DNA of 34,093 nucleotides, taken from positions 1 through 34,093 of the forward strand of contig NZ_JARXAB010000091.1 of NCBI RefSeq assembly GCF_029866045.1. Reading direction: 5' to 3'. This DNA comes from Ramlibacter sp. GTDB taxonomy: Bacteria > Pseudomonadota > Gammaproteobacteria > Burkholderiales > Burkholderiaceae_C. Shown in pieces: positions 1 through 34,093 of this stretch; position 1 is the stretch's first letter, and each line of letters begins with the position of its first letter. The translations under genes and the position numbers were made by a program. A model generated the notes under the pieces. It did not search any database. It saw nothing but the letters and a program-made list of their open reading frames with translations, and was not told the DNA's origin.

Positions 1-1113
1 GGTGCCGCTGCCAGCGCTCGCCCGGGCCGGCCTGCGGGTGCCACGTCCGCGCCTGTGTCCGCGTCAACAGCCAGCTTTACACCCGCAGCCCCGGTCACCC
101 CGGACATACGCGCGTCGGCCGATGACGTTGCGGGTCGCCAGGTGGTCGATCTGGTTCGCAGGGAAATCGCTGCGCTGCGCAAGGAATTCGCCCTCAGTCG
201 CCAGGTGCAGGCCTGGCAGGATGGCCGTCACTGGCCGCCGGCCTTGGCGCCGATCATGCAGGCGATGCAGGAGCAGGGCGTGCCCGCTGGCCTGCGCGCT
301 TTGATGGTCGACGCCGCCGCCGAAGTCGCTGAGGCGGCCGACCCGCAGGAGGCGCTCGAGGCGATGCGCGGCCTGCTCTCCAGCGCCTTGTCTGCGCCGG
401 CAGCTGTGCGCCTCGAGCGCGGTGTGCACGCCATCGTCGGCCCCAGCGGCGCCGGTAAAACCCACATGATCACCCGGCTGGCCCGCGCCGCCGCCCTGCG
501 CGCCGGCAGCCAGCAGGTCGCCATCGTCGCCTTCAATGACCAGCGCTTTGGCGCCTGGAGCCACAGCCGGGTCCTGGCCTCGCAGGCCGGCGTGGCATGC
601 TTGCGCGCCGGCGACGTCGCCACTTTGCGCCTGCTCTTGGACGAGCTCGCTGGCCATGCCCTGGTCTTCATCGACACCGCCGGCGTGGACTGCCTGGTTC
701 AGGCCCGCCAGTTGCGAGACCTGCAACTGGGCATCCACCTGCATCTTCTGATGCCTGCCGACGCCTCCATTGGCGCGATGCGCAGCCTCGTCGAAGGCAC
801 CGCCCAGGGCGCGCCCACCTGGCGAAGCCTGATGGTCGGTAAGGTCGACGAGAGCACCTCGCCCTGGGCCTTGCTGCAGACACTCAGCGAGGGCCGGCCA
901 CCCGTGTCCTACATGAGCGACACTGGTGATGTGCAGTCCTCGCCGCGCGCCTTTAATGCCAGCCGCCTGATCGGCACCGCCTTCGACCGTCTGGCCGAGG
1001 AGGTGGTGCAACTCGCGCGAGGGCGCCAGGGGGCGCCAGGTCTCGCTTCCAACCGCATGGCGCACGCCGCGGCAACACTTCACGCCGAGTTCGGCGCCGA
1101 GGGGGTTCTGTGA
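1..1113 (+). CDS. flhF: Flagellar biosynthesis GTPase FlhF (3' part; 5' end outside window)
   Basis: FlhF is an SRP-type (NG-domain) GTPase that marks the cell pole for flagellum assembly. The reading frame is open from base 1, so the N-terminal B domain lies outside the window; a GTG at 55 is in frame but falls in an Ala/Pro-rich linker and is probably not the start. Visible parts are a helical N region (about nt 130-400), the P-loop GPSGAGKT (nt 439-462), the DTAG motif (nt 673-684) and a C-terminal SRP-like tail. Two motifs are altered: the usual D-T-Y-R-I-G-A stretch reads NDQRFGA, and the guanine-specificity T-K-L-D reads GKVD. The stop overlaps the flhG start (GTGA), so the two are probably translationally coupled. 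Identity rests on motifs plus the flhG-fliA context. Confidence 0.88.
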   Translation, partial: GAAASARPGRPAGATSAPVSASTASFTPAAPVTPDIRASADDVAGRQVVDLVRREIAALRKEFALSRQVQAWQDGRHWPPALAPIMQAMQEQGVPAGLRALMVDAAAEVAEAADPQEALEAMRGLLSSALSAPAAVRLERGVHAIVGPSGAGKTHMITRLARAAALRAGSQQVAIVAFNDQRFGAWSHSRVLASQAGVACLRAGDVATLRLLLDELAGHALVFIDTAGVDCLVQARQLRDLQLGIHLHLLMPADASIGAMRSLVEGTAQGAPTWRSLMVGKVDESTSPWALLQTLSEGRPPVSYMSDTGDVQSSPRAFNASRLIGTAFDRLAEEVVQLARGRQGAPGLASNRMAHAAATLHAEFGAEGVL

Positions 1114-1946
1114 GCAAAACCAGTCAACGAACGCCGCCCCGGGTCATCGGCATTGCCTCTGGCAAGGGCGGTGTGGGCAAGACCACCGTCGCCGTCAACC
1201 TGGCCGCTGCGCTGGGCCAGCGCGGTCATCGGGTACTGCTGCTTGACGCCGACCTGGGCATGGCCAATGCCCAGGTGGCATTGGGCGTGCGCTCGCCCTG
1301 GAACATCAGCCACCTGCTCTCGGGCGAGAAGACCTTGGCCGAACTGCTCGTGCCGGCTGCGCCCGGCGTGCAATTGGTGCCAGGCGCCTCGGGCTTGCGC
1401 GACATGGCAGCCCTGGACATGGGCCAGGTTGCCAGCATCATTCATGCCTTTGACCCGCTCGACGAGCCGGTCGATTACCTGGTCGTTGACGTTGCCGCCG
1501 GCATATCACCGTCGGTGCTCACCTTCATGGCCGCCTGCCAGCAACGGCTGGTGGTTCTGCAGGATCAGCCCGCCTCGATCGCCGATGCCTATGGCCTGAT
1601 CAAGGTCATGGCCCAGGACCAGGAGCTCAGCGAAATTTACCTCGTGGCCAACGCGGTCCAGAGCGATGCCCATGGCCAGCAACTGGCCAGTTTCGTCAAC
1701 GACGTGACCATCCGCTTCTTGGCTACCAACGTCAAATACATTGGCTGCGTCGGCGCCGACGAACTGGTGCAGCAGGCCCAGCGCAAGTACCGGCCGGTGG
1801 TCGACTTCGCCCCCGGCTCGCGTGCCTCGGCCGATTTTCGTAAGCTAGCGCAGGCGCTGGAAAAGCTCCCGGCGCCGGAGCCCGGCAGCGCCGGGTTGCA
1901 GTTCTTCATGGAACGCCTGCTGCACGCGCAGCAGGCCACCGGGTGA
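1110..1946 (+). CDS. flhG: Flagellar number regulator FlhG/FleN (MinD-like ATPase)
   Basis: This 278-residue MinD/ParA-type ATPase limits flagellar number, in known systems by antagonising FlhF and the sigma54 activator FleQ/FlrA. The deviant Walker A motif GKGGVGKT lies at residues 18-25, followed by the switch region LLLDADLGMANAQ and the Walker B-like VVDVAAGIS, where many homologues have a Thr. The C-terminal end (QFFMERLLH) resembles the amphipathic membrane-targeting helix of MinD and FlhG. The GTG start overlaps the flhF stop by GTGA, and a purine-rich GAGGGGG lies just upstream. It sits between flhF and fliA, the standard order in polar flagellates. Confidence 0.93.
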   Translation: MSKTSQRTPPRVIGIASGKGGVGKTTVAVNLAAALGQRGHRVLLLDADLGMANAQVALGVRSPWNISHLLSGEKTLAELLVPAAPGVQLVPGASGLRDMAALDMGQVASIIHAFDPLDEPVDYLVVDVAAGISPSVLTFMAACQQRLVVLQDQPASIADAYGLIKVMAQDQELSEIYLVANAVQSDAHGQQLASFVNDVTIRFLATNVKYIGCVGADELVQQAQRKYRPVVDFAPGSRASADFRKLAQALEKLPAPEPGSAGLQFFMERLLHAQQATG

Positions 1947-1968
1947 GGGTGCAGCGATGGAGGCAGTG

Positions 1969-2688
1969 ATGGACCTTTACGAAGACACGCGTGGGCGCCA
2001 GGAGTCCCTGGTGCTCTCGCACATGGCCATGGTCAAGCGGGTGGCGATACATCTCAAGGGCCGCATTCCGCCCCTGATGGACGTCGATGAACTGGTGCAA
2101 GTGGGCATGCTGGGGCTGATCGAGGCCGCCCGCGGCTACGACCCGCGCCGCGGCATCCCCTTTGAGCACTTCGCCCTCAGCCGGGTGCGCGGCTCCATGC
2201 TGGACGAGGTCCGCCGGATCTCTGACCTGACCCGCTCGGCAATGGCTTTCAACAAGAGCGAGAACGCGGCCGCCCACAAGCTGGTGTCAGAGCTCGGTCG
2301 CATGCCCACCCGGGGTGAGGTGGCCGCCTCCATGGGTAAGGGCATCAAGGAGTACCACAAGGAGCAGGGCCAGGCCTGGCGGACCGAGACCTACTCGATC
2401 GAGGAAGTCGCCGAGGAGGTGATGAACATTGCTGGCAGTCGGGCTGACCAGCCCGAGGTGCAGGTCGAGCGCGCGCAACTGCTCGACGCCCTGGCCGAGG
2501 CCATCCAAGGGCTGGCCGAACGCGAGCAATTAATCATTTCCCTCTACTACGTGGAGGATCTGAACCTCAAAGAGATCGGTGAGATACTTGGGGTGAGCGA
2601 ATCACGGGTCAGCCAGTTGCTCAGTGCCATTGCCAAAAAGTTGCGTGCGCTGCTCGAGCCTGCCTCATCCCCGAGCAAACCTGCCTGA
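1969..2688 (+). CDS. fliA: RNA polymerase sigma28 factor FliA
   Basis: FliA directs RNA polymerase to late flagellar promoters. Region 2 is clear (from MAMVKRVAIHLKGRIPP through DVDELVQVGMLGLIEAA and FALSRVRGSMLDEVRR), followed by region 3 and a C-terminal region 4 helix-turn-helix (LKEIGEILGVSESRVSQL). I chose the ATG at 1969 because a GGAGG (1959-1963) lies five bases upstream; an in-frame ATG at 1957 would add four residues. It follows flhG by about 20 bp and is probably cotranscribed with flhFG. Its cognate promoters (TCAAGT-N13-GCCGAT) and its anti-sigma factor FlgM (9194-9511) are in this window. Confidence 0.95.
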   Translation: MDLYEDTRGRQESLVLSHMAMVKRVAIHLKGRIPPLMDVDELVQVGMLGLIEAARGYDPRRGIPFEHFALSRVRGSMLDEVRRISDLTRSAMAFNKSENAAAHKLVSELGRMPTRGEVAASMGKGIKEYHKEQGQAWRTETYSIEEVAEEVMNIAGSRADQPEVQVERAQLLDALAEAIQGLAEREQLIISLYYVEDLNLKEIGEILGVSESRVSQLLSAIAKKLRALLEPASSPSKPA

Positions 2689-2718
2689 GGCCCTGCGCCC
2701 CGGGCTGTTGGAGTCACC

Positions 2719-3279
2719 TTGGCATTGTTCGATATTTTCAAGAAGCAGCCTGCCGAAGAGGACGAGCGCGCCCGCGCCAAGGCCGCCTATGAAAAGGTCG
2801 CCAACCTCGAGTCCGAAGGGCATGAGGCCCGCAGCATGCGCCTGGGCATGAGCATGTTGTGCCGTGCCCACTTGGACAAGACCTTTGTCGCCGGCGCCCA
2901 GCAGACCGAGGCCCACGAACTCGCGGTCCTCGTGGCCATCCAGCAAGCCAAAGAGGTGCCAGAGCCTCCGCAAGCCCCCCTTTTCCAGAAGATCAAGTCC
3001 ACCAATGGCGAGGCGCTGGTGTACCTGCCCCCCGAGTACGCCGACGAGGCCTTCGCCATCGGCATGCTCTACCAGAAGACCGAGCTCACCGCCCAGCAAG
3101 CGATCGACGCGGCCCAGCGTCTGGCCGACCGCATTTGCTACGACGCGCTCAAGCTCAACGCTCCATTTGTTGCCCTCCAGTTCCTCCGCGAAGAGCTTGC
3201 TGAGGCGGCAGATGCTGCCGCGGAGGAGGCGGGTGAGGGGGGCGCACCCTCCGAGGACGCAGACCGTCCGAGGGCCTGA
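2719..3279 (+). CDS. Uncharacterised protein in the flhFG-fliA operon
   Basis: I do not recognise this 186-residue protein. It starts at a TTG (2719) with TGGAG about seven bases upstream; no nearby ATG would fit. It is soluble-looking with no signal peptide or membrane segment: a basic N-terminal MALFDIFKK, a charged helical stretch rich in Glu and Ala, a central part containing YLPPEYADEAFAIGMLYQK, and an acidic Ala/Glu/Gly tail after about residue 155. It begins 30 bp after fliA and precedes a membrane-anchored unknown, so it is probably part of the flagellar regulatory operon. A role in flagellar control or placement is only suggested by location. Confidence 0.72.
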   Translation: MALFDIFKKQPAEEDERARAKAAYEKVANLESEGHEARSMRLGMSMLCRAHLDKTFVAGAQQTEAHELAVLVAIQQAKEVPEPPQAPLFQKIKSTNGEALVYLPPEYADEAFAIGMLYQKTELTAQQAIDAAQRLADRICYDALKLNAPFVALQFLREELAEAADAAAEEAGEGGAPSEDADRPRA

Positions 3280-3296
3280 GGGCGCTGCGCCCTCAG
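3276..3296. repeat. Perfect inverted repeat at the end of the 2719-3279 gene
   Basis: CTGAGGGCG and CGCCCTCAG form a 9-bp GC-rich perfect stem around a CTG loop. It overlaps the stop codon of the upstream gene. No T-run follows, so it is not a standard intrinsic terminator; it could act as a 3' mRNA-stabilising or attenuating hairpin. Confidence 0.5.
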
Positions 3297-3342
3297 CTTG
3301 CCCTCCGCCGGGCTGATCCGATTTCCTTCGAACGGAACCGCC

Positions 3343-4017
3343 ATGACCACCTTCGTGCTCTTGGGTCTGATGACGCTAGTCATCCTTGTACTTGCCGCCT
3401 TGGTGATTTATCTCGCCGACCGCTTCAATATCCTGGAGCGCGAAGCCCACGACCTGATGCGCAAGCTGCAGGACGCGCAGGCCCGGCCGACCGGTCCCTA
3501 TGCCGGACTCTCCGGCAAGGCGCTCTGGGATGCGGTGACAGGCCTCGCAACAGGTAGCCTGGACGAACTGACGCTCGATGGGGTTCGCAAGCGCTATCGC
3601 CTTCTGCTCGCCGACCACATCAACTGGGTCTTCAATGAGGGTGTCGGCGATGCGGCCAAGGCCTACGACGCGGTTCCCACTAACGTCCGCACCTTGCGCA
3701 CCCCCAAGGCCCAGGTCGAGTCCTGGCTTCCGCCGGAGGCGGTTGCTGAAATCTACCGCTGCGGCCAGGGCTACGCGGTGGGCGACCCCGATACCTTGCC
3801 CGGGCTTGCTCAGCGCCTTGACCAGGTCTGCAATCAATTGCATGTGCAATGCTCCCTTGAGCCAGGGCAGCCTGCCTCGCAGCTGCTGATGCCACCCCAG
3901 CCGACAGCCCAGGGCGCTGGTGGTGCGACGCCCAACGCCGACGCCCTGCAGATCACCGCTGGCGCTGTTAACAGCCCGGTGGCAGCCGCAAAGTCGGTTT
4001 CTTCGCCGGGGGAGTGA
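3343..4017 (+). CDS. Uncharacterised membrane-anchored protein
   Basis: This 224-residue protein has one N-terminal membrane segment (about residues 3-25, starting MTTFVLLGLM and rich in Leu, Val and Ile), then a short charged helix that may form a coiled coil (LEREAHDLMRKLQDAQ). A folded-looking middle follows (about 45-175), and the tail is rich in Gln, Pro and Ala. I chose the ATG at 3343 over an in-frame ATG at 3298 because it puts the hydrophobic segment at the N terminus and has GGA upstream. The family is not recognised. It follows the other unknown after fliA and precedes the sigma28 promoter of fliS, so it may be the last gene of the flhF-flhG-fliA transcript. Confidence 0.72.
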   Translation: MTTFVLLGLMTLVILVLAALVIYLADRFNILEREAHDLMRKLQDAQARPTGPYAGLSGKALWDAVTGLATGSLDELTLDGVRKRYRLLLADHINWVFNEGVGDAAKAYDAVPTNVRTLRTPKAQVESWLPPEAVAEIYRCGQGYAVGDPDTLPGLAQRLDQVCNQLHVQCSLEPGQPASQLLMPPQPTAQGAGGATPNADALQITAGAVNSPVAAAKSVSSPGE

Positions 4018-4135
4018 GTACTTTTGGGGGCGGGGCCTTCGCAACCTCATGAGCGATCATCTGTTTGCGGCCCCCGAATTGGCTGATTCCCCAAGTCATG
4101 CGGGACATTTGGTGGTGATGCCCTAGTCCTGGCCC

Positions 4136-4160
4136 TCAAGTCTGGCCGCTTGGCGCCGAT
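4136..4160 (+). promoter_or_regulatory. Sigma28 (FliA) promoter upstream of fliS
   Basis: TCAAGT (4136-4141), 13 bases, then GCCGAT (4155-4160), continuing TC. This matches the known FliA pattern (TAAAGT, 13 bases, GCCGAT in enteric bacteria). Nearly the whole block, including CCCTCAAGT and TGGCGCCGATTC, recurs ahead of fliC2. The 4018-4202 gap holds no convincing gene. Confidence 0.85.
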
Positions 4161-4202
4161 TCCCCTCGTGTGCGATCAACGCACCCCATGGAGAATTCAA
4201 AT

Positions 4203-4622
4203 ATGCGCCTGCACAAACTCGCTTTTGATGGTTACGGTGCCGTTCAAGTCGCCACCGGCGTGGCCACGGCCGACAGCACCCGGCTGATCCTGATGCTGTT
4301 CGATGGTCTCATGGAGAGCCTGGCTGCGGCGCGCGGACACATCGAGCACGGCAATACCGCAGAGAAGGGCAACTCCCTCATGCGTGCCGGCCGCATCGTC
4401 ATCGGGCTGCAGGGCGCGCTGGACTTCGACCAGGGCGGAGATTTGGCTCGCAACCTGGACGATTTGTACGGTTACGTCACCCGTCGCATCATTCATGTCA
4501 ATGCCGCCAACGACCTTCAGGCGCTGGAGGAGGTCCGCGGTCTCATGGTCGAGATCCGCGATGCCTGGGCGAGCCTGCCGGGGTTGATGCCGGCCAAGTC
4601 TGCTGTGCCGACCTACAACTGA
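4203..4622 (+). CDS. fliS: Flagellin export chaperone FliS
   Basis: FliS binds the C-terminal helix of flagellin in the cytoplasm and keeps it unfolded for export. This 139-residue product has the family layout: an N-terminal segment with a Tyr (DGYGAVQVATGV), then LILMLFDGLMESLAAARGHIEHG, and the conserved NLDDLYGYVTRRI followed by NDLQALEEVRGLM and a terminal D-A-W. I chose the ATG at 4203 because GGAG (4190-4193) is nine bases upstream; in-frame ATGs at 4188 and 4170 are alternatives. It lies directly under a sigma28 promoter. It is unusual in being far from fliD and fliC (over 18 kb away) and leading an operon of H-ring-like and hook-length genes. Confidence 0.92.
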   Translation: MRLHKLAFDGYGAVQVATGVATADSTRLILMLFDGLMESLAAARGHIEHGNTAEKGNSLMRAGRIVIGLQGALDFDQGGDLARNLDDLYGYVTRRIIHVNAANDLQALEEVRGLMVEIRDAWASLPGLMPAKSAVPTYN

Positions 4623-4643
4623 GTCGACGTGGAGGAACGCACC

Positions 4644-5183
4644 ATGATCCACAGCACTTCCCGAGCTGTCCGGTTGGCCTGCTGGCTTATCGCCGGCCTG
4701 CTTGCTGGATGCGCGTCCGTCAAGCTGCCGCCGGTCACCGAGCCCGTACCGACTCCGACGGCCGCGGCAACTCCGGCAGCCAAGCCCCCGGTCGACCCAG
4801 CCGCGTCCAGCATGATCGCGCCGATGGTCGAGAAGCGCGACACCATCACCGCCACCGGCTATGCGGTGATTAGCGTGCAGAACCACCGCTTGCCGGCGCA
4901 ACAGCGCCTGATGGCGATCCGCGCCGCCAAGCTCGACGCTTACCGGTCCCTCACCGAGCAGGTGTTCGGCCAGCATTTGGACGCGTCCACCACGGTCGCC
5001 GACATGGTGGTGATGAACGACAGTTTCCGCACCCGCGTTGAAGGCGTGGTCTACGGTGCTGTTCTGGTGAGCATCACCCCGGTAGGCGAGGACTCCTACG
5101 AAACCACCCTGTCCTTGGACAGGCAGGTGGTGGCTGATCTTCGTACCCTTTACCTCGGCCAGTTGGCCGCCAAGCGCAAATGA
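4644..5183 (+). CDS. flgP: FlgP-like outer-membrane lipoprotein (LPP20 family)
   Basis: This 179-residue lipoprotein has a lipobox (LLAGC, Cys near residue 23) after a hydrophobic signal, then a Pro/Ala/Thr-rich linker to about residue 60. An LPP20-type domain follows (about 68-170), including ATGYAVISVQNHRLPAQQR and MAIRAAKLDAYRSLTEQV. In Vibrio and Campylobacter FlgP builds an outer-membrane-associated disk or ring round the basal body, the usual role of this family beside flagellar genes. The ATG at 4644 has GGAGG (4631-4635) eight bases upstream. Its stop overlaps the next start (ATGA), coupling it to the FlgT-like gene as in known flgOPT loci. No flgO is visible here. Confidence 0.78.
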   Translation: MIHSTSRAVRLACWLIAGLLAGCASVKLPPVTEPVPTPTAAATPAAKPPVDPAASSMIAPMVEKRDTITATGYAVISVQNHRLPAQQRLMAIRAAKLDAYRSLTEQVFGQHLDASTTVADMVVMNDSFRTRVEGVVYGAVLVSITPVGEDSYETTLSLDRQVVADLRTLYLGQLAAKRK

Positions 5184-6427
5184 GCCCCCGCCAGCTGGCC
5201 CCCGGCTGGCTGGTCGTGGTCAGCTGCCTGAGTGCCTGGCCCGCCGCGGCCCAGACGTCCGCCGCAAGTGCAGCCTCGGCGCCCCGAGCGGCCGCGTCAG
5301 CAGCCCCCGCAGCGGCCGCGTCCCGCACCGCGCGGCCACCGGCTCGCAAGCCGGCGGCAAAGGCGCCTGCCAAACCGGTGGCCGTTGCGGCCCCGGCTCC
5401 GTCGGCGGTAGCCAACACGCCCCCGACCGCCGCCCCGGCCTCTGGCCCTGCAGCCGCCGAGTTGGCTGTGCATGAACGCGAGCTTGACGCCATCCGCAGA
5501 GCACTTGTCGAGACTGCGGTATCGGCACCGGTCCGGGTCCAGTCCATCGGCTGGATAGACAGCCAAGGCCGGCTGCATGAAGAGAGCCAGTTCACCTCCG
5601 ACGCCCGGGTGCGTGGAGTGCGGGTTCAGGCCTATCTGGAAGATCCTGTCTCACCAAGCCCGCCAGCGCCCACCGTGAAGGTGGACCTCGAGGCGCTGCC
5701 GACTGGGGTCGGGCGACGCGTCGAATCCGATCCCGCGCAGTGCCTCGCCCGCAATGGCCGGTGGCGCCAAAATCTGCACCTGGAGGTGTTGGCGGTCCCC
5801 GGACTCGGAGGACCGCTGACAGCCCAGGCCGAACGCACTGCGCAAGCCCTTGTGCCACTGCTGACGGCAGCTGGCCAGGAGTCTCGCCGCTGGGTGCTAC
5901 GCCCACGCCCCTACCAGGCGGCAAGCGTCTACGAGCGCGCGCTGATCGGGCGTGAGGCCGACACTGTTGATTGGGTGGCACGCGTTTCCCTGATGTCCCG
6001 TGCCAGCGGCCAGCTGGAGGCTGAACTGCAGCTGCTACCCCAAGGGCATCTGGCGCCACCCAAGCGGCTGCGGCTGGCCCTGCCTGGGCCGCAGGCCTCA
6101 GCCGTGATGTGGGCTGAACGCATGGCCGAGTGGGTGGCCACGCTGGATCGCGAAACTGCGTGTGACCCTATGTGGTTCGCTGTCCAGGGTCAGGGCACCA
6201 GCCTGCGTCTGCGGGAGGGGGGCTCACACGGCCTGCAGGCCGGTGATCGGTTGCTGCTCGTTCGTCGGCAGCACCTGGGTGGCCGGCTGCTCGAGCCCGG
6301 TGCGGTACGCGCCACTGCCTTGTTGCAGGTGGAAGCTGGTGGCAGCACCGCCCTGCGCTGGCTGGCCGGTCTGCCCCCCGCAGCCGGCGGTGCCGCTGTC
6401 GACGACTGGGTCGCCCTGCCGCTTTGA
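5180..6427 (+). CDS. FlgT-like periplasmic flagellar H-ring protein
   Basis: This 415-residue secreted protein has an N-terminal signal peptide (hydrophobic core ending at PAAAQ, about residue 24) and an Ala/Pro-rich linker to about residue 92. Three folded-looking parts follow: about 93-155 (VRVQSIGWIDSQGRLHEES), a middle domain of about 185-310 and a C-terminal domain of about 330-415 with GLQAGDRLLLVRR. Three parts, placement after an FlgP-like gene and the ATGA overlap fit FlgT, which forms the H-ring and helps stator assembly in Vibrio. Sequence resemblance is weak and the long linker is unusual, so I leave the symbol blank. Structure prediction against Vibrio FlgT would settle it. Confidence 0.6.
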   Translation: MSPRQLAPGWLVVVSCLSAWPAAAQTSAASAASAPRAAASAAPAAAASRTARPPARKPAAKAPAKPVAVAAPAPSAVANTPPTAAPASGPAAAELAVHERELDAIRRALVETAVSAPVRVQSIGWIDSQGRLHEESQFTSDARVRGVRVQAYLEDPVSPSPPAPTVKVDLEALPTGVGRRVESDPAQCLARNGRWRQNLHLEVLAVPGLGGPLTAQAERTAQALVPLLTAAGQESRRWVLRPRPYQAASVYERALIGREADTVDWVARVSLMSRASGQLEAELQLLPQGHLAPPKRLRLALPGPQASAVMWAERMAEWVATLDRETACDPMWFAVQGQGTSLRLREGGSHGLQAGDRLLLVRRQHLGGRLLEPGAVRATALLQVEAGGSTALRWLAGLPPAAGGAAVDDWVALPL

Positions 6428-6452
6428 AAGATCCCCGACCGGAGTGCCTCTC

Positions 6453-7127
6453 ATGACTGTGTCCGTCCGCACTGATCACCCGACAGTTTTCGTATTGGGG
6501 GGCAGCCTGCTGCTCCTGGCAGCCCTCGGTGTGTGCCTGTCTTTGCCGGCGCACGCCGCTGACCCAGCTCCCGCTGCACCGAGCGCCGCCGCGCCGGCTC
6601 CCCCCTCTGCGGGCCCTGGCTCGGCTACCCGTGCGGCGGTGGTTTCAGAGGTTCCCTCTCCGGCGGCTCGGGTCGCCCTCGAGCAGCTGTTGGGTGCGCC
6701 CGCGGAGGCCGAACCAGGTGAGCCTGCGGCCGATGCGCGTACGACCACCGTCGTGCGCGCCGGCGAGACCCTCGATGTGATCATCCGCCGGACTCTGGGC
6801 AACACGCCCTTCAAGGAAAACCTGCTGCGCGCCGCCTTTGTGGAGGCCAACCCGCGCCTCTATCCAAACGGCAATATTCAGCGCCTGCCCAATGGCACGA
6901 AAGTCCAGGTCCCCTCCGCCGCCGACCTGCGCCGGCATCTGCTTCGGTCACTCGGACCCGAGCGGGCTGCGGCTCTGGCGGGTCGCACCAAGCCCGCAGT
7001 CACCAGTGCGCCGGATCCGGCGCCTGTCGTGGCCGCGGCGCCTCCGTCCAGTGCGGCAGCCACCCCTCCGTCCCCGCCCCCGCCACCTCGGCCCGACCAT
7101 CGCGGCTGGGTCCGCTTCCCGGGCTGA
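6453..7127 (+). CDS. FimV-type LysM domain protein
   Basis: This 224-residue protein has an N-terminal hydrophobic segment (about residues 14-32, ending AHA, a likely signal peptide), a Pro/Ala/Ser-rich linker and a LysM-like motif at about residues 98-150. The motif begins VVRAGETLDVIIRRTLG and ends NPRLYPNGNIQRLPNGTKVQVP, which resembles the FimV type, where N-P and G-N-I-x-x-L-x-x-G are typical. The tail is Pro/Ala rich. LysM domains bind peptidoglycan. GGAG (6441-6444) lies eight bases before the ATG. It sits 25 bp after the FlgT-like gene, where some loci carry flgO, so a periplasmic scaffold or polar-landmark role is possible but unproven. Confidence 0.68.
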   Translation: MTVSVRTDHPTVFVLGGSLLLLAALGVCLSLPAHAADPAPAAPSAAAPAPPSAGPGSATRAAVVSEVPSPAARVALEQLLGAPAEAEPGEPAADARTTTVVRAGETLDVIIRRTLGNTPFKENLLRAAFVEANPRLYPNGNIQRLPNGTKVQVPSAADLRRHLLRSLGPERAAALAGRTKPAVTSAPDPAPVVAAAPPSSAAATPPSPPPPPRPDHRGWVRFPG

Positions 7128-7155
7128 TCGCCCGGGACAGCAGGGCAAGACATTC

Positions 7156-8268
7156 ATGGTCATCCCGAGCGCTGACTCGGTCCAGTTCACCGGTCGCGTG
7201 CCGGTGATTCATCTGGAGGGCCGTCTGCCCGTGCTCGACACGCCGATGGCGCAGGCCCTGGGTCTGCGAGACGGTCAGGTCGTTCGGCCCACCGTGGAGG
7301 TGAGGGATGGGCTGGTGATGTTGCTGCTTCAGGGGCAGGCGATTGCCTTGCCACCGCAGCTGCGGATCGCTGCCGGTGACCGGCTCGGGTGGCTGGTGAG
7401 CCTCGACCCTCGCGGCCGCGCCACCCTGAGCCCGCTGAGCGGCTCGCCCTCGACCGGGTTGGGAGACTCAGAAGCCCTGTCGGCACCCGTCCCCGGAGGC
7501 ACCGCCGGTCGCGCCGAGCAATTGGCGCTGCGCCCGGTGGCGGCCCCCGCGCTCGACAAGTTGTTGCAGCCAGGCGCCTTGCTCGCCTTCGCGCAAGCGG
7601 TGGTCAGCTCCGACCTGGGCGCGCAGGTTGCGCGTGCGGTCGGCGCCTGGCCGCAAATGGGCGCCCTCACCCCTGAAGGGCTGCGCAAGCTGGTGCGGCA
7701 GGTGGCTGTCGGTCCGGAGGGTGCCCTCGCCCGTGGCGAGCCCGCCGAGGTCGGGCTCAAGTCCTTGCTGCTCAGCTTGCTCGAGGCCTCGCCCTCGGCA
7801 CAGTCGTCCTCCCAGGCGCTGCTGCGCGATGCGCTCGATGACCTGGAGTCGCGCCAGCTGCAGTCCGCGCTGGCGGGTAACGAAGGGCGCGATGTTGCCC
7901 TGTCCATGTTGCTGCCCTTTGCCGATGCCGAGCCAGTGGAGGTGCGGTGGTCGCAAGCCCGCCAGGCAGCCGCCGACGGCCGGCGTGCGCCCTGGGTGGT
8001 GGAACTGCACACCGACAGTAGCCGCTTCGGTCAGGTCTGGATGCGCACCCGCATCAGTGAAGGCACCTCGGTGGATCTGGTGATGTGGGCCGAGCAGGCC
8101 GATCTGGTCGCCCGTGCGCGAGCCGGCAGCGGGAACCTCGCCGCTTGGCTGGGGCAGGCGGGTCTTCGCATGACCGGCCTGCAGGTGATCCACGGACGCC
8201 GGCCGGCGCTGGAGGCGGACGCACCGCTGGACCTGGGCAGCGGCCGCCTGGTCGATCTGCAGGCCTGA
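7156..8268 (+). CDS. fliK: FliK-like hook-length control protein
   Basis: This 370-residue protein has a variable Ala/Leu/Pro-rich N-terminal two thirds and a C-terminal domain (about 275-355) resembling the FliK substrate-switch domain: WVVELHTDSSRFGQVWMRTR, then VDLVMWAEQADLV and LAAWLGQAGLRMTGLQV. FliK measures hook length and, by contacting the FlhB cytoplasmic domain, switches export from hook to filament proteins. There is no signal peptide, as expected for a substrate of the flagellar export system. The small FlhB-tail gene starts 15 bp downstream, a pairing also known for ylqG/ylqH in Bacillus. Another FliK may exist elsewhere in the genome, so this may be a second or divergent copy. 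Confidence 0.72.
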   Translation: MVIPSADSVQFTGRVPVIHLEGRLPVLDTPMAQALGLRDGQVVRPTVEVRDGLVMLLLQGQAIALPPQLRIAAGDRLGWLVSLDPRGRATLSPLSGSPSTGLGDSEALSAPVPGGTAGRAEQLALRPVAAPALDKLLQPGALLAFAQAVVSSDLGAQVARAVGAWPQMGALTPEGLRKLVRQVAVGPEGALARGEPAEVGLKSLLLSLLEASPSAQSSSQALLRDALDDLESRQLQSALAGNEGRDVALSMLLPFADAEPVEVRWSQARQAAADGRRAPWVVELHTDSSRFGQVWMRTRISEGTSVDLVMWAEQADLVARARAGSGNLAAWLGQAGLRMTGLQVIHGRRPALEADAPLDLGSGRLVDLQA

Positions 8269-8283
8269 GGGGAGAGAACAGCC

Positions 8284-8586
8284 ATGCGACGCGGATCCCA
8301 CCCCTGGCGCGAGGCCGTGGCCTTGGCCTACGGCGAGCGCACCACCCCAGTCGTGACCGCTCGCGGCCAAGGTGAGGTGGCCGAGCGCATCATCGCAGAG
8401 GCCCAGCGGCAGGGCGTGCATGTGGCCCAGGATCCGGCGCTGCTTGCCTTGCTCTCACGGGTGGACATCGACCAGGAAATCCCGACCGAGGCCTACACCG
8501 CAGTGGCAGTGGTGCTGTCCTGGGTGTATTGGCTCAAGGGTATGCAGCCGGGGGACGAGAAGCGCGGCGGTTTTCCGCTGCGCTGA
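8284..8586 (+). CDS. FlhB C-terminal domain homologue (FlhX/YlqH-like)
   Basis: This 100-residue protein corresponds to the cytoplasmic tail of the export-gate protein FlhB after its normal self-cleavage. It aligns from AVALAYGERTTPVVTARG, where FlhB has N-P-T-H-Y-A-V-A-L, to IPTEAYTAVAVVLSWVYWLKG near the end. The N-P-T-H cleavage motif and all membrane helices are absent, and the N terminus is MRRGSHPWRE. Related small proteins in Salmonella can partly stand in for the cleaved FlhB tail. A GAGGGGAGA purine stretch precedes the ATG. It closes the operon that starts at fliS and faces flgN tail to tail; the 75-bp gap shows no convincing terminator. Confidence 0.82.
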   Translation: MRRGSHPWREAVALAYGERTTPVVTARGQGEVAERIIAEAQRQGVHVAQDPALLALLSRVDIDQEIPTEAYTAVAVVLSWVYWLKGMQPGDEKRGGFPLR

Positions 8587-8661
8587 TGGAGTCCCGAGGG
8601 GTCAGAGGAGGGCCGGAAGGCCAGAAGAAAGAGCCTGGCGAGCGCGCGTCGGCGCAAGGGC

Positions 8662-9183
8662 TCAGGCTTCGCTGTACAGGCGCCGTCCGCCGCGACGACT
8701 CATCTGACCAAGGCGATCGTAAAGATCGACGGAGGCGGTGGGGTCGGCCGCCCGCAGTGCACGTAGGGCGTCGCTCACCACCGACATCTGGCGGGTGACC
8801 AGGCGCTCGTTGCGCCTGAACGCTTCGCGGCTGAGGGTCAGGGCCTCGGTGATGCTCCCCCACTGCGCTGGGCGGGCGGGGAGGGCGGCAACCTGGTTTG
8901 CAGTGGCCTGCAGGGACTCCAGCAGGGCAACCTTGTCCGCCTGCATCTTCTCTAGGCGCTCGAATTTTTGCTCGCGCAGGGCCTGGAACTCGTCCTCGAG
9001 CAGGCCGTCGAGCGCCTCGACCTGGGCACGGGCGGCAACCAGGTCGGGCTCGCCGAGGGGTACCGATGTCGTTTCGGCGTCCGCCGGCAACAGAGGCGCC
9101 GCCGGGTGCAACGGTACGAGGGGCTGGCCGAGCGATCGGCCGAAAGCCTGGCCAAACGGCTGGGAGCTTGGGAGGAACGGCAT
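8662..9183 (-). CDS. flgN: Flagellar export chaperone FlgN
   Basis: FlgN is the cytoplasmic chaperone for the hook-filament junction proteins FlgK and FlgL, both encoded downstream on the other strand. The 173-residue product begins with a Pro-rich stretch, then becomes helical: LLEDEFQALREQKFERLEKMQ, then LTLSREAFRRNERLVTRQMSV, ending LYDRLGQMSRRGGRRLYSEA. This helical pattern and the L-Y-x-R-x-G-Q C-terminal feature are typical of FlgN. It follows flgM by 10 bp on the same strand, the standard flgM-flgN pair. The Pro-rich first 40 residues are longer than usual, so a later internal start cannot be excluded. Confidence 0.85.
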   Translation of the reverse strand: MPFLPSSQPFGQAFGRSLGQPLVPLHPAAPLLPADAETTSVPLGEPDLVAARAQVEALDGLLEDEFQALREQKFERLEKMQADKVALLESLQATANQVAALPARPAQWGSITEALTLSREAFRRNERLVTRQMSVVSDALRALRAADPTASVDLYDRLGQMSRRGGRRLYSEA

Positions 9184-9193
9184 GCGGCTCGAC

Positions 9194-9511
9194 TCAGTCT
9201 TTGATCAACTGTTCGAGGTTGAGGAAGGCCTCGGCCGCCTTGCGGTGGTCCACCACATACTCGCCCTGGGCCACGGCCTGCTTGATCGCTTCGAACTTGG
9301 AGCGGTCGAACTCAGGCTCGCGGCTGGCCTGCAGCGCTACCGCGCTGAGTTGAAGCTGGTCGGCGGCCGGCGCAACCGGCTTGGCGGGCGCTTCGGTCGC
9401 CGCGGCGTCCACGGATTTCAGTCCGCTGGACACGCGATCCGCCGCGCGCTTGCGCTCCACCGCGTCAGCGGCCGCCTTGTTGGCATCCCAGGATGAAATC
9501 GAATTCGTCAT
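9194..9511 (-). CDS. flgM: Anti-sigma28 factor FlgM
   Basis: FlgM binds FliA and blocks late-gene transcription until it is exported through the finished hook-basal body. The 105-residue product has the expected disordered Ala/Pro-rich N-terminal half. The C-terminal sigma-binding part is conserved: DRSKFEAIKQAVAQGEYVVD, then HRKAAEAFLNLEQLI. It begins at an ATG (9511) about 54 bases after a sigma28-type promoter on the same strand, which would give FliA-dependent feedback. It lies between flgA and flgN, the enteric flgAMN order. Confidence 0.92.
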   Translation of the reverse strand: MTNSISSWDANKAAADAVERKRAADRVSSGLKSVDAAATEAPAKPVAPAADQLQLSAVALQASREPEFDRSKFEAIKQAVAQGEYVVDHRKAAEAFLNLEQLIKD

Positions 9512-9564
9512 AAAGTGCTACCTTTCCCGCTCGGAGTGCACGCCGAGCACGGCTTGTCACTGGA

Positions 9565-9589
9565 GTCGACGGTGGCGGAAAAAACTTGA
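9565..9589 (-). promoter_or_regulatory. Sigma28 (FliA) promoter upstream of flgM
   Basis: On the minus strand, TCAAGT (9589-9584), 13 bases, then GTCGAC (9570-9565) followed by TC. The -10 differs from the other copies (GCCGAT) at two positions, but spacing and -35 are identical. It lies between the flgA stop and the flgM start, so flgM can be made apart from flgA. Confidence 0.75.
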
Positions 9590-9611
9590 GAGGGCCAGAC
9601 GCAGATTTTTT

Positions 9612-10400
9612 TCATTGGCCGACCGCCTGGTTCTGACCGCTGATCTGGGCGCTCACAACGCGCCCCGAATCCCTGTTTCGCAGCCGGATGGTGTCGCCCA
9701 GCCGACCATCGTCGAGCGACTCGAGCCGGGCCGTCACCGCCAGTCCGGGCGTTGGCGCCCAGGTGGTGAGCACGGTGTTGCCACGCCGAACGGCCAGGGG
9801 TGTGGGCGGGGCGGCTGTCGGCGCGATGGCACCGGGCATCCAGGTGGTGGTCGGGAAGGTGGCGGGGACCGGTGCGGGGAAGGCGCCAGGCCGGGCACTC
9901 ACAGGGGCAGGCGCCGGGACGGCAGGCAGACCGTTTGCCATCGCCGGCGGAACCGGGTTGGGGCTGCCGGGAAAGACAGGGGTGGGCCTTGCAGCGGCGG
10001 CACCCCGGGGCAGGGACACGCTCAGGAAAAGTGACCATTGGGTGTCCTGGCAGCGTGCCCGGACCACACCGTCGTTCTGCGGGAAGGGTTTGTCGAAGGC
10101 CCATCCGGCCGCGCACCCGGCGACCAGCAGCCGTGGATCCAGGGGCTGGACCTGCACTGCCGACGCGCTGACCTGATGGATGCTGGCCACCCAGGCGCGC
10201 GCGCGCTGGACCACTTCCGGCTCCACCGCGCCGATCGGGGCCGGGTTGGCGCTGGCAGCCAGCGCGCAGGCCAGCCCCAGCACGCCGAGCGCGGTCTGGT
10301 GGGTCCAAAAGGCTCCTCCGATGGGCGGGGCAGGGCGCACCCCTGCCGGTGTTCCGGTGGCGGGGGTGTCGGTTCGCAGTAGAAAGTCAAGGCACGGCAT
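9612..10400 (-). CDS. flgA: Flagellar P-ring assembly chaperone FlgA
   Basis: FlgA is a periplasmic chaperone for FlgI P-ring assembly. This 262-residue protein has a hydrophobic signal segment (ALGVLGLACALAASA, about residues 37-51) after an unusually long N-terminal extension, then an FlgA-like N-terminal part. A stretch of about 75 residues very rich in Pro and Ala follows, then a typical FlgA C-terminal part from LAVRRGNTVLTTW to GDTIRLRNRDSGRVVSAQI. The SAF-type beta strands normally between these parts are not recognisable. The ATG at 10400 has CAGGAG seven bases upstream; an in-frame GTG at 10340 would shorten the extension but lacks that site. A sigma54-type promoter lies at 10472-10457. 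Confidence 0.82.
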   Translation of the reverse strand: MPCLDFLLRTDTPATGTPAGVRPAPPIGGAFWTHQTALGVLGLACALAASANPAPIGAVEPEVVQRARAWVASIHQVSASAVQVQPLDPRLLVAGCAAGWAFDKPFPQNDGVVRARCQDTQWSLFLSVSLPRGAAAARPTPVFPGSPNPVPPAMANGLPAVPAPAPVSARPGAFPAPVPATFPTTTWMPGAIAPTAAPPTPLAVRRGNTVLTTWAPTPGLAVTARLESLDDGRLGDTIRLRNRDSGRVVSAQISGQNQAVGQ

Positions 10401-10405
10401 TTGCA
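10390..10405 (+). promoter_or_regulatory. Sigma54-type promoter toward the LysM-transglycosylase gene
   Basis: AGGCAC, five bases, TTGCA matches the sigma54 pattern TGGCAC-N5-TTGC except for the first base, with GG and GC at the required -24/-12 spacing. It overlaps the flgA start codon on the other strand and would start RNA near 10416, giving a leader of about 120 bases before the ATG at 10535. Confidence 0.5.
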
Positions 10406-10456
10406 ACTCCTGAGGGGTGTGGGTTTTTCGACGCACCCGTCGTGATACCCGGAAAT

Positions 10457-10472
10457 TGCAAGAACAGGGCCA
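10457..10472 (-). promoter_or_regulatory. Sigma54-type promoter of flgA
   Basis: Minus strand TGGCCC, five bases, TTGCA: one mismatch to TGGCAC-N5-TTGC, with GG and GC correctly spaced. RNA would start near 10446, about 46 bases before the flgA ATG at 10400. Confidence 0.6.
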
Positions 10473-10534
10473 GCCCGTTACCGCGACTGCCGCGGCTCGG
10501 GCAGGTCCCCAACACCGATCAGGAGCCTGCCGAC

Positions 10535-11584
10535 ATGGACCTCCCACTGCCCTCCGCCGTTACCCCGGCCACAGTCACCGTACGCCGTGGCGACACGCTT
10601 GTTGGCCTGGTCAAGGCCCACTACAAGAGTCAGGGTGTCAACGTCGACGACCGCCAGGCCTTTCGAATGGCCCTGAGCGTGGCGCGCGGCAACGGGATTG
10701 CCGACGCGGCGCGTATCCAACCCGGCCAGTCTTTACGTATGGACGCGCTGCCCTTGGGTTCCGAACTGGCCAAAGGCGAGACGATGGCCGCTCCTGCCGT
10801 CGGAACTCCGTCACGGTCTCCGGCTGCGACAGCCTCGGTCAGCGTGGGCGCCCGTGGTCCTGCAGCGCCTTCGGCCGCCCAGGTCCTGGCCAACCGGCAG
10901 GCAACTGTCCCGGTGTTCGAGCGCACGCTCTCCCGCGCAGTCGAGCGCGGTTTCATTCCTGCCGCGGATGTGGACCAGGTGCGCGAGAAGGTGGGTCGCA
11001 TGGCCCGCGAGTATGGTTTCGACCCGGATGATTTCGCCCGTGTCGTGCTGATCGAGAGCGACGGCATGAACCCCAGCGCCAGCAACGGCCGCTGTCACGG
11101 GATCATCCAGTTCTGCGGCGGACCCGGCCGCGGCGCTGCCAGCGTGGGCTTCGCCAACAATGCGCAGGAAATCGCCAAGATGAGTGTGGTCCAGCAGCTC
11201 GACCTGGTGGACCGCTACTTCCAGGACGTGGGCATGCCGCGCAGCGGCGCCCGGACGATGGGGCTGGACGATCTCTACCTGTCGGTGCTCACTCCCGCAG
11301 CTCGCAGCCTGCGCGCCTCCGACGCGCCCCTCCCGATTCAGGGCAATCAGGCCCGCGTGCTGTACGAGGGCGGTCAGCGCGACGCGCCGATCACCCGCCG
11401 CTCCATCACCCAGGGGCTGATGCGCTATGCACAGGACCGCCTGCCCACGGCCGCCACGCAAATCAGCTCGCAGCTGTCGCAGCAAGTCTCCGCGGTTTCC
11501 GATCGCGTCAATGCCACGGCCACCGGCAGCAACTGGCCGTCGCAGCGGCAAATCATTGCCGCCAACACCGTCGAAAAGCCCTGA
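10535..11584 (+). CDS. LysM and lytic-transglycosylase-like protein
   Basis: This 349-residue protein has an N-terminal LysM-like module (about residues 13-70, starting VTVRRGDTLVGLVKAHYK and ending IQPGQSLRM), a Pro/Ala/Ser linker and a lysozyme/transglycosylase-like domain (about 125-300). In the latter, VLIESDGMNPSASNGRCHGI with Glu174 resembles the catalytic E-S-x-x-x-P motif of SLT and phage-type enzymes, and DLYLSVLTPAA follows. No signal peptide is visible, so export by the flagellar system, as for FlgJ, is a fair guess. The ATG at 10535 has AGGAG nine bases upstream. It lies between flgA and flgB, and the FlgJ encoded here lacks a hydrolase domain, so this is the best candidate for opening peptidoglycan for the rod. 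Confidence 0.75.
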   Translation: MDLPLPSAVTPATVTVRRGDTLVGLVKAHYKSQGVNVDDRQAFRMALSVARGNGIADAARIQPGQSLRMDALPLGSELAKGETMAAPAVGTPSRSPAATASVSVGARGPAAPSAAQVLANRQATVPVFERTLSRAVERGFIPAADVDQVREKVGRMAREYGFDPDDFARVVLIESDGMNPSASNGRCHGIIQFCGGPGRGAASVGFANNAQEIAKMSVVQQLDLVDRYFQDVGMPRSGARTMGLDDLYLSVLTPAARSLRASDAPLPIQGNQARVLYEGGQRDAPITRRSITQGLMRYAQDRLPTAATQISSQLSQQVSAVSDRVNATATGSNWPSQRQIIAANTVEKP

Positions 11585-11602
11585 TCACGGCCTGCAGGCC
11601 CA

Positions 11603-11618
11603 TGGCACGCCTTTTGCA
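11603..11618 (+). promoter_or_regulatory. Sigma54 promoter of the flgBCDEFGHIJKL operon
   Basis: TGGCAC (11603-11608), five bases, TTGCA (11614-11618) is a full match to the sigma54 consensus. RNA would start near 11629, about 79 bases before the flgB ATG, and no other gene lies between. Confidence 0.9.
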
Positions 11619-11707
11619 CAAATCGGACGAGTGCTGGATTCCTTGAGGCCTTCGTGTCGGGAATCTGGCGTGTTGTCAAACCTGCCACTGGATTGAAAGG
11701 AGCGCGT

Positions 11708-12097
11708 ATGAAGATTTTGGACGGAGCCCTGGGCATCCACGGGCAGGCCCTCGCGGTCCGCACCAAGCGGCTTGAGTTGCTCGCGCAAAACTTGGCCAAC
11801 GCCGATACGCCGAACTTCAAGGCGCGCGACATCGACTTTCGCCAGGTACTGGCGGACACCAACAACCAGCCTGCCGCCATGACCGCCACCCGAGGCGCGC
11901 ACTACGAAGTGGGCGAGGTTGCCAATCCGGACGGGACGCTCTACCGCGTGCCCTTCAACACCGCGGTGGACGGCAACACGGTGGAAAGCAGTATTGAGCA
12001 GGCCCAGTACGGTAAGGCCGCCGCCCAGTACCAGACCACGCTGAACTTCCTTGAAAGCCGTATTTCCGGCGTGCGCAAGGCACTGCGCGGCGAATAA
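11708..12097 (+). CDS. flgB: Flagellar proximal rod protein FlgB
   Basis: FlgB forms part of the proximal rod in the periplasm. The 129-residue product begins MKILDGALGIHGQALAVRTKR and carries the rod-family motif NLANADTPNFKARDIDF at about residues 28-45. A helical C-terminal segment (YGKAAAQYQTTLNFLESRIS) packs in the rod core. I chose the ATG at 11708 because AAAGGAG lies just upstream; an in-frame start at 11654 would add residues without family resemblance. It is the first gene after the sigma54 promoter. Confidence 0.95.
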   Translation: MKILDGALGIHGQALAVRTKRLELLAQNLANADTPNFKARDIDFRQVLADTNNQPAAMTATRGAHYEVGEVANPDGTLYRVPFNTAVDGNTVESSIEQAQYGKAAAQYQTTLNFLESRISGVRKALRGE

Positions 12098-12111
12098 GGA
12101 GAACCTGATTC

Positions 12112-12540
12112 ATGGCTTCTTTTGACAACATCATCGGCGTAGCCGGCTCCGCGATCAACGCGCAGCTGACCCGCCTGAACGCCACCGCCTCCAACCTGGC
12201 CAACGCCAGCACCGTGGCTGGCACCGATGCCGAGGCCTTTCGCGCCAAACGCGCGGTATTCAAGGCGCTGGTGGACGAGCAGTACACCCAAGCGGGCTCG
12301 CCCTTCGTGGGTGGCGTGTTCATCGAACGGATGTCCGTGGACCCGGCTCCTGCCCGCATGGTCTTCCAGCCGGGCAACCCCCTGGCCAACAAGGAAGGCT
12401 ACGTCTTCCAGTCGAACGTGAGCGAAGTGACCGAGATGGTCGAAATGATGGCCGCCTCCCGCTCTTACCAGAACAACGTTGAAGTGATCAACACGGCGCG
12501 CCAGCTGCTCTCGCGCACCTTGGAAATCACCAAGGCCTGA
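12112..12540 (+). CDS. flgC: Flagellar proximal rod protein FlgC
   Basis: FlgC is a rod subunit next to FlgB. The 142-residue product has the N-terminal rod motif (AINAQLTRLNATASNLANAST, about residues 14-34) and the conserved C-terminal signature (NVSEVTEMVEMMAASRSYQNN). The family's usual length is about 135. It starts 14 bp after flgB, with AAGGAG upstream of the ATG. Confidence 0.95.
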   Translation: MASFDNIIGVAGSAINAQLTRLNATASNLANASTVAGTDAEAFRAKRAVFKALVDEQYTQAGSPFVGGVFIERMSVDPAPARMVFQPGNPLANKEGYVFQSNVSEVTEMVEMMAASRSYQNNVEVINTARQLLSRTLEITKA

Positions 12541-12571
12541 TCCCCATTTTCGAAACCCTGAGACAAGCACC

Positions 12572-13270
12572 ATGGCCGTTGCCTCCGCCACCGACAAGAG
12601 CGCCGCCCAGTTGCTGGGCGTGACCAGCTACGAGGACAAAAAAGTCACCTCCTCCGCCAAGGGCAAGGAGGAGATGGGCAAGCAGGACTTTCTCACCCTG
12701 TTCACCGCGCAGCTGAAGAACCAGAACCCGCTGGAGCCGGTGAAGAACGAAGCCTTTGTGGCCCAGCTCGCCCAGTTCTCGCAGCTGGAGGCACTCACCA
12801 ATATGCAGACCTCGCTGAACAGCTTTGTGTCGACCATGTCGGCCGAGCGCATGCTCAGCGGCGCTTCGCTGATCGGCAAGCAGGTGCCTGTCGCCGACGC
12901 TTCGGCCAGCCTGGTCGCGGGCGGCAAGGTCAACGCCACCATCAATTTGCCCGACGGCGCCTCGGGCGTGCGCGTCCAGGTCCGCGACAGTGGCGGCACC
13001 GTGGTGCAGGAACTCATCGCCGGCGCGCAGACGCCGGGCAACCTGGACTTTGTCTGGGACGGCAAGCTGCCCAGCGGCGCGCCGGCCCCCGGTGGCAGCT
13101 ACAGCTTCACCGCCTCGGCGGTGGTGGCGGGCAAAACGCAGAACGTCACTGTGCAGACCATGGCCACCGTGCGCTCGGTGCAGACCAACGGCGCTACCGG
13201 CGACGTCCAGCTGCAGGTCGATGGCGGCAAAACGATCCCGCTGTCCAAAGTCTCGCGCATTGGCCAGTAA
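12572..13270 (+). CDS. flgD: Hook cap protein FlgD
   Basis: FlgD caps the growing hook and guides FlgE assembly. The 232-residue product has the conserved N-terminal block KQDFLTLFTAQLKNQNPLEP followed by EAFVAQLAQFSQLEALTNM (about residues 34-80). A beta-rich C-terminal half follows, with FVWDGKLPSGAPAPGGSYSF matching the FlgD Ig/tudor-like region. Length is normal. It sits in order between flgC and flgE. Confidence 0.95.
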   Translation: MAVASATDKSAAQLLGVTSYEDKKVTSSAKGKEEMGKQDFLTLFTAQLKNQNPLEPVKNEAFVAQLAQFSQLEALTNMQTSLNSFVSTMSAERMLSGASLIGKQVPVADASASLVAGGKVNATINLPDGASGVRVQVRDSGGTVVQELIAGAQTPGNLDFVWDGKLPSGAPAPGGSYSFTASAVVAGKTQNVTVQTMATVRSVQTNGATGDVQLQVDGGKTIPLSKVSRIGQ

Positions 13271-13298
13271 ACACGGAATTTCCCAGGAGCAAGACGAC

Positions 13299-15641
13299 AT
13301 GTCCTTCTATACCTCGCTGACCGGCCTCAACTCGGCAACCGCCCAGCTGTCCGTGACCTCGAACAACATCGCCAACGTGGGCACCTCGGGCTTCAAGCGC
13401 TCGCGGGCCGACTTCGGCGACATCTTCGCCACCTCGCCCTTGCAGAAGTCTTCGTCCAACATCGGCCAGGGCGTGTCCCTCAAGCAGGTGAGCCAGGAGT
13501 TCAGCCAGGGTAACGTTTCGACCTCGGGCAACTCGCTAGACCTCGCGATCACCGGCGACGGCTTCTTTCCGCTCTTGTCTGCCGACAACCTGCAGCAGAT
13601 CTACACCCGCAACGGCTCGTTCACCCTCAACGACCAGAACAACGTGGTCAACTCCACCGGGCAGCGGCTGCTGGCTGCGTCGGTGGACTCGTCTGGCAAG
13701 GCCGACTTGAACAACCTAGACCCTTTGGTGATTCCGCCCAAGACCTCGGGTCAGGCACAGGAAACCACCGAGATCCAGTTGGGCCTGAACCTGCCGGCCG
13801 AGTCCACACCGATCGACCTGAAGTTCGACCGCACCAGCCCGGCGACCTACAACAAGTCCACCGCGCTTACGGTGTATGACTCCGGTGGCAACGGCTACCT
13901 GGCCACCGTCTACTACGTCAAGACCCAGGCCGCCCGCATCGACAGCCCTTTTGCCAAGTGGCAGACCTACTTCTTCGTCGGCGACCGTCAGGTCAAGCCG
14001 GCACTGCAGCAGGCCAGCAATGCCTCGGGCGCGCCGCTTTATGTGAACAAGTATGGTGAGGTCTTGCCCAAGACCGATCCGCGTGTGATTCCCGGCACGG
14101 GCACGACCGAGATGTACACGCTCGACCAGCAAAACGACACACGGCCGTCTTCGGCCGCGACCGCGCTGGGTGCACCGTTGACGGAGACCTACTTCAAGGA
14201 CAACGCGCTCAAAGGCCTGAACTTCGGCTCCGACCCCTTGGCGACGCCCCCAGTTGTGGCGTCTACGATCAGCTTCGCCCTCACGGTCGATGGCGCCAGC
14301 GCGCCGCAGACGATCAGCTACGACCTCAAAGCCGCTGACACCGATCCGGACACGCTGGCAAAAACGCTGGAAGTAGAAATCAATAACCAGCTGGGTACCC
14401 TGAGTACGTCGACCGATCGGCGTTATGGCGTGACGGTGAATTTCGACCCGGACGCCAGGCAGTTCAGGGTGGCCTCGGGCACCACCGGCGACACCTCCAG
14501 CATCCAGATTGCCAACGCGAACGACAACGCGAAGAACCTGATGGGATTCGACGCTGCCAATATTTCGTCGGTACTGACGATCAATCCCTCGACCACGACC
14601 GCCCTGCGAGGCCAGCCCAGCCAGCCGGCAATCCTGCTGGGCTCGGCGATGACGATTGACACCACCAAGAACGTGCAGGTGGCCTCGGGCAACAAGCAAT
14701 TGCAGGTGGCGGTGGATGGCATCACCGGCTCTATCACTTTGACGACCGGCTCCTTCACCATGGATCAGGTCGCCGAGAACATGGAAACCGAGATCAACAA
14801 GCTGGTGGACGAAGAGACAGGTCGCAAGGTGGCGGGTGTCACCGTCGGCTGGGACCCGATTGCCAAGCGGCTGAAATTCCAGACCGGGACCACCGGCGAG
14901 ACCTCCACCATCCAGGTCACTGGTAGCAACGCCGACTGGGGCCTGGCCGATACCAAGATGGCCACTGGCGGCACCACTGAATGGACCGCCCTCAAGCAGT
15001 ACACCGAAAACGGTGCCCTGCAGTACGTGAAGAACGGCGGGCAGACTGAATCCCCCACCGGCTTGTCGACCAAGACTCAGTGGTGGCCGATTTTCCTGGA
15101 CCGCGGCGAGCTGTCGTTCGACCTGACCGGCAAGCCCACCTCGCCGCTGGACCCGATGCAATTCGAAACTGCCTTCCTGGAGGGCGGGCAGGGTGCTCTG
15201 ACCATGTCGATCGACTTCACCCAGTCGACCCAGTACTCCAGCCCCTTCGCGGTGCTCTCGCAAGCGCAGGACGGCGCCCCCGAGGGTGAACTGATGGGCC
15301 TGGACATCGGGGTGGACGGCCTGGTGTCGGCGACCTATTCCAACGGCTCCCAGGCCTCGCTGGGCAAGATTGCGGTCGCCAACTTCTCGTCGCCAACCGG
15401 CTTGCGCCAGATTGGTGACGCGGCCTACCTCGCTTCCTCGACCTCGGGCACGCCGAGGATCGGCGAGGCGGGATCGGCTGGCTTCGGCTCGATTCGCGCC
15501 GGTGCCACCGAGCGCGCCAACGTGGACCTGACCCAGGAACTGGTCGATCTGATCACCGCGCAACGTAACTTCCAGGCCAACGCCAAGGCGATCGAGACCT
15601 CCTCGACCATGACCCAGGCCATCATCAACCTGCGCTCGTAA
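13299..15641 (+). CDS. flgE: Flagellar hook protein FlgE (extended)
   Basis: FlgE polymerises into the hook. The N terminus (MSFYTSLTGLNSATAQLSV, then SNNIANVGTSGFKRSRADF) and C terminus (DLTQELVDLITAQRNFQANA, ending TMTQAIINLRS) are canonical D0/D1 parts. At 780 residues it is almost twice the enteric length (about 400). The extra sequence lies in the surface-exposed middle (about residues 230-660) and holds two related beta-rich units like the flagellin/hook IN motif, at about 322-405 and 464-544. The ATG at 13299 has CAGGAG upstream; the frame is open further upstream only as overlap with flgD. Long hook proteins are known in other polar flagellates. Confidence 0.95.
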   Translation: MSFYTSLTGLNSATAQLSVTSNNIANVGTSGFKRSRADFGDIFATSPLQKSSSNIGQGVSLKQVSQEFSQGNVSTSGNSLDLAITGDGFFPLLSADNLQQIYTRNGSFTLNDQNNVVNSTGQRLLAASVDSSGKADLNNLDPLVIPPKTSGQAQETTEIQLGLNLPAESTPIDLKFDRTSPATYNKSTALTVYDSGGNGYLATVYYVKTQAARIDSPFAKWQTYFFVGDRQVKPALQQASNASGAPLYVNKYGEVLPKTDPRVIPGTGTTEMYTLDQQNDTRPSSAATALGAPLTETYFKDNALKGLNFGSDPLATPPVVASTISFALTVDGASAPQTISYDLKAADTDPDTLAKTLEVEINNQLGTLSTSTDRRYGVTVNFDPDARQFRVASGTTGDTSSIQIANANDNAKNLMGFDAANISSVLTINPSTTTALRGQPSQPAILLGSAMTIDTTKNVQVASGNKQLQVAVDGITGSITLTTGSFTMDQVAENMETEINKLVDEETGRKVAGVTVGWDPIAKRLKFQTGTTGETSTIQVTGSNADWGLADTKMATGGTTEWTALKQYTENGALQYVKNGGQTESPTGLSTKTQWWPIFLDRGELSFDLTGKPTSPLDPMQFETAFLEGGQGALTMSIDFTQSTQYSSPFAVLSQAQDGAPEGELMGLDIGVDGLVSATYSNGSQASLGKIAVANFSSPTGLRQIGDAAYLASSTSGTPRIGEAGSAGFGSIRAGATERANVDLTQELVDLITAQRNFQANAKAIETSSTMTQAIINLRS
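14266..14932 (+). repeat. Two diverged IN-like units inside flgE
   Basis: FlgE residues about 322-405 and 464-544 share a pattern at protein level: a beta start with V-D-G, a helix with ETEIN or EVEIN, then VTV-x-(F/W)-D-P, and finally SGTTGDTSSIQI against TGTTGETSTIQV. The DNA is diverged, so the duplication looks old. Confidence 0.6.
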
Positions 15642-15680
15642 GCACTTCAACCGCGCTGACTCCCGTCACGTCACACTGCC

Positions 15681-16442
15681 ATGGACCGCCTCATCTTCAC
15701 CTCGCACTCGGCGATCGCCGAGTCGGCCATTGCCCGCCAGGGCCTGGTCAACGAGCTGGCCAACGTGTCGACCGCCGGATTCAAGCGCAGCTTCGACATG
15801 GCCATGCGCACCATCAAGGTCGAGGGCGAGGGCTTCGACTCCCGCTACCAGACGCAGGTGATCGCGCGCGACGTGATTGACCTGGAGCCCGGCCCGATCA
15901 TTGCCACCAACCGCCCGATGGACATCTCCCTCAGCGGTGCGTCGGTGATGGGTGTAGAAGCGCCCGACGGCAAGTTGGCATTCACCCGGCGCGGTGACCT
16001 GAAGGTCAACGCCCGCGGCGTGCTGGAAAACGGTCAGGGCCACGCTCTGCGCGGCACTGCCGGCGGTCCTTTGGTGGTTCCCCCCGGCTTCGTGGTGCAG
16101 GTCAACCGCGACGGCACCGTGTTTGCGCGCGATCCGAACCAGCCTGCCGCAGTCGGCGTGCCGGTGGGCCAGCTGCTGCTGCGGGATGCCAGCAAGCAGC
16201 CGCTGGTGCGCCGTCCCGATGGTCTGTTCGCGCCCCAGGGCTTGCCGCTCGGCAGCGACTTTCCCACGGGTCCCGACGCCATTCAGATCACCTCGAACTC
16301 GCTCGAGGGCAGCAACGTCAATGCCGTCTATGGCATGACCCGAATGATTGACCAAGCCCGCAGCTTCGAAGCCCAGATCCGCGCCATCAAGCAGGCCAAG
16401 GATCTGGACGAGAGCAGCGCCACCTTGATGAAGCCCGCGTGA
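15681..16442 (+). CDS. flgF: Flagellar proximal rod protein FlgF
   Basis: FlgF is a rod subunit. The 253-residue product has an N-terminal rod motif (QGLVNELANVSTAGFKRSFD, about residues 23-42), the middle FTRRGDLKVNARGVL block typical of FlgF/FlgG, and a C-terminal helix (VNAVYGMTRMIDQARSFEAQ). The length matches the family. It lies between flgE and flgG. Confidence 0.94.
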   Translation: MDRLIFTSHSAIAESAIARQGLVNELANVSTAGFKRSFDMAMRTIKVEGEGFDSRYQTQVIARDVIDLEPGPIIATNRPMDISLSGASVMGVEAPDGKLAFTRRGDLKVNARGVLENGQGHALRGTAGGPLVVPPGFVVQVNRDGTVFARDPNQPAAVGVPVGQLLLRDASKQPLVRRPDGLFAPQGLPLGSDFPTGPDAIQITSNSLEGSNVNAVYGMTRMIDQARSFEAQIRAIKQAKDLDESSATLMKPA

Positions 16443-16489
16443 GCGGTCGCCGTCACGACAGTAACGACAGATAGAAACAGGAGCCCGAC

Positions 16490-17272
16490 ATGGACGCCTC
16501 AATGTGGATTGCCAAGACCGGCCTGGACGCGCAGCAGACGCGTATGGCGGTCATTTCGAACAACCTGGCCAACGTCAACACCACTGGCTTCAAGCGCGAC
16601 CGAGCGACCTTCGAGGACATGCTCTATCAGAACGTGCGCCAGCCGGGCGCCCAGCTTTCGGCCAACGCCCAGGCGCCCACCGGCCTGATGCTGGGTACCG
16701 GCGTTCGCCTGGTCGCCACCGAAAAGACCCATGTGCAAGGCAGCCTCGTGCAAACCAAGGGCGCGCTGGACCTGGCCATTCAGGGGGAGGGCTTCTTCCA
16801 GGTCACCCAGGCCGACAACTCTATTGCCTACACCCGTGACGGCGCCTTCAAGAAGTCCGCCACGGGGCAGTTGGTCACCGCCACCGGTCAGCCGGTGTTC
16901 CCGGTCGTTCAAATTCCACAGAACGCAGCCTCCATCACTGTCAGCCAGGACGGCATCGTATCGGTTGAACTCACGACCGGTGGGGCCCAGCAGATCGCCC
17001 AGCTCACCATTGCTCGCTTCAACAACCCCGCCGGATTGCAGGCCATGGGTCAGAACCTGCTGCGGGAAACCCCGGCCAGCGGCGCGCCGCAGCCTGTCAA
17101 TCCCGGTGCGGGTGGCGCAGGCACCCTCGCCCAGGGCGCGGTCGAAGCCTCCAACGTCAACGTGGTCGAGGAGATGGTCAACATGATCGAGACCCAGCGC
17201 GCCTACGAGATCAACTCCAAGGCGATCTCGGCTGTCGACGGCATGCTGAAGTTCCTCAACAACAACCTCTGA
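16490..17272 (+). CDS. flgG: Flagellar distal rod protein FlgG
   Basis: FlgG builds the distal rod. The 260-residue product is canonical: MWIAKTGLDAQQTRMAVISN, then NLANVNTTGFKRDRATFEDM and LYQNVRQPGAQ. The latter includes the FlgG-specific segment that stiffens the rod. YTRDGAFKKSATGQLVTATG marks the middle, and VNVVEEMVNMIETQRAYEIN the C terminus. CAGGAG precedes the ATG. Confidence 0.96.
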   Translation: MDASMWIAKTGLDAQQTRMAVISNNLANVNTTGFKRDRATFEDMLYQNVRQPGAQLSANAQAPTGLMLGTGVRLVATEKTHVQGSLVQTKGALDLAIQGEGFFQVTQADNSIAYTRDGAFKKSATGQLVTATGQPVFPVVQIPQNAASITVSQDGIVSVELTTGGAQQIAQLTIARFNNPAGLQAMGQNLLRETPASGAPQPVNPGAGGAGTLAQGAVEASNVNVVEEMVNMIETQRAYEINSKAISAVDGMLKFLNNNL

Positions 17273-17281
17273 GGCCTGGCC

Positions 17282-17989
17282 ATGCATGTCACTTTTCCCC
17301 GCGCCCGCCGCCAGATCAGCGCCGTGTTCGCACTGTGTGCTGGCCTGCTGCTGGCCGGCTGCGCCACGATGGACGACCTGCCCCCTCGGGACGAGAGCCA
17401 CGCGCCCGTTCCGCCAGTCGCCCAGGACCAGTCGCCGCCTGCGGCCACCGGCGCCATCTACCGCGCCGGCACGGGTTCGACCTTGGTGGGCAAGGCTCGT
17501 CGCTTTGGCCCTGGCGATGTGATCACCGTCATCCTCAATGAATCGACCCAGGCCAACCGTGCAGCCACCGCCAACGTCAGCCGCGTCTCGAACAATGATG
17601 TGGTGCCCCCGGGCCTCACCAGCCGTCTGCCCGCACTCAGCAAGACCCTGACCGGCGTCAACCTGAACCAGGCCAATATCGAGAGCAAGGGGGAAGGCTC
17701 GGCGGACCAGAGCGCCAGCCTCACCGGCTCGGTGACGGTCACCGTGGTCGAGGTTCAGCCCAACGGCAACCTGATCGTGCGCGGCGAAAAGCGCCTGTCC
17801 CTGACCCAAGGCAGCGAAATGATCCAGGTCAGTGGGATTGTCCGGCCTGATGACGTGGCGCCGAACAACACGGTGCAGTCGCGCCGCCTGGCCAACGCCA
17901 ATTTCGTCTACCAGGGCGGCGGTGAACTGGGTTCAGCTACCCGTGCCCCTTTGGGCACCCGTGCCGCGCTCAAGTTCTGGCCCTTCTGA
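17282..17989 (+). CDS. flgH: Flagellar L-ring lipoprotein FlgH
   Basis: FlgH forms the outer-membrane L-ring bushing. The 235-residue product has a lipoprotein signal with lipobox LLAGC (Cys near residue 25). The conserved GSTLVGKARRFGPGDVITVI follows, then the FlgH-typical SLTGSVTVTVVEVQPNGNLI, GEKRLSLTQGSEMIQVSGIV and RPDDVAPNNTVQSRRLANA. It starts nine bases after the flgG stop. Confidence 0.96.
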   Translation: MHVTFPRARRQISAVFALCAGLLLAGCATMDDLPPRDESHAPVPPVAQDQSPPAATGAIYRAGTGSTLVGKARRFGPGDVITVILNESTQANRAATANVSRVSNNDVVPPGLTSRLPALSKTLTGVNLNQANIESKGEGSADQSASLTGSVTVTVVEVQPNGNLIVRGEKRLSLTQGSEMIQVSGIVRPDDVAPNNTVQSRRLANANFVYQGGGELGSATRAPLGTRAALKFWPF

Positions 17990-18006
17990 CACCCCCCCGA
18001 AAACGC

Positions 18007-19191
18007 ATGACCATGGCAGCTTTCCACCCCTTCCCGTGCCGCCTGCGCCCTCTGGCTGGCCGCGCCCTCCTGGGCCGCTGCCTGCTGGCCCTGGCCCTGG
18101 CGTCACTGGCGCCGGCGGCCCTGGCTGACCGGGTTAAGGACCTGGCCCAGGTCGCCACCGTCCGCGCCAACCAATTGATCGGCTATGGCCTGGTGGTGGG
18201 CCTACCCGGCACCGGCGACGGCGCCGATGTCTCCTTCACCGTGCAGAGCATGCGCGCGTTGCTCAATCGTCTGGGCGTGAGCATCGACGGCCCGCTGTCG
18301 GACTTTGAGGCGACCGCCAGCGCCGGCAAGATGGAGGTCAAGAACGCTGCGGCGGTGATGGTCACCGCCGATCTGCCCGCGATGGCCAAGCCCGGCCAGC
18401 GGATTGATGTCACCGTCTCGGCCATCGGCAAGGCCACCAACCTGCGCGGCGGCAGCCTGCTTCTGACCGCCCTTCGCGGACCGGATGGCGAGGTCTATGC
18501 GCTTGCTCAGGGGGCCCTGGCTGCTACCGGCGTCGACCAGTCCGCCGCTGGCTCCCGTGTATCGATCGGCGTCCCCACTGCGGCTCGCATTCCGAGTGGC
18601 GCGCTGGTGGAACGCGAGGTCGACAACCCCTTTGACCGGGCGGACCATGCCGTGCTGAATTTGCGCGAGGCGGATTTCACCACCAACACCGCCATCGTCA
18701 ACGCGATCAACCGCCGCTTCGGCAGCGACCTCGCCCGGCCACTCGACGGGACCTCCATCGCCGTCCGGGTGCCGCAGGATCTTTCCCAGCGCGTGGCTTT
18801 TCTGAGCACGGTTGAAAACCTGGATGTTCAGGCCGCCGATCCCCCAGCGAGGGTAGTGGTCAACGCCCGGACCGGTACCGTTGTCATCAGCCGCAATGTG
18901 CGCATCACGCCGGCTGCGGTGTCGCACGGCACCATCACCGTCTCCATTTCGGCCACCAACGAGGTCTCGCAGCCCAACGCCCTGGGCCGCGGAGACACGC
19001 AGGCCGTCCAGAACGCAGATGTTGCAGTGTCGGAACCCAACAAGCCGATGTTCCTCTTCCAGCCCCAGGTCGACCTGCGGCAGATCGTCGATGCGGTTAA
19101 CCAGGTGGGGGCTACGCCCTCGGCCCTGATTGCCATCCTCGAGGGCCTCAAGGCTGCGGGCAGCCTGCGGGCCGAACTGATCGTGCAGTGA
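18007..19191 (+). CDS. flgI: Flagellar P-ring protein FlgI
   Basis: FlgI forms the periplasmic P-ring. The 394-residue product has a signal peptide ending near LAPAALA. The mature start DRVKDLAQVATVRANQLIGY and then GLVVGLPGTGDGADVSFT are near-invariant in the family. Further marks are NPNALGRGDTQ-type sequence (QPNALGRGDTQAVQN) and a C-terminal VDAVNQVGATPSALIAILEG. Two Met codons (18007 and 18013) could both start it. It needs FlgA, encoded at 9612-10400. Confidence 0.96.
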   Translation: MTMAAFHPFPCRLRPLAGRALLGRCLLALALASLAPAALADRVKDLAQVATVRANQLIGYGLVVGLPGTGDGADVSFTVQSMRALLNRLGVSIDGPLSDFEATASAGKMEVKNAAAVMVTADLPAMAKPGQRIDVTVSAIGKATNLRGGSLLLTALRGPDGEVYALAQGALAATGVDQSAAGSRVSIGVPTAARIPSGALVEREVDNPFDRADHAVLNLREADFTTNTAIVNAINRRFGSDLARPLDGTSIAVRVPQDLSQRVAFLSTVENLDVQAADPPARVVVNARTGTVVISRNVRITPAAVSHGTITVSISATNEVSQPNALGRGDTQAVQNADVAVSEPNKPMFLFQPQVDLRQIVDAVNQVGATPSALIAILEGLKAAGSLRAELIVQ

Positions 19192-19216
19192 CCAGGCCTG
19201 ACCCGGAAAATTCCCC

Positions 19217-19804
19217 ATGAGCGACTCCAACGCCCCTCTCTCCGGCCTCGCCAAGCCCAGTGGCTACCACGACTTCAGTGGTCTGGCCGGCCTGCGCAGT
19301 GAGGCCGCGCGGGGTGCAGACAGCGCCCTGCGCGAGACCGCCAAGCAGTTCGAGGCTTACTTCATTCAGCAGACGATGAAGAGCATGCGGGAGTCGGTCG
19401 AGAAAAGTGACCTGTTCGACAACAACGAAACCGACATGTTCCAGGACATGATGGACAAGGAGGTCGCGGCCAAGATGGCCGAGCGCGGCTCCCTGGGCCT
19501 GGCCGACATGATCGAGCGCACCCTGACCCAGCGTCAGTTGCAGGCCACCCCGCCCAGCACCCAGGAGGTGCTGGCCGCCCGCGCCGGCTTGCCGCTGGTC
19601 CCGCCTGCCGCGCCGGTGTCGCTGACCCCGGTGGGTGTGCAGGGTCTGCCCTTGCCCCGTACGGGTGGACTTGCCCTGGACATGGGCCTGTACGGCCGTT
19701 CGCCGCAGCAGGGCCAGGCAGCGCCGGCCCTGGAGAGCGGCCAGACGCGGACCAACGGCACCACCGCGACCGGCACACGGGACTCTTCGGGAGTTGATCG
19801 GTGA
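19217..19804 (+). CDS. flgJ: FlgJ rod-binding protein lacking the hydrolase domain
   Basis: FlgJ caps and scaffolds rod assembly. The N-terminal rod-binding domain is clear: ALRETAKQFEAYFIQQTMKS, then DNNETDMFQDMMDKEVAAKM and GLADMIERTL (about residues 35-105). At 195 residues the protein ends in a Pro/Gly/Ala-rich tail and lacks the C-terminal glucosaminidase domain that FlgJ of enteric and most beta/gamma bacteria carries (usual length about 310). The stop overlaps the flgK start by GTGA. No frameshifted remnant of the missing domain is visible because flgK follows at once. Confidence 0.93.
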   Translation: MSDSNAPLSGLAKPSGYHDFSGLAGLRSEAARGADSALRETAKQFEAYFIQQTMKSMRESVEKSDLFDNNETDMFQDMMDKEVAAKMAERGSLGLADMIERTLTQRQLQATPPSTQEVLAARAGLPLVPPAAPVSLTPVGVQGLPLPRTGGLALDMGLYGRSPQQGQAAPALESGQTRTNGTTATGTRDSSGVDR

Positions 19805-22278
19805 GCGATCTCCTGACCATTGGCAGCTCCGGCATTACCGCCTACCAGCGGGCGCTGGCGACGGTGTCCAACAACATCGCCAACATCAGTACGGATGGCT
19901 ACTCCCGCCAGAACGTGAGCCTGAGTGCGGGTACGCCCCAGCGCATGGGAGGAGAGTACCTGGGCACCGGCACGATGCTCGACGGGATCCGCCGCCAGTA
20001 CGATGCCTTCGCGCAGTCCAATTTGCGCAACAGCAACAGTGCGCTCCAGGGCCAGGAGCCGATGGTCTCCTACGTCAATCGCGTGATCAACGTCATGGGC
20101 GACGTCAGCATTGGCCTGAGCAGCGCCCTTAACCAGTTTTTCAGTTCCGCCCGCGACCTGGCAACCGACCCGGCATCCTCGATACGCCGCAGCACATTCT
20201 TGCGCGACGCGGATGGCCTGGCCTCCCGCTTTCGGCAACTCGATGCCCAGTACGAGTTGCTGGACCAGGAGACCAGCCAGGCGGTGCAAAACGATGTGGG
20301 GAAAGTCAACTCCCTGACCCAGCAGTTGGCCCAGATCAACCGGCAGTTCACCCGGCATCTCCGAGTGGATGACCAACCCTCCGAGTTGGTGGACCAGCGG
20401 GACCGGCTGCTGACAGAGCTTTCGGGGCTGACGGGTATCAAGACCCGCTTCGAGGTCAACGGATCGGTGGTGGTCAGCCTCGGCGATACAGTCGACCAAG
20501 GGGTTCTAGTCGATGGAGGAGTTTCCCGTGAAGTGGCGGTCGTGGAGACCGACGGGCGCCTATCCTTTGTGACAGACCCCTACGGCGACACCAAGGCCCT
20601 GCCCAATATTTTGAGTGGGACGATCGGTGGTGCGCTGGCCTTCCGCGAATATGTGCTCGGACCGGCTGCAAGTTCGCTGGACGAACTGGCCACCCGGCTG
20701 ACCAAGGAAGCCAACAGCATCCATCAGAGCGGCATCGACCTGCAGGGGCGGCTGGGCCTGAACCTGTTCGAGATCAAGCCCAACGCGCGCGGTGCCGCCG
20801 CCGGGGTGACCTTGGCGATCACCGACAACAACCGGGTCGCAGCCGCCGGCCAGTTTCGTGTGATCGACAACGAGCTCAACACGAGCAGCGCCGAATCACG
20901 AATTTCTTATGCGCCGCCTTCCTACGGCGGCGAGACCAATCTCTACAAGTCGCTGGCGCAGGGCCTAGGCCCCCAAATTACCAGCGAAACCGTGCTGCTC
21001 TCCACGGGCCGGGCTGGTGCAGCCCTCAGCGCTTCCCCGGTGGCCTCCCTGGGGGTGGCACCGGTGGGCATGACCGACCTCGTGCTTTCGCTTCCGGATG
21101 TGCAAGCCGGGCAGACCCTGCAGGTGATGACCCGCGATGGTCGTCAGTTGCTGGGGACCGCCCTGAGTCCTGACCAGCGCGGCCAGATCATGGGCAACCC
21201 CGGCATGGAAGAGGGGGCGACCTACGACAGCACCAGCCTGGGAAGCCGCTTCCTGGGCATGGACCTGATGGTCGGCGCGCGTGCGCCGGTGCAGCAGATC
21301 GCTCGATTCGATCCGAACGACGGCAAGCTGCTGAGCCCTACGCTGGCACCGGCGACGCTCCAGGGCCGGGCGGTGGCGTCGGGGCTGAACCTCGTCCCGG
21401 CCGGCGCGATCAAACTCAACGGCGTGACCTTGGGCGAGCTCAATACCGGAGCGCCGCTGACTGCGACGGACATCGCAAGCTGGCTCAACGGCTACTCATC
21501 GACGACCGGTGTCACCGCTTCGGTGCTCGACGGTGCCATCAGGCTGGATCGTCCGGTGGGAAACACGACCGATGAAGTCCGTCTGGAGCTGGGCGCTGCC
21601 GGCGAGGCCGTGCAATTGCGCCAACTCGGCTTTGATCCAGCCTTTCACCTGATCGGTGCAGCCAAGGACGACCTCCTGGTGTTCGTTACAGGCAGCCCGG
21701 GAACGACATCCGCTGTCGACGTCCAGGCGATCTTCAAGGCCGGAGCCGGTGACCCCAAGCAGGCGCTGCGAGACCAGGCGCTCGAAGTGCGCTTCACCAG
21801 CGCAAGCGAGTACCAGATCGTCGAGACGGCCAGCAACTCGGTCGTGGCTGAGCGGTCCTACGATTCAAATCGGGGCCTCATCCGCTACCGCGGTCTGACA
21901 CTCACTTTCTCCTCTGCGCCTGCCGCCGGCGACCGATTCGCGATCGACGCCAACCGGGATGGCGTCGGTAATAACGAAGCCATGCTGGCGATGTCCGACC
22001 TCGAGAACAAGAAGGGTGCGGACGGCGAACTGACCCTGAGCGAGTCCTATCTCGACCGCGTCAACCAAATCTCCAACCTTGCCCAGCAAGCGCAGATTTC
22101 CCGCGACGCACTTCAGGTGGTGTTCAAGCAGGCCCAGGAGGCCCGCGACGGAGTCGCCGGCGTGGACCTCAACGAGGAGGCGGCCGACCTGGTGCGCTTT
22201 CAGCAGGCCTACCAAGCCAACGCCAAGGTGATGCAGGTCGCCGGCACGCTGTTTGACACCATCCTGCAACTGGGCTGA
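19801..22278 (+). CDS. flgK: Hook-filament junction protein FlgK (extended)
   Basis: FlgK is the first junction protein between hook and filament. The N terminus (LATVSNNIANISTDGYSRQN) and C terminus (GVAGVDLNEEAADLVRFQQA, then YQANAKVMQVAGTLFDTILQ) are canonical. At 825 residues it is far longer than the enteric protein (about 550). The surplus is in the exposed middle (about residues 400-720) and includes a beta-rich part with TASVLDGAIRLDRPVG and a stretch reading RGLTLTFSSAPAAGDRFAID. It starts at a GTG overlapping the flgJ stop. Its likely chaperone FlgN is at 8662-9183. Confidence 0.95.
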   Translation: MSDLLTIGSSGITAYQRALATVSNNIANISTDGYSRQNVSLSAGTPQRMGGEYLGTGTMLDGIRRQYDAFAQSNLRNSNSALQGQEPMVSYVNRVINVMGDVSIGLSSALNQFFSSARDLATDPASSIRRSTFLRDADGLASRFRQLDAQYELLDQETSQAVQNDVGKVNSLTQQLAQINRQFTRHLRVDDQPSELVDQRDRLLTELSGLTGIKTRFEVNGSVVVSLGDTVDQGVLVDGGVSREVAVVETDGRLSFVTDPYGDTKALPNILSGTIGGALAFREYVLGPAASSLDELATRLTKEANSIHQSGIDLQGRLGLNLFEIKPNARGAAAGVTLAITDNNRVAAAGQFRVIDNELNTSSAESRISYAPPSYGGETNLYKSLAQGLGPQITSETVLLSTGRAGAALSASPVASLGVAPVGMTDLVLSLPDVQAGQTLQVMTRDGRQLLGTALSPDQRGQIMGNPGMEEGATYDSTSLGSRFLGMDLMVGARAPVQQIARFDPNDGKLLSPTLAPATLQGRAVASGLNLVPAGAIKLNGVTLGELNTGAPLTATDIASWLNGYSSTTGVTASVLDGAIRLDRPVGNTTDEVRLELGAAGEAVQLRQLGFDPAFHLIGAAKDDLLVFVTGSPGTTSAVDVQAIFKAGAGDPKQALRDQALEVRFTSASEYQIVETASNSVVAERSYDSNRGLIRYRGLTLTFSSAPAAGDRFAIDANRDGVGNNEAMLAMSDLENKKGADGELTLSESYLDRVNQISNLAQQAQISRDALQVVFKQAQEARDGVAGVDLNEEAADLVRFQQAYQANAKVMQVAGTLFDTILQLG

Positions 22279-22291
22279 AAAAGGTCATCCG

Positions 22292-23218
22292 ATGAAGATC
22301 TCCACTTCCTTCATGTTCGACCGCGCGATCGAGCGGATCACTGACCAGCAAAACCAGCTGTCGACCAGCCAGGCGCAGATGGCGCAGGGCAAGCGGATCA
22401 TTACCCCCAGCGATGCACCTGATAAGGCTGCGGCGATTGCGCGCCTGCGTGGCGAGATCGACCGGCAGCAAGGACATGCCAACACGCTGAAAGTTGCCCA
22501 GGAGCGGTTTTCTGCAGAAGAAACCTCACTGTCCAGTGTGACCGACGTGCTTATTCGCATGAAGGAACTCGGCGTTCAGGCCGCCAACGGCACCCTGGGC
22601 ACCATGGATCGCAAGGCAGTCGCCGCAGAACTCAGCACCCTGCGCGACCAGGTGCTGAGTCTTGCCAATTCTCGTGACGATACGGGCAACTATCTATTCT
22701 CAGGCACCCGAGTCAATACCGTGCCCTTCTCCGAAAACCCCCTGGGTCAGGTGCTCTACCAAGGCGACCAGACGCAGACCAGCGTCCCTGCAGGCGCCGA
22801 GCGCACAGTGGCCTACACCCGCTCGGGGACGGACGTCTTTTCCCGTGTGATTCGTGACGGCAGCACGGGTGCGACCCCTGGGACCGCCAGCTTCTTCGAT
22901 GCCATGGACCAGTTTGTCGACGCCGTTGAGGGCAGCCAGCCCCAGGGTATCCAGACCGGCCTGGCTGACTTGGGGCAGATGATCGACAACATCAGCCTGG
23001 CTCAAGCCAAAAACGGCTCTGACCAATCGGTGGTCCGCTTGCAGTTAGATGTCATTTCCGACACCAACCTGCGGCTCAAGTCGAGCCTGTCCGACATCGA
23101 GGACCTCGACTACGCCACGGCCCTGGCCAATATGAACAAGCGAGTCTTGTCCCTGCAAGCCACCATGAGCAGCTTCTCCAAGGTGACGGAGCTCAACGTG
23201 TTCGATTACCTGCGCTGA
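22292..23218 (+). CDS. flgL: Hook-filament junction protein FlgL
   Basis: FlgL is the second junction protein, a relative of flagellin. The 308-residue product has MKISTSFMFDRAIERITDQQ at the N terminus, then QLSTSQAQMAQGKRIITPSD and NSRDDTGNYLFSGTRV, the FlgL-specific loop. A flagellin-like C-terminal helix (MNKRVLSLQATMSSFSKVTE) follows. Length matches the family. AAGG lies upstream of the ATG, 13 bp after flgK. Confidence 0.95.
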   Translation: MKISTSFMFDRAIERITDQQNQLSTSQAQMAQGKRIITPSDAPDKAAAIARLRGEIDRQQGHANTLKVAQERFSAEETSLSSVTDVLIRMKELGVQAANGTLGTMDRKAVAAELSTLRDQVLSLANSRDDTGNYLFSGTRVNTVPFSENPLGQVLYQGDQTQTSVPAGAERTVAYTRSGTDVFSRVIRDGSTGATPGTASFFDAMDQFVDAVEGSQPQGIQTGLADLGQMIDNISLAQAKNGSDQSVVRLQLDVISDTNLRLKSSLSDIEDLDYATALANMNKRVLSLQATMSSFSKVTELNVFDYLR

Positions 23219-23279
23219 GCGCTCGCTCTTGCGCTAGCACTTCGATTTTCGTTCACTTCCTTTCTGGCACTGAATTCCC

Positions 23280-24677
23280 ATGAGCACCAGCAACGTCGAC
23301 CTCGTCAAGGCCCTGGGTGCCGGCTCTGGCGTTGATACCAAGGCGCTCGCTAAGGGCCTGGTCGATGCTGAGGGCGAGCCGCGCAAGGAGGCGATCAACG
23401 CCAAGCTCACCCGCAGCGAAACCCGAATTTCTGGGTACGCAGCGCTCAAGTACGCACTATCGCAACTGGGCGGTGCGTTCGAAAAGCTGAACGACCAAAG
23501 TGACTTCGGGACACCGACGGTCTCTGTCAACCAGAGCGCGGCGCTGTCCGTGACCGCCACCGGCAGCGCGCAAATTGCGACTCATTCGGTGGAGGTGACC
23601 CGCCTGGCCAGTGCCCAGCGCAGCGCCAGCGGCGGATTCAGTGGCGCCAGCAATGCCTTCAATGGCGGCACGGGCTTGAGTCTGAGCCTGTCCGTGCACG
23701 GCGGGGCGCCGCAGACGATCGCGGTCACGACCGATACCCCGAACGGCGTCGCCAGCGCGATCAATGCCGCCGGACTTGGGCTGAGCGCCCAGGTCGTGCG
23801 AACCGACAGCAGCGCTACGCCCTACCGGATCGTGGTGACCGGCCAGACTGGCGGCAGCCAAGACTTCACCCTGACCAGCAGCGCCGGTGGGCTGGCCTTC
23901 GCTACCCCCCTGGCCTCCGCGGCGGATGCGCAGCTGACGGTCAACGGCCTGTCGATTACGCGCTCCTCCAACAGCGTCAACGATGTCATCGACGGTGTCA
24001 CGCTGCAGCTGCAAACCCTGACCTCGGGGCCTGCCCGGGTCGACCTGAGCCGGGACACTCAATCGGCCAAGGCCAGCATTACCAGCCTGGTCTCGACTTA
24101 CAACGATTTCAATGAGACCCTCAAGATTCTGGGTGACAGTGGAAGCGATGTAGAGGGGCTGGGCGGATCATTGGCAGGGGATAGCCTGCTACGCACCATT
24201 CGCAACCAGGTCCGTAACCTGCTGGTTGGCAATTCCAGCACACCCTCCGGCGAGGTCAGCGCCTTGCGCGATGTGGGTATCTCGTTTGACCGCAACGGCA
24301 AGATGACATTGGACGCCAGCAAGCTCGACACCGCGCTGGCCAGCAAATTCAGCGACGTCGCTCAGATGTTCAGCGCCGGGACCAGCAACAAAAGCTTGTT
24401 CAGCCCCTCTCCGGCTGGCGTTGCGGGTGACGTGGTGGTTGCCATTGACAAACTCCAGCGTGCCACCGGACTGATTGCCAGCCAAACCGAGAGCGCTACC
24501 CGTGATGTGACCAAGTACAAGGCGCAACTCACGGCTCTCCAGGAGCGAATGGACAAATTGCTGGAGAACTACACCAAGCAGTTCGCGGCCATGGAGTCGG
24601 TGGTTGGCAACTCCAACAGCCTCAAGACCAGCCTCTCCAGCAGCTTCGAGGCCATGATGAATAGCTACAAGAACTAG
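23280..24677 (+). CDS. fliD: Filament cap protein FliD
   Basis: FliD caps the filament and folds arriving flagellin. The 465-residue product has the N-terminal signature GAGSGVDTKALAKGLVDAEG with helices to about residue 70. A middle IN-like beta unit follows (LSLSVHGGAPQTIAVTTDTP), then the FliD C-terminal domain with DVGISFDRNGKMTLDASKL and FSDVAQMF. The C-terminal coiled coil contains YKAQLTALQERMDKLLENYT. It follows flgL by 61 bp with no clear promoter of its own, so it may be read from the flg operon. Confidence 0.93.
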   Translation: MSTSNVDLVKALGAGSGVDTKALAKGLVDAEGEPRKEAINAKLTRSETRISGYAALKYALSQLGGAFEKLNDQSDFGTPTVSVNQSAALSVTATGSAQIATHSVEVTRLASAQRSASGGFSGASNAFNGGTGLSLSLSVHGGAPQTIAVTTDTPNGVASAINAAGLGLSAQVVRTDSSATPYRIVVTGQTGGSQDFTLTSSAGGLAFATPLASAADAQLTVNGLSITRSSNSVNDVIDGVTLQLQTLTSGPARVDLSRDTQSAKASITSLVSTYNDFNETLKILGDSGSDVEGLGGSLAGDSLLRTIRNQVRNLLVGNSSTPSGEVSALRDVGISFDRNGKMTLDASKLDTALASKFSDVAQMFSAGTSNKSLFSPSPAGVAGDVVVAIDKLQRATGLIASQTESATRDVTKYKAQLTALQERMDKLLENYTKQFAAMESVVGNSNSLKTSLSSSFEAMMNSYKN

Positions 24678-24725
24678 ATCTAATTGACGCATTAGCGCTT
24701 CTTGTACGGCTTAAAGTACCCTTTC

Positions 24726-24750
24726 TCAAGTTCCCTGGTCCGGTGCCGAT
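24726..24750 (+). promoter_or_regulatory. Sigma28 (FliA) promoter upstream of flaG
   Basis: TCAAGT (24726-24731), 13 bases, GCCGAT (24745-24750). It matches the fliS and fliC2 promoters exactly in both hexamers and spacing, and lies about 90 bases before the flaG ATG in the fliD-flaG gap. Confidence 0.82.
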
Positions 24751-24841
24751 CCTAGGGGGGACGGGGCTCGGATTGCCCTGCGGTATCCGCCATTTCGGTG
24801 TTTGCTGCAGGCGCGGGCATCGTCCCAACGAGGACACCATC

Positions 24842-25216
24842 ATGAGCAACACCATCCAAGCCGCGGATTCCAGCGTGCCACAGGCTGTGGCTGCACGGAT
24901 TGCCGCTGTTCGTCCTGCGCCAGCAGATGTGGCACAGCCTCGAGCCGCTGCGCAAGAGGAGCGAAAGCAAGTCCAGATTGACCCGCAGGAAATGCGCAAG
25001 GCTTTGCAGGAGGCCGTTGAACAGCTCAACGATCGAATGCGCCAGATGTCGCGGAACCTGGCCTTCTCGGTGGACGACAAGGCCAATCGCACAGTCATCA
25101 CCGTGACCAATTCGACCACTGGCGAGGTTGTTCGGCAGATCCCCAACGAGATCGTGTTGGAGGTCTCCCGCTCGATCGAGGACTTTAAGGGGCTGCTGCA
25201 CAACACAGTCTCTTGA
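24842..25216 (+). CDS. flaG: FlaG family flagellar protein
   Basis: FlaG proteins influence filament length in Pseudomonas, Vibrio and Campylobacter. The 124-residue product has a variable N-terminal half and a conserved C-terminal domain: LQEAVEQLNDRMRQMSRNLA, then FSVDDKANRTVITVTNSTTG, EVVRQIPNEIVLEVSRSIED and a final FKGLLHNTVS. The usual place is beside fliC and fliD, as here. GAGGA lies about seven bases before the ATG. Confidence 0.9.
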   Translation: MSNTIQAADSSVPQAVAARIAAVRPAPADVAQPRAAAQEERKQVQIDPQEMRKALQEAVEQLNDRMRQMSRNLAFSVDDKANRTVITVTNSTTGEVVRQIPNEIVLEVSRSIEDFKGLLHNTVS

Positions 25217-25237
25217 AATTTTTTCTGCATCGATCAC

Positions 25238-25262
25238 TTCAGTTTGCACAACAAGCGTCGAT
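25238..25262 (+). promoter_or_regulatory. Probable sigma28 promoter upstream of fliC1
   Basis: TTCAGT (25238-25243), 13 bases, GTCGAT (25257-25262) followed by TC. The -10 differs by one base from GCCGAT and the -35 is weaker than the other copies. It lies about 108 bases before the flagellin ATG, the same placement as at fliC2. Confidence 0.55.
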
Positions 25263-25369
25263 TCACCCAAGGCTGGGAGAGCATCTGGCAGAAAGCGCAA
25301 GCCAAGCCAAATGCAGGCCCACATCACCCCCCACACGTCCCCAGCAACAGCCGGACAAAGGAGTAAAGC

Positions 25370-26191
25370 ATGACCGTTATCAACACCAACACTGCGTCGC
25401 TTCGCGCGCAGCAAGCTTTGACTGTGAACAACAGGGCTCTCGGCAAGTCGATGGAGCAGCTCTCCACCGGCAAGCGGATCAACGCCGCCGGCGATGACGC
25501 GGCGGGCCTGGCCATCAGTAACAAGATGACCGCGCAGATTCGCGGCCTGAATCAGGGCGTGCGCAACGCCAACGACGCGATCTCGATGATTCAGACGGCG
25601 GAAGGCGCAACCACCGAAGTCACCAACATGCTCCAGCGCATGCGTGAACTGGCTGTGCAGTCGGCCAACGGCAGCTACTCCTCCGACGACAGGACCGCCC
25701 TCCAGTCTGAGTTTTCCGAGCTGCAGGCCGAAATCTCCCGCATCTCCAGCAACACCGAGTGGAACGGCACCAAGATCGCCGACGGCACGATGACCGCGGT
25801 GAATTTCCAGGTCGGCGCCAACTCCAGCCAGGTGATCACGGTGACCTTCAAGGACATCGATGGCATGACCGGCGTGGCCACCGCGATCACCGCGACGATC
25901 GGCACCATCACGGGCGCCAACACGTCCATCAGCGCTGTGGATACCGCCCTGGCGGCGATCGACAGCTTCCGCAGCGACATGGGCGCGAAGATCAACCGCC
26001 TGACCTATGCGGCCGACAACCTGACCAACGTCGCGACCAACACCGGTGCCTCGCGCAGTCGCATCCTGGACACCGACTACGCGAAGGCGACGACCGAGCT
26101 GGCCCGCACGCAGATCATCCAGCAGGCAGCGACGGCCATGCTGGCTCAGGCCAACCAGCAGCCCCAGACGGTTCTGTCGCTGCTGCGCTGA
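25370..26191 (+). CDS. fliC: Flagellin FliC, copy 1
   Basis: This 273-residue flagellin has the conserved N-terminal half (MTVINTNTASLRAQQALTVN, then SMEQLSTGKRINAAGDDAAG) and C-terminal half (NTGASRSRILDTDYAKATTE, ending MLAQANQQPQTVLSLLR). The middle is very short, so outer domains D2/D3 are almost missing. A strong AAAGGAG site precedes the ATG. It is about 80% identical by eye to the second copy 377 bp downstream, with a stretch of near-identical DNA (25737-25860 against 26938-27061). A glycosylation operon lies downstream, so its surface Ser/Thr residues may carry sugars. Confidence 0.95.
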   Translation: MTVINTNTASLRAQQALTVNNRALGKSMEQLSTGKRINAAGDDAAGLAISNKMTAQIRGLNQGVRNANDAISMIQTAEGATTEVTNMLQRMRELAVQSANGSYSSDDRTALQSEFSELQAEISRISSNTEWNGTKIADGTMTAVNFQVGANSSQVITVTFKDIDGMTGVATAITATIGTITGANTSISAVDTALAAIDSFRSDMGAKINRLTYAADNLTNVATNTGASRSRILDTDYAKATTELARTQIIQQAATAMLAQANQQPQTVLSLLR

Positions 26192-26409
26192 TGACTGAGC
26201 CCGGACGCCACCTCGCCCCAGACGGAGAACCGGGCCGGGCGGGTGATGGGATAAGCACAGACGATGGCAGCGCTGCCCCTGCATGGTTCTGGAGCGTTCG
26301 CGACAGAACCCTCGAGGACGAACTCTCCCGCCGTGCGCGGGAGCTGCTAGCGCAGGGCGCTGGGGCCGCCCTCCTGGTGGCCGGCGTGGGCAGGCGGTCG
26401 GCGTCTTGA
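26191..26409 (+). CDS. Possible small gene overlapping the fliC1 stop
   Basis: A 72-codon frame starts at an ATG that overlaps the fliC1 stop (TGATG at 26189-26193), the arrangement of coupled genes. The product begins MTEPGRHLAPDG and has a possible helix (TLEDELSRRARELLAQGAGA). I do not recognise it. It has rarer codons (AGA, ATA, CTA) and a lower share of G/C at third positions than the flagellins, which argues against a conserved gene. The 26192-26567 interval otherwise holds two inverted repeats (GGTTCTG/CAGAACC at 26285-26310; CTCCCGC/GCGGGAG at 26325-26343) and the fliC2 promoter. Confidence 0.2.
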   Translation: MTEPGRHLAPDGEPGRAGDGISTDDGSAAPAWFWSVRDRTLEDELSRRARELLAQGAGAALLVAGVGRRSAS

Positions 26410-26442
26410 GTGCCGAGAGAGCAGAAAAAATTCTCTTAGCCC

Positions 26443-26467
26443 TCAAGTCCCGGCCCCTGGCGCCGAT
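26443..26467 (+). promoter_or_regulatory. Sigma28 (FliA) promoter upstream of fliC2
   Basis: TCAAGT (26443-26448), 13 bases, GCCGAT (26462-26467) followed by TC. It lies about 100 bases before the fliC2 ATG, and an A/T-rich stretch (26423-26437) lies just upstream and could act as an UP-like element. Confidence 0.87.
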
Positions 26468-26567
26468 TCACTTAACGAGGAAGTGAAGAACTAACTTCCG
26501 CAAACCCAATAGCCGACCCGTTCATCAGGGCCTGCACCAAACGGAAACGAACCGAAGGAGTATTTGA

Positions 26568-27398
26568 ATGTCTACCGTGATCAACACGAACACCAAGTCG
26601 CTCATCGCCCAGCAGGCCCTGAACGTGAACAACCGTGGGCTCTCCAAGGCCATGGAGCAGCTTTCCACCGGCAAGCGGATCAACACCGCGGCCGACGATG
26701 CTGCCGGCCTGGCCATTAGCAACAAGATGACCTCGCAGATTCGCGGTCTCACCCAGGGCGTTCGCAACGCCAACGACGCGATCTCGATGATCCAGACGGC
26801 GGAAGGCGCGACCAACGAAGTCACCAACATGCTCCAGCGCATGCGTGAACTGGCGGTGCAGGCCGCCAACGGCACCTACAATACTGAGGACCGCACCTCG
26901 CTGCAGTCTGAGTTTTCCGAGCTGCAGGCTGAAATTACCCGCATCTCCAGCAACACCGAGTGGAACGGCACCAAGATCGCCGACGGCACGATGACCGCGG
27001 TGAATTTCCAGGTCGGCGCTAACTCCAGCCAGGTGATCACGGTGACCTTCAAGGACATCGACGGGATGACGGGCATGACCACCGCCATCGTTTCAGCCTC
27101 CATCAGTTCCGTGGGTGTCGCCAACTCGGCGATCAGCGCGGTAGACACCGCCCTGGCGACGATCGACAGTTTCCGCAGCGACATGGGCGCGAAGATCAAC
27201 CGCCTGACCTATGCAGCCGACAACCTGACCAACGTGATGACCAACACCGGCGCCTCGCGCAGCCGCATCCTGGACGCTGACTACGCCAAGACGGCGACCG
27301 ATCTGGCCCGCACGCAGATCATCCAGCAAGCGGCCACCGCCATGCTGGCCCAGGCCAACCAAGAGCCGCAGAGCGTGCTGTCCCTGCTCAAGGGCTGA
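26568..27398 (+). CDS. fliC: Flagellin FliC, copy 2
   Basis: This 276-residue flagellin is closely related to copy 1, with the same short middle. It begins MSTVINTNTKSLIAQQALNV and ends QANQEPQSVLSLLKG. Differences concentrate at about residues 170-190 (SASISSVGVANSAIS against TIGTITGANTSIS) and at scattered N-terminal sites. GAAGGAG precedes the ATG. Its promoter matches the consensus better than that of copy 1, so it may be the more strongly expressed subunit. A strong terminator follows 28 bp after the stop. Confidence 0.95.
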   Translation: MSTVINTNTKSLIAQQALNVNNRGLSKAMEQLSTGKRINTAADDAAGLAISNKMTSQIRGLTQGVRNANDAISMIQTAEGATNEVTNMLQRMRELAVQAANGTYNTEDRTSLQSEFSELQAEITRISSNTEWNGTKIADGTMTAVNFQVGANSSQVITVTFKDIDGMTGMTTAIVSASISSVGVANSAISAVDTALATIDSFRSDMGAKINRLTYAADNLTNVMTNTGASRSRILDADYAKTATDLARTQIIQQAATAMLAQANQEPQSVLSLLKG

Positions 27399-27426
27399 TG
27401 GACATGAGGCCCTCCGGGGCCTTGGC

Positions 27427-27462
27427 AAGAAAAAGGGGCGCCTGTCGGCGCCCCTTTTTCTT
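27427..27462. terminator. Bidirectional rho-independent terminator between fliC2 and the maf gene
   Basis: A perfect 16-bp stem (27427-27442 with 27447-27462) surrounds the loop TGTC. The core is GGGGCGCC/GGCGCCCC, flanked by an A-run and a T-run (CTTTTTCTT), so it can end transcripts from both sides. It lies between the converging fliC2 and maf genes. Confidence 0.95.
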
Positions 27463-27490
27463 GGGTGACGGCGAGACTGGCCGGCTGGGA

Positions 27491-29308
27491 TCAGGCCAGC
27501 AGGGAGTCGAGCAGGGCTGGATCTGGCCGTCCCTTGATCTGAATATCGCGGTAGAAATCCGCCAGCTTGTCCAGCAGATCGCAGCTGACCTCGCAGGCCT
27601 CCTGAATGCTCTGATAGACCTCTCGGTAGCGCAGGATCGCGTCATTCAGTGAGCGGTCTTCATCCTCTTCCTGCTTGATCACGCCGTAGCGGATCGCCTC
27701 CAGACGCGCGCCGCTGCAGGCGTCGACCAGATGCTTGGCGTGTCGGCTGAAGTCCTTGAGCCGCTTGTTGATCCTGTCGATATCGCGCAGGCGGCGAGTC
27801 TGACCGCCTTGCGCCTTGCCTCGGGTCAGGGCCTGGGCGCGGGACGCCAGTTCCCCATACTCGACGACCAACTCCCGCAGCATCGCCAGCTGCTGGAGCA
27901 ACTGGGTCATCTGCTCCTGATCCAGGTACTCGGGTGTTGCCGGCGGGTGGGGTTCCTTGCGCAGGCTGGTCATGCCGATGTGCTCGCACACCTGTGCAAA
28001 CGGGATCTGCAAGCTGCCGGCAATGCGCGCGCCCCCTTCGGTGGCGTTGATCACCATGACCTCGGGCAACTCCTTGAAGCGCTCTTCGAACCAGGCCTTG
28101 TAGGCAAGCAGCTGCCGCTCTGTACGCACCCGGTCGCCGTAGTAGCCCTCGACGTCATAGCCTTTGTCCGAACGACCTTGCAGCATTTCGGAGGAGTAGG
28201 TGAAGAGGTAGCCGTCGGCATGGTCCTTGCCGCCCGTCAGGGCCAGGTCCTGCCCGATTAGGACGATGGGGTTGGCGCCCATATGGACGGCCATGTTGAA
28301 CGCCAAGGTGGCGACCGAGCCTCCCACGCCCAGCCGACCTGGCCGGGCACCGAGGAATCCCAGCGTCTCGGCGATGTGGCCGTCGGCGCAGGTCATGATG
28401 TGACCCCGGTCATGGCTCCAGACCATATTGGGCGAGGCGATCATGTCGGTCACCAGCCGGGTGTGGGGGGAGAGCCCGTCCCGCGGCCAGGAAGGCGGCG
28501 TGACCGGATCGAGCGCCACCAGATAGTCCGGAACGATGCCGTGGGTGTTCAGAATCGGCCAGACCGTGTCGACCGCGAAAATCGTGAACAGGTGCTGGTT
28601 CTGCGCCAGCAGTGGCAGCTGCTTGTTCAGGGAGGGGCCCGCCGAAACGATCAGGGCCGGGCGCTGGTCCAGGGTTTTGTGCAGGGGGGCGATGCCATCG
28701 GGCCCATACGCCCAGGGCGCGTTGAGAAAGGCGCTCAGAAGAAACCGCCCGCCCATCGTGAGCCGGGTCGATTTGAGCATGATCCGGGTGTTCAACCGCG
28801 AACTCACGAGGCGAAGCAGGTCGCGGGCTGTTTCCGGCGCCTGCTGCACAAGCGCCTGGCTGAACAGTGGCTTCCAGCCGTCGATGGTGTCGATGTCGAT
28901 CAGACCCGCCAGCGCACCACTTCGGTTGGCCAAGGTACCGCCAACGACGATATGCAGTTGGCCCTTCTTGATCAGCGCCGCCAGCTGCGTTCGTTGTTCC
29001 GCATCCAGCCCGGTGCTACCGACCGGCTGCGGGTCCACCACCACAAGGCGTGAGGTCGGGGTGATGCGCCCGAGCAAATCAGTCAGCGTGTCCGGATGTG
29101 GCGCGCCGTAAAGCATCCAGAGCTGCCGCGGCTGCGCCCATGGCGAAGGTGTCGCCAGATCCTCCAGAGAGGTCGGCAGTGCCGGCGCGGCCCCTGGGGC
29201 CGCGTACGCACGGTCCAATTCATCAGCGTTGCCTTCGCCGATGACCAGCACGGGATCGTCAGGGGACTCGGACGGAGGAAGGGGGAGGGGGAGGGGGTCG
29301 CGTTTCAT
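27491..29308 (-). CDS. maf: Maf-type flagellin glycosyltransferase
   Basis: Motility-associated factors transfer nonulosonic acids (pseudaminic or legionaminic type) to Ser/Thr of flagellin in the cytoplasm. This 605-residue protein has the Maf/MptE-like core (about residues 200-400): PALIVSAGPSLNKQLPLL, then DYLVALDPVTPP, and GGSVATLAFNMAVHMGANPI followed by VLIGQDLALTGGKDHADGY. These match the family's nucleotide-sugar fold. A helical C-terminal domain follows. It is the last gene of the operon, 15 bp after the fused aminotransferase gene, and lies next to the flagellins. Identity as a Maf is strong; the exact sugar is inferred from neighbours. Confidence 0.88.
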   Translation of the reverse strand: MKRDPLPLPLPPSESPDDPVLVIGEGNADELDRAYAAPGAAPALPTSLEDLATPSPWAQPRQLWMLYGAPHPDTLTDLLGRITPTSRLVVVDPQPVGSTGLDAEQRTQLAALIKKGQLHIVVGGTLANRSGALAGLIDIDTIDGWKPLFSQALVQQAPETARDLLRLVSSRLNTRIMLKSTRLTMGGRFLLSAFLNAPWAYGPDGIAPLHKTLDQRPALIVSAGPSLNKQLPLLAQNQHLFTIFAVDTVWPILNTHGIVPDYLVALDPVTPPSWPRDGLSPHTRLVTDMIASPNMVWSHDRGHIMTCADGHIAETLGFLGARPGRLGVGGSVATLAFNMAVHMGANPIVLIGQDLALTGGKDHADGYLFTYSSEMLQGRSDKGYDVEGYYGDRVRTERQLLAYKAWFEERFKELPEVMVINATEGGARIAGSLQIPFAQVCEHIGMTSLRKEPHPPATPEYLDQEQMTQLLQQLAMLRELVVEYGELASRAQALTRGKAQGGQTRRLRDIDRINKRLKDFSRHAKHLVDACSGARLEAIRYGVIKQEEDEDRSLNDAILRYREVYQSIQEACEVSCDLLDKLADFYRDIQIKGRPDPALLDSLLA

Positions 29309-29323
29309 GGCTGGTCAATCGTG

Positions 29324-31354
29324 TCAGTTGAGGCGCTTGAAGCCGGCATGGCAGATGGGGCCCCGCAGTAGCGCATGGACGTCCTGTGCGCCTTGCTGGC
29401 AGGACTTGATGAGGCCGAAGACGGGGTCGAGGGCCTCAAAGTAGCTGTCGATGACTTCCGGGGTATGGGCGGTACAGGCGTAGATGCTGTTGGCCGCCAG
29501 GTAGCCCTTTTGCAGCATCTCCTGGGTGAGCAGGGTCTTCCAGGCGAGTGCGTCGGCCCCTTGGAAGCTGAAGCCGGTGAGGGCCGGCAGGCCCCAGTGG
29601 GAAATGGCCAGGCCATGGCGGTCGGCCATGGCTTGCCAGCGCCGGCGGACCTCCAGGCCGATCGCGGTGATCGTCTCCCAGGAGCGCTCGCGCTCCATGA
29701 CCTCCAACGTCCGCAGGGCGGCCGTGGGCCCGATGCGCTCAGTCCAGAAGGTGCTGCTGATGAAGGTCGATTGGGCCGCCTCCATGACCTCGCGCCGTCC
29801 GATGGTGGCGGTGATCGCATAGCCGTTGCCCAGTGCTTTACCGAACATGGCCATATCGGGCTCGACCCCGTAGAGCTTGTGAAGGCCGCCCATGGTCTGG
29901 CGAAAGCCCGAGGTGCATTCGTCGAAGATCAGCACGATGCCGCGCTCTGTCGCCAACTGGCGCACCCGATGCAGAAAGTCACCCTGGGGTCCCTCGTTGC
30001 GCGAGACCTCCATCTTGATCACGCCGATCTCGTTGGCGTCGACCAGGGCTTGCAGTTGTTCAAACTTGTTGTACTCGAAGGGCAAGACTGTTCCGCGCAG
30101 GTTGCGTGGCACGCCCTTGGGCTCTAGACCTGGCAACAGATGCCCGTCGAGGTTGGCGTCGTCGGCCAGGTTCGCCGACAGGTACCAGTCGTGCCAGCCG
30201 TGGTAACCGCAGATGGCGACCTTGTCACGACCCGAGGCCGCACGGGCGATCCGCACGGCGATGGCATTGGCCTCACCGCCTGAGCGCGCAAGCCGGGCCA
30301 TGTCGGCCCAGGGATGGAGTTCGACCAGCTTCTCGGCCAGGTACACCTCCTCGGGGCAGTTGAGCGTGGACATGTTGCCAGCCTGGACCGTCTGCATGAC
30401 AGCGGCATCTACCTCAGCATGACCATAGCCCAGGGTGTTGGTCCCGATGCCCATGATGGACATGTCGATGTAGCGCTTGCCATCGAGGTCCCACACCTCG
30501 CAGCCCTTGGCCTTAGAGAAATAGGCAGGCCATTGCTCCGGAAGGAACATCTCCGCCCGTTTGGACAGCAGCATGTTGCCGCCCGGGATGACGTGTCGCG
30601 CGCGTTTCCAGAGTTTCTGACCCGTGCTCATCGTGGCTCCCTCGTTTCTCTCAATATCCTGATTGGCCCGAAATATCTCGGGCTCCCGGCGCTGCAGGTC
30701 CAACACCTGAGTCCATGAAAAATGGATGTCCGGCGCGAATCGCTCGAACACTTGGCGTACGACCGCGTAGTCGGCGGGTTCGTCGACAGTCCAGCGCAGG
30801 TGGGCCAGGTCGCCCGGACACTGGAGGGCTGACTGTGTGAACAGGTCGGCCCTTCGCAGGTAAGGGGTGACATGCTCGCGGTCATGCGGCGTGGTCGCTT
30901 CCCGTCCGGCGCGCTCGAGCGCGCTGCGGCGAAAAACCTCCACATCCAGACCATCGGGGTAGGCGGGAGGCCCCGCGTTCCCCAGGTAGTCGACATTGCG
31001 GGTGCGAAATTCCTGCACGCACTGGTCCACCAACGCCGGGTCGACCAGGGGGCAGTCACCGGTGATTCGCACCAGGGTGTCGGCGTCGGTCAATTGGCAG
31101 GCCGAAAGGTAGCGGGCCAGCACGTCGGCCTCGTCACCCTGGACGCAGGCGTAGCCCAGGTCGCGCACCAACTCGACGAGCGGGGCGTTGGCAGGGTCCA
31201 CAGAGGTGGCGACGATGATCTGATCGATCTCGACTGCCCGCGACAGGCGCGCGAGCAGCACCTCCATCATCGCCTGATGGCCAATGGGTAGCATGACCTT
31301 GCCCGGGAGTCGGGTTGAGCCCATGCGGGCCTGAACGATGGCCGCGACGGTCAC
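29324..31354 (-). CDS. Fused SpsF-type cytidylyltransferase and class III aminotransferase
   Basis: One 676-residue frame joins two enzymes. Residues 1-241 form an SpsF/NeuA-like cytidylyltransferase, which activates acidic sugars with CMP: AAIVQARMGSTRLPGKVMLP and VRITGDCPLVDP. Residues 242-676 form a PLP aminotransferase of the glutamate-1-semialdehyde type, with ARHVIPGGN, LIFDECTSGFR (Asp478) and FGKALGNG (PLP Lys506). The GTG start overlaps the upstream reductase stop (GTGA). The joint carries its own ribosome-binding site and ATG (30631), so a free aminotransferase may also be made. The aminotransferase could add an amino group to a precursor sugar; the substrate is unknown. Confidence 0.85.
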   Translation of the reverse strand: MTVAAIVQARMGSTRLPGKVMLPIGHQAMMEVLLARLSRAVEIDQIIVATSVDPANAPLVELVRDLGYACVQGDEADVLARYLSACQLTDADTLVRITGDCPLVDPALVDQCVQEFRTRNVDYLGNAGPPAYPDGLDVEVFRRSALERAGREATTPHDREHVTPYLRRADLFTQSALQCPGDLAHLRWTVDEPADYAVVRQVFERFAPDIHFSWTQVLDLQRREPEIFRANQDIERNEGATMSTGQKLWKRARHVIPGGNMLLSKRAEMFLPEQWPAYFSKAKGCEVWDLDGKRYIDMSIMGIGTNTLGYGHAEVDAAVMQTVQAGNMSTLNCPEEVYLAEKLVELHPWADMARLARSGGEANAIAVRIARAASGRDKVAICGYHGWHDWYLSANLADDANLDGHLLPGLEPKGVPRNLRGTVLPFEYNKFEQLQALVDANEIGVIKMEVSRNEGPQGDFLHRVRQLATERGIVLIFDECTSGFRQTMGGLHKLYGVEPDMAMFGKALGNGYAITATIGRREVMEAAQSTFISSTFWTERIGPTAALRTLEVMERERSWETITAIGLEVRRRWQAMADRHGLAISHWGLPALTGFSFQGADALAWKTLLTQEMLQKGYLAANSIYACTAHTPEVIDSYFEALDPVFGLIKSCQQGAQDVHALLRGPICHAGFKRLN
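30629..30643 (-). promoter_or_regulatory. Internal ribosome-binding site and start at the fusion joint
   Basis: On the minus strand GAGGGA (30643-30638) lies six bases before an in-frame ATG (30631-30629). The ATG opens a 435-residue product matching the usual N terminus of glutamate-1-semialdehyde-type aminotransferases. No stop codon separates it from the upstream domain. Confidence 0.6.
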
Positions 31355-32226
31355 AAGGTACCCCAGGCTGCGGGGTTGAGGATCCGGGGTTCGAACTCCG
31401 GCCAGCGAGGCCCTTCGTCAAGAGGAGCCCCCGCGATCGCCAAGACTTGCCGCAACTGCTCTGGGCTGTCAAACCCGAGGACGATCTTTTCGACCTGAGG
31501 CACCGCCATGAGGAATCGGATGCAGGCCTCGACCGCGGACAGGTTCCGTTGGCCGAGCCAAGCCTGCCAAAAGTCCCAAAGATGTTGCCATGCGGGGAAC
31601 CGGTCGCGTTGCACCTGCTGGTCGAGAAGCAAGCCTTGAAGGAAGGCCGAGCGGGCGTGGAGCGCCACACCTTGGTCAGCGAGCCGTGTTGCCCAGCCGG
31701 AGGTGAGCATGCGACGGTCCAGAATGCTCAGGGGCGCCTGCACCAGGTCAAACCGGTGGACCGCCATCAGGGCGGGCAACTCCGCAGGGTCGTAGATCGA
31801 GACACCTATGGCTTGTGCGGCGCCTGCTTGCTGCAAATCTCGGAGGGCACCCAGGAGGGCTGGCCCCATGGGCTCCAGCAACTGACCCGGGCGATGCAAG
31901 AGCAAACCGCTCAGGGGCCTTGCACCCAGGCCAAGCCGGGCGCGGCTCTGTGCGACCTGAGCATGGATCCAGGCCGCCACGTCCGATACGGAGTCCGGAA
32001 CAGGCGGCAATTTGGTCACGACCTGCCAGCCCTCTAGCTCGCATCGGCCCAAGACCGACTCGCTCTGACCGTAGGCCATGGCGGTGTCGACGGTGTCCAC
32101 CCCTAGGGAACGGGCGGTGCAAAGGATGGCCTGGGCCTTTTCCTGGGGGACCTGTCCCGCCCGGTTGGTCACACCATAGTCGAGCCCGAACTGGGCGGTA
32201 CCCAGGGCGAGCCGCTGACCTATCAC
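31351..32226 (-). CDS. Aldo/keto reductase family protein in the glycosylation operon
   Basis: This 291-residue protein has the aldo/keto reductase fold signature. LALGTAQFGLDYGVTN comes first, then VDTVDTAMAYGQSE (catalytic Asp and Tyr), VVTKLP (Lys) and LLLHRP (His), which complete the usual tetrad. IGVSIYDPAELPAL and the final KIVLGFDSPEQL are typical later parts. Such enzymes reduce aldehydes or ketones with NAD(P)H. Its GTG start overlaps the pseC stop and its stop overlaps the fused gene start, so it is tightly coupled to sugar synthesis. A role in reducing a keto-sugar intermediate is inferred. Confidence 0.85.
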   Translation of the reverse strand: MIGQRLALGTAQFGLDYGVTNRAGQVPQEKAQAILCTARSLGVDTVDTAMAYGQSESVLGRCELEGWQVVTKLPPVPDSVSDVAAWIHAQVAQSRARLGLGARPLSGLLLHRPGQLLEPMGPALLGALRDLQQAGAAQAIGVSIYDPAELPALMAVHRFDLVQAPLSILDRRMLTSGWATRLADQGVALHARSAFLQGLLLDQQVQRDRFPAWQHLWDFWQAWLGQRNLSAVEACIRFLMAVPQVEKIVLGFDSPEQLRQVLAIAGAPLDEGPRWPEFEPRILNPAAWGTL

Positions 32227-33407
32227 GGCGTCACCCCGGTGAGCGCCTTCTCCAGGCAGGCGACGATCCAGTCCTGGTCGTCGTCAGTCAGATCAGGGTA
32301 GAGGGGCAGGCTCATCGCCTCCGCGTAGTAGCGTTCGGACTCAGGCAGGGCAGGGGCGCTGGAGCCTCTTCGTTCCCGGTGGTAGGGCTGCATGTGAACC
32401 GGGATGTAGTGCAGGTTGACGCCGATACCGTTTTCACGCAGTTGCGAGAAAACCTCCGAGCGGCTGGCGTTGCCAGGCGTCTCGGGCAGACGGACGATGT
32501 AGAGGTGCCAGCTCGAGTGACCTTCGGGATGCTGCCAAGGGCGGATGACAGGCAGTCCTTCGAGCAGGCGGTCATAGCGTGCAGCCAAGGCGCGCCGCCG
32601 CTCGACGAAGGCGTCTAGCCTTCGCATTTGGCTCAGGCCAAGCGCTGCGTGCAGGTCACTGAGCCGATAGTTCAGGCCCAGGGCCAGTTGCTGGTAGTAC
32701 CAGGGACCGTGGCTGGGCTCGTCCATCTCCGCGGGCTCGCGTGTGATGCCGTGGCTACGCAGTAACGCCATTTGCTGCGCCAGACCCAGATCTTGGGTGA
32801 GGGCGGCGCCACCTTCGCAAGTGGTGATGATTTTTACCGGGTGAAAACTCAGCACCGTGATGTCGCTGTAGCGGCAATTGCCCACTGGCTCTCCGAGGTA
32901 CTCAGCGCCTACCGCGTGTGAGGCATCCTCGATGATCTTGACACCATGGCGGCGTCCCAGGGCGCTGATGGCGGCCATTTCACAGGGCTGGCCGGCCAAG
33001 TGAACTGGAATGATGACCTTGGGCAGGCATCCCTGCGCCGCCGCCTGCGCCAGCTGCTGCTCCAGTGCAGTCGGACTCATGTTGTAGGTGATCGGGTCAA
33101 TGTCGACGAAATCGACCGAGGCCCCGCAGTACAAGGCGCAGTTGGCCGAGGCGACAAAGGTGATCGGAGTGGTCCAGACGCGGTCGCCGGGGCCTACCCC
33201 CAAGGCCAGACAGGCCAGGTGCAGGGCGCTCGTCGCGCTGTTGACCGCGACGGCGTGGGTGACGCCGAACCGTGCCCCCAGTGCCGCCTCAAAGGCAGGA
33301 ACCGCGGGGCCCTGCGTCAGCCAGTCGCCTCGCAGGACACGCGTGACCGCAGCGATGTCCTCGTCATCGATACTCTGGCGCCCATAGGGAATGGTGCGGC
33401 GGGTCAT
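32223..33407 (-). CDS. pseC: UDP-4-keto-6-deoxy-AltNAc 4-aminotransferase PseC
   Basis: PseC catalyses the second step of pseudaminic acid synthesis, adding an amino group at C4 from glutamate using PLP. The 394-residue product is of the DegT/DnrJ/EryC1 family: IPYGRQSIDDEDI at the N terminus, VAVNSATSALHLA, VIIPVHLAGQP, IIEDASHAVGAEY (Asp161 near the PLP ring) and SFHPVKIITTCEGGA with PLP Lys192. These match PseC more closely than related ArnB-type enzymes. It starts two bases after the pseB stop and its stop overlaps the reductase start. Confidence 0.9.
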   Translation of the reverse strand: MTRRTIPYGRQSIDDEDIAAVTRVLRGDWLTQGPAVPAFEAALGARFGVTHAVAVNSATSALHLACLALGVGPGDRVWTTPITFVASANCALYCGASVDFVDIDPITYNMSPTALEQQLAQAAAQGCLPKVIIPVHLAGQPCEMAAISALGRRHGVKIIEDASHAVGAEYLGEPVGNCRYSDITVLSFHPVKIITTCEGGAALTQDLGLAQQMALLRSHGITREPAEMDEPSHGPWYYQQLALGLNYRLSDLHAALGLSQMRRLDAFVERRRALAARYDRLLEGLPVIRPWQHPEGHSSWHLYIVRLPETPGNASRSEVFSQLRENGIGVNLHYIPVHMQPYHRERRGSSAPALPESERYYAEAMSLPLYPDLTDDDQDWIVACLEKALTGVTP

Positions 33408-33409
33408 GC

Positions 33410-34093
33410 TCAGGCCGGCTCGAACTCAGGATCAATATGGGCCCGAATCATTTGACGGATCCCCTCTACTGACAGGAAATCGCCGTTGCTGCCGGAGTCG
33501 TAGCTAAATCCCGGCGCCACCGGGTCGGACTTGCGCAGTTCTCGGTACCGGTTGACGCTCATCGCACTGCTGCCGGAGGGCAGGATTGCGTAGTACGGTC
33601 CCAGGTCCAGGGTGGTTGCGCTGTCTGCGGAGGTGATCATCTCCTCGTGGACTTTTTCACCAGGTCGGCTGCCGACGATGTTGACGCTGCAGTTGGGACC
33701 GATGGCCTCGGCCACATCGCCCACCCGGTAAGACGGGATCTTGGGGACCAAAATCTCGCTGCCCAGTCCGTTCTGGAGTGTCCACATTACCATCTCAACG
33801 CCGTCGGCCAGCGAGATGTTGAATCGGGTCATGTCCGGGTCAGTCAGCGTGAGGCTGCCCTGGCGCGCCTGCTGGAGGAACAACGGGATCACGGATCCGC
33901 GTGAGCCCATGACGTTGCCGTAACGCACGACCGAGAACCGCAAATCGCGTGCACCGCGGAAATTGTTGGCCGCGATGAACAACTTGTCGCTGCACAGCTT
34001 GGTCGCGCCGTACAGGTTGATCGGTGCCGCAGCCTTGTCAGTGGACAGGGCGACGACCCGCTTGACCTGGGTGTCCATGCAGGCCTCGATCAG
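33410..34093 (-). CDS. pseB: UDP-GlcNAc 4,6-dehydratase (inverting) PseB, N-terminal part missing
   Basis: PseB starts pseudaminic acid synthesis by dehydrating and C5-epimerising UDP-GlcNAc. The frame is open to the window end, so the N-terminal NAD-binding part (about 100 residues) lies outside. What is present is typical: VVALSTDKAAAPINLYGATK (the active-site Tyr and Lys of the YxxxK motif), then VVRYGNVMGSRGSVIPLFL and LTDPDMTRFNISLADGVEMV. The C-terminal VGSRPGEKVHEEMITSADS is also characteristic. It would be the first gene of the visible glycosylation operon; its promoter lies outside the window. Confidence 0.92.
   Translation of the reverse strand: MIEACMDTQVKRVVALSTDKAAAPINLYGATKLCSDKLFIAANNFRGARDLRFSVVRYGNVMGSRGSVIPLFLQQARQGSLTLTDPDMTRFNISLADGVEMVMWTLQNGLGSEILVPKIPSYRVGDVAEAIGPNCSVNIVGSRPGEKVHEEMITSADSATTLDLGPYYAILPSGSSAMSVNRYRELRKSDPVAPGFSYDSGSNGDFLSVEGIRQMIRAHIDPEFEPA

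Follow-up and report, generated by a model that had tools for sequence, protein, structure and literature searches.

A candidate flagellum-dedicated lytic transglycosylase encoded between flgA and flgB, beside a FlgJ without its hydrolase half, in a Ramlibacter flagellar locus

The 34,093-nucleotide stretch of Ramlibacter sp. DNA analyzed here, called the window throughout, contains an open reading frame located between the divergent flgA gene and flgB. The genomes compared with it carry G numbers, and the loci or contigs compared carry L numbers. The features of this region are as follows.

10535-11584, plus strand: candidate flagellum-dedicated lytic transglycosylase of 349 aa, without a Sec-like start (the 349-aa protein)
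9612-10400, minus strand: flgA, divergent neighbor; PF13144 (ChapFlgA), E 7.6e-9; ATG at 10400 read from the sequence
11708-12097, plus strand: flgB, downstream neighbor, 129 aa; PF00460; start chosen by comparison with L003
10390-10405, plus strand: sigma54-like -24/-12 site AGGCACGGCATTTGCA, matching 11 of 12 consensus positions and overlapping the flgA start codon

An AGGAG ribosome site precedes the frame. The PF13144 and PF00460 matches of its neighbors bear out the position between flgA and flgB given in an earlier note on this DNA, which had also proposed a possible sigma54 promoter. GGCAC-N5-TTGC-like sites with 9 to 11 of the 12 consensus positions were found within 260 bases upstream of all 19 homologous genes scanned, versus 386 of 3800 base-shuffled upstream stretches that scored at least 9 of 12. 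In L120 and L121 the site lies just 11 bases before the chosen start, and either that start or the site may be wrong.

The 349-aa protein combines two regions, and its features are listed below.

10574-10744, plus strand: LysM-like module, residues ~14-70; Pfam LysM E 0.0084, under the cut-off in the window copy
10964-11314, plus strand: phage-type transglycosylase domain, residues 144-260, with matches to phage families
11054-11056, plus strand: codon of Glu174, the predicted catalytic acid, present in 21 of 21 homologues and in four aligned phage proteins, and aligned with the SLT-motif Glu
11093-11116, plus strand: CHGIIQFC, residues 187-194, putative motif of the cleft, including two Cys; CHG[IV]IQFC in 21 of 21 homologues

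The description of the protein as a LysM module plus a transglycosylase-like domain with Glu174 was thus upheld for both parts: LysM is weak in the window copy, but 14 of 16 homologues gave a Pfam match to it, the best with E 1.3e-6, and the catalytic region has phage transglycosylases as relatives. That region matched phrog_4928 (E 7.9e-11) and the baseplate hub family phrog_196 (E 8.2e-9), and eight of the 16 homologues matched the 'transglycosylase' family phrog_4602; endolysin families were matched too. PDB entry 9udh, a 'lytic transglycosidase', was matched with an E value of 4.7e-4 (4.4e-3 by profile), and a tblastn search with the 349-aa protein returned 13 phage records, the best with E 2e-11. 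Glu174 is the Glu of VLIESDGMNP. Its loss in orthologues was looked for as a result that would speak against the assignment, and the surrounding motif, PDDFA...E..G.NP, is kept in 21 of 21 homologues. When five homologues were aligned with four phage proteins, the invariant residues included Glu174, Asn184, Gly189, Ile191-Gln192-Phe193, Tyr228, Tyr248 and Pro254-Ala255. Profile-profile comparison with four transglycosylase-type phage proteins gave 99.3% (E 1.5e-20), a partly circular value, the phage set having been found using the 349-aa protein itself. The same type of comparison with the five SLT proteins of its own genome gave a probability of 21.5% only, and in it Glu174 and GIIQF align with the SLT-motif Glu and GLMQ.

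No Pfam enzyme model matched residues 144-260 in the window copy or in 16 homologues. Among those 16, PF01464 (SLT) found no match, and neither PF10135 nor PF01832 matched the 349-aa protein in Pfam; in NCBIfam no wall-enzyme model was found, only two weak matches far under the cut-off. Two AlphaFold models built from three near-identical rows (window, L002 and L003) were poor, with a mean pLDDT of 48.0 for the full length and 49.2 for the catalytic part, and a Foldseek search with such a model found nothing (best E 1.6) and carries no weight. By its family matches and profile comparisons the catalytic domain is of phage type rather than of SLT type. Transglycosylase activity is likely. The cysteines C187 and C194, which flank GIIQF, are invariant in the 21 homologues; a similar pair is found in one of the four aligned phage enzymes (L138) and is absent from the other three. 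They might possibly form a disulfide.

The flgJ gene of the same locus encodes only one half of a two-domain FlgJ, as follows.

19217-19804, plus strand: flgJ, rod-binding half only, 195 aa; PF10135 E 3.7e-17, without PF01832; matches TIGR02541 at positions 3-102 of 294 only

No Pfam hydrolase model matched this frame, in agreement with the earlier statement that FlgJ carries the rod-binding half alone. We also searched the rest of the genome for a separate full-length FlgJ and found none, with one PF10135 match and zero matches to the PF01832 glucosaminidase domain in a draft assembly (3.85 Mb in 182 contigs, 5.1% contamination) that is 93.0% complete and could at that level miss a gene. Five PF01464 proteins are encoded on other contigs and, as judged by eye, are general Slt70-/MltD-like or signal-bearing enzymes. 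As for a separate SltF that would do this job, any of the five SLT proteins might serve.

Close copies of the gene were found in the same place in two metagenome-assembled genomes, L002 (Ramlibacter sp., 97%) and L003 (Comamonadaceae bacterium, 89%). Two of 61 near relatives searched carried the gene; one genome of that draw, G006, belongs to the window's genus and has the gene in the same place as L002, and the two were counted once. When 399 genomes of the family were searched by profile, the gene was identified in 15 of them, from six genera, at E < 1e-60; another five of the 20 matching genomes (G067, G248, G290, G320 and G323) had short matches only and were dropped. Among 349 genomes of the order, seven matched at E < 1e-99, of which two were already known and five were new, in two more families (G534; G576, G671, G700 and G728), while 37 of the 44 matching genomes were dropped for E > 1e-10 and short matches near the N-terminal/LysM end. 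In searches beyond the order at E values up to 1e-8 (185 genomes of the class and 175 of the phylum), the window's own genome alone matched, and no origin outside Burkholderiales was found in these genomes. Plasmids gave no match to the enzyme gene, and one scan of viral contigs gave 58 pattern matches and 0 confirmed relatives.

Twenty-one loci from three families of Burkholderiales were read (the window, L002, L003, L018, L036-L045, L049, L050 and L119-L123); the gene of G406, on a contig of 3251 bases, was left out of this synteny scan. A conserved linkage with short flgJ genes was found. The order flgA-gene-flgB holds in 18 of the 21 loci, and in the other three (L045, L049 and L050) a contig end leaves one neighbor visible. 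In the 15 loci where flgJ is visible, PF10135 was the sole Pfam family matched by each FlgJ frame at E values up to 0.01, and the frames, counted from the first start codon, are 157 to 200 aa long (195 in the window). One of the matches dropped in the order search, a minus-strand frame of G718 (L126:1-750) from a further family, has a signal-less N-terminus with FRAVL followed by a LysM that the contig end cuts off, with no catalytic part visible; it may be a further case.

We then compared the distribution of the gene with that of the FlgJ domains in the 399 family genomes, in which PF10135 was found in 314 and PF01832 in 312. Among the matches listed, 11 genomes had PF10135 without PF01832 (G000, G140, G152, G160, G243, G275, G301, G319, G382, G386 and G443), and the gene was present in 8 of these 11 versus 5 of the 303 genomes with both domains; the Fisher p of 9.5e-11 is a description rather than a probability, as the genomes are related and the handles were compared by eye. 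In four of the five genomes with the gene and both domains (G147, G220, G345 and G427) the PF01832 match sits outside the linked FlgJ, and the fifth (G183), where FlgJ is close to the end of its contig, could be of either kind. Of these genomes, G220 and G427 carry a rod-only FlgJ plus a second, two-domain FlgJ on another contig (C72/C37 and C297/C242, respectively), and probably have two flagellar kinds side by side. Two of the 15 gene-positive genomes (G369 and G406) had no PF10135 match. Short FlgJ frames without the gene among the matches listed (G207, G087 and G063) had PF01832 elsewhere or in a neighboring frame. Besides the window's genome, the family set included five members of its genus; three lacked PF10135 (G021, G257 and G451) and two had both PF10135 and PF01832 (G331 and G018).

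In a tree of FlgI, 18 rod-only loci were split from 24 two-domain loci with support of 100/100 and stems of 1.25 and 0.96 changes per column. The rod-only set comprised 15 loci with the gene plus G323, G443 and G301, whose contig stops before flgB; the two-domain loci were picked for long FlgJ frames, so that the tree asks about lineage separation and not frequency. Distances of the enzyme (last 250 aa) agreed with those of FlgI over 13 loci (Mantel r 0.90, with 0 of 5000 permutations as high). The tree split and this agreement indicate that the enzyme gene goes with one flagellar gene lineage. A recent loss of the hydrolase half from an ordinary betaproteobacterial FlgJ was considered and rejected, as the rod-only loci are a separate flagellar lineage in the FlgI tree.

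Some genomes depart from this pattern. G323 and G443 belong to the rod-only lineage by FlgI and have a rod-only FlgJ of 158 aa, and nothing was found between their flgA and flgB genes. G323 encodes the following protein elsewhere.

L082:4942-6105, minus strand: LysM-GH73 protein of G323, 387 aa, with the FlgJ hydrolase half; TIGR02541 positions 110-292, 212.9 bits (cut-off 193), E 8.5e-63

This frame has a weak LysM match (E 0.0026), and its N-terminus contains FSQTL but lacks a hydrophobic stretch. Its gene is found outside the flagellar cluster, with miaA-like and nuo-like genes, as judged by eye, for neighbors. No relative of it was found in G443, G160 or G301. PF01832 was not found anywhere in G443, whose flagellum may do without a dedicated enzyme or may use a general one; another genome, G160, has PF10135 with neither PF01832 nor the enzyme gene. 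The results for G323 and G443 thus show the FlgJ enzyme in the layout of the 349-aa protein in one relative, and no dedicated enzyme was found in another. G323 also encodes a LysM protein with a GDSL acylhydrolase domain and a similar signal-less N-terminus with an FxxxPhi pattern (L046:9062-10132; also in L047, G248). By eye, its gene is near MBOAT/AlgX-like and GH73-like genes, and none of the scanned flagellar genes is nearby.

Sec signals were judged by the highest hydropathy of any 12-residue stretch within the first 45 aa. Starts were set by ribosome site or by comparison for 19 N-termini (at GTG in L018, L039 and L123), and L045 and L049, without N-termini, were excluded. The 19 homologues scored from -0.58 to 1.16, versus 2.05-2.62 over the same span for four controls, FlgI, FlgH, the LPP20-like protein and a neighboring window protein. 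FlgA, also used as a control, reached 0.73 over these 45 aa and 2.36 when its first 80 aa were taken, and five axial proteins gave 0.45-1.29 over the 45 aa. A Sec signal peptide on the 349-aa protein is therefore unlikely, as had been claimed before.

We next considered the flagellar gate as a way out. Its recognition motif presumably has the form FxxxPhi, in which Phi was taken as L, M, I, V or F. The motif by which early substrates of the flagellum dock at FlhB is located at residues 36-40 of Salmonella FlgD and 39-43 of FlgE (PMC8983047, PMC10936197). The corresponding pattern in the window copy is given below.

10661-10675, plus strand: F43-RMA-L47, FxxxPhi pattern, inside LysM in the window copy; putative gate recognition motif

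FxxxPhi occurs within residues 21-60 in 19 of 19 homologues, versus 3.8 expected by shuffling; the shuffle rate ranges from 7 to 53% per sequence, and the 19, drawn from about eight genera, are not independent. Among the 10 aligned sequences that have an N-terminal extension, which is otherwise variable, the Phe occupies a single column. The stretch before LysM is 18 aa long in the window copy versus 44-125 aa in the nine extended relatives measured; the window clade (window, L002 and L003) lacks the extension, and in the two short-start groups, this clade and L120 with L121, the FxxxPhi lies inside LysM and may be there by chance. The extreme N-terminus, where early substrates carry small non-polar residues, reads MDLPLPSAV in the window copy, a stretch looked at by eye only. 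FxxxPhi was also found in the rod and hook proteins of the window, at residues 49 of FlgB, 50 of FlgC, 40 and 44 of FlgD, 42 of FlgE, 34 and 38 of FlgF and 41 of FlgG (numbered in frames that start five residues early for FlgB and three early for FlgE), and not within 60 aa in the late proteins FlgM and FlgK. The pattern is not specific, as it is present in the cytoplasmic chaperone FlgN of the window (residues 10 and 14) and in the LysM-GDSL protein encoded outside the flagellar locus, and alone it proves nothing about export. The idea of the earlier note that the protein may leave through the flagellar channel is favored for the family, with no Sec-like start and FxxxPhi in 19 of 19 members, whereas the window copy, with its short stretch before LysM and with F43-L47 inside that module, is a weaker case. 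Overall, export by the flagellar gate is judged somewhat more probable than not.

Together these data suggest, on balance, that the 349-aa protein is a flagellum-dedicated peptidoglycan cutter and probably a transglycosylase exported by the type III route; the dedicated role taken by itself is quite probable. Made in the cytoplasm without a Sec signal, the protein would be recognized by the flagellar type III gate through its N-terminal FxxxPhi as an early substrate of the rod/hook class. It would then travel through the growing rod and refold in the periplasm, where LysM would bind glycan strands and the phage-type domain with Glu174 would cleave the glycan, letting through the rod together with the hydrolase-less FlgJ that caps it. 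Export at this early stage and contact with FlgJ would both be parts of such a scheme, which is built from the sequence data described above. The proposal that this protein is the missing hydrolase is thus well supported, on comparative grounds, by the linkage in 18 of 21 loci, the rod-only FlgJ in 15 of 15, Glu174 in 21 of 21 and the lack of a full-length FlgJ, and is weakened by G323 and G443, which have no such gene. More broadly, though this is a tentative view to which we give slightly less than even credence, a deep flagellar lineage of Burkholderiales might have split the cap from the cutter, the latter being a separate early gate substrate in which a gate motif and LysM are combined, cassette-like, with an exchangeable hydrolase. 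Equally tentatively, the hydrolase would be a phage-derived transglycosylase in most members and, in at least one (G323), the glucosaminidase half that has come away from FlgJ.

The 349-aa protein might be a dedicated transglycosylase that crosses the membrane by another route, through an unrecognized signal or after release, rather than by the flagellar gate. The missing extension in the window clade fits this explanation, as does the use of Sec by the known separate flagellar enzymes SltF and BB0259 (PMC7277832, PMC8517470). However, no hydrophobic segment was detected in the first 45 aa of 19 homologues, with 1.16 as the maximum, and FxxxPhi is kept in all of them, if inside LysM in the two short-start groups, and we consider such a route unlikely. 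It is also rather improbable that a general SLT-family enzyme serves as the rod hydrolase, with the 349-aa protein as an accessory. Although its own genome has five PF01464 proteins, and G323 and G443 manage without the gene, the linkage of the gene to rod-only FlgJ across three families and the invariant catalytic motif argue against this explanation.

Two other explanations place the protein outside flagellar assembly. Early type III substrates can leave the cell, and a LysM protein with a lytic domain, with LysM-GDSL and LysM-GH73 relatives, might be secreted by the flagellar route to attack the walls of other bacteria; nevertheless, the gene stands at the head of the rod operon and goes with the rod-only FlgJ, which makes this very improbable. 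Finally, the nearest enzyme domains found are those of phages, as would be expected of a stray endolysin gene that landed by chance in a flagellar cluster. Such an origin is scarcely credible for a gene that is found at the same place in 18 of 21 loci, has its own LysM and covaries with FlgI, and the viral contig scan confirmed no relative.

The preferred reading, a dedicated and probably type III-exported transglycosylase, can be compared with systems already described. The two-domain FlgJ of beta- and gammaproteobacteria (TIGR02541) similarly ties a hydrolase to the rod cap, and it is itself a flagellar export substrate. It differs in being one protein with GH73, whereas here there are two proteins, with an enzyme of another family and the rod-binding domain in a separate 195-aa FlgJ. 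The phage-type transglycosylases (phrog_4602, phrog_4928, phrog_196 and PDB 9udh) share the catalytic domain with the Glu and GxIQF motifs, to which the 349-aa protein adds the LysM fusion and the flagellar tie. The LysM-GH73 protein of G323 resembles it in the lack of a hydrophobic start, in FxxxPhi, in the order of LysM then wall hydrolase and in a rod-only FlgJ in the same genome, but it is a glucosaminidase and not a transglycosylase, and it is encoded at a distance from the flagellar genes.

SltF of Rhodobacter (Cereibacter) sphaeroides is a separate lytic transglycosylase from the flagellar operon that is paired with a FlgJ without hydrolase half, is exported by Sec and is modulated by rod proteins (PMC7277832). 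SltF carries a Sec signal as well as an SLT domain and uses its C-terminus to bind FlgJ, whereas the 349-aa protein lacks a Sec-like start and a PF01464 match and combines LysM with a phage-type domain. In Borrelia burgdorferi, BB0259 (LTase-Bb) is likewise a separate transglycosylase alongside a single-domain, rod-only FlgJ; E580 is named as its catalytic residue, and the protein differs from ours in its 717 aa, its predicted lipobox and Sec signal and its C-terminal SLT domain (PMC8517470). The same paper mentions two-protein arrangements as proposed for delta- and epsilonproteobacteria and spirochetes and assigns a dual-domain FlgJ to most beta- and gammaproteobacteria (PMC8517470). The 349-aa protein shares the division of labor with SltF and BB0259 and differs in enzyme family, LysM, the lack of a Sec-like start and its occurrence in Burkholderiales. 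It would work like SltF and FlgJ yet belongs to neither. A literature search, made mostly without subscription papers, found no paper describing the flgA-flgB enzyme gene.

These observations touch on the question of how flagella, and injectisomes, keep the cutting of the wall to the place where they are being built. An enzyme that leaves by Sec, as SltF does, moves freely in the periplasm and has to be controlled there; if our reading is true, delivery down the flagellar channel would itself limit where the enzyme acts. A lineage in which the enzyme is present, swapped (G323) or not found (G443) makes confinement by delivery testable. The data also suggest that flagellar assembly took over a lysis domain of phage type.

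Other parts of the window contain further genes, listed here.

4629-6427: LPP20-like lipoprotein, then a protein without Pfam match; both conserved upstream of fliK in related loci
6162-7127 (start probably later): protein with weak Phage_tail_X/FimV-core (LysM-like) similarity, adjoining fliK and conserved in related flagellar loci
8284-8586: C-terminal domain of FlhB as a protein of its own, 100 aa, matching PF01312 positions 258-335; its place beside fliK is kept in related loci
25370-33407: two flagellin genes, then minus-strand genes for an MptE-like protein, a cytidylyltransferase-aminotransferase fusion, an aldo/keto reductase and a DegT aminotransferase

Two relatives of the protein at 6162-7127 were scanned and gave no Pfam match. 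The block at 25370-33407 probably serves flagellin sugar modification.
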